Source: Phycisphaerae bacterium
GTDB taxonomy: Bacteria > Planctomycetota > Phycisphaerae > UBA1845 > UTPLA1
DNA length: 64,000 nucleotides
Direction of reading: 5' to 3'
Assembly (NCBI GenBank): GCA_019636475.1
Contig: JAHBXN010000003.1
Span: forward strand, 124,001-188,000
A program made the translations under genes and the position numbers. The notes under the pieces are model-generated. The model made no database searches. It was given only the letters and a program-made list of their open reading frames with translations, and had not been told where the DNA came from. Positions 1 through 64,000 of this stretch are shown in pieces. The number at the start of each line of letters is the position of its first letter. Position 1 is the stretch's first letter.

Positions 1-1
1 T

Positions 2-928
2 CCCGTATCCTCGAAGGAGACGGAATCACCAAGATCGAAAGATGGCGATGGTGCCAAATCAGATGGAATCGCGGCAGGTCGAAGCCTCGCGGATCAATCC
101 CGGCAGGCTTCTGCGGACGCGGCTCGCGATTTTCTGGACCTGTTCAATCATCGATTGATATCCTTCTATTATCGCGCGTGGACTAAGTATCGCTATGACA
201 TGTCATTTGGCATGCGCGAGCGAGACGTGCTGACTCGATATCTTCTGTGGCTGATTGGCGTATCGGTCGATGCGGATGTGGCTGCACTCGGCGTTCCGCC
301 GCTTCGGTTGTTGAGATATGCCGGCATCCTGACGCAGCATCCTCGATCGGCCGTGTCGCTCGAAGGAATTTTGTCAGATTACTGGGAGGGGATGCTTCCG
401 ATCCGCGTCGATCAACATGTCGGGCGTTGGGTCCCCGTACCGTTCGAGGACTTGAACACGATGGGCCTGGCAAATTGCCGGCTTGGCGAAGACATGATCG
501 CCGGTGAGCGGGTGTATGACCTGAGCGGGGCGTTCAATGTTCAGATCGGCCCTGTCGACTGGCAGACCTACCAGTGGTTTCTCCCGGATGGGGACGCCCA
601 CGCTCAAACTCGAGCACTGGTGAAGTTCTTTGCGGCGGACCCGCTGTCATACACAATTGAAATTCGCCTGAAAGCGGGCGAAGTGCCTGAGACGCGGCTG
701 TCGTCCGACGGCACATCGGGCCGGCTGGGTCTGACCAGTTGGGTCCGCACAAAAGACGTACCCGAAACATCCGTTTCATTCACCGAGTTGTCGTGCGCCG
801 CATCTCGGTTTGGTGCGCAGCGAGGAACCCCCTCTGCCGCGCGTTCGACACAGACCTCGCACGCGGACGGCAGTGGCGCAGCCGATCGCGTTCATGTGAC
901 GCCCGGCGCAGGCCGGAGAGTGGGATAA
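2..928 (+). CDS. tssG: T6SS baseplate protein TssG (5' truncated by window edge)
   Basis: TssG (ImpH/VasB family) is a baseplate wedge component of the type VI secretion system, acting with TssE, TssF and TssK in the cytoplasm. The frame is open from base 2, so the true start lies outside the window and the first Met-like codon (TTG 155) is not the start. Visible family signatures are the FLDLFNHR(L) and FYRAW segments, a middle region with a PFEDLN-like motif, and the C-terminal LGLTSWV block, which matches the usual LGWxxWL ending. About 55 residues follow that block, rich in Ser, Thr and Gly, and look disordered. clpV follows after 7 bases, suggesting one transcript. Confidence 0.85.
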   Translation, partial: PVSSKETESPRSKDGDGAKSDGIAAGRSLADQSRQASADAARDFLDLFNHRLISFYYRAWTKYRYDMSFGMRERDVLTRYLLWLIGVSVDADVAALGVPPLRLLRYAGILTQHPRSAVSLEGILSDYWEGMLPIRVDQHVGRWVPVPFEDLNTMGLANCRLGEDMIAGERVYDLSGAFNVQIGPVDWQTYQWFLPDGDAHAQTRALVKFFAADPLSYTIEIRLKAGEVPETRLSSDGTSGRLGLTSWVRTKDVPETSVSFTELSCAASRFGAQRGTPSAARSTQTSHADGSGAADRVHVTPGAGRRVG

Positions 929-935
929 GAAGACG

Positions 936-3689
<2,754 letters not shown>

Positions 3690-3749
3690 CTGGTGGAGCG
3701 GGCCGGCGGATGAAAAACTGAAAAGGGTTTTGCACCGGAAATTGCGTTT

Positions 3750-3881
3750 ATGAGTGTGTCGCCTGAAATCGCGGCCGCTCTGGACAGGGCGTTGACCAAC
3801 ACCCGCGGTGTCACGATCCGGGAGAAATGGATTCTGTCGCCGCACCCAGAAGGGCCGACGGAGAGCCGGAATACGACGTGA
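3750..3881 (+). CDS. Doubtful 43-residue ORF between clpV and vgrG
   Basis: The 208-base clpV-vgrG gap contains one short ATG frame of 43 codons, beginning MSVSPEIAAALDRAL. It has a plausible helical composition but no clear Shine-Dalgarno sequence upstream and no family I recognise. It could be a small gene, a gene remnant or chance. It is listed because the gap is otherwise empty. Confidence 0.15.
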   Translation: MSVSPEIAAALDRALTNTRGVTIREKWILSPHPEGPTESRNTT

Positions 3882-3897
3882 ATGAGGAGCTAGGGCG

Positions 3898-6522
3898 ATG
3901 GCGATCGTAAGAGACTACAGCAAGGCCCAGATCGCTTTCCGTTTGCACGGGGGCAATTCTGATGATTTCCTGGTGACGCGCTATCGCGGGACCGAGGGCA
4001 TCAGTCAGCTTTATCGATTTGAGATTGAACTCGCATCGCAGCAGGAAGGCTGGGCCCTTGCCAACATCGTCGGCAAGTCGGCCGCGCTGAGTATTGCAAC
4101 ATCCGAGGGAGAGCGATATTTCCACGGCGTCGTCAGCCGATTCGAGCTCACCGGCGAAACCGTGGACATGACTTACTATCGTGCCGAACTGGTGCCCAAT
4201 CTCTGGCTGCTCACGCATCGCTACTGCTCGCGAATTTTCCAGAACAAGGATGTCAAGACAATCATCAACGAAGTGCTGACCGGCGGCGGTATCCCGGCTG
4301 ACCACTTCGACATGTCGAAGTTGGCCAAGACCTACCCGGAACGCGAATATTGCGTCCAATACCGCGAGACGGATTTCAACTTCATCTGTCGTCTGATGGA
4401 GGAAGAGGGCATCTGGTGGTACTTCGATCAGACGAAGGACAAGCCTGTCCTGATGCTGTGCGAAAAGGCGAATGACTACCTACCGATCACCGGCGAGGCG
4501 AAGCTGGCCTATCGAAGCGCCGCCGGCATGAATGTGGAGGTCGAGCACATCTGGCGATTCCGACTCGGACAGACGGTCCGTCCCGGGGCGGTCTCGCTCA
4601 CGGATTTTGATTTCAAGAATCCGCAGCTCGGCCTCGATGTTAACGCATCCAGCGGACGCGATGCGGGCCTCGCCTTCGCCGATTCTCCAGGCGTCTACTT
4701 TGCACAGGCACGCGGCACCAGCCTCGCGAAGCTTCGCGCGGAAGAGTTTGAGTGCAGCCGGATCTCCGGGAACGGACTCAGCAATTCGCGGCGGATCGCT
4801 CCGGGGCGCACGTTTGAACTGACCGAACATCCTTCGGTCGCGATGAATCAGAAATACCTCGTCACGACAGTATCCCACCAAGGAAAGCAGGCGATCACCC
4901 GCACGACGTCAGGCGCTGGCGAACGGGGCGGCGCGCTGAATGTGCGAATCCACGAAGCGCTCGTCGCCGCCCGAACGCACGAGATTCCGGCCGTCAGGGA
5001 ACTGGCCGAAGGTTTGCTGATGATCGCCGGCAAGATCAACGCCGGTGATCCGACGGCCAACCGCGGCCTTTCCGCATGGCTCTATCATGGCGGCCAGGTG
5101 GTTCGAGAATCCGCGACCGTAGCGATGGCACAGGGCGCCAATCCACTGGAATTTCTGTCACCGCCGAATCTGCTCTCGGAGATCGCGATGACAGCCATCG
5201 TGGACTTCGAGTCATCGCTCTATCAATGCCGGTTTGAGTGCATTCCCGCAACGGTGGAGTTCCGCCCGCCGCGCATTACACCCTGGCCCATCGTTCGCGG
5301 CGCTCAGACAGCGCGGGTTGTCGGTCCGGAGAGCGAGGAGATTCACTGCGACGAGTACGGCCGCGTCAAAGTCCAGTTTCACTGGGACACGATGGGCTTC
5401 GAGGGCGGTGAGGCGAAGCGGTTTGGGGCGGATTCATCCTGCTGGATTCGCGTCAGTCAGGGCGCGGCCGGTGGCCAGTACGGAATGATGTTTATTCCGC
5501 GTGTCGGGCAGGAGGTCATCGTCGACTTTCTGGAGGGTAATCCAGACTATCCGGTCATCGTCGGCCGAGTATTCAACAAAGACCACATGCCTCCGTACGC
5601 GCTGCCCGATCATAAGACGCGGAGTGTCATCAAGACGCACACCAGCAAGGGCGGTGGCGGATGCAATGAAATACGCTTTGAGGACCTCAAGGACAAGGAG
5701 CAGTTGTTCATTCAGGCGCAGCGACAAATGGACCTGCGCGTCAAGGCGAGCCACTTCCACACCGTGGGCGGCGCATACCATCTGCGAGTCGGGGACGAAC
5801 TCCGCGAATTCGTCAACAAGTCGAAGCACGTTCATATCAAAGAGCACCTGTACACCTGGGTTGAAGGCGAAGAACATCGCGCAATCCAGGGGCTTCAGGC
5901 GATCGAAGTGCAGGGTACGAGGTCGGTCTACGTCAAAGATTCGGCGATGGATCTGTTCGGCGCCGACCACAAGATGGAAGTGACCGGCACGCTCGAGGTC
6001 GCCGCTGACAAGATTCTGCTCGATGCCCCGGGTGGAATTGAGATCAAGTCGGGCGGCAGCAGCATCACGCTGAGTTCCAGCGGCGTACACATTGTCGGAT
6101 CAATGGTCTATATCAACAGCGGGTCCGGTCCTGCTGTCTCGCCAGCCAGCGCTTCCGGCATGAGTCCGACTGCGGCGGAGGATCCCACGGCCGCCGATAA
6201 GTCCAACCCCGGCAAAGACACGCGATATACCGCTCCAGGTGTGACGCCACCGGTGCAGCCCAGTCTACCTGACGTGCCGGGCGAACCCTTCGAACCGGAG
6301 CAACCGACTCCCGTCGAGACGTCCTGGATCGAAATCGAACTGGTGGACGAAGCCGAACGTCCGGTCGCGGGCGAGCGGTACGAAATCATCACGCCCGATG
6401 GCAAAAAACGCGAAGGTGTGACCGACGCCAATGGGCGTGCGCGAATCAGCAGCATTCAGCCCGGGAACTGCCAGATCAAATTCCCGCGGTTGGATTCCGA
6501 CGCGTGGATCAAACACCCGTAG
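3898..6522 (+). CDS. vgrG: T6SS spike protein VgrG/TssI with C-terminal extension
   Basis: VgrG trimers form the puncturing spike of the T6SS and carry effectors. The 874-residue protein has the gp27-like base (about 1-400, with GTEGISQLYRFEIEL and YRETDFNFICRLMEEEGIWW-type motifs), the gp5 OB-fold (near 470-580, motif DEYGRVKVQFHWD and SQGAAGGQYGMMFIPRVGQE) and a beta-helix stalk to about 745. After a Pro-rich linker (about 755-805) lies a 65-residue domain starting SWIEIELVDEAERPVAGERYE. It closely resembles a domain in the PAAR protein at 12794-14506. The ATG at 3898 is preceded by a GAGGAG-type ribosome site. The extension is probably a transthyretin/carboxypeptidase-regulatory-like beta fold used to dock cargo; that role is inferred. 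Confidence 0.95.
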   Translation: MAIVRDYSKAQIAFRLHGGNSDDFLVTRYRGTEGISQLYRFEIELASQQEGWALANIVGKSAALSIATSEGERYFHGVVSRFELTGETVDMTYYRAELVPNLWLLTHRYCSRIFQNKDVKTIINEVLTGGGIPADHFDMSKLAKTYPEREYCVQYRETDFNFICRLMEEEGIWWYFDQTKDKPVLMLCEKANDYLPITGEAKLAYRSAAGMNVEVEHIWRFRLGQTVRPGAVSLTDFDFKNPQLGLDVNASSGRDAGLAFADSPGVYFAQARGTSLAKLRAEEFECSRISGNGLSNSRRIAPGRTFELTEHPSVAMNQKYLVTTVSHQGKQAITRTTSGAGERGGALNVRIHEALVAARTHEIPAVRELAEGLLMIAGKINAGDPTANRGLSAWLYHGGQVVRESATVAMAQGANPLEFLSPPNLLSEIAMTAIVDFESSLYQCRFECIPATVEFRPPRITPWPIVRGAQTARVVGPESEEIHCDEYGRVKVQFHWDTMGFEGGEAKRFGADSSCWIRVSQGAAGGQYGMMFIPRVGQEVIVDFLEGNPDYPVIVGRVFNKDHMPPYALPDHKTRSVIKTHTSKGGGGCNEIRFEDLKDKEQLFIQAQRQMDLRVKASHFHTVGGAYHLRVGDELREFVNKSKHVHIKEHLYTWVEGEEHRAIQGLQAIEVQGTRSVYVKDSAMDLFGADHKMEVTGTLEVAADKILLDAPGGIEIKSGGSSITLSSSGVHIVGSMVYINSGSGPAVSPASASGMSPTAAEDPTAADKSNPGKDTRYTAPGVTPPVQPSLPDVPGEPFEPEQPTPVETSWIEIELVDEAERPVAGERYEIITPDGKKREGVTDANGRARISSIQPGNCQIKFPRLDSDAWIKHP

Positions 6523-6561
6523 ACCGGAACCTGTGGCTGTTAAATTGGAGGTGACACGGTT

Positions 6562-8547
6562 ATGGCGGTGGCTCGGAGCATTCGAGCGAAAGACGGCGAT
6601 ACGCTCTGCAGCATTGCGGTCGACAACGGCTTCAAGAACTGCACGAAGTTCCGCGCGCACAATACGCACCTAGCGAGCCGGCAGGTGAAGGCCGGCGACC
6701 AGGTGAACATACCGGAGCTTACCGAAAAGCAGGAGCCCGGTCAGACCGAAATGCGACATCGTTTTCAGCGGTTGGGTCGCAAAAAGCGGATCTTCATCAT
6801 TCAGGACAACAATCGGGCGAAGCCTGAACAGGCACTGAGCGATATTCAACGAGAATTGGCCGTCAGCAACTATGTCCCGACTCGCCAGGGCACCGGATTC
6901 ACAACCGCCGACTGGCGAAGCGAGAGATTCTTCGGGCACTCGACCGCCGCCAGCGCTGATCCCGACCATTTCAAGGTCCAGGTTTTCGATCCGATGGCGG
7001 CGGCCCGCGGTGAAAATGAGGTCAAGATCACGCTTCAGTCACAAAGACCCGTGCTCGATGCGGATCTCAAGATCACCCAATGGAATGACATGACGGAAGC
7101 GGGCACGAAGCTCGTCGATGTGATTTGTCGCCAGGTCGAGGCCGATTCGCCGTGGTACCGATCCCACTATCTGCGGCTGGTCGTCGACACGCAGGATCAG
7201 ACCGCCAAGCGGCCTCATGGCCGAACGACGCCGACTGCTGACGGCGGCCGTGATGTCTCGAAGCAGACACTGGTGGTTCAGCACGTGACGGCGGATAACC
7301 GGATCGAGGTGCTCGACCTGCGCGTGATGGCTCATCAGCCTGAGCCCGCGTGTGAACATGCCGACCCGGCCGGCCACTGTGTGACCTTCTCGCTTGCGGA
7401 CGTGGGAAAGAATGAGAAAGTCATACGCGTCAACCTCGTGCGAGTCGGTGGGGCGGCAACCTCCGGCATCGACGATGCCCGGATGAACAAGATGATCTTC
7501 GAGAACATGCGCCTGACACTCGCTCAGGCGAATATCGGAGTACAGCTTGTGGGCGGCGCGATTCGCGACGTGCCGGAACCGAAGAACATGATCGTCGTTT
7601 CCGACTATCACGCCGCGAAATCGAGCGGCGGTGGCACAATGGAGGTCAAGGTCCGACTGGCCTCGGGTGACGTCACGGCCACGATTTCGACGGACAAGAA
7701 GAAAAAGCCGGTGGAAACCGGTAACAAGCTGGCCACGGCATTGCGGGCCGTCGGTGTCAAATGCCGCGTCTCACCAAACAAGCCGATTTCGAGCTCGGGC
7801 GATGATTTCGGTTCCTGCGACATTCTTTGCTTCAATCCGGATGATTCGCTCGCGACCGTGCTCTCGGCGACTTCCACCGACACGGACCAGAAGCTCAGCC
7901 ATAGCGGTGGATTCGATACCATGTCCGTTAAGGACAATGTGGCACAATACACCGATCCTTCGACTCCGGCGGGGCCGGCTCAGATCGTCGGCAGTATCGA
8001 CTTTCGAGCCGTCTGCAAGAATTTCAACGAAGGTGGCAACCACCTCGGTGTCCTAGTTGTGGGCGGTTTCACGCGGCTGCCTCTTCTTGGAAAGGCGATG
8101 TTGCCATACCGGGGAATTGCCGAGCGCATCCGGCCGCTGACAGAATGCTCCATGTGCGTCTTCGTCGATGCCGGGGGCGTGGATGCCCGCACTGTTCTTA
8201 CGCATGAAGCGGGACATGTGTTACTGGATGCCTTCCATACGACACTCACGGACGCAAACGAATCGGACTTGTTTGGCAATCAATACGACAACAACACCAA
8301 CCTGGCGTACTCGGAGTGGATGTCCGCATTCAATCGAGAGCCGGATTTCATCCACAAACGCATGTCTGACCGCCCGCTGACCGTAAAATTCAATATTGTG
8401 AAGATCGGTGCATCGGATATCGAGGCGGAGGAGGCCACGTTGGGAGGGGCCGGGCAGGCGACGCCGGTTGAGCGATTTCTCACGTTGTCGGCCTCGACGC
8501 TTGGCCCGTTGCGCAAACTGAAACCGGCGCCCGGAAGCGGTTTGTAG
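6562..8547 (+). CDS. LysM-type putative zinc metalloprotease, T6SS cargo candidate (copy 1)
   Basis: The protein has 661 residues and no signal peptide. Residues about 5-50 form a LysM-like module (KDGDTLCSIA, then VKAGDQVNIPE), consistent with peptidoglycan affinity. A short HRFQRLG segment follows, then a long region I cannot assign to a family. The C-terminal part has the zinc-protease signature HEAGH at 548-552, with Asp556 and His559 just after it. A conserved NLAYSEWMSAF block about 35 residues later has a Glu that could be the third ligand. The start is well supported: GGAGGTGA at 6547-6554 lies 7 bases before ATG 6562. It sits between vgrG and the PAAR gene and is paralogous to 9699-11738 over its whole length. 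Proteolytic activity and secretion are inferences. Confidence 0.75.
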   Translation: MAVARSIRAKDGDTLCSIAVDNGFKNCTKFRAHNTHLASRQVKAGDQVNIPELTEKQEPGQTEMRHRFQRLGRKKRIFIIQDNNRAKPEQALSDIQRELAVSNYVPTRQGTGFTTADWRSERFFGHSTAASADPDHFKVQVFDPMAAARGENEVKITLQSQRPVLDADLKITQWNDMTEAGTKLVDVICRQVEADSPWYRSHYLRLVVDTQDQTAKRPHGRTTPTADGGRDVSKQTLVVQHVTADNRIEVLDLRVMAHQPEPACEHADPAGHCVTFSLADVGKNEKVIRVNLVRVGGAATSGIDDARMNKMIFENMRLTLAQANIGVQLVGGAIRDVPEPKNMIVVSDYHAAKSSGGGTMEVKVRLASGDVTATISTDKKKKPVETGNKLATALRAVGVKCRVSPNKPISSSGDDFGSCDILCFNPDDSLATVLSATSTDTDQKLSHSGGFDTMSVKDNVAQYTDPSTPAGPAQIVGSIDFRAVCKNFNEGGNHLGVLVVGGFTRLPLLGKAMLPYRGIAERIRPLTECSMCVFVDAGGVDARTVLTHEAGHVLLDAFHTTLTDANESDLFGNQYDNNTNLAYSEWMSAFNREPDFIHKRMSDRPLTVKFNIVKIGASDIEAEEATLGGAGQATPVERFLTLSASTLGPLRKLKPAPGSGL

Positions 8548-8567
8548 AAACAAAGGGAGACTTGCAG

Positions 8568-9569
8568 ATGCTGCCCAAACCGCCCAATGGATACCTCCCC
8601 AAGGATGAAGCCCTTTCCCTTTTGCGCCGTTTTGCGCTCGGTGCCGAGATGGATGCACCAACACGCCTGCCGAAACGCGCCCATCCGGACCAGGTTGATG
8701 ATTTTCTGAACGACGCGCTGTCGGACCCTGAAAAGCTCAAGCAGCGTCATGTCGGGCAGATCGGCGAGTTGATGCGATTTTTCGATCGTCGCACTCATGC
8801 GCCACAGATACAGAAAATACTTGCCCGGCAGGAGCGCGATCTCATGGCCTTCCTGCGCTCGCTCAACGCGCTGGGCATTGTGGCGGATCTCGGCGATCCG
8901 GCTGCGCAATCCAAGGCGGCCGAATACTATCAGTTGATGACTTCGCATCGTTTCGCACCCGAGTGCTGGGACGGACTGGTTAATACCTTCTTTCATCTGC
9001 CGCCTGACGCCGATCCAAAGTGGATCAGCGATCCGATCGAAGCACGCATGGCCGGTCTGAAGCCGAAAATGGATGCCGATACGAAGGCAGCGGTCGAATA
9101 CTACAGGCTCGAAGACATCCTTAAGGATCGACTGCCGACAGTGCGGGCCGCAAAGAAGCTTCGGCATGATTTCATGGACCTGAAGTCGGTACCTCGCCGC
9201 CGGCAGGAATTAATTCGTTGCTATCTTCGCGTTGAGAAGAATGCGTATGTTGATCTGAGGCGATGGGCCGTCATGGTGTTGCAGCGCGATTGCAACGAGA
9301 CCGCTCCTTCCGAGTTGGCCAAGGAATTTGAGCACATGTTTCGGTTGATCGTGGATCAAGCCGGCAGGCAGGGCAATATGTCGGCGGATGACCAGGCGGA
9401 TCTTCGCAAGTACACAACCAGCTGTGCGCGAGGCGTCGAATTCTACGGCGGTCAACTGGATGAGGACTGTGCGAAGTTTGCCGCCGAGCATTGTAATAAG
9501 GATCAGAATGACGCGCTATTCTGGGAGCTGGGCAAACCGAGGAACGAGGAGGGCGACGAGGGCGCCTGA
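8568..9569 (+). CDS. Alpha-helical partner of metalloprotease copy 1 (putative immunity or adaptor)
   Basis: This 333-residue soluble protein has no signal peptide or membrane segment and belongs to no family I recognise. I chose ATG 8568 over the TTG six bases upstream for two reasons. It is preceded by AAAGGGAGA (8552-8560), and the paralogue at 11754 starts with the same MLPKPPxGYL. The sequence looks mostly helical. Blocks conserved with the paralogue include DPKWI, RRWAVMVLQRDCN and TSCARGVEFYGGQL. The pairing of each metalloprotease with one copy, spaced 20 bases here and 15 in copy 2, indicates a functional pair. An immunity protein or a loading chaperone are the likeliest roles. It does not resemble the DUF4123, DUF2169 or DUF1795 adaptors as far as I can judge. 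Confidence 0.7.
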   Translation: MLPKPPNGYLPKDEALSLLRRFALGAEMDAPTRLPKRAHPDQVDDFLNDALSDPEKLKQRHVGQIGELMRFFDRRTHAPQIQKILARQERDLMAFLRSLNALGIVADLGDPAAQSKAAEYYQLMTSHRFAPECWDGLVNTFFHLPPDADPKWISDPIEARMAGLKPKMDADTKAAVEYYRLEDILKDRLPTVRAAKKLRHDFMDLKSVPRRRQELIRCYLRVEKNAYVDLRRWAVMVLQRDCNETAPSELAKEFEHMFRLIVDQAGRQGNMSADDQADLRKYTTSCARGVEFYGGQLDEDCAKFAAEHCNKDQNDALFWELGKPRNEEGDEGA

Positions 9570-9698
9570 TGTTAATGGGATTCATTGCCCGGACAGGATG
9601 CGGATGTTGACAGCGTTGCGGGAATCGGCAGGCAATGTTGTCGTTACGACGTTTTTCATGAGTTGTAAACCGGTGCGTGTCCCGGAAGGTATCTGGAA

Positions 9699-11738
9699 AT
9701 GGCTGTAACCAAATCAGTCAGAGCGAAGGACGGCGAATCACTTTGCAGCATCGCCGTCGAGCATGGATTCAAGAATTGCAACAAGCTGCGGCCATTGAAC
9801 CCTCAGTATGCGGCTCGCCATGTTGAGCCCGGGGAGAAAGTCGATATTCCCGAAGTCACACAGAAGCAGGAGGCGGGGCAAACCGAGATGCTCCATCGCT
9901 TCCAGCGATTGGGCAGCGCTAATCGAATCTGGATCATCCAGGACCGACATCGAGCCAGCGGACCTGCGAAGCTCGCGGATACGCAATCCGAGTTGGCGGT
10001 GAGTAACTATGTCCCGGGCCGACAGGGGACTGGATTCGCAACCGAGCTTTGGAAACCCCATACATTCACCCGCTACAGCTCCGGAGCCAGCGCGGATCCC
10101 GATCATTTCAAGGTCCTCGTCTTCGACAAGTTGGCTGCCGATCGTGGTGATGCGGAAGTGACAGTCAATCTCCAGTCGCAGAAACCAGTGCTTAATTCGA
10201 CCGACAAGCGGATGATTGACAAGTGGGACAATATCGTTCAAACCGGAACCCTTCTGCAAGACATCGTTTGCAAACAAATCGAACCGGACTCACCCTGGTA
10301 CCAGTCCTGCTATTTACGACTTGTGGTGGATGAACAGGACCGCACGGCAAAACGCCGCGATGGTCATAACGATCCGCCTACAGCTGTTGATACCGGCGCC
10401 GATGTCAGCCGGCAGGTGCTTGTGGTGCCTCCGCTTGCGGATAAGGATATCGAAATCCTGGATTATCGCGTTCAGTCGTTCCGGCCGGCGCCGCACTGCG
10501 AAACAGGCACATCGACCGATCCACAGCATTGCAAGGCCCAATCCTTCGCCAAAGTCGGCAAGGACGAGAAGGTGATGCGAGTCAAGGCCATTCGCGTCGG
10601 CGGATCGGCCGGCGCTGGCGTCAGCGACCAGGAAATGCGGGACCTGATCTACAAGAGCCTCCGTGAGCGTTTCGCGCAGATGAATGTCGGAGTCAAGGCC
10701 ATCGTGGAGCCCGGGCCCGGGGTAACGATCGTCGACAACTTCATTCACGATGTCGATCCGCCCCGGAACATGATCATGATCTCGGATTACGACGGCGTTC
10801 GTGCCCGGGGACGAAAAGCAATGTCGGCGACGGTCCAACTGGCGTCAGGCAATGTGACCGCGACGATCCAGACCAAGTCGAGCGCAACGCCGCTGGCCAC
10901 CGCGAATGACCTTGCGGCGGCACTGAGAGCCCAGGGAGTCGTCTGCCGCGTCAGCGAAAATCCGCCGATTTCATCGTCTCGCAACACATTCGGTTCAGCC
11001 GATATTCTGTGCTTCAATCCGGACGGCACGATGGCGAGAGTCATCAGCACGAACAGCGCGGACCCGAAGCAGACGATCAGCGACACGAGCGCGTGGAGTA
11101 ACGCCGCCGTACAAAGTACGAGCGGCGCTTATCCGGATCCCCGAGACAGCGGCGATGCAATGCTGGTCGGCTCACCCGATTATCGCGTCTGCGCCAAGAA
11201 CTTCGTGACAGGCGATACCTACCTGTGCGCGATGGTTGTAAACAGGCTGCCCGGGCTGAACGGCGAGGCGACGGGGCCCTATGTCGGTGTTGTCGAACGT
11301 TTCAGGCCGCGGCCGGAGTTTCGACTCATCGTATTCCTGAGCCGCGGCGGTGCGACATCGGGCGTAACGTTGTCGCATGAAGGCGGACACACGCTGCTTG
11401 ATTGTTTTCATACGACGGGAGGCAATCCAGAGTCCGACCACTTCGGCAACGCCTATCCGGTCAATGATAATCTGGCTTTCTCCGAATGGATGTCAGCATT
11501 CCCGCATACGAATCAAATTCGTAAGCGCATCTCAGATGCGCCTATCACGGTATCACTGCGTGTTCAGCGCCGGGGACCGACTGTGACCGGGGCTGCCGGC
11601 GAGAACAAGCTGATGGGCGGTCGCGATACGCCCACCGGAGCGATCAATCAGACCTGTGTCGAGCGGTTCCGTACGCTTGTTCCGTCTGTCTATGAAAACC
11701 TTCGTCTGCTGCGACCGGCGCCGCCGACGCCGCTCTAG
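9699..11738 (+). CDS. LysM-type putative zinc metalloprotease, T6SS cargo candidate (copy 2)
   Basis: The 679-residue paralogue of 6562-8547 is colinear throughout: N-terminal LysM-like module (KDGESLCSIA, then VEPGEKVDIPE), HRFQRLG, the ELAVSNYVP and RQGTGF block, an SADILCFNPD block, and the catalytic region. The zinc signature is HEGGH at 560-564, with Asp568 and His571, then NLAFSEWMSAF. All candidate catalytic and ligand residues are retained in both copies, so neither looks degenerate. GGAAGG (9683-9688) precedes ATG 9699. Sequence differences are spread along the whole length, with short insertions (e.g. GPGVTIVDN near residue 340), pointing to an old duplication. The substrate is unknown. 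Confidence 0.75.
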   Translation: MAVTKSVRAKDGESLCSIAVEHGFKNCNKLRPLNPQYAARHVEPGEKVDIPEVTQKQEAGQTEMLHRFQRLGSANRIWIIQDRHRASGPAKLADTQSELAVSNYVPGRQGTGFATELWKPHTFTRYSSGASADPDHFKVLVFDKLAADRGDAEVTVNLQSQKPVLNSTDKRMIDKWDNIVQTGTLLQDIVCKQIEPDSPWYQSCYLRLVVDEQDRTAKRRDGHNDPPTAVDTGADVSRQVLVVPPLADKDIEILDYRVQSFRPAPHCETGTSTDPQHCKAQSFAKVGKDEKVMRVKAIRVGGSAGAGVSDQEMRDLIYKSLRERFAQMNVGVKAIVEPGPGVTIVDNFIHDVDPPRNMIMISDYDGVRARGRKAMSATVQLASGNVTATIQTKSSATPLATANDLAAALRAQGVVCRVSENPPISSSRNTFGSADILCFNPDGTMARVISTNSADPKQTISDTSAWSNAAVQSTSGAYPDPRDSGDAMLVGSPDYRVCAKNFVTGDTYLCAMVVNRLPGLNGEATGPYVGVVERFRPRPEFRLIVFLSRGGATSGVTLSHEGGHTLLDCFHTTGGNPESDHFGNAYPVNDNLAFSEWMSAFPHTNQIRKRISDAPITVSLRVQRRGPTVTGAAGENKLMGGRDTPTGAINQTCVERFRTLVPSVYENLRLLRPAPPTPL

Positions 11739-11753
11739 GAGTACGGCCCGACC

Positions 11754-12725
11754 ATGTTGCCCAAACCGCCCAAGGGATATCTCGAGCGCTCCAAAGCGGA
11801 CACTGTGCTGCAGCACTACATCATGGCCAGTCGATTCGACGGCCCTGAACCGCTGCCGAAGACGGCCGATCCGTCGCAGGTCAATGCGTGGATTCAAAAA
11901 ACGCTCGAAGCTGAATCTCCCAAGAGCCGTCATGTCGCCAAGTGCATGCGACTGATGCGTTTTTTTGACCTTCGCTCGCATGCCGAATTGGTGACCAAAT
12001 GGATGCAGCGCCGGGACAGCGAGCCGGACGAATACAACCGGGCGATTGTCAGCCTGACGATTCTGGCTGAATTTGGTGATGATGCCCTGGCCGCCAAAGC
12101 GAACGAATACTATCAGCACCTGGCCGGCAAGCCGTCGGTCGATCAACGCTTCGAACAGATGATTGACGTTTATTTTTACCTGAGCGACAAATCCGATCAG
12201 AAGTGGATCGTTGATCCGCTTGAGAAGAAGATGAAAGTCCTCGAGCCGAACGTCGAGAACAGCGTCGACACGCAGGTCGCCTATCTGAAGCTGAAGAACT
12301 ACCGTGATGACCGCCTTCCGCGGATTCTGGAAGCGAAGGCCAGACGACACGAAATACTGAAGATTGCCGACGCCAAGCGCAGAAGGCAGGAGGTCGTGCG
12401 GCTCTACCTCGGGCTCGAGACATACGCTCATGTTGATTTCAGGAATTGGGCCGTGATGATCCTGCAGCGCGACTGCAACGCGACGACGCCGGATGAACTT
12501 TCCGCGGCCTTCATGCTCATGCTCGACGCAATGATGTCTACGACTGCCGTAGAGGGGCTGGAGGAGGAGGACAAGAAGGGCTGCGTTACATCCTGTGCAC
12601 GAGCCGTCGAGTTTTATGGTGGCCAACTGAATGAGAAGCAGTCGGAGTTTGTGAAGAAGAACCATCAGGATCAGGCAGACATGCTCTACTGGGAAACAGA
12701 ATCCAGGCCCGAAGCTGACGAGTAG
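11754..12725 (+). CDS. Alpha-helical partner of metalloprotease copy 2 (putative immunity or adaptor)
   Basis: This 323-residue soluble protein is paralogous to 8568-9569. It starts MLPKPPKGYL and shares AKANEYYQ-like, DQKWIVDP, FRNWAVMILQRDCN and TSCARAVEFYGGQL blocks. It has no signal peptide, lipobox or membrane segment and is predicted cytosolic. It begins 15 bases after metalloprotease copy 2. If it is an immunity protein, its cytosolic location would have to be reconciled with the LysM modules of the effectors, which suggest a periplasmic target. A chaperone/adaptor that loads the effector on VgrG/PAAR is therefore an equally good reading. Confidence 0.7.
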   Translation: MLPKPPKGYLERSKADTVLQHYIMASRFDGPEPLPKTADPSQVNAWIQKTLEAESPKSRHVAKCMRLMRFFDLRSHAELVTKWMQRRDSEPDEYNRAIVSLTILAEFGDDALAAKANEYYQHLAGKPSVDQRFEQMIDVYFYLSDKSDQKWIVDPLEKKMKVLEPNVENSVDTQVAYLKLKNYRDDRLPRILEAKARRHEILKIADAKRRRQEVVRLYLGLETYAHVDFRNWAVMILQRDCNATTPDELSAAFMLMLDAMMSTTAVEGLEEEDKKGCVTSCARAVEFYGGQLNEKQSEFVKKNHQDQADMLYWETESRPEADE

Positions 12726-12793
12726 TTTCGGCGTCATGTGCGCGCTGCTGCTGGATTTTGATTGATCGCGAATCGGAGTTGAAAGACAGCGAT

Positions 12794-14506
12794 ATGGCAT
12801 CACCGGACGAAATGGCATCCTATTACGAGGGGCATCCCGATCCCGACGACTCCACAACCTGGGGCGGAGCCGAGAACTTCGACGATGCCAAGTCCAATTT
12901 CGAGTCAGCCAAGGGACCGGCGCCGACACCCTCACCGGTGGCCGGTCCTCCGTCCCCCGGCGCCGGCATGCCCGCGGCGCGCGTCGGCGATCAGTGCGCC
13001 CACGGTGGAGCAATCGTTGGTCCCGGCGCGCCGACGGTCCTGATCGGGAATATGCCGGCCGTTCGCGCCATGGCGGCGAGTGACACAGCGTTGTGTCCGA
13101 TGTTCGACGGCGTGGTGCCGCACGTTTCCGGCGTTATCCTCAAGGGCAGCAATTCAGTTCTCATTGCCAATTTTCCGGCAGCGCGTGTCGCCGATCCGAT
13201 CGGTCCTCCCGCCAAGTGTGCCGGTAATCAGATCGCGAAAGGATGCGACACCGTTTTAATCGGCGATTCGGGCGGCGGGGGGGGTGGCGGCGGCGGCGGG
13301 GGGGGTGATGGATTCAGCGGTGGCGGCGGCGGAGAGGAAGAAGCCGAACAGGCACAGGAAGAAACCTCACAGACGCAATCGGAATACACTGAGAGTCAGC
13401 CTGCGGAAGATCCGCCGGGAGAATCCACGCAAAATGTCGCGCAAGGCACGCACTGGCTCGAAATCGAGATGGTTGATGAGGCGGAACAGCCTGTGGTCGG
13501 AGAGCGCTACGAAGTCACACTGCCGAACAGTAAGATCGTGAAAGGGGGACTAGACTCGCGCGGCATGGTTCGTTTTCAGGGAATCAAGGACCCCGGCGCC
13601 TGTCGTATTCAATTTCCAAATCTGGATCTGGCTGCTTGGGAGCGATGGCGGCCGATGCCGCCTCAGACCGAAGCGCCAGAGGGTGCGCCCGCGCCTGCGC
13701 CTCCCTTATTAGGCGAAGAGGAAGAAGGCCCCGTGGAGGCTGGCCCGGATGCCCGCAATGGGAAGTGGCGTATCGTGAGGCAGGGCGAGTGCATTTCGAG
13801 CATCGCACGCGAAACGGGCCATTTCTGGACGACGATCTGGGACCACGGTTCAAACACCGAACTGAAGCGTCGCCGGAGCAATCCCAATGCGCTGTTACCG
13901 GGAGATGCAGTCTTCGTTCCGGATAAGCGACCACGAGAAGAATCAGGCAACGTCGATCAGCGTCATAAATTCCGTCGCAAGGGCGAACCGACATGGTTCA
14001 AGGTTCAACTTTTGCAGGACGGTGATCCGCGAGCCAACGAAGAATACAAGCTCGACGTGGATGGAAAGCCGAAAGACGGCACCACCGACGACCAGGGCCG
14101 CGTGAAGGTGCCAATACGCGGCGATTCGCGACGAATTATCCTGAGAATCGGATCAGATACTTACCGATTCACGCTGGGCGTGATAAATCCTTTGAATGAC
14201 ATCGCCGGCATTCAGATGCGCCTTGCGAATCTCGGATTTCCGCCGGGTCGCATTGATGGCATTATGGGCCCCAAGACACTCGCGGCTTTGAACCAGTTTC
14301 GACAATCGGTTGGATTGCCGCCATCGTCTGAATTGGATGATGCCACGATCCAGAAACTCAATGAAGCCCACGACGCCATGAAATTCAACGCGATTAAACG
14401 CGCGGAGAGCGAACCAAAGATCGTTGACGACATGCCGGGAACGGCTGTGGGTGACGAAGAGTCGCCACAAGGTAATAGTGATGCGGAAGGGGGAGCCGGG
14501 GCCTGA
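12794..14506 (+). CDS. PAAR-tip protein with shared beta domain, LysM and peptidoglycan-binding domain
   Basis: The 570-residue protein carries an N-terminal PAAR domain (about residues 55-160, with repeated GxxAARVGD and TVLIGN/VLIANFPAARVAD strands) that would cap VgrG. A poly-Gly linker follows, then an acidic stretch. Next come a domain matching the VgrG C-terminus (HWLEIEMVDEAEQPVVGERYE, bases 13450-13640), a LysM module (GKWRIVRQGECISSIA to LLPGDAVFVPD), an HKFRRKG segment and a small beta domain. It ends with a PG_binding_1 domain (IQMRLANLGFPPGRIDGIMG). ATG 12794 is preferred to the in-frame TTG 12758, which would add 12 residues; GGAG at 12775 is rather distant for either. It may be a specialised spike tip that binds target-cell wall. 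Confidence 0.85.
   Translation: MASPDEMASYYEGHPDPDDSTTWGGAENFDDAKSNFESAKGPAPTPSPVAGPPSPGAGMPAARVGDQCAHGGAIVGPGAPTVLIGNMPAVRAMAASDTALCPMFDGVVPHVSGVILKGSNSVLIANFPAARVADPIGPPAKCAGNQIAKGCDTVLIGDSGGGGGGGGGGGGDGFSGGGGGEEEAEQAQEETSQTQSEYTESQPAEDPPGESTQNVAQGTHWLEIEMVDEAEQPVVGERYEVTLPNSKIVKGGLDSRGMVRFQGIKDPGACRIQFPNLDLAAWERWRPMPPQTEAPEGAPAPAPPLLGEEEEGPVEAGPDARNGKWRIVRQGECISSIARETGHFWTTIWDHGSNTELKRRRSNPNALLPGDAVFVPDKRPREESGNVDQRHKFRRKGEPTWFKVQLLQDGDPRANEEYKLDVDGKPKDGTTDDQGRVKVPIRGDSRRIILRIGSDTYRFTLGVINPLNDIAGIQMRLANLGFPPGRIDGIMGPKTLAALNQFRQSVGLPPSSELDDATIQKLNEAHDAMKFNAIKRAESEPKIVDDMPGTAVGDEESPQGNSDAEGGAGA
13277..13305 (+). repeat. Two 8-G homopolymer runs in the PAAR poly-Gly linker
   Basis: Runs of eight G occur at 13277-13284 and 13298-13305, separated by TGGCGGCGGCGGC, within codons for a poly-glycine linker. 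Homopolymers of this length are prone to replication slippage, and several closely spaced G tracts can form a G-quadruplex. A one-base change would end the frame before the LysM and peptidoglycan-binding domains. Confidence 0.7.
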
Positions 14507-14521
14507 GCCCGGAAAACTGTT

Positions 14522-15685
14522 ATGGCCAGCCCTCCATTTCTGATGACCGACAAGCCGCAGCCGTCCCTGCAGATGATGCGCACCAACTCGACGGGCGGAC
14601 ACGGGAATACGATCAACAAAGTCACTCTGCCTGCCGCGGAAATTACGGTCACATACCGAGCTCAGTTCCGTTTCCATATGTTCTACCGCGTGCCGGTCGA
14701 AACGCCGTGGTGGAGTGGGAGTATCGGGAAGGAGATTCTCCAATCCGAGGTGGACAAAGGTACTACGCTGTATCTACCACCCGACGATCGTGTGGTTGTC
14801 ACCGATGCCGAGCACTATGCAACCGTGAAAATCGGCCGGCAGAGCATCAGACTCGCACTTGGGGAATCAAAGGCTCGAGGACGACCGGTCTGGTTTCCAG
14901 TCAGTTCGAAACTGCCAGCCGAACTGAATTCCCCAAGTACCGGCTGGAAATGGAAGCCGCCGACGCTGGATAACTTCGGTGCGGCAAACCAATGGGGCAT
15001 CCGGGGCGATCTCACCTTCGTCGCCGATCCGTGGGGCGAGCCTGGCAAGCCCAAAACATTTAAGATGGTCACTGTCTGGCAGCGCTGGAGGCCGGACCCC
15101 AAGACCGGCAAGAACCGATTCACTCCGGACATGTGCACCCTGCCGCCTGGCACCTTCGCGGGATATCCGCAGGCCATGCCGAAACACTGGGATTCTTTCC
15201 CCGAGTTTTCCAAGGATGGGAAGAAGACGAACAAGGACTATCGAAAAGAATTCCCCGCGATCTGGGTCGGCTATTCATGGGAACCTGATGATGTACCGCC
15301 ACCGACAACCGGCGGAAAATCAAAACCGCCCGAAGGGCCCTGGAAGGAAGGCGTCCTGGGTTGGATTCTGAAGAATCCAAAATCCAAGGGACGCGCTCAC
15401 GGCGTGTATATTCACCCTGGCAATTCACCCAACTGGTTTGAAGGATGTCTCGCGCCCGGCCCCGCGGATAAACAGACGGAATGGGGCTTCATGGCGCGTG
15501 AGGACACCGCCCGGGCCATGTACGAGATTCTGGCTGACGTCGGCATTTCACAATCAGATTACGTCAACAATTATCAACCGCCGTCCCAAAAACTGCGTAA
15601 GTGGTTTATCATTCGGGTCGAGGCATCCCCGAAGAGCGCCGTGACAGACGATGGCTGGATGACCTCGCGAATCTGGCTGGACTAG
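14522..15685 (+). CDS. Putative T6SS cargo with DUF5675/L,D-transpeptidase-like C-terminus
   Basis: The protein has 387 residues and no signal peptide. The N-terminal two thirds are unrecognised and rich in Trp, Pro and Lys. Near residues 300-325 is HGVYIHPGNSPNWFEGCLAPG-like sequence, i.e. an H-x-G-N-x-P...GC arrangement. It resembles the DUF5675 family of phage and T6SS proteins and, more loosely, YkuD-type L,D-transpeptidases, whose catalytic Cys lies in a GC motif. It begins 15 bases after the PAAR gene, so it is probably co-expressed. A cell-wall-active effector is a reasonable hypothesis, but no immunity gene follows immediately. Family assignment is by eye only. Confidence 0.55.
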   Translation: MASPPFLMTDKPQPSLQMMRTNSTGGHGNTINKVTLPAAEITVTYRAQFRFHMFYRVPVETPWWSGSIGKEILQSEVDKGTTLYLPPDDRVVVTDAEHYATVKIGRQSIRLALGESKARGRPVWFPVSSKLPAELNSPSTGWKWKPPTLDNFGAANQWGIRGDLTFVADPWGEPGKPKTFKMVTVWQRWRPDPKTGKNRFTPDMCTLPPGTFAGYPQAMPKHWDSFPEFSKDGKKTNKDYRKEFPAIWVGYSWEPDDVPPPTTGGKSKPPEGPWKEGVLGWILKNPKSKGRAHGVYIHPGNSPNWFEGCLAPGPADKQTEWGFMAREDTARAMYEILADVGISQSDYVNNYQPPSQKLRKWFIIRVEASPKSAVTDDGWMTSRIWLD

Positions 15686-15826
15686 CTCGCAGGGATTGCG
15701 ATGCATCCGTGCGCTGTGGGCGGATCGCATCGCTCGCGAATTTTCCGACGCGTTTGGACCGTTATTTAGGCCGCCGCTCGCGCGAATCATTCGCGCGGAC
15801 GTTCGACGCACACGAAAGGCACACCC

Positions 15827-17647
15827 ATGTCTGATGACGCAATGAAGTTTGATGTCGAAGTGGATTTTCCGATGCCCGGCGGTCTGAAAATCTCCACCGA
15901 AAAACCATATCGAATCCTCGTCGTCGGCGATTTTGCCGGCAGTGACAAAGGCACAGTCACAGGCGCAATGGCCGGCGGCGGCGTCGAGATCAACAGTACG
16001 AATTTCGATGAAATTCTTGGGGATGCACGGCCATCCGTCAGCTTCACCTTAGCCGACCCGGTAGCGGGCGGGAATCAGTTGGCCGAAGCGGGAATCCGCG
16101 TTGCTTCGATCAGGGATTTCGATCCGATCGCGATGGCGGGGCAGATCAATGCGACGGCCAGCCTGTTCGAAATTCGGGAGAAGCTGGTCGGCCGTCTTAT
16201 GGGCAAGCTCAGCGGCGAGCAGCTCGCGCAGTCGGTCAGCGCCGCGATCGCATCCGATTCGCGACTGTCCTGGCTATCCGAATGGCTCAAGGCCGCGCCC
16301 GCTGCCAAGCCTGCTGATCCCGCCACGGTCAATAAGCTGCTTGACGGTCTGGATCTCGGTGACAGCGCCGCAGCGCCATCCACGGGCGGCCCACGGAGCG
16401 CAATCGGCGCAGCGGTGGCAGGTGCGGCGGGCGCAAGCGGAATTCCTGCGGAGGAGTCCGCGGCCGTCCGGCGAACGCTGAATGAAGTGGACCGGATCAT
16501 CTCGGCGTGGTTGAACACGGTCCTCCATAGCGCCGAAGTGCAGCCGATGGAAGCAATCTGGCGCTCGATCGCCTTCCTGGTCAGGCATATTGATTTCCGC
16601 AAGAACGTGCGCCTGCAATTGTTGCACGCCCATCGACACGATCTGACAACTCGATTCACTTCGAAGGTGATCGATCCGGTATTCGACGATGGCGCCGACG
16701 CGCCCGACCTGGTCATTCTCGCATCCTCCTTCGGAAACACATCGTCTGACATGGAAGTGCTCGACGAGATGGCCCAGCATGCCGCGAGTCTGCCTGCCGT
16801 AATCCTCGCGCCGGTTTCCCCGGCCTTCTTCGGCGTAAAGCATGCGTGGCAGGTGCCGACTTTGCCCGCCCTCGTCAACATGTTTGATCAGTGGCAATTT
16901 GCAAAATGGAAGGGCCTTCGAGAACAAACCTACGCAAGGCTCCTCGGCGTCGTATTCGGCCGTGGCTTGCTGCGACAACCTCACGGTCGCGACGATCTAA
17001 AGGATCTGGAATTCTCTTTCAAGGAAGATGCCTCCCTCGAGTCGTCATTCCTCTGGGCTGAGGGCGTGTTTGCCGCCGCGCTCACCATCGCGCGGAGCGT
17101 GACGGAATCGGGTTGGCCGTCCGGCATGTCGGGCTATGTGCGCGGTCAGGTCGACGGATTTGCTTCTGCGATGGGAGGCAAGGACGGCAAGAAAAAGTAT
17201 GGTCCGTCGGACCTGCAAATGGTTCAATCCAAGATCGAGGAAATCGGCGGTGCGGGTATCAATGTCGTCGTGGGGGCGAAAGATCAGGAATTTGTTCACT
17301 TCTGGAACGGTGTCAGCGCGGCACGCCCGGGTTCAGCCGATATCAGCGGCGTCCTCGAGGTGAGTCTGCCATACCAGCTGTTTGCGGCCAGATTGTCGGG
17401 CCTGTTGTTTGATCTCAAGCCGAGTCTGTCCGCCAAGAGTGAGGATCAGGTTGCCTCCATTGTTAAGGGACATGTGCAGAACTGGTTGCAACTCCCGGAT
17501 GATCTCGCCGCGCAATTGATCAATGTGCAGGTACGCCCGGCGGAGAAGGACCCTTCCTCGCTGGAATTGGCCCTGACGACAACGCCACCACCGACTATTC
17601 TGCCGGGTGGAGTGCCGGTCGTGCTGGGATATCGCATCGCGCGGTAG
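15827..17647 (+). CDS. T6SS contractile sheath protein, apparent TssB-TssC fusion
   Basis: The 606-residue protein begins with a TssB (VipA/ImpB)-like region. The motif YRILVVGDFAG near residue 25, NSTNFDEIL near 62 and IRDFDPIAMAGQI near 97 match the usual GDFSG, DRDNFDEVL and MxDFxPEA blocks. The part from about residue 220 resembles TssC (VipB/EvpB): EAIWRSIAFLVRHIDFRKNVRLQLL, then an ILASSFG..SDMEVLDEMAQHAA stretch and a FLWAEGVFAAAL block. An Ala/Gly-rich linker lies at about 175-215. Normal TssB is about 165 and TssC about 490 residues, so the length fits a fusion. It may be an alternative or accessory sheath subunit if separate tssB and tssC exist upstream of the window. Confidence 0.75.
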   Translation: MSDDAMKFDVEVDFPMPGGLKISTEKPYRILVVGDFAGSDKGTVTGAMAGGGVEINSTNFDEILGDARPSVSFTLADPVAGGNQLAEAGIRVASIRDFDPIAMAGQINATASLFEIREKLVGRLMGKLSGEQLAQSVSAAIASDSRLSWLSEWLKAAPAAKPADPATVNKLLDGLDLGDSAAAPSTGGPRSAIGAAVAGAAGASGIPAEESAAVRRTLNEVDRIISAWLNTVLHSAEVQPMEAIWRSIAFLVRHIDFRKNVRLQLLHAHRHDLTTRFTSKVIDPVFDDGADAPDLVILASSFGNTSSDMEVLDEMAQHAASLPAVILAPVSPAFFGVKHAWQVPTLPALVNMFDQWQFAKWKGLREQTYARLLGVVFGRGLLRQPHGRDDLKDLEFSFKEDASLESSFLWAEGVFAAALTIARSVTESGWPSGMSGYVRGQVDGFASAMGGKDGKKKYGPSDLQMVQSKIEEIGGAGINVVVGAKDQEFVHFWNGVSAARPGSADISGVLEVSLPYQLFAARLSGLLFDLKPSLSAKSEDQVASIVKGHVQNWLQLPDDLAAQLINVQVRPAEKDPSSLELALTTTPPPTILPGGVPVVLGYRIAR

Positions 17648-17680
17648 CTTGCGGGCGACTGGAGGACACTTGTTCGGTGC

Positions 17681-18094
17681 TTAGATGTGCCGGATGACGA
17701 TGACGTTGTCAGGCAGGAACTCCAGCACCTTTCTCACGTCCTCCCAGTTCAACTGGCCGGGCAGACATCCGGGACGCGGCAACAGAGTCTTGGCTTCGCC
17801 GACGATCGCTGCCAGTTGCTTGGCGCTGCGCTCGATGATCTGGAGATTCGGCCCGGCCCACGCGTATTGCTGGACCGGAAACGAGAGCAGACCAGGGCGA
17901 ATCAAGTGAACATGATTGCCTCGCGACTTGATGAGATGACCGAGGTCGACATCGATGCCGGCGAATCGCTTGACGGCTTCAATTCCGACGCCGAAGTCGA
18001 GAATGGCGGTGCCTTCCGGAGTCGTTGCGCCGGACGACGGAATGCAACGGTACTCCGCTTGTTCAATCCAGAGATTGCATTCCTTTTCGAGCAT
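17681..18094 (-). CDS. Macro-domain-like (ADP-ribose-binding) protein
   Basis: The small 137-residue protein has the pattern of stand-alone macro-domain-like proteins: an early CIPSSGATTPEGTAILDFGVG stretch, AVKRF, a GNHVHLI segment, LSFPVQ, IERSAKQL and LPRPGCLPGQLNWEDV near the C-terminus. Macro domains bind or hydrolyse ADP-ribose and related nucleotides. The N-terminal glycine loop differs from the usual NANxxG form, so catalytic activity is uncertain. It is convergent with the sheath gene, with 33 bases between stops. It could detoxify ADP-ribosylation, but the link to the T6SS is positional only. Confidence 0.6.
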   Translation of the reverse strand: MLEKECNLWIEQAEYRCIPSSGATTPEGTAILDFGVGIEAVKRFAGIDVDLGHLIKSRGNHVHLIRPGLLSFPVQQYAWAGPNLQIIERSAKQLAAIVGEAKTLLPRPGCLPGQLNWEDVRKVLEFLPDNVIVIRHI

Positions 18095-18464
18095 TCCGAT
18101 CTCAGTTCGTTGTTAAACCGGGTTGCGGCAAAACCATAAAGCAACGCCACATACCATCTTACGCTCATTATCGGCGATCGGAAGGGACGGCCTTTGAAAT
18201 AGGTTTAAACAGAATTCCAGCCCGGAGACAGGCCGGCCCCGCTCGGGTCACATCGAATGCAACATAACAGGCATTATGGGACGCCGCAGGGCGGTTGAAG
18301 GGGCCAGCAAACCGTCCGGGTGCTGCCTGTGCCTCCAGTCCCCCGGGCTATCCACCCGGACTTCCACCGTCTGCACCAGGCCAATCACTGAACTTGACGA
18401 CGGCCCGGACCTTTCCTTACCGAAATTCGTCGCCATTTGCGCGTTCAATGGCGCTAGTTAGCCC
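18095..18464. other. 370-base divergent intergenic region with a 9-bp inverted repeat
   Basis: No convincing gene is present. The stretch separates the leftward macro gene from the rightward membrane/coiled-coil gene and should hold both promoters, though no clear -35/-10 pair stands out. GTCCGGGTG (18314-18322) and CACCCGGAC (18353-18361) form a perfect inverted repeat around a 30-base loop, possibly an operator or transcript hairpin. Confidence 0.35.
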
Positions 18465-19784
18465 ATGCCCGCGCCGAATCTGGCCGATATGTGGTCCGTG
18501 CCCACGCAGGACGAAATTCTGACGCGAATCACCGAACTCGTTGCACGAACCGGGGGCGATGCTCGACTTGCCTGGCTCGCGGCCATTCTCCCCGCCCTTG
18601 CGGCTGTCGGATTTGTCGTGGCGATGCAACTCAATCGCCGGACGTTCGCACGGCGCCTTTCGAAGCTGGAGCAACTGGTCGGCGCGGGCGGCGACGGTCC
18701 GAGTGTTCGCGAGTTCTGCGCGGAACTGGTCAAGCAGCTCCGGCTCAAACTGCCTAGGGCGCGAATTCCCGAGACGCCGGTTGAATACGAGACGGCGTTT
18801 ATCCGCGGTCTTTTCATCCATCTGCGAGCCCGGCGACGACAGCGGTCCCGTGTTGATGAGTCGCTATGCCGGTTGGAACAGGAGCTGGCCGAGCTCCGTG
18901 ACGAGGTCAGCCGTGTAGCCAGTGAAGCGACCGCCCCACCGGCGAGTGCCATACCCGAGGCATCTACGACACAAGGGCCGAACGAACTTCAACCGACCTT
19001 CGCCGGCGAATTATCAGACGAGATTGACGACGCCGAGATCATCGCGCCAGATCCTGAGCTCAATGCAATGCTGGCCGAGGCGGATAAGGCACTGCCTGAA
19101 CCCGAACCGCTGCCGCTCCCGGCTGTCGCTTCGGCCGAATTTTTCCAACGCGTTGAGGAAGCGCTCAAGCGTATTGATGAATTGGAAAAGGCGTGGTCGG
19201 ATCGATCGGTTGCCGCGGCCGGTCTGCTCGTTCGTATCGATGACCGAATCGAGGAATTGAGGCACTTGCTCCCACACGAGCCGCCCCCGCGCGACGAAAA
19301 GGCAACGGATCTCATTGCGCCGGTTCCCGGCGAAGCGTCGACCACCGGCTCAACTGGTGAGGATGTTCTGGAAACCGCGTCCCCTGTTGAAGTTGAATCC
19401 AGCACAGCCGGCGACCGCTCGCAAAGCGCCCAAGCGTTCTCAGCAGGCGATCCTGCAATATATATTGATTCACTTCGCTCCCTGCTGTCGGAGGCCGTGC
19501 TCGAAGAACAGCGACTCACCGAATCGCGCGAGGCAGCCGAAAAAACGCGATTGGCGCTGACTGAGTTGAACCACGCTCTTTCCGCGGACATGACTCATCG
19601 CCAAGCCATTGTGGCACGTATTGACTCTCAACTGCGTGACCGCCAGATTCAGCTGGTGACGGATATCATGCGAGCCGAGACGGAACACGCGGAACTGACG
19701 CAGGCGTTGTCCCGTATTACTTCGACCGTTGGAGAGTTGGGACAATGGGTCGGGCAGTCGGTGCCAATGGACTCCAACACCTGA
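18465..19784 (+). CDS. Unknown membrane-anchored coiled-coil protein
   Basis: I do not recognise this 439-residue protein. A hydrophobic segment at about residues 33-55 (LAWLAAILPALAAVGFVVAMQL) is probably a single membrane helix near the N-terminus. Charged helices follow, with heptad-like spacing around 60-150 (SKLEQLV, RLEQELAELRDEVS). An acidic Pro/Glu-rich disordered middle (150-330) comes next, then a C-terminal coiled coil near 350-430 (EEQRLTESREAAEKTRLAL). The ATG at 18465 immediately follows TAG-containing sequence and has no strong Shine-Dalgarno site. The architecture suggests a scaffold or tether at the inner membrane. It could belong to the preceding T6SS locus, but nothing proves this. 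Confidence 0.6.
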   Translation: MPAPNLADMWSVPTQDEILTRITELVARTGGDARLAWLAAILPALAAVGFVVAMQLNRRTFARRLSKLEQLVGAGGDGPSVREFCAELVKQLRLKLPRARIPETPVEYETAFIRGLFIHLRARRRQRSRVDESLCRLEQELAELRDEVSRVASEATAPPASAIPEASTTQGPNELQPTFAGELSDEIDDAEIIAPDPELNAMLAEADKALPEPEPLPLPAVASAEFFQRVEEALKRIDELEKAWSDRSVAAAGLLVRIDDRIEELRHLLPHEPPPRDEKATDLIAPVPGEASTTGSTGEDVLETASPVEVESSTAGDRSQSAQAFSAGDPAIYIDSLRSLLSEAVLEEQRLTESREAAEKTRLALTELNHALSADMTHRQAIVARIDSQLRDRQIQLVTDIMRAETEHAELTQALSRITSTVGELGQWVGQSVPMDSNT

Positions 19785-19796
19785 TGCCGCGCATGA

Positions 19797-19813
19797 GATC
19801 GCCGCGGGCGATC
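19797..19813. terminator. Hairpin between convergent genes
   Basis: GATCGCC-GCG-GGCGATC forms a perfect 7-bp stem with a 3-base loop in the 80-base gap between convergent stops at 19784 and 19865. No T-run follows, so termination by this element alone is uncertain. Confidence 0.35.
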
Positions 19814-19864
19814 GTGGTCCATCGCTCGCCACTGGTTCCCCCCGGCAGCCGCACGTATAAGTGA

Positions 19865-20770
19865 CTACATTCCGACAAACGTGATTTCGCCGGATTCGCT
19901 GCGCGCGACGATCGAACCGCCGCCGCCGTTCAGGATTCCCTGAAGGTAGCCGCCCCCGGTCGTGACGTCTGACACCGTGAACCCCCCCAGATTCGCGGAA
20001 ACGCTGCCCGAAGCCGTTTGCAGGTCCAGCCGAGCCGTGGTTGTTTTCGCGAGAGTGAAGCGGATATTGCCTGAGGCCGTTTCAGCCGAAATTGCGCCGT
20101 CGGGTGCCGGCGCCAGGCGCAGTGAAATGTCAGCATCGGTCGTTACGGCCTTCACGTTGCCGGCGGTGTCGGCGATTGTGATTCCTCGATTGGTCGTCTG
20201 AGCAATCACGTTTCCTTGTATGCTCTTCAGTGAGACTGCGCCATTGGCCGTGCGCACCTCAACATTTCCCGAAATGTCAACCACATCCACTGGGCCGTTC
20301 TTGAGGATTACCTCCACGCTCACGCTCACCGGAACGACCAGTCGAATATCGAACACGAGATCCGTGTCCGCCAATTCCTTGGGAAGAGTTGCCTCGACAT
20401 CCAGTCGTGCATTATCAACAAAGGAGCGTTCTGCGGTGAGGACGGATCGACTCAGCAGATCGGCCAGCGCGTCACTTTGAAATCCCTCCCTGGTGATGAT
20501 CTTGGTGACCTGAAGCGAGCCGGCAGTGCCTTCGCCCGCCTGGGACAGATGAACGCGGGCCGTCGGAAGTTCGATCCGAATGTTTCTGACATCGGTCATA
20601 TCGAGACTGGTCGTCGTCCGCTCGACCCGCGGATTACTGGGATCGATTCCGTCGCTTGATGGTATTTCAAGTCCCCCACCAGCCGGGTCTCCCACGAAGG
20701 AGATTTCACACCCGCCGACGAGCAGAAACAGGGAACTAACTACGATCAAACGCGTGTAATCCGCCATCAT
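19865..20770 (-). CDS. DUF4097-type beta-helix lipoprotein
   Basis: The 301-residue protein starts with a lipoprotein signal (MMADYTRLIVVSSLFLLVGGC; lipobox LVGGC, Cys21). From about residue 150 it consists of short repeats of the form VxxxxxSGxVxV/NGxVxx, typical of DUF4097 putative adhesin/beta-helical domains (e.g. VDISGNVEVRTANGAVSL, IQGNVIAQT, TASGNIRF, TASGSVSANL). It is probably anchored in the envelope. Its function is unknown: DUF4097 proteins are common in bacterial envelopes and sometimes accompany regulators, of which none is adjacent. It is transcribed divergently from the HtrA-type protease gene, sharing a roughly 140-base upstream region. Confidence 0.75.
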   Translation of the reverse strand: MMADYTRLIVVSSLFLLVGGCEISFVGDPAGGGLEIPSSDGIDPSNPRVERTTTSLDMTDVRNIRIELPTARVHLSQAGEGTAGSLQVTKIITREGFQSDALADLLSRSVLTAERSFVDNARLDVEATLPKELADTDLVFDIRLVVPVSVSVEVILKNGPVDVVDISGNVEVRTANGAVSLKSIQGNVIAQTTNRGITIADTAGNVKAVTTDADISLRLAPAPDGAISAETASGNIRFTLAKTTTARLDLQTASGSVSANLGGFTVSDVTTGGGYLQGILNGGGGSIVARSESGEITFVGM

Positions 20771-20911
20771 CGGGCTCCCTCTCCGCGCAGTTTTCGCGCG
20801 ACAAAAACAATCGCCTGTAGAATTGCTTATCGGAAAGAGTGCTGCTTCAATTACAGCGGACGCGGTCGCCCTAGCGTCCTATAACTATGTCGATCTGGAA
20901 AGGTGCCGGTC

Positions 20912-22078
20912 GTGACTTACCATCCTGAGTCCCCGCAGAAAACCATGAAAGGGACGCATGCGGCCGAGCGATATCGTCTGCCGTTGCTCGTCGGCATCAT
21001 GGCGGGTTTGTTCGGCGGTTGGATGCTCACTCGCGAAGTTGAGCGATCGAACCGGCAAGCATCAGCCACTCCCCGCACAGTCACACCACGTGCTGACCTC
21101 TCATCTCAGGAAAAGACGACAATCGAGATTTTTGAGGCCGCCGCTCCGAGCGTCGTCTTTATCACAAGCGTTGGGAGCGTCCGCGAGACCTACGGATTCA
21201 ATATCTACGAAATTCCCAAGACCGGAGCGGGATCGGGAATCATCTGGGATACGGATGGACATATCGTCACGAACTTCCATGTCATCAGCGATGCCCAGCG
21301 CGTTCGCGTGACGCTGGCCGACCATTCAACACTCCCTGCGACCTTCGTCGGCGCGGCGCCCGATAAGGACCTCGCCGTAATAAAGATTGATGCGGATCGT
21401 GCCCTGCTTCGACCAATCGCAATCGGAACATCCCATGATTTGCGTGTCGGTCAAAGTGTATTTGCGATCGGCAATCCCTTCGGCCTGGACCAGTCACTGA
21501 CGACCGGCGTGGTCAGCGCGCTCGGCCGTGGAATTCGTTCCGTCAATGATCGCACCATTGAGGGCGTCATTCAGACTGATGCCGCGATCAACCCGGGCAA
21601 CAGCGGCGGCCCGTTGCTCGACAGCGCGGGACGGCTGGTTGGCGTTAACACGCAAATCGTCACCCGCAGTGGCGGAAGTGAGGGAATCGGATTCGCTGTC
21701 CCCGTCGACATCGTCAACGAGGTCGTGCCACAGTTAATCGTTCATGGTCGCATCATTCGACCGCAATTGGGCGTCGTCATTGTCAGTGACGACCTGGCGC
21801 GGCGCTACGGATTCGACGGTGTCCTGGTTCAAAGTGTGTCCCCCGGGAGCGGCGCCGAAGAGGCCGGGCTCCGAGGCTTCGGTCGTACGCCGGACGGAGA
21901 TATCGTCGTCGGAGATCTGATTGTCAAGGTGAACGATCGAGTCACAAGGAATCTCGACGATCTTCTGACCGAAATTGAAAAGTGCAAACCCGACGAGACG
22001 GTCGTCGTAACATTTATTCGGGATGGCAAGGCAAACACGGCATCGGTCCGACTCCGCGCGCCCGAGGATCGGAAGTGA
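20912..22078 (+). CDS. HtrA/Deg-type serine protease with PDZ domain
   Basis: Periplasmic or membrane-tethered trypsin-like protease of envelope quality control. A signal anchor (LPLLVGIMAGLFGGWML) is followed by the S1C protease domain. The triad, numbered from GTG 20912, is His123 (NFHV), Asp153 (KDLAVIKID) and Ser231 (GNSGGP). A single PDZ domain covers about 275-375 (VLVQSVSPGSGAEEAGL, GDIVVGDLIVKVNDRV). Length fits DegS/HtrA with one PDZ. Three starts are possible: GTG 20903, GTG 20912 and ATG 20945. I prefer 20912 because AAGG ends 8 bases before it. The divergent DUF4097 lipoprotein gene suggests shared envelope-stress control, which is inferred. Confidence 0.9.
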   Translation: MTYHPESPQKTMKGTHAAERYRLPLLVGIMAGLFGGWMLTREVERSNRQASATPRTVTPRADLSSQEKTTIEIFEAAAPSVVFITSVGSVRETYGFNIYEIPKTGAGSGIIWDTDGHIVTNFHVISDAQRVRVTLADHSTLPATFVGAAPDKDLAVIKIDADRALLRPIAIGTSHDLRVGQSVFAIGNPFGLDQSLTTGVVSALGRGIRSVNDRTIEGVIQTDAAINPGNSGGPLLDSAGRLVGVNTQIVTRSGGSEGIGFAVPVDIVNEVVPQLIVHGRIIRPQLGVVIVSDDLARRYGFDGVLVQSVSPGSGAEEAGLRGFGRTPDGDIVVGDLIVKVNDRVTRNLDDLLTEIEKCKPDETVVVTFIRDGKANTASVRLRAPEDRK

Positions 22079-22164
22079 TGAATTCGCCGGACGATTCCGG
22101 GTGAGGTTCATGTCGCCCCGCCGGACGCTTGACCCGCCCCCTTGGGCGTTTAGGATCCCATTTC

Positions 22165-22821
22165 ATGCATACCCGACGGTTCACCGAGATGGCGTCGTCA
22201 CGATTGGCGATGACCCTGATCGAGATGACCATCACCATCTTTCTGGTCAGTGTCATGCTCTTCCTGCTGACGGGCTGGATGACCATGCTGCGCACGCGAT
22301 CGAAGGAATCGCTCGCGATTCGAATGCTGGCGGATCTGGACAATGCGCTGGCCCGCTACCGCCGTGCTGAAGGACAGTATCCGACATATCGGGGGCCAGA
22401 TTCCGCCATACCCGTCGTCGTGGACCTGCTTGATCACGAGCGCACGCGAAGTACGATTCAGGCGTTCCCTGCCAGCCTCTGGCGCGGACCTGATTTGCAG
22501 AGGTGCCTGGTTGATCCGTGGGGAACTCCACTGAGATATCTTCCTGCGGATTCGGAAAACCCTGCGGTGAGGGCCAATGCCGGTCGACCAATCTTTATTT
22601 CCGCCGGCCCTGATCGCGATTTTGGCGATGACGATCCGGCCGCTCGCGGTGACAATCTGCGAAGTGATGACCCGGGGCCGGATGGGTTTCGCTTGCACGA
22701 AGCAATTCGTGAGGCCCTGGATGAGAATCTGCCGACGCCACTTCCGCCGATTCCTCAGTCACCGACTCCGCAGTCCATGCCAACGGGCGCCGCGGACGGA
22801 GACGAGCCGGCCGACGAATAA
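22165..22821 (+). CDS. Type II secretion/pilus-like pseudopilin (GspG-like)
   Basis: The prepilin-type N-terminus has a short basic leader, then RLA|MTLIEMTITIFLVSVMLFLL. The peptidase cut falls before Met with Glu at +5, as in class III signal sequences. The hydrophobic helix is followed by RSKESLAIRMLADLDNALARYR, YPTYRGPDSAIPVVVDLL, LVDPWGTPLRYL and ISAGPDRDFGDDDP. This is the GspG pattern with the DPWGxPxxY and SxGxDxxxGxxDD motifs. ATG 22165 gives a leader of about 20 residues; ATG 22189 would give a more standard 8-residue leader. A Pro-rich tail ends the protein. No other secretion genes are adjacent, as is common for the dispersed planctomycete pseudopilins. Confidence 0.8.
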   Translation: MHTRRFTEMASSRLAMTLIEMTITIFLVSVMLFLLTGWMTMLRTRSKESLAIRMLADLDNALARYRRAEGQYPTYRGPDSAIPVVVDLLDHERTRSTIQAFPASLWRGPDLQRCLVDPWGTPLRYLPADSENPAVRANAGRPIFISAGPDRDFGDDDPAARGDNLRSDDPGPDGFRLHEAIREALDENLPTPLPPIPQSPTPQSMPTGAADGDEPADE

Positions 22822-22922
22822 GTGGTCGCCTCAGCTCGCGAACGGCGCGGCGGCCCGATTCAACGAAACGCGAGCGTTTTGATCCACTGACGCCGGGACA
22901 AAGAATGGAAGGGAGTGGCTGA

Positions 22923-24164
22923 ATGCCGAAAAAGTCGATAAGTCAGACCGATGTGACGGGTCAGCGGGTGCTGATGCGAGTCGATTTCAACGTTCCGATT
23001 GAGCATGGTGCGATCTCGGATGATTCCCGCATTGTCAAAGCCGTGGAGTCCATTCGATCGGTGATCGATCGAGGAGGCCAGTTAGTGCTCATGAGCCATC
23101 TGGGTCGCCCAAAGGGCAAGCCCAGTGCCGAGTTCAGCTTGCGGCCTGTGGCTGAACATCTCGGGAAACTGTTGAAGCGGCCGGTGGCATTTGTAGATGA
23201 ATGTGTCGGGGCGAAGGCAGATGCTGCGGTCGCGGCCTTGAAATCCGGAGAAGTGGTGTTGCTTGAGAACCTTCGCTTCCATGCGGCCGAGGATCTGATC
23301 GATAAGGCCAAGCAGAACCCGGACCGGCTACCGACTCCTGATCAGCGGGCGGCAATCGACGCCTTCGCGAACGGTCTCGTGAAACATGCCGACCTCTACT
23401 GCAACGATGCGTTCGGCACTTGTCATCGAAAGCATGTCAGCATGTATGAAGTGCCGATGCGACTTGGCCCGGGGAGAAGGGTCTGCGGATTACTGGTCGA
23501 ACGGGAATTGCGGTTTCTGGGTGAGGCAATGGCCGCTCCCGTCCGGCCGTTCGTCGCAATTCTCGGCGGCGCGAAGGTCAGCGACAAAATCAAGGTGATC
23601 GAGAATCTGCTGCCGAAGGTCGATTCGATCCTCATTGGTGGAGCGATGGCGTTCACGTTCTTCGCGTCTCAGGGTATCCGGATCGGCAAGAGCTTGTGCG
23701 AGGCTGACCGACTGGAGCTGGCCGCGAACCTGTTAATGAAGGCCAATGGAAAGATCCACCTCCCGATCGATACCGTTTGCGCAGCCGAATTGAAAGCCGG
23801 CGTGGCCACCCGCACCATCGAAGGGGACATTCCCGATGGATCAATGGGGCTGGACATCGGGGCGAAGACGATGGCCGCTTACCACGATGTAATCGCCGCG
23901 GCCCGGACCGTGGTCTGGAACGGCCCGATGGGTGTCTTCGAGACACCGCCGTTCGACGCCGGCACGACTGCAATTGCGACCGCGATGGTTCAGGCCACAC
24001 GGAACGGCGCAACAACCATAGTCGGCGGAGGCGATTCGGCAGCAGCAGTCGAGTCGGCCGGCCTGGCAAGCCAATTAACCCACATTTCGACTGGCGGCGG
24101 CGCGAGCCTGGAATTTCTCGAAGGTAAGCCGTTTGCCACAATTGAAATCCTTGATGACGCCTGA
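22923..24164 (+). CDS. pgk: Phosphoglycerate kinase
   Basis: Cytosolic glycolytic enzyme converting 1,3-bisphosphoglycerate and ADP to 3-phosphoglycerate and ATP. The 413 residues include RVDFNVPI (substrate Asp/Asn), [37 protein letters not shown], the WNGPMGVFE hinge motif and GGGDSAAA at the nucleotide site, ending with [15 protein letters not shown] strong GGAAGGGAG-type ribosome site precedes ATG 22923. It is followed by a phosphoglycerate-mutase-fold protein and class I aldolase in the same direction, forming a small glycolytic group. Confidence 0.97.
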
Positions 24165-24225
24165 CGTCGCGCAGTGAGAAACGGGTTCAAACACACACCA
24201 GAACCAAAGCGCCGATCGATCCGCA

Positions 24226-24816
24226 ATGAAGCGACTGATACTCATTCGAGCCGGACGAACCGACTGGGTCGACCAGGAGCGGCTTGCGGGCGATATGGAT
24301 TTGCCAATCAACGAGGTGGGCCGAAAGGAGGCCTCACTTGCGGCGGACGCCATCCGCGCGATGTCGCCGCGAACAATTTACTGCGGAACGGATGGCCCCG
24401 CCTCGCAGACAGCCGAGCAGATTGCCGCGTCGCTGGGCCTGAAATTCAAGGCGCTGGATTCGCTCCGTGAGATGGATCTTGGGCTGTGGGAGGGATTAAC
24501 GGAGGATCAGTTCCGCGAGCGCTTCTCGCGCGTTCACAAAGCCTGGCACGACGACCCATCAAGCGTCGAGCCACCGAACGGCGAGTCCCTTCCGCTCGTC
24601 GAGGCCCGATTGGAGCAGGCATTCTTCTCCCTGCTCAAGAAACGGGCCACATCGCCGATTGTCATCGTACTAGGGCGTCTGGCATATTCCGCAGTACGGT
24701 GCCGGTTTCACGATCGTCTCTATGAGCAGTTCTGGGAATATGTGGATGAGCCGGTCGGACCGTGCCTGCTGGATGCGACACCCCAGGTCATCCGACCAGC
24801 CCACGCCGCATCTTGA
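24226..24816 (+). CDS. Histidine-phosphatase-fold protein lacking the catalytic His
   Basis: The 196-residue protein has the phosphoglycerate mutase/histidine phosphatase layout: [14 protein letters not shown] at the N-terminus, a [12 protein letters not shown] block and [17 protein letters not shown]. The phospho-accepting RHG motif reads RAG, with Ala9 (codon 24250-24252) in place of His. The second conserved His near the C-terminus (usually VSHGG) reads IVLGRL. Two of the four core catalytic residues are therefore gone, while the acid Glu region (EMDLGLWEG) is kept. This is either a pseudoenzyme with a regulatory or binding role, or a degenerating gene; the frame is intact. It lies between pgk and class I aldolase. 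Confidence 0.75.
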
Positions 24817-24914
24817 CCGCGATTGGCAAGCGATTACGCTAACGGCCGATACGCGATTTCTGATTCGCGTGCGTCCCCAATCAGTAATGAAATTCGACAC
24901 ACGGAGGCCCGTCC

Positions 24915-25829
24915 ATGTCCGAGCGCGTTCGCGAAATCCTGAGTTGGTATAACGGTGAAAACGCCGGTGTTCTGACGAATCTCGCCCGGATGATGAATCA
25001 CGGACGACTCGGCGGAACCGGCCGGATGATCATTCTTCCCGTCGATCAGGGCTTCGAGCATGGGCCCGCCCGCAGCTTTGCGTACAATCCGGATGGCTAC
25101 GATCCACGCTATCACTTCAAGCTTGGTATCGAAGCAGGATTGAACGCCTACGCCGCGCCGCTTGGATTTCTGGAGGCTGGCGCGGCGGACTTCGCCGGCG
25201 AAATTCCACTGATCCTGAAGGCGAATAATCACGATTCGCTCGCGGATGAGAAAGACTCCTGGCAGGCCGTCACGGCGAGTGTCAAGGATGCGCTACGACT
25301 GGGCTGCGTCGGCATCGGCATGACGATCTATCCCGGCTCCACACTTCGCAAGCAAATGTACGAAGAGTTGCGCGAGCGGGCCGAAGAAGCCAAGGCGCAC
25401 GGCCTGGCAGTCATCGTCTGGAGTTACCCTCGGGGCAGCAGTCTGTCAAAGGAAGGCGAGACCGCGATGGATGTCTGCGGCTACGCAGCACAGATTGCCT
25501 GTCAACTGGGCGCTCACATCGTCAAGGTGAAACTGCCCACCGCGCATCTCGAGCAGGATGCCGCGCGGAAGGTCTATGAAAAAGAGAAGATTGCAATCGG
25601 ATCGCTGACCGAGCGGGTAAAGCATGTCACCCAGTGCGCGTTTGGCGGGCGGCGAATCGTGATTTTCAGCGGCGGTGCCAAGAACGACAACGACCAAGCG
25701 GTCTTTGACGAATGTAAGGCGATTCGAGACGGTGGTGGATTCGGGTCGATCATTGGCCGGAACACATTCCAGCGTAAGCGGCCGGACGCCCTGAAGTTCC
25801 TCGATTCAATTCTGAAGATCTACCGCTGA
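24915..25829 (+). CDS. fbaB: Class I (DhnA/FbaB-type) fructose-bisphosphate aldolase
   Basis: Schiff-base aldolase that reversibly cleaves fructose 1,6-bisphosphate to DHAP and glyceraldehyde 3-phosphate in the cytosol. The 304 residues show the DhnA family pattern: ILPVDQGFEHGP near the N-terminus, GMTIYPGS, VIVWSYPRG, AHIVKVKLP carrying the probable Schiff-base Lys, IFSGGAKND, and GSIIGRNTFQR for phosphate binding. The ATG at 24915 has GGAGGCC a few bases upstream. It is third in the pgk group. A hairpin with a T-run follows the stop. Confidence 0.95.
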   Translation: MSERVREILSWYNGENAGVLTNLARMMNHGRLGGTGRMIILPVDQGFEHGPARSFAYNPDGYDPRYHFKLGIEAGLNAYAAPLGFLEAGAADFAGEIPLILKANNHDSLADEKDSWQAVTASVKDALRLGCVGIGMTIYPGSTLRKQMYEELRERAEEAKAHGLAVIVWSYPRGSSLSKEGETAMDVCGYAAQIACQLGAHIVKVKLPTAHLEQDAARKVYEKEKIAIGSLTERVKHVTQCAFGGRRIVIFSGGAKNDNDQAVFDECKAIRDGGGFGSIIGRNTFQRKRPDALKFLDSILKIYR

Positions 25830-25869
25830 GTCAGACCCGGCTTGCCTGGGACACATCAAGCCCCAAAGG

Positions 25870-25903
25870 AAAGCCGGCCGTGGCGACCTGCCGTGGGCTT
25901 TTC
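25870..25903 (+). terminator. Probable intrinsic terminator after aldolase
   Basis: AAAGCC (25870-25875) pairs with GGCTTT (25896-25901), extended inward by GGC/GCC with a small bulge, and ends in a short T-run (TTTTCT). It lies 40 bases after the aldolase stop. Confidence 0.5.
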
Positions 25904-26270
25904 TAATTGCGCGTCGAGCATGGCGGGGTGATTTAGAGGTGAGAGTTCTCTGGGAGCCCTGGTTGCGGGTATTCCTAGCTGAACGGCAGCTGCGGCGTTT
26001 TAAGGCGTCGTGGGAAGGAAGCCGCAGGCAAAGCTTCAGCCCGACAAACGCGAAGCGCATAGGAGGCGGTCGTTCAACGGACGAGCGGAAACTGTCAATC
26101 GCCAGAGCCTCAATGAGCAGGCATCGGAGTTGCTTCGGGCGTCTGGATCCTCGACGCCTCGCGTGGACGACCGTCATCAATTGCGATATGTTTATTCAAT
26201 CGTGCCGCATTTCACAGATGCGGCGATTCCGAATGAGCTGGTCTCCCAGGGGAAAGTCCGGAGCTGAACC
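25904..26270. other. Intergenic region upstream of the subtilase
   Basis: About 370 bases lie between the putative aldolase terminator and the subtilase start. Open frames here run into the subtilase in another frame and have no family resemblance or ribosome site, so I treat them as chance. Apart from the GGAG at about 26260-26263 serving the subtilase, I see no clear regulatory element. Confidence 0.4.
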
Positions 26271-29189
26271 ATGCGACACATCAAGCATCATTCCGCCAAG
26301 AGCGGCCGCTCTTCCGGTGCGCGTCCGATGATCAGTCTTTTCGCGGCGGCGTTCTCGCTGGCGCTCTTTGTCGCGACCTACGCGCTCGCGGAGGTTCCGT
26401 GGACTCAGCTATCGCTCTCCACGTCCCGCGTGGGTGAGGTTCGCGCAGCCAACCCATCTCTGGATGGACGCGGCATTGTCATTGCTGTTCTGGACACCGG
26501 CGTGGACATGGATGTGCCGGGCCTGCAAACCACGACCACTGGGGAGATGAAGGTAGTCGACGTTCAGGACTTTACCACGGAAGGCGACGTCCAAATCGCC
26601 CGCGCGATTTGGAATGAGGCGGGAGACCGAATTGTCAGGCACGATTCGGAGGGCAGACCCGAGTTATATACCCCTCCCCTCGGATCGGATCGCCTGGCTG
26701 AAAAAAGCATCTGGTTCGGCACGCTCGAAGAGCGAATGTTCCGCAACTCTTCCGTACCTGACATCAACGACAATGGCAAAAAGGATGATGTCTTCGCCAT
26801 CTGCGTTATCAGCCAGGACGATGGAGTCGATGATGACGCCATCTGTTATGTCGACGCAAACCTCAATCGCGACTTCTCCGACGACAAGCCGCTCAAGAAC
26901 TACAGGCTCCAGTTCGACCGCTTCACATTTCCTCGCCAGAAGCCTGAGCAGCAGACTGAGCCCATGACGTGCGCAATCAATATCTTCATGAAGAAACGCA
27001 TTGTCAGCATTCACTTCGACGATGGCGGTCATGGCACGCATGTCGCAGGAATTGCCGCCGGACATCAGATTCAAGGTCAGCCCGACTTTCACGGTGTGGC
27101 GCCGGGCGCGAAAGTGATCAGTTTGAAGCTGGGTCACAATAGTCTGGCGGGTGGTGCAACGACGACCGGCGCGAAAAAAGCGGCATTCGAATACGCCGCT
27201 AGATTCGCTCGGGAACACAATGTCACCGTCGTTTGCAATCTGAGCTACGGCATCGGGTCTATTCAGGAGGGGCATTCCGACATCGATCAGTTTCTCGATA
27301 AGCTCATGCTGCAGAATCCCAACCTGATCGTTTGCACCAGCGCCGGTAACAACGGCCCCGGCCTCTCGTCCATCGGCACACCAGCGGCCGCCACCGCGGC
27401 AATCAGCGTCGCCGCGCTGCTGGCAGTTGATACCGCGGCGGACGTTCGCGCGGAACACATAGAAGCGCCGCAGCTGACACAGTTCAGTTCACGCGGCGGC
27501 GAGCTCGACAAGCCTGACGTCGCGACGCCGGGGATGATGACATCAACGGTTCCACGATGGAACAAGCGTGGCGATTTCTGGCAAGGTACTAGCATGGCTT
27601 CGCCTTACGCCGCGGGCCTCTGTGCGTTGATTGCCCAGCATTTGCGAGACAACGGCATCACACCACGAGCGGACTGGGTAAAGCAGGCGCTGAAGGCGTC
27701 TTCCCAGCCGCTGACGGCCTTCACCACGCTCGACTACGGCGCGGGCGTGCCTTCGCTTCCTGTGGCAATCCAGAAAGCCCTCGCGATTGCAAAAGCTCGC
27801 GCAACGGACCCGCTGTATGATTTCGAAGTATCCACCGAAAGCCCGATGGCCGCAGGCGGCATTGCGCCGGCCGCATATTGGCGTGGCGGGTACTTTCCCA
27901 TTGGACGCGACCAGGTTTTCACCATCAAACCAAGGTTCGTGCCCGTCGCGGATGCGACGATGATCACCGCCTTCTCTAAACGATTGACGCTCAAGAGTGA
28001 CGCGCCGTGGTGCAAGATTGAGCAGGATCAGATTTACTTTCGTGCTGAGCAATCAGCCGAGGTGCGCGTCCGATACGACGAGAACGCACTGACGCAGCCC
28101 GGATTGCATGTCGCTACCATCACCGGATTTGACGGTGACTTTCCCTTGTTGCGGCTTGTCAACAGCGTGGTGACGCCCCATCGCGCGACGACCGATGGAA
28201 ACTACACCATCAAGATTGAGAACCAGTCCGTGAAAGGCTGGGAGGTTCGGAGGCATTTCGTGGAAGTGCCGGTCGGCACCAGCGCCATGCACCTCAAGCT
28301 CACCTGCCCCACCGACGCGACGAGCACGTGCCAGACCTATTATCTCTTCCGGCCGGATGGTCGATCGATCCCGCCACGATATGCACTGAAGCTCGATTCG
28401 AGAAACGGCAGGCTGGAGTCGAAATTCACCGTCACTGACGAGTTGTCGCCCGGCGTCTGGGAAATTCCGATCACCAGCGAGCGCGCCGCTGAGACGTCTC
28501 CTTATGCGTTGGAGGTGCGATTTGACGGAATTTCCTCGCCGCACTGGACGACGGCCCGGTTCGCGTCAGATACAGGCAAGGCATCCGGAAAAATCGTCCT
28601 GACGAATCAGTTCAGCCGTCCCGCGATTGTCGATCTGCGAGGTTCGATTGATGGATGCCGCAAGCATGTCACCGAGTCTTTGACCCCCGACAAAGACACG
28701 GCGACCATCCCAATCACGTTGCCGGCCGGCTTCGCGTCGGTTCGCGTCAAGGTTCGGACGTCGGATGAGGATTTTCTGAAATTTACGGACTGCGCGATCA
28801 ATATTTACGACGATTCGGGGAAGGCGATCGCTCAGGATGGCTTGTCGGAGCCGGAAGCCGTTGTGTCGGCCGGCAATCCGAGCCCATCCGCCGCGGCCGC
28901 GACGTGCAAGCTGGAAATTCGAGCGGCATTCACCCATGCGAATGCCGAAGACTCGGCGGAATTTCAGATCGACATTGATTGTCTCTATGCAGAATCGATT
29001 CCAGCCAACGCCAAGCGAGGGGATTCCACCGCGACAACACTCTACCCGGGAATCCCGACAACCATTACGTATGAAGTCAAGAACAAATCGCCAGCAAGCT
29101 CGGCCGGCATGAAGCGATTTGGATCCATCAAGGCAATCGAGAAGACATCGGGGCGACCAATTGCGGACGTCGAGATTCGCGAGGAGTAG
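26271..29189 (+). CDS. Secreted S8 subtilase, tripeptidyl-peptidase-II-like
   Basis: The 972-residue exported serine protease has a long n-region and a signal peptide ending near ATYALA|EVP (about residue 41). The triad is Asp75 (VLDTGVD), His254 (GGHGTHVAG) and Ser441 (GTSMASP), with oxyanion Asn in SAGNNGPG. The approximately 180-residue stretch between Asp and His, containing Asp-rich DINDNGKKDD and DDGVDDDAICYVD calcium-type loops, is the hallmark of TPPII-like subtilases rather than short subtilisins. After about residue 520 come beta-rich domains probably equivalent to the TPPII C-terminal sandwich regions. GGAG at 26260-26263 supports ATG 26271. It probably degrades peptides in the periplasm or outside; the substrate is unknown. 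Confidence 0.88.
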   Translation: MRHIKHHSAKSGRSSGARPMISLFAAAFSLALFVATYALAEVPWTQLSLSTSRVGEVRAANPSLDGRGIVIAVLDTGVDMDVPGLQTTTTGEMKVVDVQDFTTEGDVQIARAIWNEAGDRIVRHDSEGRPELYTPPLGSDRLAEKSIWFGTLEERMFRNSSVPDINDNGKKDDVFAICVISQDDGVDDDAICYVDANLNRDFSDDKPLKNYRLQFDRFTFPRQKPEQQTEPMTCAINIFMKKRIVSIHFDDGGHGTHVAGIAAGHQIQGQPDFHGVAPGAKVISLKLGHNSLAGGATTTGAKKAAFEYAARFAREHNVTVVCNLSYGIGSIQEGHSDIDQFLDKLMLQNPNLIVCTSAGNNGPGLSSIGTPAAATAAISVAALLAVDTAADVRAEHIEAPQLTQFSSRGGELDKPDVATPGMMTSTVPRWNKRGDFWQGTSMASPYAAGLCALIAQHLRDNGITPRADWVKQALKASSQPLTAFTTLDYGAGVPSLPVAIQKALAIAKARATDPLYDFEVSTESPMAAGGIAPAAYWRGGYFPIGRDQVFTIKPRFVPVADATMITAFSKRLTLKSDAPWCKIEQDQIYFRAEQSAEVRVRYDENALTQPGLHVATITGFDGDFPLLRLVNSVVTPHRATTDGNYTIKIENQSVKGWEVRRHFVEVPVGTSAMHLKLTCPTDATSTCQTYYLFRPDGRSIPPRYALKLDSRNGRLESKFTVTDELSPGVWEIPITSERAAETSPYALEVRFDGISSPHWTTARFASDTGKASGKIVLTNQFSRPAIVDLRGSIDGCRKHVTESLTPDKDTATIPITLPAGFASVRVKVRTSDEDFLKFTDCAINIYDDSGKAIAQDGLSEPEAVVSAGNPSPSAAAATCKLEIRAAFTHANAEDSAEFQIDIDCLYAESIPANAKRGDSTATTLYPGIPTTITYEVKNKSPASSAGMKRFGSIKAIEKTSGRPIADVEIREE

Positions 29190-29253
29190 TATCCGCCGCA
29201 GCCGATGACCTGCAATGGAACCAATTGCATTGAGATGTCGCCAAGCGCGGCCA

Positions 29254-30333
29254 CTACTCGGGGCGTCTGAAGTCAGCCAGAAAGACCTGACTTTGCCCGT
29301 CGGCGGTGCGTTGACTGGTCCACATCATCCATTTTCCATCCGAGCTGATAACGGGCAAGCCGTCGAACCCCGGACTGTAGGTAATCCGGTTGAATCGACC
29401 GCTCTCGATATCCAGCATGTACACTTCATAGTTGTAGTGCCCGTGAACGCTCGTTGTGAACACGATGGAACGGCCGTCAGGCAGCCAGTACGGCGCCCAG
29501 TTCACCACGTCGCTGTCATGGGTGAGCTGCCGCTCGCCGGTACCGTCGGCATTGATTACGAACAGTTGTAGATGATCATTCTGTTTTCGATCGGCTCGAA
29601 AGATCACCCGCTTTCCGTCTGGCGAGAAAAAGGGGCCGCCGTCGTAGCCAGGTGAGTTCGTGAGCTGCCGCAAATTTGTCCCGTCAGCGTTCATGATGTA
29701 AAGATCCGGGTCTCCGTCGCGATCGCTGGTAAAGACGATTTGCGTGCCGTCCGGACTGAAGCTGCACTCAGCATCATAACCCAAGTCGCTCGTTAGCTGC
29801 CGCGGATCGGAACCATCGATATTCGCCTCGATGATGTCCATGCCGCCCGGCATGTCCCACTTGTAAGAACTCCCGGCGCGATGATAGGAGTTCGGATTCG
29901 AAACATGGGGATTCAAATACGAAGATCCATAAATGAGCTTGCGGCCGTCGGGTCTGAAATATCCGCAGGTGCAGGCGCCGCCGGGTGGGCTGATCCGAAC
30001 AAGTGATTCACGCAGCGGCTTGCCGTCGGCATCAATCCGCAGCGTGAACATCTGATACTCGGTTTCACCGGCAGGAAACGCCTGAAAAATGATCATCCGC
30101 AGGTCCGGCGAGAAATAGGCTTCTCCCGATTTGGTCAGCCCCATCTCCGAAAATGTCAGTTGCCTGACATTCGAAAGATGGCGGGATTCATATTCTGGCC
30201 AGTCAGATCGAGTTGTCTCGTTGGGTGTGTCTTGTGCGGCCAGACGATATCCCGGCCCGCTGCAGCCGACGGGGATGGTCAACGCCACGATTGCAAGGGG
30301 CAGAAAACTTTGCGTGGATTGGGGAATGCGCAT
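29254..30333 (-). CDS. PD40/TolB-like beta-propeller lipoprotein
   Basis: The 359-residue protein has a signal peptide with possible lipobox (IPVGC, Cys24). It then carries PD40-type blades of the form FSPDGxxIVFxSxRDGxxxLYxMNADGTxxRQLT, repeated about five times (e.g. CSFSPDGTQIVFTSDRD, FFSPDGKRVIFRADR, YWLPDGRSIVFTT, ISSDGKWMMWTSQR). It resembles the propeller half of TolB without the N-terminal TolB domain. It is probably a periplasmic binding or sensing propeller, a very common kind in planctomycetes. It is convergent with the subtilase, with 64 bases between stops containing a weak TGCAAT/ATTGCA hairpin at 29211-29229. Confidence 0.8.
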   Translation of the reverse strand: MRIPQSTQSFLPLAIVALTIPVGCSGPGYRLAAQDTPNETTRSDWPEYESRHLSNVRQLTFSEMGLTKSGEAYFSPDLRMIIFQAFPAGETEYQMFTLRIDADGKPLRESLVRISPPGGACTCGYFRPDGRKLIYGSSYLNPHVSNPNSYHRAGSSYKWDMPGGMDIIEANIDGSDPRQLTSDLGYDAECSFSPDGTQIVFTSDRDGDPDLYIMNADGTNLRQLTNSPGYDGGPFFSPDGKRVIFRADRKQNDHLQLFVINADGTGERQLTHDSDVVNWAPYWLPDGRSIVFTTSVHGHYNYEVYMLDIESGRFNRITYSPGFDGLPVISSDGKWMMWTSQRTADGQSQVFLADFRRPE

Positions 30334-30648
30334 TTGTCAGATTTCCTCATGGATCAAGTAGTCTTCCCCCCACTATACACGGAAATAACCGGCGCTCCAG
30401 CGAGCACGCCGCAATACGATTCGTTTCGCCAGCCGGTCGGTGCCAAGCCGATTTGCACCTCTGCGACGCACCTGTCATGACGGCGCCTCACCGGAACGCG
30501 GCGGCGCGTGCAATCACGGGAATCAAGCCCGGAGCTTTGATTTCATCGTGTCGCGCTCGTATATTGCACGGGGCTGTCGGATCGAACGTGGCCCCTGTTG
30601 GGTGGCGGCAAATCAGCATTCTGCCGCCGGCTGGAAAGCGAAGCTCGG
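30334..30648. other. Divergent intergenic region
   Basis: About 315 bases separate the leftward PD40 lipoprotein and the rightward phosphodiesterase genes. Several short frames cross it, none with coding features. Promoters for both genes are expected; CTATAC at 30373-30378 could be part of a -10 element, but I cannot define a convincing promoter. Confidence 0.3.
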
Positions 30649-31482
30649 TTGAATATCACCATCCTCTGCATCGGCGATGTCGTCGGCCGCCCCGGCCGTT
30701 CAATGGTGGCCCGGGCCGTGCCCGTGCTTGTGAAGCAGCACGGCATCGACTGTGTGATCGCCAACGTCGAAAACGCGGCCAATGGGTCCGGCCTGACGGA
30801 ATCGCTGTATGAAAAGTTTCTGAAATACGGCGTTCACTTGATGACGCTGGGCGATCATATTTATCGCAAGGCCGAGATCATGCCGGTCCTTCAGCGTTCC
30901 GATCGCATCGTCCGCCCCGCCAATTATCCGCCGGACTCGATCGGAAAGGAGGTCGCGATATTTCAAACGCCGACCGGCGCGCGCGTGGCAATTGTCTCCC
31001 TCATGGGCCGGCTGTTCATGAAGCCGCCATGCGACTGCCCGTTCAAAGCGGTCGATCGCGTGCTATCGCGATTGCCGAACGATGTAAAGATCGTTGCCGT
31101 GGACGTACATGCCGAGGCCACCAGTGAACATGTTGCGATGGGTTGGCACCTCAACGGCCGAACAAGCATCGTCTTCGGAACCCACACGCACGTTCAGACG
31201 GCCGACGAGCGAATTCTCGACCGAGGCACGGCCTACATCACTGATCTTGGCATGACAGGACCGTACGACAGCGTTCTGGGTCGCCGAAAGGATCGCGTGC
31301 TGCGATCCATGATCACGGGCCTCCCGACGCCGTTCGATGTCGCAACCGACGACTCCCGATTAAGCGGCATCCTCGTCAGGGTGGATGCCGAATCCGGTCG
31401 CGCCAGTCAAATCGAGCGCGTTCACATTCGCGAATCTGAACTGCCGGGCGGAATCGACGCGCACCATGATCAGGACGATTGA
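30649..31482 (+). CDS. YmdB-family metallophosphoesterase
   Basis: The protein matches the YmdB/TIGR00282 family of calcineurin-like phosphodiesterases (about 265-280 residues), which hydrolyse 2',3'-cyclic nucleotides in Bacillus. Motifs include CIGDVVGRPGR at the N-terminus (metal ligand Asp), NVENAANGSG, MTLGDHIY (usually GNHxW; here Asp replaces Asn), VDVHAEATSE, FGTHTHVQTAD and ITDLGMTGPYDSVLG. I chose the TTG at 30649 because the family starts right before this motif; TTG 30598 would add 17 residues. Likely the first gene of the rightward run to xseA. Confidence 0.88.
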   Translation: MNITILCIGDVVGRPGRSMVARAVPVLVKQHGIDCVIANVENAANGSGLTESLYEKFLKYGVHLMTLGDHIYRKAEIMPVLQRSDRIVRPANYPPDSIGKEVAIFQTPTGARVAIVSLMGRLFMKPPCDCPFKAVDRVLSRLPNDVKIVAVDVHAEATSEHVAMGWHLNGRTSIVFGTHTHVQTADERILDRGTAYITDLGMTGPYDSVLGRRKDRVLRSMITGLPTPFDVATDDSRLSGILVRVDAESGRASQIERVHIRESELPGGIDAHHDQDD

Positions 31483-31571
31483 GCGATCGGCTTGCTTCGG
31501 CCGTGCCGCTTGACGCGGCGTTTGCGATTCCATTCGCATGCACGGGCTCGATCCATCATAATTTGAAAGCC

Positions 31572-32060
31572 ATGTGGAAAATCGTCCCCTATTCTCAGGA
31601 GCATCGCGACGGCGTCGTCCATGTCGTTAAATCCGTATTCGATGAATACGGATTCACATGGGAAGCTGACGGCTATTGCCGCGACATCTACGATCCGCAC
31701 CAGACCTACATCGAGCCAGGCGGCATGTTCTGGTGCGCGGTTGAGCAGTCGCCAAACGACAATCTCCCTCCGCGCGTGATCGGTTGCGCCGGCGTTTCAT
31801 TCCACGATGGGTACTGTGAGCTACATCGCATGTATTTGCTCGCGACGTGTCGTGGGCGCGGCATCGGGCGTGCCTTGTTGAATACTTGCATCGAGCACGC
31901 CCGACGTTCCGGCAGCCGTGCGATCCGAGCATGGAGTGACGTCAAACTGGCCGATGCTCATCGCCTGTATCTCAGGGCGGGATTTGTACGAGACAATCAG
32001 CGGATCTGCGACGATCCGGACCAGAGTCCTGAATTCGGTTTCTGGAAGGAGCCACCGTGA
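31572..32060 (+). CDS. GNAT-family N-acetyltransferase
   Basis: The roughly 162-residue cytosolic GNAT protein uses acetyl-CoA to acylate an unidentified amine. Motif A is visible as LHRMYLLATCRGRGIGRALLNTCI, followed by RAWSDVKLADAHRLYLRAGF, the usual Y..GF ending of the fold. ATG 31572 starts at WKIVPYSQEHRDGV, the expected first strand; the upstream in-frame TTG 31479 would add 31 residues overlapping the previous stop and seems less likely. Its stop overlaps the xseA start by four bases. Confidence 0.85.
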   Translation: MWKIVPYSQEHRDGVVHVVKSVFDEYGFTWEADGYCRDIYDPHQTYIEPGGMFWCAVEQSPNDNLPPRVIGCAGVSFHDGYCELHRMYLLATCRGRGIGRALLNTCIEHARRSGSRAIRAWSDVKLADAHRLYLRAGFVRDNQRICDDPDQSPEFGFWKEPP

Positions 32061-33685
32061 AGCGCCGTTCAAGACCGGGTTCAACTCCTCCATCCGGAAC
32101 GCCGCGACTTCCGTTCGATCCCGGCCGCGTACGCGGTCCGGACGCTGGTGACGTGCCGCCGCAGTTTTCGCCTCCTGAAGCAGGATCGGTTCCTCCACTG
32201 AGTGTTTCGCAGCTCACGCGAATGGTACAGGCGGCGATCTCGGCGGCTCTGCCCGGTGATCTCCGAGTCATTGGCGAAGTCTCAAATCTATCGCGGCCGG
32301 CAGGCGGACATCTGTACTTCACCCTGAAAGACTCAGCCAGCGAGATTCGATGCGTCATGTGGCGATCAGCCGCGCAGTCGATGAAATTCGACCTCTCCGA
32401 AGGGATCGAGGTTGTGGCGACCGGAAGCGTCGAAGTCTATGAGCCGCGTGGTCAGTATCAGCTCTATGTTCGGCATCTGACACCCGTCGGCGCCGGCGCG
32501 TTGGAACTCGCATTTCAGCAACTAAAGGCCAAACTCGCTCGCGAAGGCTTGTTTGACCCTGCCCGTAAACGAATGCTTCCAAAGCACCCCAGGAACATCG
32601 CGATCGTGACAAGCCCCACCGGTGCGGCGGTGCGCGACATGCTTCAGACCATCTCGCGACGATATCCGAAGGTGCACGTCTTTCTCTTTGGAGTTCGCGT
32701 TCAGGGCGAGGGTGCGGCCGACGAAATTGCCGATGCGATCCGGCGGATCAATCATTCACGCGCGGCGTTGGGCGATATCGACGCGATCATTGTCGGTCGC
32801 GGTGGCGGCTCCATCGAAGACCTCTGGGCCTTCAACGAGGAGGTCGTCGCACGAGCGATCCACTCCAGCAAGATACCGGTCGTCAGCGCGGTCGGCCACG
32901 AAGTCGATTTCACCATCGCTGATTTTGTCGCTGATGTGCGCGCTGCGACGCCAACTGCCGCCGCCGAGCTTGTTGTTCCGACACTCACTGGCGTCATCAG
33001 CGAGTTGGACTCGCTCGAACATCGGCTGCGACAATTGATGCTTCGCCGCGTCGAACGCATGAGAATGCGTCTTACACTAGTGGAAAAATCACCTTGGTTT
33101 CGTGATCCCATCTCCCAGGTGCGCCGGATGCACCAACGCCTTGACGATATTCAGGGACGCATGCGGATTAATGCCAACCGCGAATTGAATCGCTTTCGAA
33201 GTCGGCTGCACCTTCTTGAATCCCGGTTCGGCCGGTTGCGACCGGAAGCGCTGCTCGCGCGTCAACGCGAGATCTTCAGCCGTGCGGCACATCGGATAGC
33301 CAGGGCGATGGCGCAGGCGATCCGGCTTTGCGAGGCTCGCCTTCGCAAAGTCGAGTTGCGTCTGGCAACCGACTCGCCACAGCGTATTCTGATACGAGAC
33401 CGAGGGAGGCTCGATTCAGTGGAAGCAATCCTCTGGCGCGCCGTTCGGCGACTTGTCGAGAACAGGCGGCTGGCGATCAGCACCATCGAGGCCCGATTTG
33501 AGGCGGCCGGACCGGAGCGTGTTTTGAAGCGCGGCTTTTCAATCACACGCCGAGCCAGTGATGGCAGGATCATTCTTGCCGTTTCCGACGTCGGGACAGG
33601 TGACCGAATCATCACCCGCGTGGCCGATGGCGAGTTGAACAGCCGAGTGATGGACAGCCGGCAGGGCGAGCTTTTCGACTCCTGA
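32057..33685 (+). CDS. xseA: Exodeoxyribonuclease VII large subunit
   Basis: XseA forms with XseB the cytosolic exonuclease VII that degrades single-stranded DNA to oligonucleotides. The OB-fold (LPGDLRVIGEVSNLSRPAGGHLYFTLKD) follows an unusual Pro-rich N-terminal extension of about 50 residues. The nuclease core contains ITSPTGAAVRDML-like sequence (IVTSPTGAAVRDML), VGRGGGSIEDLWAFN, SAVGHEVDFTIADFVAD and ATPTAAAELVVP. A coiled-coil region follows, and the C-terminus ends with VLKRGFSITRR. The GTG start overlaps the preceding gene by 4 bases (GTGA). The 542-residue length exceeds the usual 400-460, partly because of the extension. Confidence 0.95.
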   Translation: MKRRSRPGSTPPSGTPRLPFDPGRVRGPDAGDVPPQFSPPEAGSVPPLSVSQLTRMVQAAISAALPGDLRVIGEVSNLSRPAGGHLYFTLKDSASEIRCVMWRSAAQSMKFDLSEGIEVVATGSVEVYEPRGQYQLYVRHLTPVGAGALELAFQQLKAKLAREGLFDPARKRMLPKHPRNIAIVTSPTGAAVRDMLQTISRRYPKVHVFLFGVRVQGEGAADEIADAIRRINHSRAALGDIDAIIVGRGGGSIEDLWAFNEEVVARAIHSSKIPVVSAVGHEVDFTIADFVADVRAATPTAAAELVVPTLTGVISELDSLEHRLRQLMLRRVERMRMRLTLVEKSPWFRDPISQVRRMHQRLDDIQGRMRINANRELNRFRSRLHLLESRFGRLRPEALLARQREIFSRAAHRIARAMAQAIRLCEARLRKVELRLATDSPQRILIRDRGRLDSVEAILWRAVRRLVENRRLAISTIEARFEAAGPERVLKRGFSITRRASDGRIILAVSDVGTGDRIITRVADGELNSRVMDSRQGELFDS

Positions 33686-33755
33686 CCTCAGCGCGAGTGC
33701 GTGCGTTTTGACCGTGCTGAATGGAACAGGTTCAGCACGGAAGGGAGAATATAGA

Positions 33756-34040
33756 ATGTCCAAATCAAAATTCGATTTTGAAGCCGCTCTGAGCCGATCG
33801 GAGCAGATCGCAACCCAAATCGAACAAGGAAAGATCGGCCTGGAAGAATCGATACGCCAGTTCGAGGAAGGGATGCAACTGATTCGCCGATGCCGACAGG
33901 TGCTCAACGAGGCGGAATTGCGTATCCAATCGCTCGAAGCCGCTGGAGCCGATGAATCAGTCGCGACCCGGGACTATCCGATCGGCGGTCCGGCGAACAC
34001 AGCCGCACCGGGCGATAATCCCACGATTGACGACACATAA
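33756..34040 (+). CDS. xseB: Exodeoxyribonuclease VII small subunit
   Basis: The 94-residue small subunit of exonuclease VII has FDFEAALSRSEQIATQIEQGKIGLEESIRQFEEGM-type helical hairpin sequence, characteristic of the family, and an added disordered tail after residue 65. ATG 33756 is chosen over the upstream TTG 33708 because AAGGGAGA (33741-33748) precedes it and the domain begins at once. It lies 70 bases after xseA. Confidence 0.93.
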   Translation: MSKSKFDFEAALSRSEQIATQIEQGKIGLEESIRQFEEGMQLIRRCRQVLNEAELRIQSLEAAGADESVATRDYPIGGPANTAAPGDNPTIDDT

Positions 34041-34195
34041 ATATCGTTGCTACAATAGGTTCCGAGTTCGTTCGACCTCTCCCGACGTTCGGAGCGTATC
34101 AGCTCTTTTGAAAGTTCTGCGCAACTGGGCAAGAACAACTTGAATCGACAGCAGTTCGCTAAAATCCTGAGTAGTCGCACGGCGGAGCCAATTTG

Positions 34196-35089
34196 ATGCC
34201 CGCAATTGACGATCGCCTGCGGCCGGAATTGGCCGAAATTGCCGTTGCCGTAGAGCGCGGCATCCGCGAGAGATACTCTCGGCTTACCGATGCGCCGGAT
34301 CGACTTAGAGAGGCGATGCTTTACAGCCTCATGGCCGGTGGAAAGCGGCTGCGTCCGGCCTTGGTGCTGTGGTCATGCGAATTGTGCGGCGGCCTGTTGC
34401 ATGCGGCGATGCCCGCAGCGATTGCGATCGAGTCCGTTCATACATTCAGCCTGATTCATGACGATTTGCCACCGATTGACAATGACGATCTTCGACGCGG
34501 CTTACCGACCAATCACCGCGTTTTCGGTGAGGCGACGGCCATCCTCGCGGGCGATGCTCTCTTGGCTTGGGCGTTCGAATTGCTCGCAACAGAAGTTGAA
34601 CCCGCGGATCGGTGCAAACGCATGATAGCTGAACTAGCCAATGCTGCCGGTGCCGCCGGCATGATCGGCGGTGAGGCCGACGATATCGATGGCGAATCCT
34701 TGCCATCGTCGCGAGCGCTCGTGCATCGAATCCATCGTGCAAAAACGGCGCGACTGATTCAATCGGCATGCCGACTTGGCGCAATGTCCGCGGATGACTC
34801 AGAAGCCAATCTGAATCGGCTGTCCGAATATGGTCTGAATCTGGGTCTCGCATTCCAGATCGCGGACGACCTGCTTGACGAAACCGGGTCAAGCGAGCTT
34901 GCCGGCAAACGTCTCGGTAAAGACTTGGCCGCCGGCAAGCAGACATACCCACGAGCAATCGGCCTCGAGGCTTCCCGGCAACTGGCTCAAGAGTCGGTCG
35001 AGCGAGCGATCGCTGCAATCCGTCCTTTCGGGACGAGGGCAGACCGCCTTATCGACCTTGCGAAATACGTCGTGGAACGGAGTTCATAG
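34196..35089 (+). CDS. ispA: Polyprenyl (farnesyl) diphosphate synthase
   Basis: Trans-isoprenyl diphosphate synthase condensing IPP with allylic diphosphates, supplying C15 or longer precursors. The 297 residues contain GGKRLRP, the first aspartate-rich motif DDLPPIDNDDLRRG, GEATAILAGDALL, GGEADDIDGE, KTARL and the second motif FQIADDLLDETG, then KDLAAGKQTYP. The small residues before the first motif fit an IspA-type farnesyl synthase, but product length cannot be read with certainty. GGAG (34184-34187) 8 bases before ATG 34196 favours this over TTG 34193. The order xseB-ispA-dxs matches that of many proteobacteria. Confidence 0.92.
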   Translation: MPAIDDRLRPELAEIAVAVERGIRERYSRLTDAPDRLREAMLYSLMAGGKRLRPALVLWSCELCGGLLHAAMPAAIAIESVHTFSLIHDDLPPIDNDDLRRGLPTNHRVFGEATAILAGDALLAWAFELLATEVEPADRCKRMIAELANAAGAAGMIGGEADDIDGESLPSSRALVHRIHRAKTARLIQSACRLGAMSADDSEANLNRLSEYGLNLGLAFQIADDLLDETGSSELAGKRLGKDLAAGKQTYPRAIGLEASRQLAQESVERAIAAIRPFGTRADRLIDLAKYVVERSS

Positions 35090-35108
35090 ACGACGGGGGA
35101 ACACGGAT

Positions 35109-37127
35109 ATGTCGGCTGATGTCGTCGCCCGGCCGCGAAGAAAGCGACGAATTAAACGACGCTTGAAAGGACAGGTAGTCCGAACGATGGACAAAATTCT
35201 TCCCAAAATCCACTCGCCTGCGGATCTGCGAGGTCTCTCAATTGCGCAGCTCAATCAACTCGCGACAGAGATTCGCGAGCGCATCATCGGAGTGGTCAGC
35301 CGCCAGGGCGGGCATCTCGCCAGTAACCTTGGCATCGCGGAACTGACGATCGCGCTGCACCGCGTCTTTGATTTCAAGCATGACTGCCTGTTGTGGGATG
35401 TCGGGCATCAGGCATATGTTCACAAAATTCTGACCGGCCGAAATGAGCGGTTCGATTCCATTCGTAAGTCCGGCGGACTCTCCGGTTTTCCGAACATCGA
35501 AGAGAGCGAGTACGACTTGTTCAACGTCGGTCATGCGGGCACGGCCGTTCCGACTGCCGTCGGCATGGCGCGTGGCGTCGCGGCTCTCGGCGAAAGTCGC
35601 CGAGTCGTCGCCGTCGTGGGCGATGCCAGCATTTTCAACGGCGTATCGTTCGAAGGTCTGAATCAGGCCGGTACACTCAAGCGTCAACTACTTGTCATCC
35701 TCAACGACAACTCGATGGGCATCGCGCCGACCCAGGGCGGCATGGCGGAGTACCTGGCGAAGTTCCGTGTGAGCCCGCTCTACGAGGAACTCAAGAAACG
35801 AGTGAAGAAGTATCTTCCTCAAATCCCGCTCGTCGGGAAGGCGACTTTCGAAGCTCTCGATCATCTCAAAGAGGGTTTCAAAGCGACTGTTTCGCCGCAC
35901 CAGATTTTTGAGCAGTTGGGGTTTGTCTATGTCGGTCCGACGGACGGACACGATGTCGAGCACATGATAGAACTGCTCGACGGCCTCAAGGATGTGAACC
36001 ATCCGGTGCTCCTCCATGTGCATACGGAAAAGGGCCGTGGCGCGGATTTCGCATTGGCCGAACCCACCAAATTCCACAGCCCCAAACCGTTCAAGGTGGA
36101 GGGCTGTCGCGTTGAGATTCAGTCCGGTGGTCGGAGCTTTACCGCTGCACTGGCGGACGCTGTGATCCAACTCGCGGGAGAAGACAGCCGCATTCATGCA
36201 CTGACGGCCGCGATGCCGGACGGCACAGGCCTCAGCAAGTTCCAGCAGGTTTATCCGGATCGATACCTTGACGGCGGCATCGCGGAAAGCTGCACGGTTG
36301 ACATCGCTGCCGGCATGTGCAAAGCCGGCCTACGGCCGGTCGTCGCCGTCTACTCCACATTTCTTCAACGCGCTTTTGACCAGATTTTTCAGGAGGTCGT
36401 CCTGCAAAGGCTGCCGGTGATTTTTGCCCTGGATCGTGCAGGCCTTGTCGGTGGTGATGGCCCGGTGCACCACGGATTCCTCGACATCGCCTACCTTCGC
36501 GGAATGCCCAACATGGTGCTGATGGCCCCCGCCGATGGCGACGAAGTACTCGAGAGTCTGAGGCTGGCGCTCAAGCTTAATGTCCCGGCAGCAACCCGGT
36601 ATCCGCGTGACACCGTGCCCGAATCGCTCTACGGCGGAAACACACCACCCTTTGAATTGGGCCGATCAGTGGTCCTCCACGATGGCGTCGATGCCGTGAT
36701 ACTGGCGTATGGTTCCACCTGCAAAGCGGCGATCGACGCAGCGGAAATCCTCGCCTCAGACGGCGTCGGCGCACGCGTCGTCAATGCGCGGTTTGCCAAG
36801 CCGATTGATCGCGACATGGTGACCGATGCGTTGCATCGCGGCGTGCCCGTCTTCACGGTGGAAGAACACTCGGTCGCTGCGGGATTCGGAAGCTGCGTGC
36901 TCGAGGCGGCTCAACAGTTGGGTCTGGACGCATCCCATGTGAAGTTGCTGGGCATGCCGACGGATCGATTCGTCCCGCACGGATCTCGTGCAGATCAGCT
37001 TGCCCAGTGCGGAATTGATGCGACTGGAATCGCCGCATCAGTTCAGCGGGCACTTGGGCGGCCCGTCACCGCAACCGCCGCGCTTGCTGCTGCCCCCAAT
37101 ATCGAAAGCGTTCAATCCACGGTTTAG
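35109..37127 (+). CDS. dxs: 1-deoxy-D-xylulose-5-phosphate synthase with variant active site
   Basis: DXS makes DXP from pyruvate and glyceraldehyde 3-phosphate with thiamine diphosphate, the first step of the MEP isoprenoid pathway. From ATG 35109 it has 672 residues; ATG 35187 (MDKILPKI) would give 646 and remove a basic tail (RPRRKRRIKRRLK). GGGGGA lies about 9 bases before 35109. Recognisable motifs are RQGGHLASNLGIAELTIALH, WDVGHQAYVHKILTGR, the diphosphate-binding GDAS...N region, GPTDGHDV, STFLQRAFDQ and DRAGLVGGDGPVHHG. The segment usually AEQHAV reads AESCTV, with Cys395 (bases 36291-36293) replacing the conserved His. The remainder looks intact. Confidence 0.93.
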   Translation: MSADVVARPRRKRRIKRRLKGQVVRTMDKILPKIHSPADLRGLSIAQLNQLATEIRERIIGVVSRQGGHLASNLGIAELTIALHRVFDFKHDCLLWDVGHQAYVHKILTGRNERFDSIRKSGGLSGFPNIEESEYDLFNVGHAGTAVPTAVGMARGVAALGESRRVVAVVGDASIFNGVSFEGLNQAGTLKRQLLVILNDNSMGIAPTQGGMAEYLAKFRVSPLYEELKKRVKKYLPQIPLVGKATFEALDHLKEGFKATVSPHQIFEQLGFVYVGPTDGHDVEHMIELLDGLKDVNHPVLLHVHTEKGRGADFALAEPTKFHSPKPFKVEGCRVEIQSGGRSFTAALADAVIQLAGEDSRIHALTAAMPDGTGLSKFQQVYPDRYLDGGIAESCTVDIAAGMCKAGLRPVVAVYSTFLQRAFDQIFQEVVLQRLPVIFALDRAGLVGGDGPVHHGFLDIAYLRGMPNMVLMAPADGDEVLESLRLALKLNVPAATRYPRDTVPESLYGGNTPPFELGRSVVLHDGVDAVILAYGSTCKAAIDAAEILASDGVGARVVNARFAKPIDRDMVTDALHRGVPVFTVEEHSVAAGFGSCVLEAAQQLGLDASHVKLLGMPTDRFVPHGSRADQLAQCGIDATGIAASVQRALGRPVTATAALAAAPNIESVQSTV

Positions 37128-37271
37128 CACCGGCCGCTTGGGTCTGGGTGTAATAGCCGCGTTCCCACTGCATGAAATGGCCCGTTACCACGCCTCATTT
37201 TTCATCAGTCTTGCCGAATCCAATTAGGACCTCGGCGAGCCTCCTCGGCGCTGACCTGAAACAGCGGTAAT

Positions 37272-38462
37272 TCACCGACTCTCCGCCGGCTGAGAGGATG
37301 GCGGCTCGGCAGGCTTCTCTTCGATTTGATGCAGTGATTTCACGGCCCTGTAGTATTCCAGAACATCACGATAGAGCTTCTGTTCATCGCCGTCATATCC
37401 CCGCTCCGGCCTTGTGACGATCATCAACGCCTTAGTTTGGTGAGCAGCAGCGGCGTCCACCATGCCGACCTCACATTCAATCTGGGCGAGCAGTGCCAGT
37501 ATCTCGGCATCATCACTCTCGCTCAGCTCAACGGCCTTCCTTGCGCATCGCAGCATGACGGCCGGCCGGCGGTAATTCAGGTCCGTGCCGAGTTCGGTTC
37601 GGGCGATTTCCGCCAGCGCCGTGGGTGAATTGGCAAAGCGCGATTCCATCGACTGTCCGAAGGTGTCGGCCTCTGATTCCCGTCCAAATGCTCGCAAGAG
37701 CTGTCTCTTGATCAGCGAAGGTTGAACGTCCCCCGGACAAAGTTGAATCATCTTCTCGACAGTTGTGATCAGCTCACGCTCCGTGGCGGCACGCTTGTCC
37801 GCTTCCAGGCCACCCGCCTCCCAGCCTGCGTAGAGCGACTGAAGCGCCGGCAAGAGCTCGTCGTACTTCACCTGATTGGCTTCGGCGATCCGTGCGGCGG
37901 CGAGATCGAACGTCCCCGTCAGCGCGCCACGCACCGCGGATTCGAGTCCTTCATAATCAGCGGGGTGGCCGCTCCAGATCACACGCTTATCGCGATCAAC
38001 CACAAAAGCATGTGGAATTCCATCGATGTCATCAATCCAGACCTTGCTTGTCTCACCGTTTGGATCCACGCCGACGTGATACGGCATCGCCGGAAACTTC
38101 TTAAGAAATGCCTGAACGTCTGCTTCCGCCTCGTCGCTGATGCTGAGGACGATCACGCCTTGTCTGCCGTACTTCTCGTGCAGCGTGGTCAATCGCGGCA
38201 CGAGCTTTCGGCATGGCCCGCTCCAAGTTGCCCAGAATTCGACGACGAATACATGCCGTGCCGGTTCCTGACCACCGGGAATTGACTTCGGTGTTGCATT
38301 TAACCACCGGATGCCGTCCATTGCCGGTGCAACATCACCGATCTTCGGTGAGGCATCGACTCTTACGCCGGAAAAACACATCCCGAATAGAAAGGTCATG
38401 CTCGCAGAGACTTGCCTGAATCTCATGCGGTGCGGCTGAGATGCATACGAGCTTGAAGTCAT
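37272..38462 (-). CDS. Thioredoxin-like (TlpA/ResA-type) protein with SxxC site
   Basis: The approximately 396-residue exported protein begins with a signal-like segment (MTFLFGMCFSGVRVDA). The thioredoxin fold covers about residues 40-190: KIGDVAPAMDG, FVVEFWATWSGPCRKLVPRL, LSISDEAEADVQAFLKKF, and DIDGIPHAFVVDRD with the cis-Pro. The redox motif is SGPC, so the N-terminal nucleophilic Cys of CGPC is Ser. A helical region rich in TPR-like pairs follows to the C-terminus. ATG 38462 has AAGGA and GGTGGA upstream on its strand; ATG 38426 is an alternative. It is convergent with dxs. With one Cys it cannot do classical dithiol exchange. Confidence 0.8.
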   Translation of the reverse strand: MTSSSYASQPHRMRFRQVSASMTFLFGMCFSGVRVDASPKIGDVAPAMDGIRWLNATPKSIPGGQEPARHVFVVEFWATWSGPCRKLVPRLTTLHEKYGRQGVIVLSISDEAEADVQAFLKKFPAMPYHVGVDPNGETSKVWIDDIDGIPHAFVVDRDKRVIWSGHPADYEGLESAVRGALTGTFDLAAARIAEANQVKYDELLPALQSLYAGWEAGGLEADKRAATERELITTVEKMIQLCPGDVQPSLIKRQLLRAFGRESEADTFGQSMESRFANSPTALAEIARTELGTDLNYRRPAVMLRCARKAVELSESDDAEILALLAQIECEVGMVDAAAAHQTKALMIVTRPERGYDGDEQKLYRDVLEYYRAVKSLHQIEEKPAEPPSSQPAESR

Positions 38463-38782
38463 GATTCCACCCGTCCTTGTCTCGACCATTCTACCAATGT
38501 GGTTTCGGACCATTCGCCATTCGCATTCGTCCCAACTCTCGGCCAACGCACACGTTGCCGGCCTTGGTCGGTGTCTGATCCCTGACAGGATCCAACTCCC
38601 TGGGAAGCCAGCCGCGATGACTGATTAGCTACGATGCAAGAATAGCCCTCGATCGCCAACAAGCCAAGACCGAGCGACGCGCCATGAAACCGACGGGATC
38701 GGATACTGACTTCGAATTGCCGCGAAGGCAGGGTCGATCTAGACTGTCGCACATTCGCTTGATTCAGAAAGGAAGCGGACAC
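38463..38782. other. Divergent intergenic region upstream of the small peptide gene
   Basis: About 320 bases separate the leftward thioredoxin-like gene from the small rightward gene at 38783. No larger gene is supported. A GGAAGCGG ribosome-type site (38771-38778) belongs to the small gene. I see no clear promoter motif. Confidence 0.3.
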
Positions 38783-38923
38783 ATGATTCGAACTCCAAAC
38801 CGTCGGCGGCGCCGCAGGACTCGATATGCTGCCTTCGCTGTACTCACTGTAGGTACCTGCGCCCAATTTGGAATTGGCTGTATTCAAGCGGTGCTCGCGA
38901 CGATCGGCGCAACTTTCTTTTGA
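38783..38923 (+). CDS. Putative 46-residue secreted or membrane peptide
   Basis: A short frame starts MIRTPNRRRRRRTRY and continues AAFAVLTVGTCAQFGIGCIQAV. It has an extremely basic n-region, a hydrophobic stretch and two cysteines, a pattern of small exported peptides seen in planctomycetes. AAAGGAAGCGG (38768-38778) is well placed before ATG 38783. It has no recognised family. It could be a small lipoprotein-like or membrane peptide; the reading is tentative. Confidence 0.45.
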   Translation: MIRTPNRRRRRRTRYAAFAVLTVGTCAQFGIGCIQAVLATIGATFF

Positions 38924-38967
38924 TGGCGTGCATCCGCACAGCTTGACGAAGCCTCGAAGCACACCTG

Positions 38968-39804
38968 TCAGAGCACAAAATCGGCATCATCCGCGCCTGC
39001 GTCTTCCGCGGGCACCAGCCGCGGATGATGTGGCCGCTTAGGCAAAACGGCAATCAATGCCATCCCGGCGGCGAATCCGCCGATATGCGCCCAGTATGCG
39101 ACGTTCCCTTCACTGCCACGAAATGCCGGGAACAGGTTCTGCAGCAGAATGTAAAACCCAAGATACATGAACGCCGGAAGATTGAGCGTGACCGGGTAAT
39201 AACCGATCGGCACGATTGCAAGAATCCTCGATCGTGGAAACAGCAGTAGATACGCGCCCATCACTCCGCTGATCGCACCACTCGCGCCCACCAGCGGCAT
39301 GAGCGACGGCTCAAAAAATGTGTGCGCAAGATTGCCACACACGCCCGTCGCAAGATAAAAAATCAGGTACAGGGCAGGTCCTAGCCGATCCTCCACGTTG
39401 TTGCCGAAAACCCAGAGAAACAGCATGTTTCCAATGAGGTGCATCCAGCCCCCATGTAGAAACATACAGGTGACGATGTTGATCGTCGCGGGAATCGCCT
39501 CAGCCGCCTTGATTGCATCCACGTCTTTCTGAACAATCGGCTTGCCCGTTCGGAAGTCAATGGCGCTTCGTCCATACCGGTCGGTAATCGGCTTAACCGG
39601 TGGATATTGATTCATGGCGGCATCAAACTCCGACGACGAAAAAACGAGCTCGGCCGGTACGAATCCGTACTTCCAGATCAGAGGGTCATTCAGACCATGC
39701 GGAGCGCTGAGTTGCAGAATAAAGACCACGGTGTTGATGAGAATCAATCCGATGGTCATGTAGGGTACTGTCGAGGTGGGATTGTTGTCGCGAATTGGGA
39801 ACAT
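38968..39804 (-). CDS. Rhomboid-family intramembrane serine protease
   Basis: The 278-residue polytopic membrane protein cleaves membrane-anchored substrates within the bilayer. The catalytic dyad is Ser175 (GASGAISG) and His240 (YWAHIGGFAAG), with the oxyanion-helping Asn126 in HLIGNMLFLWVFG. An approximately 65-residue hydrophilic loop between the first and second membrane helices (about 40-105) is typical of the planctomycete/actinobacterial sub-type (YGFVPAELV at its start). The C-terminus is Asp/Ala-rich. It follows mogA in the same direction after a 146-base gap. Confidence 0.92.
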   Translation of the reverse strand: MFPIRDNNPTSTVPYMTIGLILINTVVFILQLSAPHGLNDPLIWKYGFVPAELVFSSSEFDAAMNQYPPVKPITDRYGRSAIDFRTGKPIVQKDVDAIKAAEAIPATINIVTCMFLHGGWMHLIGNMLFLWVFGNNVEDRLGPALYLIFYLATGVCGNLAHTFFEPSLMPLVGASGAISGVMGAYLLLFPRSRILAIVPIGYYPVTLNLPAFMYLGFYILLQNLFPAFRGSEGNVAYWAHIGGFAAGMALIAVLPKRPHHPRLVPAEDAGADDADFVL

Positions 39805-39950
39805 ATGATAGCATTGGCCTGAGGCGGGAATCTATTGCGAACCATTCTAGTCCGCACAAGCCTGATCCGCTCGATGCGATTCGGCTGAATTCACCTAAGC
39901 CGGCAGTACGCGGACGCGCATGCGGTCAGAATGTGGCGTCGCGGTTTGGT

Positions 39951-40457
39951 CTATTCATGCTGACGGTTCGACCCCTGCTCCAACTGGCAATCCACCACCA
40001 GACGATTCAGCACCTTCAGGACATGGCAGATCGCCGGACCGAGCAGCGCCAGGCAGTCCAAAACGCCCTTGGGGCTGCCCGGCAGCATCACAACCAGCGT
40101 CCGGCCGATAATTCCCGCCCCACCGCGAGAAATGATCGCCAAGGGAGTCTTGCCATAAGTTCCGGTCCGCATGATCTCGCCGAAGCCTGGCAACCGTTTT
40201 TCAAAGAGTGGTTCTACAATGTCCGGCGTCACATCCCGCTCGCTGATCCCCGTACCGCCGGTCGTCACAATCAGCGCGACCCGGCCAATCCTTTCAAGAA
40301 CGGCGCTGCGAATCAACTCGGCTTCATCAGGGACGATAACCCGCTCGATCACGGTCAACCCGAGGTTCGCGAGCGCCGAATCCGCGGCCGGTCCGCTGCG
40401 GTCCTCGGTAATGCCTTTCGAACGGGAATCAGAAATCGTCAGAACAGCGGCGTTCAT
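39951..40457 (-). CDS. Molybdopterin adenylyltransferase-like protein (MogA/MoaB)
   Basis: The 168-residue cytosolic protein of the MoaB/Mog family adenylylates molybdopterin before molybdenum insertion. The signature blocks are AVLTISDSRSKGITEDRSG, VPDEAELIRSAV, IVTTGGTGISERDVTPD (the GGTG substrate loop), ISRGGAGIIGRTLVVMLPGSPKGV. ATG 40457 begins directly before the first strand; the longer frame to 40487 adds ten residues with no ribosome site. No other molybdenum-cofactor genes are in the window. Confidence 0.92.
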   Translation of the reverse strand: MNAAVLTISDSRSKGITEDRSGPAADSALANLGLTVIERVIVPDEAELIRSAVLERIGRVALIVTTGGTGISERDVTPDIVEPLFEKRLPGFGEIMRTGTYGKTPLAIISRGGAGIIGRTLVVMLPGSPKGVLDCLALLGPAICHVLKVLNRLVVDCQLEQGSNRQHE

Positions 40458-40509
40458 ACGCGACTCATGTGGCGAAGCTGCCGGCATTGATCAATACGCA
40501 CGGATGCCA

Positions 40510-41784
40510 TTACTCCGGCACGCGCTTGATCTCGGCGCCGAGTGCATTCAACCGCTGCTCGATTCGATCGTATCCGCGATCGATATGGTAGACGCGGGAG
40601 ACCGTCGTCTTCCCCTTCGCGACCAGTCCGGCAACAACCAGCGCGGCCGACGCGCGAAGGTCGCTTGCCATGACCGGAGCGCCCACGAGTTGCTTCACAC
40701 CCTCAACGATGACGGTCGGCCCCTCTTTTCGGAGAATCGCGCCCATGCGATTGAGTTCCGCCACGTGTACAAATCGGTCCGGGTAGATTTTTTCCGTGAT
40801 GATGCTGTTCCCGTCGGCGAGACACAGAAGTGTCATCATCTGGGCCTGAATATCTGTCGGGAATCCCGGGTACGGCTGCGTGGTGATTTGTACGGGCTCC
40901 AATCGGCGGGCCGATGACACCTGCACGTATCCATCCGGCGAACGCTCCACATGCACCCCAATCGCCTTCAGTCGATCCACCACCGCAAGAAGATGATCCA
41001 ATCGGCAATTGGTGAGACGAACATCGCCGTTGGTGATCGCCGCAGCCACCATGAAGGTTCCGGCCTCAATTCGGTCAGGAATCACCTGGTGCTCACAACC
41101 TTTTAACTCGTTGACGCCCTCAATTGTGATTCGTGGCGTGCCGTGCCCGCTGATTCTCGCGCCGCAGGCATTCAGATAATTCGCCAGATCGACCACCTCA
41201 GGCTCGCAGGCGGCGCATTCGATAACCGAAGTGCCGTCTGCCAGACAGGCGGCCATCATGACGTTTGCAGTACCCAGTACGGTCGATCCGAACGGGCCGC
41301 CAAGAAATATCTCAGCGCCCTTAAGCTTCTTGGCTCGGACATGGATATCGCCGCCGGTCAGCTCAACCGTCGCGCCCAGCGCTTCCAATCCTTGTAGGTG
41401 AAGGTTGATCGGGCGATAACCGATGTTGCATCCGCCGGGGAGACTGACCTGCGCGCGACCGCGCCTGGCCAGCAGAGGCCCCATCACGCAAACACTCGCA
41501 CGCATTTGCCGCACAAGTTCGTACTCGGCGTGGCAATTCATCTCGTCTTCGACTTTGAGATTGATGTTCCCGTTGTCGTGGTGAAACACCCGAACACCGA
41601 GTTTCTCGAGCAAGTAGGACAACGAACGGATGTCCGTCAGGTCAGGAACACCCTTGAGCACCGTCTCCCCTTCCGTCAGGATCGACGCGGCCATGATGGG
41701 CAGCGCGGCATTCTTCGAGCCGCTGATGGGTACGGTTCCTTTCAGTCGCTTTCCGCCGCTGATGACGAAACAATCCACGATCAA
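40510..41784 (-). CDS. murA: UDP-N-acetylglucosamine 1-carboxyvinyltransferase
   Basis: MurA transfers enolpyruvate from PEP to UDP-GlcNAc, the first committed step of peptidoglycan synthesis. The 424 residues contain SGSKNAALPI (Lys and Asn of the active site), RASVCVMGPLLARRG, and the loop LPGGCNIGYRPINLH with catalytic Cys119 (the fosfomycin target; not the Asp variant). Further on are EAGTFMVAAAI, YPGFPTDIQAQ and YPDRFVHVAELNRMGA. It shows peptidoglycan is made despite the planctomycete-like character. It lies upstream of mogA with 52 bases between, and is divergent from the DUF1697 gene. Confidence 0.97.
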   Translation of the reverse strand: MIVDCFVISGGKRLKGTVPISGSKNAALPIMAASILTEGETVLKGVPDLTDIRSLSYLLEKLGVRVFHHDNGNINLKVEDEMNCHAEYELVRQMRASVCVMGPLLARRGRAQVSLPGGCNIGYRPINLHLQGLEALGATVELTGGDIHVRAKKLKGAEIFLGGPFGSTVLGTANVMMAACLADGTSVIECAACEPEVVDLANYLNACGARISGHGTPRITIEGVNELKGCEHQVIPDRIEAGTFMVAAAITNGDVRLTNCRLDHLLAVVDRLKAIGVHVERSPDGYVQVSSARRLEPVQITTQPYPGFPTDIQAQMMTLLCLADGNSIITEKIYPDRFVHVAELNRMGAILRKEGPTVIVEGVKQLVGAPVMASDLRASAALVVAGLVAKGKTTVSRVYHIDRGYDRIEQRLNALGAEIKRVPE

Positions 41785-41939
41785 TACCCCCGTGCAAAAA
41801 AGGGTGACATCCTTGTCCGACTCCAGTCATATCGACCGGAATGCCGCGCGATTATAAGACCAGAAACCCAAATCTCCAATCCACCCCCAGTCCTTCGGGA
41901 ATCTTTCCAGCAACCCCGTGATTCATTAACCTGCGCCTG

Positions 41940-42488
41940 ATGAAGACTTATATCGCTCTCATACGCGGCATTAACGTCGGGGGGACCCGGGTCATCCCCA
42001 TGAAAGAGCTTGTTTCGATCATGAGCGCGCTGGGCCTTGAGAATGTTCGCACCTACATCCAGAGCGGCAATGCCGCTTTTCAATGTTCAGCCGCGAATGC
42101 GAAAGGACTGGAAAAACGGATGGGAGCGACGATTCAAGAACTCAAGGGATTTCGGCCGGAAATCATGATTCTGAGCGACAGCGCCCTCTTGAGCATTCTC
42201 AAAGACAACCCATTTCCTGAGGGGATGGCTGATCCGACGAAGCTCCAGATCGGCATCCTTGCATCCAAACCAATCAAACCCGACCTCGAAGCCATTGCGA
42301 CGCTGAAGTCGAACACCGAGCAATTCAAATTGACCAGCGCGGCGTTCTATCTTCATGCCCCGGACGGTATCGGGAATTCAAAGTTGGCCCAGCGCGTTGA
42401 GCGGCTGCTCGGCGTGGATGTAACTGTGCGGAACATGCGAACGATTGCCAAGCTGCTCGAACTGGCTTCGACCATTCAGCGAGACTGA
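41940..42488 (+). CDS. DUF1697 family protein
   Basis: The 182-residue cytosolic protein matches DUF1697, small proteins of unknown function. The signature is YIALIRGINVGGTRVIPMKEL followed by LGLENVRTYIQSGNAAFQC, then a variable middle and an RNMRTIAKLLEL ending. Family members are widespread and often horizontally distributed. The ATG at 41940 is immediately before the hallmark strand. It faces murA across a 155-base divergent gap. Confidence 0.9.
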   Translation: MKTYIALIRGINVGGTRVIPMKELVSIMSALGLENVRTYIQSGNAAFQCSAANAKGLEKRMGATIQELKGFRPEIMILSDSALLSILKDNPFPEGMADPTKLQIGILASKPIKPDLEAIATLKSNTEQFKLTSAAFYLHAPDGIGNSKLAQRVERLLGVDVTVRNMRTIAKLLELASTIQRD

Positions 42489-42585
42489 CGCCCGGGAATT
42501 CACAGAATGACTGGCGTTGCAGACCGTTATCAACCTGTTAGGCTACGGGCCGGATCTTGAGTGAAAGCACGTCACGGGAGAGAAG

Positions 42586-44529
42586 ATGAAATTCAAGGAC
42601 TTTGTGAACGGCAAGGCGATCGAACTTGGGAAAGACGTCCTGCGGATGACCACCGCCGCCGGATCCGGCCACCCCACCAGCTCACTTTCGATCATTCATC
42701 TTGTTGTCGTCCTGATGTACGACATCATGCATCACAACCCCGCCGACCCTTGGGACGCCGGGAACGACCGGCTTGTGCTCTCCGAAGGACACGCGGTACC
42801 GGCCGTGTATGCGGCTTGGGCCGATCTTGGCGGAGTCGTCGGCCGCGATCGGGCGAGCGCGCGTCGGCTTTCCAGGGATGAGTTGAGCACGCTCCGGGAA
42901 ATCACCAGTCCGTTGGATGGGCACCCCAATCCCGCCGAAGGATTCCACTTCTTTGATGCCGCAACCGGCTCGCTTGGACAAGGCTTGAGCGTTGGAGCGG
43001 GCTTGGCGCTTGCCGCACGCAGTCGCGGCATCGACAAACAGATCTATACACTGATCGGCGATGGCGAATCGCGTGAGGGGCAAATCTGGGAGGCGATGGA
43101 TTTTGCCATCGATCAACGCCTGTCCAATCTGACAGCGATCTTCAACTGCAACGGCCAGGGCCAGGCCGATTATGTATCATCGCAGCAGTCGGTGGAAAGC
43201 CTGGAGTCGAAAGCGGCCGCGTTCGGCTGGCAGACCGTGACAATCGACGGACATGATCCTGATGCCATTCGCGCGGCACTTTCCGGACGCAATCGCGCGA
43301 AGCCTTTGGCGGTCATCGCTCGAACCCAAAAGGGGTGGGGATGCTCATCGATCAAGGATCGATCCAATCACGGCAAGCCCGTACCTCCTGATCAATTGGC
43401 CTCAGCCTGCGCGGAGCTCGATGCAACAGGCAAAACGCTCGGAGTCTCCGGTGGACCCGTCGCGACCGGTCTTGAAGTGAAATCCCCTGCCGTCGCAAAG
43501 CCATTCGAGAAGCGCACAATCAGCGCACCGAATTTCACAGACGCGATGAAGCTGGCCGGTCTCGATGGGGTGGTCGCCAAGGGAAAAATGGCGACGCGCC
43601 GGGCCTACGGCGCCGCCCTTCTCGCGATCGCCGAGGCGGATTCACGGATCATCGCCCTCGATGCAGACGTCAGCAACTCCACATTCGCGGAGATGCTCGG
43701 GAAGAAGCACCCTGACCGATTCGTCGAATGCAAGATCGCCGAACAGAACATGATCTCGGTTGCGGCCGGCATGTCTGCGGCAGGTTTCATTCCATTCGCA
43801 AGCTCGTTTGCGAAATTCGTCTCGCGGGCCTACGACCAGATCGAAATGGCTCAAATCTCCCGGGCGAACATCAAGATCGTCGGATCCCATTCTGGAATTT
43901 CGCTTGCAGCCGACGGGCCGAGCCAGATGAGCCTTCACGATGTTGCATTCTTTCGCAGTGCAGGATGCGCGGACAATGGTTTCGGACGGCCCGCGTGTAT
44001 CAGTTTCCAGCCGTCCGATGCCGTCTCGGCCTATCACTGCACGGTACTGATGGCGAATCATGACGGCATGTGTTACATGCGAACGCATCGACCGGATGTC
44101 GCTTTGCTCTATTCGCCCGAAACCAGGTTCTCCATCGGCGGTTCGCACATGCTGAGCGAAGGAGATGCCGTCACAGTCGTTTCCTCCGGATACATGGTTC
44201 ACGTCTGCAAGGCTGCGATCGATCGGCTCGCAGCAGCGGGCGTGCGATGCACCCTGATCGATTCCTATTCATTCCCGCTCGATGCTTCACTGATTCTCGC
44301 GGCAGCCGCGAAAACTGGCGGCCGAGTCCTCACCGTCGAAGACAATTACATCGGAGGGCTGGCCAGCGCCGTGGCGGAATCAGCAGCGTCCGCCGGAGAT
44401 GTTCGCGTCGAGAGCATGATCTGTCGCAGGATCCCGAAGAGTGCGAAGTCGCCTGAAGATATTCTGGCCTACACGGGTCTGTCCGAATCAGATATCGAGG
44501 CGAGGATCCGAGCAATCGCAAGCCGATAG
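42586..44529 (+). CDS. tkt: Transketolase
   Basis: Thiamine-diphosphate enzyme of the pentose phosphate pathway that moves two-carbon ketol units between sugar phosphates. The 647-residue protein carries TTAAGSGHPTSSLS, SEGHAVPAVYAA, LDGHPNP, TGSLGQGLSVGAGLALA, the cofactor motif IGDGESREGQIWEAMDFA...N, and SNHGKP. It also has AEQNMISVAAGMSAAG (conserved Glu), SHSGISLAADGPSQMS and YMRTHRPD. GGGAGAG lies just before ATG 42586. The AhpD-like selenoprotein candidate follows by 23 bases. Confidence 0.96.
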   Translation: MKFKDFVNGKAIELGKDVLRMTTAAGSGHPTSSLSIIHLVVVLMYDIMHHNPADPWDAGNDRLVLSEGHAVPAVYAAWADLGGVVGRDRASARRLSRDELSTLREITSPLDGHPNPAEGFHFFDAATGSLGQGLSVGAGLALAARSRGIDKQIYTLIGDGESREGQIWEAMDFAIDQRLSNLTAIFNCNGQGQADYVSSQQSVESLESKAAAFGWQTVTIDGHDPDAIRAALSGRNRAKPLAVIARTQKGWGCSSIKDRSNHGKPVPPDQLASACAELDATGKTLGVSGGPVATGLEVKSPAVAKPFEKRTISAPNFTDAMKLAGLDGVVAKGKMATRRAYGAALLAIAEADSRIIALDADVSNSTFAEMLGKKHPDRFVECKIAEQNMISVAAGMSAAGFIPFASSFAKFVSRAYDQIEMAQISRANIKIVGSHSGISLAADGPSQMSLHDVAFFRSAGCADNGFGRPACISFQPSDAVSAYHCTVLMANHDGMCYMRTHRPDVALLYSPETRFSIGGSHMLSEGDAVTVVSSGYMVHVCKAAIDRLAAAGVRCTLIDSYSFPLDASLILAAAAKTGGRVLTVEDNYIGGLASAVAESAASAGDVRVESMICRRIPKSAKSPEDILAYTGLSESDIEARIRAIASR

Positions 44530-44552
44530 CCCCGCACTAGGCGGATAATCGT

Positions 44553-45137
44553 ATGACCTGGATTCAGACCATTTCTGACGACGATGCCGACGGCCAAATT
44601 GGTGAACAGTTTGAGGCGGCTCGGAGACGTGCCGGCCGAGTGTACAACATCGTCCGATCGATGTCGCTCAATGCCCGCGCGCTGGGTGATTCGATGGCGA
44701 TGTACCGGACGCTTATGTTCGGAGCGTCGCCCCTGCCCCGCTACGTGCGTGAAATGATCGCGACGGTCGTCAGCGGCGCCAACGCGTGCTTTTACTGAGT
44801 GCAGTCTCACGCGACGGACCTCCGTGCCGAGGTCGACCACATGAGCGCCGCCGAAGCCGATGCGTTTGTGCATGCGGTCGTTCGCGATTGGCGGTCCGCG
44901 GGCGTTGAGCCGAAGGATGCCGCGCTCCTGAACTACGCCGAAAAACTGACCCATCTCGCGGCGAAAATGGAAGAATCGGATCTGAACCGTCTCCGCGCAG
45001 TGGGCTGGGACGATGTCGCCATTCACGACGCGACACAGATCATTGCATATTTCAACTATATCAATCGAATCGCCGAAGGGCTCGGTGTGGAGCTTGACGC
45101 CGGCGCGCCGGTATGGGGCGGGGGGAAACCCGATTGA
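44553..45137 (+). CDS. AhpD-like peroxidase-related protein, probable selenoprotein (in-frame TGA = Sec82)
   Basis: Read through a single TGA at 44796-44798, this is one 194-residue frame of the carboxymuconolactone decarboxylase/AhpD superfamily (peroxidase-related branch). The family active site is CxxCxxxH; here it is Cys79-Phe-Tyr-TGA-Val-Gln-Ser-His86. The stop replaces precisely the second redox Cys, giving CxxU. Conserved context lies on both sides: EMIATVVSGANA before, SHATDLRAEV after, and the later LNYAEKLTHLA and IAYFNYINRIAEGLG of the fold. A 6-bp hairpin lies 18 bases downstream. Without recoding the product would end at residue 81, inside the active site. AhpD-like selenoproteins are known in other bacteria. 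A nonsense mutation or sequencing error is the alternative. Confidence 0.82.
44817..44834 (+). promoter_or_regulatory. Candidate bacterial SECIS hairpin
   Basis: GACCTC (44817-44822) pairs perfectly with GAGGTC (44829-44834) around the 6-base loop CGTGCC. The loop starts 25 bases after the TGA and its second base is G. Both features agree with the loose bacterial SECIS rule (short stem-loop within about 16-37 bases, G early in the loop). Confidence 0.6.
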
Positions 45138-45144
45138 GGCGAAG

Positions 45145-46638
45145 TCAACCTGCCGTCGGTTCAGGGTACTCGCTTGGTACGGTTGAACAACGCTTCGCGC
45201 TCACTGCGATAATGAGAAGGCCCGCCTGAATAAAACACAGCAGCAACCCCCAGCAGAATACCCCATAGTCAAGCAGTCTCTCAGCCAGGCGATCCCGAAG
45301 AATCCCTTCACTCAGCAACACCAGCAAGACCAGCTGCGCCGAGAGTCCGGCCACGAACCATGCCCGAAAGCGCTCTGTCAACGGGCGACACGTCAGCACG
45401 TACCAGACTGCGATGAAAACGATCGGCAACGTCGTCGCATGGTGCTTCCATGTGCGTTCGCTCAGCAAGAGCATTGCAAGGAGGATCATCGAAAACTCAA
45501 GGAGCAGCCGCGGATCGCGCCGGTCGCGCGTCGGCGTGCGACAAACCCAAGCCAATACGGCGAAAATCGGCAGCGAGATCGCCGGCTTGAGCAATCTTCC
45601 GAGCGACGTTGCGGGACGCGCCATGTCTTCCATTCCGGAATTGAAGGCCATGTCCACCGGCATCTCTTCAATCTGCAGAATGCCCACTTTGCCGAACAGC
45701 CGCATCACGACGCCAAACAGCGATTGATTGGCTGGTTCGTACGCGGCGTAGCCGTGCAGCGCGAAAGGCGCGACAAGCATGTCAAACCAGGACTTCAGGT
45801 AATGCCAGTTTTTCTCGAACCCGAGTATCAGGCCCGGAATCACAATAAAGAACATGCCCATTCCGACCGCGGCCCCGATCAACACGCGCCATTGACGCTT
45901 GTACGCGAAGTACACCAACGCTAGAGCCGGCGTCAGCTTTGTGACGACCGCCAAGGCAAGAAACAGTCCGGCGCAAAAGTCGAATCGCCGCACGAACAGC
46001 CCCCATGCGATCGCAAGCCATGCCATCATGAATATGTTCAGGTTGCCATGGGAAATGTCACTGACGATCGGGCGGACGGAGTACGCCATCGCCATCAGCA
46101 GAACTCCGATCGGCACTGCGAATGATGCTCGCCCGATTCCGCGGATCGTTAATGCCAACCCAACCAGTACCGCGACGATTTTTCCTGCTGACCAGACGAT
46201 CGCCGCACCGACTACACCGAGCCGGGTCAGCGGCGCAATGCTGAGTAATACCAGTGGCGGCGTCGGAAACCAGTGGCCCATTCCGTAGGGGTTGACCTGG
46301 TTATCGGGGTCCAGCATCAACTCGGCCGTAGGCAACCAGCGCCCCAGTGCGGTGCGAAGCCGCTCACCGCCCTCGCGATACAGACTGACGTCCGCTTTCT
46401 GAATTTTCACGACGAATTGGATGGAAGGAATGAGGAGGGCGGCGCCGAGCAGAATGATGGCCGCCGCCCGGACAATGTGATTATCTAGGTAGCGTTCGTC
46501 GATACTCCCGAGAAGTGTGCGTCGATACTCCGCCAGCTCGGGTACAATGGGTCCTTCGGGAACATTACCGGCTATCGCAGTGCGGTCGAACGGCGCGCCA
46601 GGCGGCGTGGAGGGATTCGTGCTCATCGCGGAAATCAT
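45145..46638 (-). CDS. GT87/DUF2029-type membrane glycosyltransferase
   Basis: The polytopic protein of about 497 residues has roughly 10 hydrophobic segments and the GT87 (DUF2029) pattern: an early periplasmic loop with YREGGERL, NPYGMGHWFPTPPLVLL, then SDISHGNLNIFMMAWLAIAW and LALAVVTKLTPALALVYFAYKRQW. These match mannosyltransferases that use polyprenyl-phosphate sugars to decorate lipids or glycans at the envelope; the sugar is not known. ATG 46638 has GGTGA upstream on its strand and ATG 46626 has none, so the longer start is kept. It lies just downstream of murD in the same direction. Confidence 0.82.
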   Translation of the reverse strand: MISAMSTNPSTPPGAPFDRTAIAGNVPEGPIVPELAEYRRTLLGSIDERYLDNHIVRAAAIILLGAALLIPSIQFVVKIQKADVSLYREGGERLRTALGRWLPTAELMLDPDNQVNPYGMGHWFPTPPLVLLSIAPLTRLGVVGAAIVWSAGKIVAVLVGLALTIRGIGRASFAVPIGVLLMAMAYSVRPIVSDISHGNLNIFMMAWLAIAWGLFVRRFDFCAGLFLALAVVTKLTPALALVYFAYKRQWRVLIGAAVGMGMFFIVIPGLILGFEKNWHYLKSWFDMLVAPFALHGYAAYEPANQSLFGVVMRLFGKVGILQIEEMPVDMAFNSGMEDMARPATSLGRLLKPAISLPIFAVLAWVCRTPTRDRRDPRLLLEFSMILLAMLLLSERTWKHHATTLPIVFIAVWYVLTCRPLTERFRAWFVAGLSAQLVLLVLLSEGILRDRLAERLLDYGVFCWGLLLCFIQAGLLIIAVSAKRCSTVPSEYPEPTAG

Positions 46639-46658
46639 GCGTCGTCACCGCGGCTGCG

Positions 46659-48062
46659 TCAAACCTCACTTTCCTGCCAGCCGTTGACGATCTGCCGGAA
46701 CTGATCGCCGCGCTGTTCATAATTTTTGAACCAGTCGTAACTCGCGCAGCCCGGAGAGAGCAGGACGACATCGCCAGGCCGTGCCAGATCACGGGCCGAA
46801 CAAACCGCCGATACGAAATCGGCGGCGGGGATTATACTCGGTCCTGCGCCACAGCCCGACGCGGCAACCCGGACGGCCGCGCCAATGCGATCGCGGGTCT
46901 GACCGATGCAGACAACGGCTTTGGTCTGCCTCGCGAGAAATGCTCCAAAAGACTCAAACGAACCGCCCTTGTCGGATCCGCCGGCCAGAACAACCACCGG
47001 CGCATCAAACGCCCGTATGGAAGTCATTGCGGCTTCGGGCGATGTGGCCTTGGAGTCGTTGAAATATCGAACGCCTCGGTATTCTCGAACGAATTCAAGC
47101 CGGTGAACGAGCCCCGTGAATTGGGACAAGGCGTTCACCGTCACTTCGTACTCGACACCCAACAGCCGCGCGACGGCGACCGCGCCGGCCGCATTCTGAA
47201 TATTATGCAATCCTGGAACCGAAAGGGTCAGCGGAAACGTGAATCGCTGCACCACCCCGCGCTCGTCTCGCGTCTCTACGACGGCTTCGCGCGTTGACTC
47301 ATCCGCCCCGAATCGAATGATCCGGTGCCCGACTGACGGCACATCTGGCAGTGCTTCGGCGCCGCTGAACGGCATAATCAGCCAATCGTCGTCTTTCTGA
47401 TATCGATACACATTTGATTTGGCCAGCGCATACGCGGCCAGTGTGCCGTGCCGATCCAGGTGATTCTCTCGAACATTCGTGACAAGCGCGATCGCCGGAC
47501 TCCTGCGAAGCGGCGCTGCGTCCTCAAGTTGGAAGCTTGATAGCTCCAATACGACGATATCGGCCTGACCAATCCTTGGTAGATCGTCAAGCAGCGATTT
47601 CCCGATATTGCCGCCGAGCCAGACGCGGCCGTGCTTCCACGACGGCTCATTCCTAGCCGAATCAAGCACGGCGCCGATCATGGCCGTGGTCGTGCTCTTT
47701 CCCACCGACCCGGTGATGCCCACGACACGCGCGCGGCACCGATCGAGAAACAAGTTCATCTCGCTCGAAATAGGCACGCCTCGGCGAATAGCTTCGGAAA
47801 CGAACGCCGACTTCGCCTTGTCCACGGCCGGACTGACAACGACAAGGTCACACCCATCCAGATCGGCGACATCATGCGCGCCAAACCGAAATTCAATCCG
47901 CAAATCTGATAGCTTCGCAACGCTCTCTTTCAGATCATCAGGCGCGGCCAGATCGGTCACAAGGACCCGCGCACCCTGGCCGCTGAGCCACCGCGTGACG
48001 CCGATGCCTCCGCCGAACCGCCCTAATCCCATGACTATCACGCGCTTGCCGGTGAATTCCAT
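46659..48062 (-). CDS. murD: UDP-N-acetylmuramoylalanine-D-glutamate ligase
   Basis: Cytosolic ATP-dependent Mur ligase adding D-Glu to UDP-MurNAc-L-Ala. The 467 residues include the N-terminal Rossmann-like VIVMGLGRFGGGIG, the P-loop GITGSVGKSTTTAM, LELSSFQLE, TNVRENHLDRHGT, HRLEFV, FNDSKATSPEAA, VLAGGSDKG and the C-terminal LLSPGCASYDWFKNYEQRGDQF. ATG 48062 starts right before the first strand; the in-frame extension to 48110 is not needed. It is isolated from the usual mur operon, with a glycosyltransferase downstream. Confidence 0.96.
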   Translation of the reverse strand: MEFTGKRVIVMGLGRFGGGIGVTRWLSGQGARVLVTDLAAPDDLKESVAKLSDLRIEFRFGAHDVADLDGCDLVVVSPAVDKAKSAFVSEAIRRGVPISSEMNLFLDRCRARVVGITGSVGKSTTTAMIGAVLDSARNEPSWKHGRVWLGGNIGKSLLDDLPRIGQADIVVLELSSFQLEDAAPLRRSPAIALVTNVRENHLDRHGTLAAYALAKSNVYRYQKDDDWLIMPFSGAEALPDVPSVGHRIIRFGADESTREAVVETRDERGVVQRFTFPLTLSVPGLHNIQNAAGAVAVARLLGVEYEVTVNALSQFTGLVHRLEFVREYRGVRYFNDSKATSPEAAMTSIRAFDAPVVVLAGGSDKGGSFESFGAFLARQTKAVVCIGQTRDRIGAAVRVAASGCGAGPSIIPAADFVSAVCSARDLARPGDVVLLSPGCASYDWFKNYEQRGDQFRQIVNGWQESEV

Positions 48063-48120
48063 TCCAAACCGTCGCTCCCGAGCCGAATTGCAGTGACTCA
48101 CATCAGGCAAAGAACCTCAC

Positions 48121-49419
48121 TCAATGAGACTTCGGCGACCCACTGTCGACCGGCTGCGATTCAGAGAGATCGATGCAGACAACCCGCTCAAGATTCCGGG
48201 CATAAAGCCGCCCATCAACCAGCGTCGGAACCGTCCAGCAGCGATCGTCCAGAATCTGCGCTTCGCCGGTTGGTTCAAACTTCGTCGGCGATGCCGGACC
48301 GATCCGAAGTTTGCCTGATTCCGTCAGCGTAATCAAGTTTCCGTCTGCCAGCACCACGGTGCCGTTCTGGCCGCGCTCCTTCCAATCAAGCTCGCCCGTC
48401 ATGAAATCGACACACTTGAACGCGCGCTCGTCGAACGCATAGAGCTTGCCGCCGAACAGAACCGGTGTCTGAAATTTGTTGAGCATGACCTTGCTCTTCC
48501 AAACTTCCTTCGCCTCAAGCTTGTCGCCGGCGGGTTTCAGCGCATAGACCGCGCAGCCCGTCCGATACCCGGAACCCAGCCACAAATGCCCGTCATGATA
48601 AATGGGTGTCGCTGCATTGACATTCCAGTCGGTCTTCCATGGAATCCGCAAGACCTCGCGCCCGCTGGTCACTTCGGCCGCAATGGCCGACGTTCCCAGG
48701 AACGAGATAACATACTCCTTTTTTTCAAACGTAAATGGATACGGCGTTGAGTAGCCGGCCGATGCATCGTCGCCGCAGCGCCACACTTCGCGCCCGGACG
48801 ATTTGTCCAGCGCGCGAAGCGCCCCCTTCTTCCCACCGGTCGCGACGATGGCGAGTGTGCCGCGAATCAGGACCGAGCCGGAGTAACCCCACATTGGCCG
48901 CTCATCATACTTGCGCGCCCACAATTTCTTCCCATCGTTCGCGTCGAAACAAGCGACCGTGCCGTTGGCACCCATGATATAGACGCGGCCGTCGTCGTAA
49001 GTCGGAGTTCCACGCGCGCCGTCGCCCCACTCATTTCGGAAGATGTCCTCAATGACCGATTTCCATGCGACTTCGCCATCCGCTGTTCGCAGGCAGTAGA
49101 GCACCTGCATGGGTTCCGGCTTGCCGCGCTCACTGGTTTCCATGGCGACACCGCAGGTGAACAATCGGTCACCGACGACGGTCAGACCACTGTAGGCCGA
49201 TCCCAGATTTCGTTCCCATCGTTGAGGTCGTTCGCCCGTCCAGCTTCGAGCAAACTTCGTCTCTGCGCTCGATCCGTCATATCGGGGGCCGCGCCAGTTC
49301 GGCCAATCCTCCGCGTGCAGAGTTGAAGTCGACATCACCACCAATCCGGTGGCATACCAAGAAACCAGCGTAAGGGCTGCCACGGACACCCTCGACCCAC
49401 GAAGCGGTTTTCTGTTCAT
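48121..49419 (-). CDS. Exported PQQ-like beta-propeller protein
   Basis: The 432-residue protein has a signal peptide (SVAALTLVSWYATGLVVMSTSTLHA|EDWPNW). The mature start DWPNWRGP is the standard opening of planctomycete PQQ-like propeller proteins. Blades with GxxWA/WKSV and A-LDKSSGREVW motifs follow. These are quinoprotein-like repeats, but no quinone-binding catalytic residues are evident. It probably acts in the periplasm as a binding scaffold. ATG 49419 places the signal peptide correctly; the frame upstream to 49521 is not supported. Confidence 0.82.
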   Translation of the reverse strand: MNRKPLRGSRVSVAALTLVSWYATGLVVMSTSTLHAEDWPNWRGPRYDGSSAETKFARSWTGERPQRWERNLGSAYSGLTVVGDRLFTCGVAMETSERGKPEPMQVLYCLRTADGEVAWKSVIEDIFRNEWGDGARGTPTYDDGRVYIMGANGTVACFDANDGKKLWARKYDERPMWGYSGSVLIRGTLAIVATGGKKGALRALDKSSGREVWRCGDDASAGYSTPYPFTFEKKEYVISFLGTSAIAAEVTSGREVLRIPWKTDWNVNAATPIYHDGHLWLGSGYRTGCAVYALKPAGDKLEAKEVWKSKVMLNKFQTPVLFGGKLYAFDERAFKCVDFMTGELDWKERGQNGTVVLADGNLITLTESGKLRIGPASPTKFEPTGEAQILDDRCWTVPTLVDGRLYARNLERVVCIDLSESQPVDSGSPKSH

Positions 49420-49625
49420 GAAATTCACTCCAGCTATCGTTGCCCCGGACTTGAATTCAACGCGGACGAATGCCTGCCAACACGCAATGCTAGCTCTGCC
49501 GGCGCAGCTCGGCAAACGCATCGCCGAATGGGTGGGCGGCGGAGCGAATCTCGATCAATGGTCCGCCCGGCAGAGTCACCTTTCGACGACGAACGAGATC
49601 CGATATCCTCTATCCTGTGGGTACC

Positions 49626-50348
49626 ATGAACGCAGGAGAATGGCAGATTAGGCGCGACATCTGTGATGTCGGGCGTCGAATGCACCAGGCCGGACTTGTC
49701 GCGGGCACGGACGGCAACATCTCCGCGCGGCTCGGACTCGAACGCATTCTGATTACGCCGAGCGGCTCGTGCCTGGGTCGCCTTGAGCCCGATCAGATTG
49801 CCTCGATCAATCTCCGTGGAGATCCCCTTCCCGGCTCAACTGCACCATCAAGTGAACGCTGGATGCATCTCTGCGCGTACGAGCGACGCCCGGAAATCCA
49901 CGCCGCGATTCACGCCCATCCTCCCACAGCCATCGCACTCACGCTCGCCGGCATGACCATCGACCCCTGCGCGCTGCCCGAAATTATCATCGCTTTCGGC
50001 CGTGTTCCGACCACGGCCTATGCGACGCCCGCCACGCGCGACGGCGCGCTTGTCGTCGCCGAATGGGTCGATCGGTTCGACGCTCTGATCCTCGATCGCC
50101 ACGGATCGTTCACAATCGGCAAGTCGCTCTTTGATGCTTTATATAAACTGGAGAAGCTCGAACATGGTGCACATGTCCTTTACATGGCGCATCAGATGGG
50201 TGGCGTGCGCGGACTACCCCCGGATGAAGTGGCAAAGCTCGCCTCGCTTCGGGAGCAATTCGGATTCGCCCGCTCCGATGTCGTGACTCAATGCCGCGAA
50301 CCCGACACCATCGTACCGCGAGTCACGCGGGGCCCTGACAATTATTGA
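49626..50348 (+). CDS. Class II aldolase/adducin family protein
   Basis: The 240-residue cytosolic protein resembles L-fuculose-1-phosphate aldolase and relatives, zinc-dependent lyases of phosphorylated sugars. Motifs include GLVAGTDGNISARLG, ITPSGSCLGRL, SSERWMHLCAYERRPEIHAAIHAHPP (catalytic Glu77; zinc ligands His96 and His98 from ATG 49626), and LILDRHGSFTIGKSLFDALYKLEKLEHGA (third zinc His). All key residues are kept, so it should be active, but the sugar cannot be assigned. ATG 49626 or the GTG nine bases earlier may start it. Confidence 0.88.
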   Translation: MNAGEWQIRRDICDVGRRMHQAGLVAGTDGNISARLGLERILITPSGSCLGRLEPDQIASINLRGDPLPGSTAPSSERWMHLCAYERRPEIHAAIHAHPPTAIALTLAGMTIDPCALPEIIIAFGRVPTTAYATPATRDGALVVAEWVDRFDALILDRHGSFTIGKSLFDALYKLEKLEHGAHVLYMAHQMGGVRGLPPDEVAKLASLREQFGFARSDVVTQCREPDTIVPRVTRGPDNY

Positions 50349-50610
50349 CCGGCTTGCGTGTCAGGATCGCGACATTTAGACGATTGGGCCCAGTTGCCCC
50401 CGAGTTTCCGTTTGAAGCGCTTTACTAAGTATTGACCCGCGCGGCCCAAATTTCCAATCATTCGACAGACTTAATTTCTACCCCCGACGCGATTGTCCTG
50501 CTAGAATCTTGTTGTCAATGCATGCGGTCGATCGGATTGCGAACGGCCAGGACCGACTCTTATACGATCTACCGGGTATCGGGCCACCAACATTGACAAA
50601 GGAGCGCCCC
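50349..50610. other. Upstream region of the PAS-Fis regulator gene
   Basis: No gene is seen. AAAGGAG (50598-50604), 6 bases before ATG 50611, fixes the regulator's start. TAGAAT at about 50501-50506 could be a -10 element without a good -35. Confidence 0.3.
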
Positions 50611-51315
50611 ATGATGAATCATCAGGCTGAAGTAGTGCGTTCGCTCGAACAACTGGCGGCCGATGCCTGCGACGGAGTTTTTCTGGTCGATCAGCGCGGC
50701 GTTTATGCCTACTTCAATCAGGCCTGTGAACGCATTACTGGATATTCCAGCGAAGACATTGTCGGTAGCAAGTGTCAATGCGGCGAACTCACCGAATGCC
50801 GCGATCGGCACGGACGCTCTTTGTCTGGTGTTCTCTGTCCCACTCGCCTGATCTTTGATGGACAACGGCATTCGATGCAGCAGAAAATGTCGCTGACGCG
50901 CAAGGACTCGCGAATTATCTGGGTGGAGACTATTTACACGGCCGTGAAAAACCACGCCAACCAGACCCAGCTGGTCATTGGCGTCGTCCGTCAATTGACC
51001 GGAGCGGAGTCAATCGCCGCGGCCAGCGGAGTGGATTGGCCACCGGCTCAACAACACGAGGGCGCTCCAGGAGATCCATCCCCCATCCCCGGCAATGAAT
51101 TGATTGAGTTTACGGCCGACGATTCAACCGCAGCGTCAGCGCGCTCACTCCGTCTCGACCAGCAGTTGGAGCGATTTGAGCGAAACGTGATCGTTCGCGC
51201 ACTCGCATCCGCGGGCGGACAGCGAAATCGAGCGGCGGAATTGATGGGCATTTCCAGAAGCCGCCTGTACCGACGCATGGAGGCGCTGGGCATCAAGCCC
51301 GATGAACTGCCTTGA
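50611..51315 (+). CDS. PAS-domain sensor with C-terminal Fis-type helix-turn-helix
   Basis: The 234-residue cytosolic regulator has a PAS domain at about 8-135 (DACDGVFLVDQRGVYAYFNQACERITGY). It contains a Cys cluster (KCQCGELTEC, then GVLCPTR) at the position where many PAS domains of sigma-54-type systems carry CxxxC pairs. A linker follows, then a Fis-type DNA-binding helix-turn-helix (FERNVIVRALASAGGQRNRAAELMGISRSRLYRRMEALGI). There is no AAA+ or receiver domain. It therefore looks like a one-component regulator; the Cys residues could bind a metal, heme or Fe-S centre. AAAGGAG fixes ATG 50611. Its stop overlaps the DNA methyltransferase start. Confidence 0.85.
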   Translation: MMNHQAEVVRSLEQLAADACDGVFLVDQRGVYAYFNQACERITGYSSEDIVGSKCQCGELTECRDRHGRSLSGVLCPTRLIFDGQRHSMQQKMSLTRKDSRIIWVETIYTAVKNHANQTQLVIGVVRQLTGAESIAAASGVDWPPAQQHEGAPGDPSPIPGNELIEFTADDSTAASARSLRLDQQLERFERNVIVRALASAGGQRNRAAELMGISRSRLYRRMEALGIKPDELP

Positions 51316-52169
51316 GCGCTTCCGCAAAGCAACCGGCATTCAACGGTGTTTATTGCGCAGAGGCCACGGCCTTCGCCGGCCTGCTGCCGAACGCATCCGT
51401 CGATTTGATTTATCTCGATCCTCCGTTCGCCACACAGACGACGCGCACATCCCGAAAATCAGGGGAACGATACGACGACCGCTGGACAGGCGGAGTCAAA
51501 CAGTTTCTCGCATTCATGTTGCCATGTCTGGATGAGTGCCGACGCATTCTGTCGCCGAAGGGCACCCTCTACCTGCATCTCGATTACCGCGCCGCATCAT
51601 ATGCCCGCGTGCTGCTCGATACGCTCTTCGGAGAACGCTGCTTTCTCAACGAAGTCATCTGGCAGTACCGAACAGGAGGCGTTTCGCGAAGCTGGTTCGG
51701 CCGAAAGCATGATACCATCCTGGTGTACGCCAAGCGGATCGGCCATCACACTTTCAATGTCCTTCGCGAAGGTGTCTATCGCACTGATGGCCTGAATCAC
51801 GACGAGAACGGCAAGCCCTACAAGAATACGAAACGCGGCCGATTGTACTTTAATGTCAATGGACCGGCACTGACGGACGTCTGGGACATTCCATTCCTGT
51901 CGACGGTCGCGTCAGAGCGTGTCGGCTGGCCGACGCAAAAGCCGCTGGCTCTGCTCGATCGGATTATCCGCGCGAGTTCAAACCCCGGCGATGTAATCGC
52001 GGATTTCTTCTGCGGCAGCGGAACGACCCTGGTCGCTGCAAAACAGCTCGGACGTCGTTGGATAGGATGCGATGCAGAGTCCCGCGCGGTCCGGCTCGCA
52101 AAGCAACGACTATCAAGAACGCGCAGCCCGGACGATCTCGCCATTTCCGCACCGAAGCCTTCCCGCTAG
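51312..52169 (+). CDS. Beta-class site-specific DNA methyltransferase (solitary)
   Basis: The 285-residue SAM-dependent DNA methyltransferase has motif order IV to I, as in beta-class N6-adenine or N4-cytosine enzymes. Motif IV is LDPPF (Asp36-Phe39), and motif I near the C-terminus is DFFCGSGTTLVAAKQLGR, preceded by WPTQKPLALLDRII (motif X). The tyrosine-free DPPF tetrapeptide is seen in both N6A and N4C enzymes. TTG 51312 overlaps the TGA of the PAS-Fis gene by 4 bases (TTGA), suggesting coupled translation. No restriction endonuclease is adjacent, so it may be a regulatory or orphan methylase. Confidence 0.88.
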   Translation: MSASAKQPAFNGVYCAEATAFAGLLPNASVDLIYLDPPFATQTTRTSRKSGERYDDRWTGGVKQFLAFMLPCLDECRRILSPKGTLYLHLDYRAASYARVLLDTLFGERCFLNEVIWQYRTGGVSRSWFGRKHDTILVYAKRIGHHTFNVLREGVYRTDGLNHDENGKPYKNTKRGRLYFNVNGPALTDVWDIPFLSTVASERVGWPTQKPLALLDRIIRASSNPGDVIADFFCGSGTTLVAAKQLGRRWIGCDAESRAVRLAKQRLSRTRSPDDLAISAPKPSR

Positions 52170-52270
52170 GATGTCCAATACGTGCTGAATAAGGCGTCGC
52201 TCGATCTGCCCTGCTACGTTCCGGGCCGGATCTGAACGGAACGCTTCAATTACGCCGGAATTCTGAGGGC

Positions 52271-53776
52271 ATGGACATGTCAACGCCATACCACGAGTTT
52301 GCCGACTATATCCGCGAAATAGGAATGCTCGAATCCACAACCTCAGTGCTGGACTGGGATGCCGAAGTCAACATGCCTGAAGGCGGGCTTACTCAAAGGG
52401 CCGATCAACTTTCACTCCTTGCGGCGATCGCACACGAACGCCGAATCAGTCCGCGCGTCGGGGACTGGCTCACCCGCTTGGAGGGCGTGGCCGCCGACGA
52501 AGCGCAGGAAACCAATGTCCGCGAAGTTCGCCGCATGTACGATCGCGCAGTCAAGATTCCCACCGAATTGGTTCAGCGCATCGCCCGTGTCTCCGCTCTG
52601 GCCAAGGAATCATGGGCCTCTGCTCGCAAGGAATCCGCATTTGCAAAGTTTATCCCCCATCTGACCGAACTACTCGACCTCAAGCGGCAGGTCGCCGATT
52701 GCGTCGGCTACAATGGCGAACGATACGACGCGCTGCTTGACGAATTTGAGCCGGGCGCGACTGCTGCAGAAATCAGCCGACTCTTCGAGAGCTTGCGAGG
52801 ACCGCTTTCGGAGTTCGTCAGGCAATTGGCCGATGCGCCGAGAAAGCCGGACGCGAGCATCCTTTCGCGTGATTATCCGGTCGAACGACAGAGGCTCTGG
52901 ACGCGTCAGTGCGCCATGACGGTCGGCTTCGACTTTAAGCGCGGGCGTATCGACGAATCGACTCATCCCTTCTGTTCCGGCTTCAACCCCGGCGATGTCC
53001 GGCTCACGACGCGCTACTACAAAGACTTCCTTCCCGCCTCGATGTTCGGAACCCTGCACGAGGCGGGGCACGGCCTATACGAACAGGGGCTGCCGATCGA
53101 GCATGTTTTCACTCCGCGAGGGCAGGCAGCCAGCCTCGGAATTCACGAATCGCAATCAAGGATGTGGGAGAACATGGTTGGCCGGAGCCGCGCGTTCTGG
53201 GAGAGATTTTACGAACAATGTCGTTCGGTGTTTCACGAAGCCCTCGCCGAAGTGACGCTCGACATGTTCCACGCCGCAATCAATACGGTGTCTCCCTCAC
53301 TTATCCGCGTCGAAGCCGATGAGGTGACATACAATCTTCACATCATTCTGAGGTTCGAAATCGAACGCGACCTGCTGCAAAAACGCCTCGACGTCGCGGA
53401 CTTGCCGGACGCATGGAACGCAAAAATTGAGCAAATGCTCGGTGTAAGGCCCTCCAGCGATGCCGAAGGCTGCCTTCAGGACATTCATTGGTCGATGGCC
53501 GCGTTCGGATACTTCCCGACCTATGCACTGGGAAATCTCTATGCCGCACAGTTCTACGCGGCGGCCCTGCGAGAGATGCCCGATCTTGAGAACCAGTTCC
53601 GTCGCGGCGAATTTGCGGGCCTCCTCGGATGGCTGCGGAAGAACATTCACGAACACGGAATGCGGTTTCGCCCGGCGCAGCTGGTTGAACGGGTCACAGG
53701 CTCGCCATTGTCCATCGCACCATTCCTGAAATACATCCGCGAGAAATTCTCGCCAATATACGGATTGTCTTCGTGA
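52271..53776 (+). CDS. M32-family metallocarboxypeptidase (Taq carboxypeptidase type)
   Basis: Cytosolic zinc carboxypeptidase of about 501 residues removing C-terminal amino acids. Signature elements: HPFCSGFNPGDVRLTTRY, the zinc motif HEAGH at 263-267, HESQSRMWEN (Glu293 third ligand region), IRVEADEVTYNLHIILRFEIE, and DIHWSMAAFGYFPTYALGN. All are conserved. ATG 52271 and ATG 52277 are equally possible starts. The stop overlaps the endonuclease IV start by four bases (GTGA). Confidence 0.95.
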   Translation: MDMSTPYHEFADYIREIGMLESTTSVLDWDAEVNMPEGGLTQRADQLSLLAAIAHERRISPRVGDWLTRLEGVAADEAQETNVREVRRMYDRAVKIPTELVQRIARVSALAKESWASARKESAFAKFIPHLTELLDLKRQVADCVGYNGERYDALLDEFEPGATAAEISRLFESLRGPLSEFVRQLADAPRKPDASILSRDYPVERQRLWTRQCAMTVGFDFKRGRIDESTHPFCSGFNPGDVRLTTRYYKDFLPASMFGTLHEAGHGLYEQGLPIEHVFTPRGQAASLGIHESQSRMWENMVGRSRAFWERFYEQCRSVFHEALAEVTLDMFHAAINTVSPSLIRVEADEVTYNLHIILRFEIERDLLQKRLDVADLPDAWNAKIEQMLGVRPSSDAEGCLQDIHWSMAAFGYFPTYALGNLYAAQFYAAALREMPDLENQFRRGEFAGLLGWLRKNIHEHGMRFRPAQLVERVTGSPLSIAPFLKYIREKFSPIYGLSS

Positions 53777-54663
53777 CGCAGAAATTTGGTTCACACGTCT
53801 CGGCCGCAGGCGGACTGCAGAACGCATTCACGGAAGCGGTGCGTGTCGGCTGTGACTGCCTCCAGATCTTTGTCAAGAATCAGCGTCAGTGGGCCGCCCC
53901 ACCGCTGAACGAGGAGCAGATTGCAAACTATCGTCGCGCCGAGCGCGATTCGCGACTCGGACCGGTATTCGCCCATGCCACCTACCTTCTGAATCTGGCG
54001 ACCCCCGATGAAACGCTTCGGACAAAAAGCGTCGCGGCGCTCGTTGACGAACTTCAACGGTGCGAATCGCTCGGCCTGCAAGGACTTGTCGTGCATCCGG
54101 GCGCGCATGTCGGCACCGGAGAAGTCGCGGGCATCGCCGCCATCGCCCGATCGCTGAACGAGGTTCATAAGCGTACCAGCGGTTTCAAATGCCCCGTCCT
54201 GCTGGAGACGACGGCGGGACAAGGCACGACGCTCGGAAATACGATCGAGCAGATCGCCGCAATGCTTGGTGGCGTCGACGCGACGGATCGATTGGGAGTG
54301 TGCCTCGACACCTGCCATCTCTTCGCCGCGGGATATGATCTGACTGATCCGCATGCGTGTGCGGCCCTCGTAGACAGGATCGATTCGTTAATCGGTGTCG
54401 ATCGCGTCCTGTGCATTCACACGAACGATTCGAAAGGCAAACTGGGCAGCCGGCTCGATCGTCACGAGCACATCGGAAAAGGCCTGATTGGAAAACGCGG
54501 ATTTGCGAATCTGCTGAATGATGCGAGATTAACGCATGTACCGCGAATCCTGGAAACACCCAAAGGCGAGGACGAACGAGGACGTGATTGGGATCGCGTG
54601 AATCTCGGGGTGCTGCGACGGATCACGGGAACGACGCGAGGTGCAGCCGGCACAAGTCAATAG
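53773..54663 (+). CDS. nfo: Deoxyribonuclease IV (endonuclease IV, AP endonuclease)
   Basis: Zinc-dependent AP endonuclease of base excision repair. The 296-residue protein shows GSHVSAAGGLQNAF, CLQIFVKNQRQW, HATYLLNLATP, VVHPGAHVG, LLETTAGQGTTLG, GVCLDTCHLFAAGYDL, HTNDSKGKLGSRLDRHEHIGKGLIG and LETPKG, covering the trinuclear zinc ligands. GTG 53773 overlaps the M32 stop, so the two genes are translationally coupled. Confidence 0.96.
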   Translation: MTQKFGSHVSAAGGLQNAFTEAVRVGCDCLQIFVKNQRQWAAPPLNEEQIANYRRAERDSRLGPVFAHATYLLNLATPDETLRTKSVAALVDELQRCESLGLQGLVVHPGAHVGTGEVAGIAAIARSLNEVHKRTSGFKCPVLLETTAGQGTTLGNTIEQIAAMLGGVDATDRLGVCLDTCHLFAAGYDLTDPHACAALVDRIDSLIGVDRVLCIHTNDSKGKLGSRLDRHEHIGKGLIGKRGFANLLNDARLTHVPRILETPKGEDERGRDWDRVNLGVLRRITGTTRGAAGTSQ

Positions 54664-54701
54664 CCGCCCCTCCGCGGCAATCGTCAACCACCTGTGGCCG
54701 G

Positions 54702-55532
54702 TCATGTCGCCGTCAGTTCTAGCCCGCAAACCGCTATCTGATAAAACGGCGTCCGCGGCATGCGAGATCTCCGAATCGCCCCAAGAAACATTCGCCACGT
54801 CATATGCCAGGGAAGCAATTTCGGGAATTCTCGCTGAAGAAACTCGGTCGTCAGCAGTCCGGGCGCTTGCAGCTTTTCCGCAAGCGGCAGGAGTTCGCCG
54901 ACGGGCACCCCTCGAAAATTATCCGAGAGCGCTCGAAGAAGGCCTTCAGCCCTGGTCGGCTCAATATCTGTTCGGCCGTCCGGCGAAATATCGAAAGTGA
55001 CAATGCATCGCCCGCCTGGCCGCAGGACACGTCTGAATTCTCGCACGATCTCTGGATAATCGGCGGTATGCTCAAGCACTGACATGCAGAACACCGCATC
55101 AAATCGTTGATCTTCATACGGCAGTCGCCGCAAATCCGCGGATGTGAAGGCAACCTTCGGCATTTGGCAGAATTGATTGATCCGATCGAATACAGCCGGC
55201 AGATTCGGATCGGCGTCGCAGGCTTCGACGGCGAAAGAGGGATTCATTCGCGCCGCAAAAAACGGAATACATGTCATCCCGCTTCCGGCGTCAAGCAAAC
55301 GAACCGGTCGATCGCCTTCAAGCGCGGTCAGCCGCTCGATGAGGAATGGATACTCCCATCGCCGCATTCCATGATCAAGCGGATCGTATCGAAAATAGGT
55401 CGCGCTCGAGCCGAGCCGCCGGCCGTGCAGCGAGCTGAATTCTGCGGAGAATGCTCGCAATTTGCCGAGCAATTCACTGCAAGCCGTGGCCCGCCATTGT
55501 TCGATTGTCGCCAGACCCGGCCGCGTCAGCAT
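54702..55532 (-). CDS. Class I SAM-dependent methyltransferase
   Basis: The 276-residue cytosolic protein has a Rossmann-like methyltransferase fold: VRLLDAGSGMTCIPFFA (motif I), CDADPN (motif II), DLRRLPYEDQRFDAVFCMSVLEHTADY and EFRRVLRPGGRCIVTFD. This is the Methyltransf_11 type, used for small-molecule, lipid or quinone methylation. It starts 4 bases after the stop of the acyl-CoA ligase, implying a two-gene transcript and perhaps a shared lipid or secondary-metabolite pathway. The substrate is unknown. Confidence 0.85.
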   Translation of the reverse strand: MLTRPGLATIEQWRATACSELLGKLRAFSAEFSSLHGRRLGSSATYFRYDPLDHGMRRWEYPFLIERLTALEGDRPVRLLDAGSGMTCIPFFAARMNPSFAVEACDADPNLPAVFDRINQFCQMPKVAFTSADLRRLPYEDQRFDAVFCMSVLEHTADYPEIVREFRRVLRPGGRCIVTFDISPDGRTDIEPTRAEGLLRALSDNFRGVPVGELLPLAEKLQAPGLLTTEFLQREFPKLLPWHMTWRMFLGAIRRSRMPRTPFYQIAVCGLELTAT

Positions 55533-55536
55533 GTGT

Positions 55537-57039
55537 TCATGTTCCGGAGGGAATGAGTTCAGCGAGTTTTCGCTTCAGTATCTTGCCTGTCGGTCCGCGC
55601 GGCAGGTCCCTGGCGATGATCACCTTCCGCGGAATCTTGAACCCGGCGATCTTGTCGCGACAGAATTCCCGCAATTCGATCTCATTCGCCGAAGCTGTTT
55701 CATGCAGAATCACAAACGCGACAACAACTTCACCACGGGACGCATCCTTCTGTCCAACCACTGCCGCCTCGCTTACGGAGGAATGCTGCTCGAGCGCGGA
55801 TTCGATCTCGCGCGGGTACACATTCTCCCCCCCCACGATGATCATCTCCTTCTTGCGACCCGTAATGCGGATGAATCCGTCAGCGTCCACCGTACCCATG
55901 TCGCCTGATTTATACCATCCGTCACTTGTCAGCACCGCCGCCGTCTCCGCAGGGTTTTTGTAGTACCCCCGCATGATATTCGGGCCCTTCACCCACAGCT
56001 CGCCGATCTCACCTGGAGCGACTTGTCTGCACTCTTCATCAAATGCCGCGACCGTGACCCCGGGAATTGACTGCCCAACGGTGCCGACCTTGTGCGCCCA
56101 GGGAACATTGAGGCTCACGACCGGCGAAGCTTCACTCATGCCGTAGCCCTGGAGTATCTCCAACCCGAATCGAGACCTGAACGCGTGATACACCGCATCA
56201 GGAAGCGCCTCGCCGCCGGCGATTGCGAACTGAATCGATTTGAAATCGGCAGGCCCCCCCGTCTTGCTGCGCAAGAGCGCCGCGTACATGCTGGCAACCA
56301 GCATCGTCACGCTGATCTCCCGTTCACGGATTGTATCGATCACGGAATTCGGCTGGAAACGCGGCAGATAATGAACCGAAGCACCAAGCCTGATCGGGAC
56401 CAGGAGCATGGCAGTTAACCCAAAGCTGTGAAACAACGGCACCAATCCGAGAAAACGATGCTCTGACTTCAGGCGTGCCCGCTCGATGCACGAATCGATG
56501 TTTGATCGCAGGTTGGCATACGTCTGGCAAACGCCCTTCGGCTTGCCCGATGTGCCCGAAGTGTACAACAGTACTGCGGTATCGTCCGGATTGACGTCCG
56601 GCGGTTGTGGAAGCGCCGCGGCCGAACCTGAAGCCTGCGCGGTGGCCAGCGCAGAAACTTCCTCCTTCAAGGGCAGATCTTCGACATAAATGACTTTGCA
56701 GGACAACGATCCGGCAAGTTCGCGGAAGAACTTCGTGCTGAACACGACATCCAGCTCAGCGTCGGCCACGATGGCTTTCACCTCGGCCGGCTGAAGCATG
56801 AAATTCAGCGGTACGACGGTCTTTCCGGCCCATAAGGCGCCATACACGGTCGCCGCACAAACCGTCGTCGATGGCAGCATGATGCCAACGTTCGGCCTTT
56901 CAGTGGATTCCGCAACATGCCGGCGCATCACGAGCGAAAGGCCCAGCAACTCGCGATAGGTCAGCGATTGGGATGGATCGGCTACGGCCGGACGGTCACC
57001 GCGAAGGGCAACAGATTCGAGCAGTGTTTCAACAAGCAT
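55537..57039 (-). CDS. Acyl-CoA synthetase/AMP-dependent ligase
   Basis: ANL-superfamily enzyme of 500 residues that adenylates a carboxylate and transfers it to CoA (probably a fatty or aromatic acid). Core motifs: YTSGTSGKPKGV (AMP-binding P-loop), FHSFGL, GYGMSEASPV, DGWYKSGDMG, GRKKEMIIVGGENVYP and the catalytic Lys region GPTGKILKRKL near the C-terminus. A GGAGGT Shine-Dalgarno (57045-57050) directly precedes ATG 57039 on the minus strand; the upstream frame is not needed. Confidence 0.93.
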   Translation of the reverse strand: MLVETLLESVALRGDRPAVADPSQSLTYRELLGLSLVMRRHVAESTERPNVGIMLPSTTVCAATVYGALWAGKTVVPLNFMLQPAEVKAIVADAELDVVFSTKFFRELAGSLSCKVIYVEDLPLKEEVSALATAQASGSAAALPQPPDVNPDDTAVLLYTSGTSGKPKGVCQTYANLRSNIDSCIERARLKSEHRFLGLVPLFHSFGLTAMLLVPIRLGASVHYLPRFQPNSVIDTIREREISVTMLVASMYAALLRSKTGGPADFKSIQFAIAGGEALPDAVYHAFRSRFGLEILQGYGMSEASPVVSLNVPWAHKVGTVGQSIPGVTVAAFDEECRQVAPGEIGELWVKGPNIMRGYYKNPAETAAVLTSDGWYKSGDMGTVDADGFIRITGRKKEMIIVGGENVYPREIESALEQHSSVSEAAVVGQKDASRGEVVVAFVILHETASANEIELREFCRDKIAGFKIPRKVIIARDLPRGPTGKILKRKLAELIPSGT

Positions 57040-57146
57040 GGCGCACCTCCGACCCCATCGCGTCACATCGTACGGAGTTCGCCGACATCCTATCTAACAA
57101 GGCAATAACCGTCCATGTCAGGACCGTGCGCAGATCCTCCGGTGCG

Positions 57147-58007
57147 TCATTCGAATGAACCGCTGAACTCAATGAGACCCAGGTCGCGCAGAATGTCCGC
57201 GGTAATGCCTCTCGCTTTTAGCCCCATGGCATCGTCGCCCGAGATATTTGTCGCAAACACATAGTTGCGGTCGCCCCGCCGAACGTGCCCAACGTACCAG
57301 CCGAGAATTGTCTTGTCCGACTTGCCTGCACCTCCTCCGGTTCCGGTCTTCCCACTCAGAATCCAGTCGTCGCTTTGGCGATATTCAAAGAGCCGCTTGA
57401 CTGTCTGCACTGTCTTCGTCCCGAACGACAACTCGTTCCTGTAAAGCCGCTCCAGAAAGCGAAGCTGCTCATTTGCCGATATTTCGAGGGAAGACTGAAT
57501 CCAGAATTTCGTCAGGCCGCCGCTCTGGTCGCGATTGCCGTACTCACATTCATCGAGGTACTTCTGCATTCTTTCCTCACCGATCGCTTCAACCACCCGT
57601 TGGAAGTACCACACCACTGAATCGCGAATCGCAGTGGCGAGCGTCTGATCCGCCTCACAGACCTTGCGGCTCTGGGGCGTGCCGTCCCATTTCATCGCGT
57701 GCTCAGGCCCCGTCAGCACGCCGGTCTCCAACCCTATGAGAGAAGTCATGATCTTGAACGTCGAGCAGGGTGCGAAACGCCTGGCACACCGATCGTCGTT
57801 GTATCGGAGCGTCCACTCGTCATCGAGGCTCTTCAGAACAAAGCATCCCTCAAAGCGCCCGAAATGCGACTTGAAGTCGATCCGCCGCAGTCCGGCCACC
57901 GCCGCACGCTCCACAGACGGGTCGGGAGTAACCGTCGGCGGCTTCGAATCCATGGCCAGAACACAAACAGATGAAGTAATTGCGGAAAATACGAACCAGA
58001 TCTTCAT
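57147..58007 (-). CDS. Class D (OXA-like) beta-lactamase
   Basis: The 286-residue exported serine beta-lactamase-fold protein has signal MKIWFVFSAITSSVCVLA. Class D motifs: active-site CSTFK with Ser82 and Lys85 (the normally carboxylated Lys), SVV at 130-132, YGN at 156-158 and KTGTG at 220-224, followed by GWYVGHV. All catalytic residues are kept, so penicillin hydrolysis is plausible. BlaR-type sensors share this fold, but there is no membrane domain here. AGGAGT precedes ATG 58007. It probably is an intrinsic chromosomal gene; no integron or transposon surrounds it. Confidence 0.92.
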   Translation of the reverse strand: MKIWFVFSAITSSVCVLAMDSKPPTVTPDPSVERAAVAGLRRIDFKSHFGRFEGCFVLKSLDDEWTLRYNDDRCARRFAPCSTFKIMTSLIGLETGVLTGPEHAMKWDGTPQSRKVCEADQTLATAIRDSVVWYFQRVVEAIGEERMQKYLDECEYGNRDQSGGLTKFWIQSSLEISANEQLRFLERLYRNELSFGTKTVQTVKRLFEYRQSDDWILSGKTGTGGGAGKSDKTILGWYVGHVRRGDRNYVFATNISGDDAMGLKARGITADILRDLGLIEFSGSFE

Positions 58008-58193
58008 AACAAGGACTCCTTTCGAGATTCTCACCGGCGCATCCGGTCGCCGGGGTCCTTCTCAATACGACACGCGATTCACGAGGTTCGATCAAAGTTA
58101 GGCGCAAAGCCCGACCGATGCTAACATGCGCCTGGTCAGTCGTCGCAATTCGAGTTGCGGACACCCGCGACGACGACAACAGGAGAACCAATT

Positions 58194-58532
58194 ATGCTGA
58201 TTCAACACCCACCAATGATTCGGCCGATTGCATTGATCTGCTTGACGGCCACCCTGCTGATCGGATGCGATTCGAAAAAAAGCGAACCCGTGCCCGCTTC
58301 CCCGGAATCCGCGTCCGCCGTTGCGGTGGTATTGGCAAAAGCCGATGCCGTGGACGGAAAAACGGACAAAATCATCACGCGCTGCGCCGGATGCGCGCTC
58401 GGCATGGACGGTAAGCAGGATCACGAGCTGGTCGTCGGTGAATACAGGATGCACTTCTGCAACGCCGGCTGCAAGGATCGATTCGCCCGCAATCCGGACA
58501 AGGAAATACTTGCCCTTAAGATCCCTGACTGA
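58194..58532 (+). CDS. Small lipoprotein with YHS-like Cys domain
   Basis: The 112-residue lipoprotein has signal and lipobox LLIGC. A C-terminal domain reads RCAGCALGMDGKQDHELVVGEYRMHFCNAGC, then KDRFARNPDKEI. It matches the YHS/TRASH-like pattern, where Cys residues bind metal (usually Cu, Zn or Fe). Two CxxC/CxxxC-type pairs are present. AGGAGA (58181-58186) is 7 bases before ATG 58194. Metal binding at the periplasmic face is likely but inferred. A strong bidirectional terminator follows. Confidence 0.82.
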   Translation: MLIQHPPMIRPIALICLTATLLIGCDSKKSEPVPASPESASAVAVVLAKADAVDGKTDKIITRCAGCALGMDGKQDHELVVGEYRMHFCNAGCKDRFARNPDKEILALKIPD

Positions 58533-58571
58533 CCCACTCGCAACGGTTTCCGTCTTTCCGGCATAAACAAA

Positions 58572-58616
58572 CGCGCGAGCGGAGTAATCCGCTCGCGCGC
58601 CAGGGTCTTCGGTTTT
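58572..58616. terminator. Strong bidirectional hairpin terminator
   Basis: A 12-bp perfect stem with loop GTAA lies at 58572-58599 (GCGCGAGCGGA/TCCGCTCGCGC core), followed 13 bases later by GGTTTTT. It sits between convergent genes ending at 58532 and 58653. Confidence 0.75.
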
Positions 58617-58652
58617 TCAACCGATCTGAACGGTATCCAGTGCTTCAACGGC

Positions 58653-59966
58653 TCACGGAGGCGGCAGTTCGGCGTATCCGACCGTCACGGCGCTGATCAC
58701 GGCGTCCGGATCCACCGGTATCAGAAATGCGACAAGGTTGTTGCTGCACGAGACACCCGCTGCCCGAATCACGTTGAACGGATCCGACGAATCCGCCACG
58801 GGAATAAAGTCTCCGCCATCTTCGCTCAGGTACAGACGCTCCTGGGTATTCACATCCACGATCGTCTCGCCCGCCACAAAGATCCACCGGCCATTCGGAG
58901 AGATGTCGGCCGTCGCGCCGAAGCCCCATCGCCCGTCGCTGGCATTTTCGCCGTTGACGAACAAACCGGTGGGATCAATCAGCGAAGAAATGTCACTGGT
59001 GTCACCGGCAAGGCATCGGTTGAGCACCGAAATGTTGCTGCCGTCATCCGCGGTCTGCTTCGCAAAATAGGCAAACCGGCTCTCCTCGAAAAAGAGGCCC
59101 CGGCCGGCGCGGCCCGGGTTGCGGGTCGGCTGGCTGAACGTGCCGCCGACGAGGTCCAGAAGGGTGAAGCTCTCGTTGTCGTCGAAGAAGGCAACTGTGG
59201 CCCCTTCGATCTGAACATCGTTGTCCCCGGTGCCTCCGTTGAGCGACGATCTTGTGAACTCATCAGGCGCGTTGCCCGGGTTATCCATGTCGTAGACATA
59301 GAAAGTGTCGTTCGTCCGAACGACGATCCGCCGTCCCGCCGCATCAACGTCGATCGCACTGGGGTTGCTCGTTCCCGGATTGTTGGAGAATGGAGTAATG
59401 ACGAAGTTATTAATGTCAGAGATGTCCACCATCTTCACTCGCAATCCGGCACCATTCTGTGTCGTCACGGTTGAATTTACGGTCGCGACCACGTTTCCTT
59501 CCGCTGCCCACAGATTCGGCCCGCCGGAGCCTCCCATGTTAATCGACGCGGCAGGCATCGCGGCCACCTGCTCGGTCTCAGTGTCAAAAACATAGAGCGA
59601 GCCGCTGGTACGATCACGGACAACCAGCTTCTTTCCAGCGAATTCGAATGCCGAAGTATCATTGTCCATCCCGGAAGGTGCCGGCACATCCATCGGCTGA
59701 GTCTCCCCGGCGCGCAGCCATGCAAGCGTCGCATTTCCGTTGGCATTGAACGCCAGAACGCCGTCACCCACCGCCGGCCCGCGCTGCGTGGTCGAGGGTG
59801 TTGTGAGCTTGACGATATTGAGTATTACACGCGAATCATTGTTGTTGTTATTATTGTTGTTGTTATTGGAGTTGCCGTTGTTGTTATTATTGTTGTTGTT
59901 CGGGCACTCTGCGCCGACACAACTGATTAGGATAACGCTCGTCAGCAATGCGATTTGACGCTTCAT
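58653..59966 (-). CDS. Exported protein with poly-Asn linker and beta-propeller-like body
   Basis: The 437-residue protein has a signal peptide whose LISC (Cys16) fits a lipobox. Residues 23-43 are almost all Asn (eight, then GNS, then ten). The rest is a repeat-rich beta region (AFNANGNATLAWL, GKKLVVRDRTSGSLYVFD, GRRIVVRTNDTFYVYDM, VAFFDDNESFTLLDL), probably a propeller with about six blades. No enzyme motif is visible. The Asn tract probably acts as a flexible spacer between the membrane anchor and the folded domain. Function unknown. Confidence 0.7.
   Translation of the reverse strand: MKRQIALLTSVILISCVGAECPNNNNNNNNGNSNNNNNNNNNNDSRVILNIVKLTTPSTTQRGPAVGDGVLAFNANGNATLAWLRAGETQPMDVPAPSGMDNDTSAFEFAGKKLVVRDRTSGSLYVFDTETEQVAAMPAASINMGGSGGPNLWAAEGNVVATVNSTVTTQNGAGLRVKMVDISDINNFVITPFSNNPGTSNPSAIDVDAAGRRIVVRTNDTFYVYDMDNPGNAPDEFTRSSLNGGTGDNDVQIEGATVAFFDDNESFTLLDLVGGTFSQPTRNPGRAGRGLFFEESRFAYFAKQTADDGSNISVLNRCLAGDTSDISSLIDPTGLFVNGENASDGRWGFGATADISPNGRWIFVAGETIVDVNTQERLYLSEDGGDFIPVADSSDPFNVIRAAGVSCSNNLVAFLIPVDPDAVISAVTVGYAELPPP
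59838..59900 (-). repeat. AAC/AAT trinucleotide repeat coding poly-Asn
   Basis: A 63-base tract of GTT/ATT triplets on the + strand (AAC/AAT on the coding strand) encodes 19 Asn interrupted by Gly and Ser. Codon mixing implies it is not a pure microsatellite, but it may still vary in length between strains. Confidence 0.8.
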
Positions 59967-60269
59967 GGTTGAATTCCTCCTCTGAGTCCAGGTGAACTGA
60001 GACCATTGGTAATGGCAAACTTGCCACCACTCTCCAGTTCGGTAGGTTAGACAATCTATGACAGATGGGCAACACTCGGGCTATCGCTACCCTCCGTGTC
60101 GCAAAAGACGGTCCCACAATTTTATTCATGTGAGTGCCTGCAACAGGAATCGGAACCGGTCATCCAAACGCCACCGGCACGACACGCGTGTCGCCTGCGC
60201 GCAAAATGCGCACGATGCCCTCGGCCACGGCAGCCCCAATTTTGCCCTGGAAACGATTTATCCAAGTTG
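59967..60269. other. 303-base intergenic region between nadE and the poly-Asn gene
   Basis: No gene is supported. It contains a 14-bp perfect palindrome CGACACGCGTGTCG (60180-60193) and a nearby TGCGC/GCGCA hairpin (60196-60212). They may act as a nadE terminator or an operator for the downstream minus-strand gene; neither has a T-run. Confidence 0.35.
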
Positions 60270-61925
60270 CTATATGAGCTTTGCTGCAATCGGCATGCGA
60301 CGTCCCGCCCCAAACGCCCGACTCGTAACCTTCAACCCGGTCGCAAGTTGTTGGCGCTTGTATTCATTTCGCGCAACCAATCGTAGTACATAAGTCACAA
60401 CAGACTCGTCAATGCCCGAAGCGACAATTTCCGCTCCAGATCGATCCAACTCCACATGGGCATGCAGAATTGAATCGAGCAGATCATAGGGCGGCAGAGA
60501 GTCCTGATCGGTCTGATCCGGCCGCAATTCCGCGGATGGCGGCTTCGTAATCGACGAGCGAGGAATGATGTCGCGCCCCGCCCGCGTGTTCGCATGGTTC
60601 GCGAGTTGGTACACCATCGTCTTCGGCACATCAGAGAGTGCGGCCAGTCCCCCACACATATCGCCATAGAGCGTGCAGTAGCCCACCGCGATCTCACTCT
60701 TGTTGCCGGTCGTAAGCAGCAGCCACTCAAATTTATTCGACAGTGCCATGAGAATCGCGCCACGAATTCTCGCCTGCACATTTTCTTCTGCGGTGTCAGG
60801 CTTCCGCCCCACGAACAATCGCACAAGCTGCTCATCAAACATGTCGTGGATTCGCCCGATCGGAACGATGCGAAAATCGATAGCCAGATTCGCAGCAAGG
60901 TCTTCCGAGTCCTTCACGCTGTGTTCGCTGCTGTAACGCGACGGCATGGCAACGCCATGCACGCAACCAGAGCCCAGCGCCTCCGTCGCAATCGCCGCCG
61001 TGACCGCCGAATCGATGCCGCCTGAAAGCCCGATCACCACCTCGCGAAATCCGCATTTCCTGACGTAGTCACGGGTTCCCAATACCAGTGCATCCCAAAC
61101 CGACGCGATCGGATCGGGATAGGGCTCGATTCGATTCAACTCCGGACGGGCGATATCAACAAACAACAGATCCTCGGCGAAAGCCCTGGCTCGCGCGATC
61201 AGTTTCCCCGTGCCGTCAAATGCCATGCTCGCACCGTCGAACACCAGTTCGTCGTTGCCACCCACCTGCGCCGCCAGCAGCAGTGGCAATCCCTTGGCAC
61301 GCGCATGCCCGGCCATCAAGTGTTCACGAAACTTCTGCTTATTCACCACATAAGGCGATGCAGATGCGTTCAGGATCAGGTCAATCCCGCGCCCAGCAAA
61401 TTCATCCACCGGAGCGCGCCGGTACAGTGACCGACCGAAAAGATCAGATCCCGTCCAGAGATCTTCGCATATCGTAATGCCCGCCAGCACCGCACCATCC
61501 CTGCCGCGCAGCTCGGCGATACCAGCATGGTCTGATGGCTCGAAATAGCGGTGTTCGTCAAACACGTCGTACGTCGGCAGAAGCGACTTATGAAACCGTC
61601 CGATCACCGCGCCGTCGCGCAGTTGCCACAGGGAGTTACAGATCGGCCGGCCGATGCGAGATTCACTCCGATCGACACACCCCACAAAAACGTCGATACA
61701 CGCTCCGATCTCTGAGGCAATCGCGTGCACTGCCGCGATGCCGGCATCGATGAAACTCTCCTTCAATAGGAGGTCCTTCGGCGGATAGCCGCAGATCGAC
61801 AACTCAGGAAACAGGACAGCCGTGGCGCCGCCCGACTGCGCCTGGCGCACGAAATCGAGAATCTTGCGGGAGTTGCCGGCGAGGTCGCCAACCAGCGGAT
61901 TGATCTGTGCAAGCGCGACGATCAT
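60270..61925 (-). CDS. nadE: Glutamine-dependent NAD+ synthetase
   Basis: The 551-residue two-domain cytosolic enzyme makes NAD+ from deamido-NAD using glutamine and ATP. The N-terminal nitrilase-type glutaminase carries the Glu41-Lys113-Cys153 triad (FPELSICGYPP, FHKSLLPTYDVFDE, TICEDLW). The C-terminal synthetase has the PP-loop SGGIDS at 301-306, then PSRYSSEHSVKDSEDLA, TGNKSEIAVGYCTLYGDMCGGLA and RSSITKPPSAELRPDQTDQDSLPPY. Both domains look complete. The ATG is at the family's usual start (IVALAQINPLVGD). Confidence 0.97.
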   Translation of the reverse strand: MIVALAQINPLVGDLAGNSRKILDFVRQAQSGGATAVLFPELSICGYPPKDLLLKESFIDAGIAAVHAIASEIGACIDVFVGCVDRSESRIGRPICNSLWQLRDGAVIGRFHKSLLPTYDVFDEHRYFEPSDHAGIAELRGRDGAVLAGITICEDLWTGSDLFGRSLYRRAPVDEFAGRGIDLILNASASPYVVNKQKFREHLMAGHARAKGLPLLLAAQVGGNDELVFDGASMAFDGTGKLIARARAFAEDLLFVDIARPELNRIEPYPDPIASVWDALVLGTRDYVRKCGFREVVIGLSGGIDSAVTAAIATEALGSGCVHGVAMPSRYSSEHSVKDSEDLAANLAIDFRIVPIGRIHDMFDEQLVRLFVGRKPDTAEENVQARIRGAILMALSNKFEWLLLTTGNKSEIAVGYCTLYGDMCGGLAALSDVPKTMVYQLANHANTRAGRDIIPRSSITKPPSAELRPDQTDQDSLPPYDLLDSILHAHVELDRSGAEIVASGIDESVVTYVLRLVARNEYKRQQLATGLKVTSRAFGAGRRMPIAAKLI

Positions 61926-62026
61926 GCGTCGGCATTATAGGGTCGGCGACGATTACGAGAAATCCGCGTCAGCACAGGTCCACACTTCGCGGGTCAATCT
62001 TCCCGGGAAGAGCGGCGCCCGAAGCG

Positions 62027-62902
62027 TCAGATCCCGAATGCGTAGAACAGCGCGGTGAATATCACATCGGCCGTGATCAACGCGACGATCGACTTGACAA
62101 CCGTGTTCGTCGTCGCCTGCCCGACACCTGCCGCGCCGCCTCGCACGTTCAATCCCTCATGACAGGCGATCAGCGCGATCATCGCGCCAAATACGCCCGC
62201 CTTGAAGATCCCGCCCAGAAAATCCCTCGGCAGCACCGCGGCCCGGGTGTAGCTGATGTACTGGTCCGCGGACAAATCAAGGATGAAAACCGACGTCAGG
62301 AATCCGCCCAGCACGCCGATGACATCCGCCAATACCGTGAGCAGCGTCAGCATGATGACCGTCGCCAGAAATCTTGGCACGACAAGAAACCGAATTGGAT
62401 TCAACGCCGTCGCACGCAGCGCCTTGATTTCCTCGCCTTCAACCATCGTCCCCAACTCAGCCGCGATGCTTGCACCGGCAAACCCTGAAAGCACGATGCC
62501 CGCGAGCAGCGGGCCCAATTCTCGGAACATCGCCACCGCGACGATATCCGCGACGCGCTCCAACTGACCATACCATTTCAATGTCGGCGCCATCTGAAGA
62601 CACAGGATGATCCCGATGAATATCTCAACCAGAAAAATAATTGGGATGCTCTTGATGCCGACCCGCACCATTTGAGTGTAGATATGGTCCAGTCCGATCC
62701 GCGCGTCACGGCGGAACACCATGCGGTGGATCCACGCCAGCGTGCTGCCGCAAAGCGCAGTCGCTCCCCCGATAAATGCAACGACATCGATTGTCTTTTT
62801 GATCTGACTGTCGGTCAATCCACCGACATACTCCACCGCGCGCACGATCGGTCCGGGTTCAGTCGAGTTTTCCGCGGTCGGATTGGAAGGCCGATCACTC
62901 AT
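62027..62902 (-). CDS. MlaE-family ABC transporter permease
   Basis: The integral inner-membrane permease of an MCE/Mla-type lipid transporter has 291 residues with about five or six membrane segments. It carries the MlaE signatures FLVEIFIGIILCLQM, AVAMFRELGPLLAGIVLSGFAGASIAAELGTM (the conserved EExGxM/ELGTM coupling region), EEIKALRATALNPIRFLVVPR and the GxFKAGVFG segment. ATG 62902 fits the usual N-terminus. Its ATPase (MlaF) and MCE-domain (MlaD) partners are not adjacent within the window, so they are probably encoded elsewhere. Confidence 0.92.
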   Translation of the reverse strand: MSDRPSNPTAENSTEPGPIVRAVEYVGGLTDSQIKKTIDVVAFIGGATALCGSTLAWIHRMVFRRDARIGLDHIYTQMVRVGIKSIPIIFLVEIFIGIILCLQMAPTLKWYGQLERVADIVAVAMFRELGPLLAGIVLSGFAGASIAAELGTMVEGEEIKALRATALNPIRFLVVPRFLATVIMLTLLTVLADVIGVLGGFLTSVFILDLSADQYISYTRAAVLPRDFLGGIFKAGVFGAMIALIACHEGLNVRGGAAGVGQATTNTVVKSIVALITADVIFTALFYAFGI

Positions 62903-62992
62903 TGGAAAACGCGGATTGTCGATCCGGACTCCGCGAATGTCCAGCATCCTCGCCTGTCGGAAAACCACCCGGCCAAGAGGATGAACCGTCGA

Positions 62993-63805
62993 TCACCGCC
63001 GGGGTGCCCATGAGAATCTTCGACATTGCCGAAAGAATTTCAGCGGATTCTCGTAAACCACACGGGCAATCTCGGCTTCGGCGTGCCCGCGAAGACGCAT
63101 CTCCAGCATGAACGCAGGCACCGCCATCGGATTGGACGGTCCCCAGTCGCCGGCCGAATTGACCATGACTCGCTCGGTGCCATACCGCTCAACCATGTCG
63201 GCCGCGCGCTGCGGCGTACACTTCGTCACCGGATACAGCGTCATGCCGCACCAGAACCCTGCGTCCAGAATATGTTTGATCGTGTGCTCCTCGGCATGAT
63301 CAACCAGCACGCGCTCCGGACGCAGCCGCGACTCATTTCTGAGCATGTCGAGGATCATCCGAGTCCCCTTGTACTTGTCTTCTAGATGCGGCGTATGAAT
63401 CAGAACCAGCTCATCGCGAACAGCGGCCAGTTCGAGATGCTCGGCGAAGATTGTTGCCTCATTCCGCGTGTTCTTGTTCAGTCCGATTTCGCCGATGCCC
63501 AGTACGTTGGGCCGCTCCAGGTAGTCCGGAATCATCGCGATCACTTCTCGCGAGAGTGACACGTTCTCCGCTTCCTTCGCGTTGATGCACAACCAGCAGA
63601 AATGCTGAATACCATATTGTGCGGCCCGCTTCGGTTCATGCTCCGTCAGTTGCCGAAAGTAATCCCGGAAAGCCAGGGAACTTCCCCGATCGAATCCAGC
63701 CCAGAATGCGGGTTCGCTCACTGCAACGCACCCGGCATGCGCAAGCCGTTCGTAATCATCGGTGAGCCGGGAAATCATGTGAATGTGCGGATCGATGTAG
63801 TTCAT
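62993..63805 (-). CDS. TatD-family metal-dependent hydrolase (EboB-like)
   Basis: The 270-residue amidohydrolase-fold protein starts [10 protein letters not shown] (metal-binding HxH). It continues with [25 protein letters not shown] and [12 protein letters not shown]. These match the TatD-type hydrolases that, in the Ebo gene set of several phyla, are called EboB. Metal ligands His, Glu, His, His and Asp are all identifiable. ATG 63805 is directly at the conserved start, while the upstream frame to 63925 is Arg-rich and unlikely. It is followed by the MlaE gene after 90 bases. Whether other ebo genes accompany it lies beyond the window. Confidence 0.85.
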
Positions 63806-63857
63806 TTGAAATCGTCGGCTTGGGATTCGAGCGACACGATCGAGATCAGCAGGTCGC

Positions 63858-64000
63858 CTATTTCTCCTGCCAGGACGGATCGTAAGCCTGCGAGAACAAC
63901 TGCTGCACCTGCTCCGCCCGGTCACGGTCGGTCGGCCCCGAATCGACCAGCAAACTCAGGGCCTCGCGAATTCGGCGGTATCGAGGATCCGAAACCGCCG
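63858..64000 (-). CDS. C-terminal end of an unidentified gene (cut by right edge)
   Basis: The minus-strand frame is open from the right edge to a TAG at 63858-63860. It encodes 46 residues including [29 protein letters not shown] and a helical look. It lies 52 bases upstream of the TatD-type gene in the same direction. By position it could be an ebo-type partner, but the fragment is too short to identify. Confidence 0.5.

Follow-up and report, generated by a model that had tools for sequence, protein, structure and literature searches.

The 64,000 nucleotides of Phycisphaerae bacterium DNA analysed here (the window) contain a gene for an AhpD-like protein of family TIGR01926, in which an apparent stop at codon 82 is almost certainly read as selenocysteine (Sec) in the active site, to judge from the sequence, its relatives and the genome around it. 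We put at about 96% the probability that the gene specifies a thiol peroxidase or disulfide oxidoreductase with the redox pair Cys79-x-x-Sec82, UGA 82 being decoded through SelB and a hairpin behind it. An apparent nonsense codon would then be functional, and a gene that a plain listing of open reading frames (ORFs) divides would make one protein; the wider set of relatives supplies a comparative series for studying the constraint that a bacterial SECIS puts on a protein and the exchange of Sec for Cys. Features are listed in Table 1.

Table 1. Features of the candidate selenoprotein gene, in window coordinates.
Feature	Position	Strand	Basis and details
AhpD-like peroxidase-related protein (TIGR01926)	44553..45137	+	Translation, Pfam, NCBIfam match, alignment; 194 aa with TGA 44796 as Sec
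In-frame TGA, predicted Sec82 of C79-F-Y-U82-x3-H86	44796..44798	+	Translation; aligned codons of relatives
SECIS-like hairpin	44817..44834	+	Stem 44817-44822 (GACCTC) with 44829-44834 (GAGGTC), loop CGTGCC 44823-44828

The initial annotation had described one continuous frame interrupted only by a TGA in place of the second cysteine of CxxCxxxH, with family sequence conserved on either side and a hairpin downstream, and had proposed that the TGA is recoded as Sec. Translation bears this description out: the frame has 195 codons, with a single internal stop at codon 82 (peptide context NACFY*VQSHATDL) and a terminal TGA at 45135-45137. The TIGR01926 “peroxidase-related” profile covers residues 3-179 of the readthrough protein, both flanks of the TGA included (132.6 bits, cut-off 81.8), and Pfam CMD matches residues 49-92. 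A 13-row alignment, in which U is written as C, has no variation at columns 79, 81, 82 and 86. The hairpin is present as described, and the proposed recoding draws support from the sel genes, the codon found in relatives and the hairpin itself.

Across the class, 107 of 298 genomes gave a match, from which we took 71 rows, including the window gene and its own paralogue; weaker rows were left out, as were some short or contig-edge rows (e.g. G272:C533, G275:C69, G188:C199 and G236:C164:6697). The codon aligned to codon 82 was TGA in 51 of these rows, TGC in 18, TGT in two and anything else in none. From named genomes, at least 531 relatives were reported and 80 were kept, and in all 80 kept loci codon 82 is TGA. 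Most of these 80, kept from at least 531, bear labels of Gemmatimonadetes or of Chloroflexi (Anaerolineae or other); Planctomycetes also occur, as do two bins labelled Proteobacteria and a small number of others. The joint occurrence of TGA at this codon and the hairpin is more than chance.

Bacterial SECIS elements were assessed using limits drawn from the available part of a recent review (PMC13188914): a loop of 3-9 nt, an upper stem of 4-16 bp, a G in the first two loop positions, a distance of 16-37 nt from the UGA and an MFE ≤ −7.5. The window hairpin lies within them, having a 6-bp stem, a 6-nt loop with G second and a spacing of 24 nt from TGA to loop; the 57-nt stretch containing it folds at −16.8 kcal/mol, a value for the whole stretch rather than for the hairpin alone. 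No SECIS family reached its gathering score in an Rfam scan of the whole 64-kb window. Hairpins of at least 6 bp within the same limits occur in 35 of 38 close class TGA rows, in 79 of the 80 named loci kept from at least 531, in 3 of 13 more distant TGA rows, in 2 of 20 Cys rows and in 7.8% of base-shuffled sequences. TGA and Cys rows are less sharply separated at 5 bp: 37 of 38 close and all 13 distant TGA rows have a hairpin, as do 79 of the 80 named loci (kept from at least 531), 8 of the 20 Cys rows and 21% of shuffles. In the 13 distant rows the hairpins are different ones, and several of them have GGTC within or beside the loop.

The close relatives form a set of 118, comprising the 80 named loci kept from at least 531 and 38 class rows, one of which is the window gene, with 111 distinct 57-mers; since the named loci L113, L116 and L189 have the same sequence behind the TGA as class rows L025, L023 and L029, some of the 118 rows are not independent of each other. 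In 115 of the 118 (named part kept from at least 531), the pattern GAYCTCCGKNNNGAGRT plus a final C, T or G stands at a fixed offset. Over the 111 distinct sequences, with the same limit on their named part, stem columns 24-37 hold C-G in 92, U-A in 15, U-G in two and an unpaired or other combination in two. The codon for Leu90 is CTC in 111/111 and that for Glu93 is GAG in 111/111 (named part again kept from at least 531), against backgrounds, in 38 of these genes, of 28% CTC among 523 other Leu codons and 59% GAG among 262 other Glu codons. One pair of the stem covaries and two codons are frozen. Among the 37 distinct class rows, cells changed on both sides of the stem numbered nine, where shuffles gave 2.8, and no shuffle of 500 reached either this count or the covariation score; the number of pairs with double-sided change (one) and of pair types (three) did not exceed shuffles (487 of 500 as high). 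Three of seven stem pairs are invariant in these rows, and the seventh is formed in just 14 of 37. The covariation rests on one stem pair, which counts against the Sec reading. Shifting the partner by 1 to 3 columns lowered paired cells in the same 37 rows from 89.6% to 30-48%.

The window's own genome assembly (18 contigs, 4.41 Mb, 95% complete) contains selA, selB, selC and selD, the four genes for which the initial annotation had suggested a search. On contig C4, selB scores above its profile cut-off and selA starts directly behind it (C4:367437), while the tRNA-Sec on C9 reaches 66.1 bits and is called tRNA-SeC, anticodon tca, by ARAGORN. The selD gene (L019 1396-2631, minus strand; C2:328684-329607 in the genome) has a single in-frame TGA, in the context CAGUAGK, and itself appears to be a selenoprotein gene; Sec commonly occupies this active-site position in SelD proteins. 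A second TIGR01926 gene (L002 1498-2037; C11:71773-72294; 160.1 bits) has TGA at the same codon (NGCLYUMESH) and a hairpin of the same kind. When the genome was searched with an RNA model trained on the SECIS of 38 rows, both of these TIGR01926 genes among them, two strong matches appeared (63.9 and 50.7 bits), which were the two input genes; the next match scored 15.4, and no further selenoprotein gene was found in this genome by that model.

Machinery was then compared between 36 genomes with the TGA form and 14 comparison genomes, 13 of which were read as Cys-only, the other (G240) being included as having no internal stop. For tRNA-Sec the threshold was set at 60 bits, since in the window's own genome ARAGORN identifies as a tRNA-Leu a match that scores 47.6 bits. 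Thirty-five of the 36 TGA-form genomes have selA (33 above cut-off and two, G248 and G257, as contig-edge fragments below it), 33 have tRNA-Sec above 60 bits and none is without both. One of the 36 lacks a selA match and three lack a strong tRNA-Sec match, which counts against the Sec reading. In the comparison set, selA and a tRNA-Sec above 60 bits each occur in one genome of 14, in both cases G096; at the Rfam gathering score of 47 bits, tRNA-Sec passes in 5 of the 14. Two Cys-only genomes were left out, G142 with selA and G270 with no selA row, and with them selA stands at 2 of 16. Fisher p-values for the machinery comparison ignore relatedness. In the class survey, the assembly of G236, which has a completeness rating of 98%, contains the TGA form and a tRNA-Sec but yielded no match to selA.

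Three other explanations of the interrupted frame were weighed. A pseudogene or a sequencing error, with the TGA a real stop or an artefact, might seem to be suggested by damage in some related copies: L070 has one further TAA in the matched stretch, and several class rows are short, cut or contain TAG. These are a minority, however, and relatives otherwise keep the TGA at one and the same codon across separate assemblies (51 of the 71 rows in the class; all 80 of the named loci, kept from at least 531), with protein conserved on both sides of it and stem codons conserved as well, and we regard decay or error as extremely improbable. No more credible is the idea that the frame encodes two separate proteins, an 81-aa piece and a 112-aa piece from GTG 44799, as the ORF listing, which gives both, would have it; a single TIGR01926 profile spans the two pieces, the CxxC(x3)H motif would fall partly in each, and relatives keep the frame together with TGA at one codon.

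Genome-wide reassignment of TGA, or readthrough as Cys or Trp without Sec, has in its favour that Cys homologues show cysteine to be functional at codon 82. Against it, TGA terminates 23 of 40 long non-overlapping ORFs in the window, more than TAG (15) or TAA (2), the genome has tRNA-Sec and sel genes, and in close rows hairpins of at least 6 bp accompany TGA rather than Cys. We consider this explanation very unlikely, if marginally less so than the other two, and favour decoding of codon 82 as Sec.

For that decoding we envisage the following route. SelA would charge tRNA(Sec), using selenophosphate from SelD, and SelB, bound to the hairpin that lies 24 nt beyond the UGA, would bring Sec-tRNA(Sec); with Sec delivered in this way, UGA 82 would be read as Sec and translation would continue to TGA 45135. 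Peroxidase activity is predicted from family membership, and Sec82 and Cys79 most likely make up the redox pair, whether the enzyme is an AhpD-like peroxidase or a thiol oxidoreductase. By analogy with AhpD, Sec82 would attack a peroxide and Cys79 would then form a selenenylsulfide with it, to be reduced by a dithiol donor. While the frame, the position of the TGA, the hairpin with its conservation and the full sel set can be read directly from the DNA, it is from these and from the family that we infer Sec decoding, activity, substrate and electron donor.

How Sec and Cys forms are related was examined on a tree restricted to the 71 class rows, with a midpoint root chosen purely for display. 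On this tree eight Cys rows from family f8 sit among Sec rows, adjoining TGA rows L072 and L052 (starred branches), a placement that is suggestive of Cys having taken the place of Sec as the machinery was lost. A different case is L063 of genome G096 (G096:C16, L063 412-468), a Cys form with a 7-bp SECIS-like hairpin behind its TGC in a genome that keeps selA and tRNA-Sec; here a recent Sec-to-Cys change is possible. More broadly, the ‘DLRxE’ branch of TIGR01926 may be an obligate, or nearly obligate, selenoprotein lineage across several phyla, whose frozen SECIS (the pattern given above, at fixed offset in 115 of 118 rows, named part from at least 531) dictates Asp-Leu-Arg-x-Glu-Val/Ile, the Cys forms of f8 being secondary reversions with loss of selA and selC and G096 a possible intermediate; we hold this proposal tentatively, at slightly less than even odds.

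The initial annotation also remarked that AhpD-like selenoproteins exist elsewhere, and such proteins are indeed already catalogued. In the parts of these sources available to us, a 2026 review has the entry “AhpD-like protein, TIGR01926, CxxU” in its list of known selenoproteins (PMC13188914), a 2005 survey of the Sargasso Sea reports 27 AhpD-like CxxU sequences, given as COG2128 (PMC1088965), a further study counts 299 AhpD-like 1 and 70 AhpD-like 2 selenoproteins (PMC2398784) and another lists AhpD-like selenoproteins for sequenced bacteria (PMC1794560). Going by those same parts, the COG2128 sequences of 2005 are probably the same as the review's TIGR01926 entry, and between that entry and the window gene—same NCBIfam family, CxxU motif and SECIS just behind the UGA—we saw no essential difference. 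As the kind is in print, the gene is a genuine finding of a known selenoprotein type and of low novelty. Selenoproteins have been reported in Planctomycetes (PMC4807772), in a paper whose main text does not contain the words alkylhydroperoxidase, peroxidase or carboxymuconolactone; our literature search found no paper joining selenoprotein, Planctomycetota and SECIS, nor the exact phrase ‘AhpD-like selenoprotein’. Among protein families, NF041238 (AhpD_rel_CFYUT, alkylhydroperoxidase-related (seleno)protein) is a related AhpD-type group with CFYU in its model name, but the window protein scores 73.3 bits against it, short of the 175 bits set as equivalog cut-off, and its match is confined to positions 151-337 of 357. 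The solved AhpD-like proteins 6k40, 2pfx, 3c1l and 2oyo are homologous over most of the profile in a profile search.

The transketolase, GT87 and DUF1697 genes neighbouring the candidate matched only the window's own among the 71 class loci (flanks were short in 40) and were found at none of the 80 named loci kept from at least 531 (flanks up to 2 kb); with no neighbours shared, linkage gives no clue to function. Elsewhere in the window, seven other TGA-interrupted frames remained as candidates after an overlap filter. Pfam searches with five pieces of three of these identified one candidate as TatD and MlaE, two families lying either side of the TGA, and left one upstream piece without a match. 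In another of the three, at 12719-15682, PAAR and peptidoglycan-binding domains occupy a 595-codon frame ending at TGA 14504, and the 392 open codons in frame behind it have no Pfam family at E 0.001. At 25994-26140 lies a weak match to a group II intron fragment (RF02001, 32.5 bits where the gathering score is 32), the sole Rfam match in that scan of the whole window.
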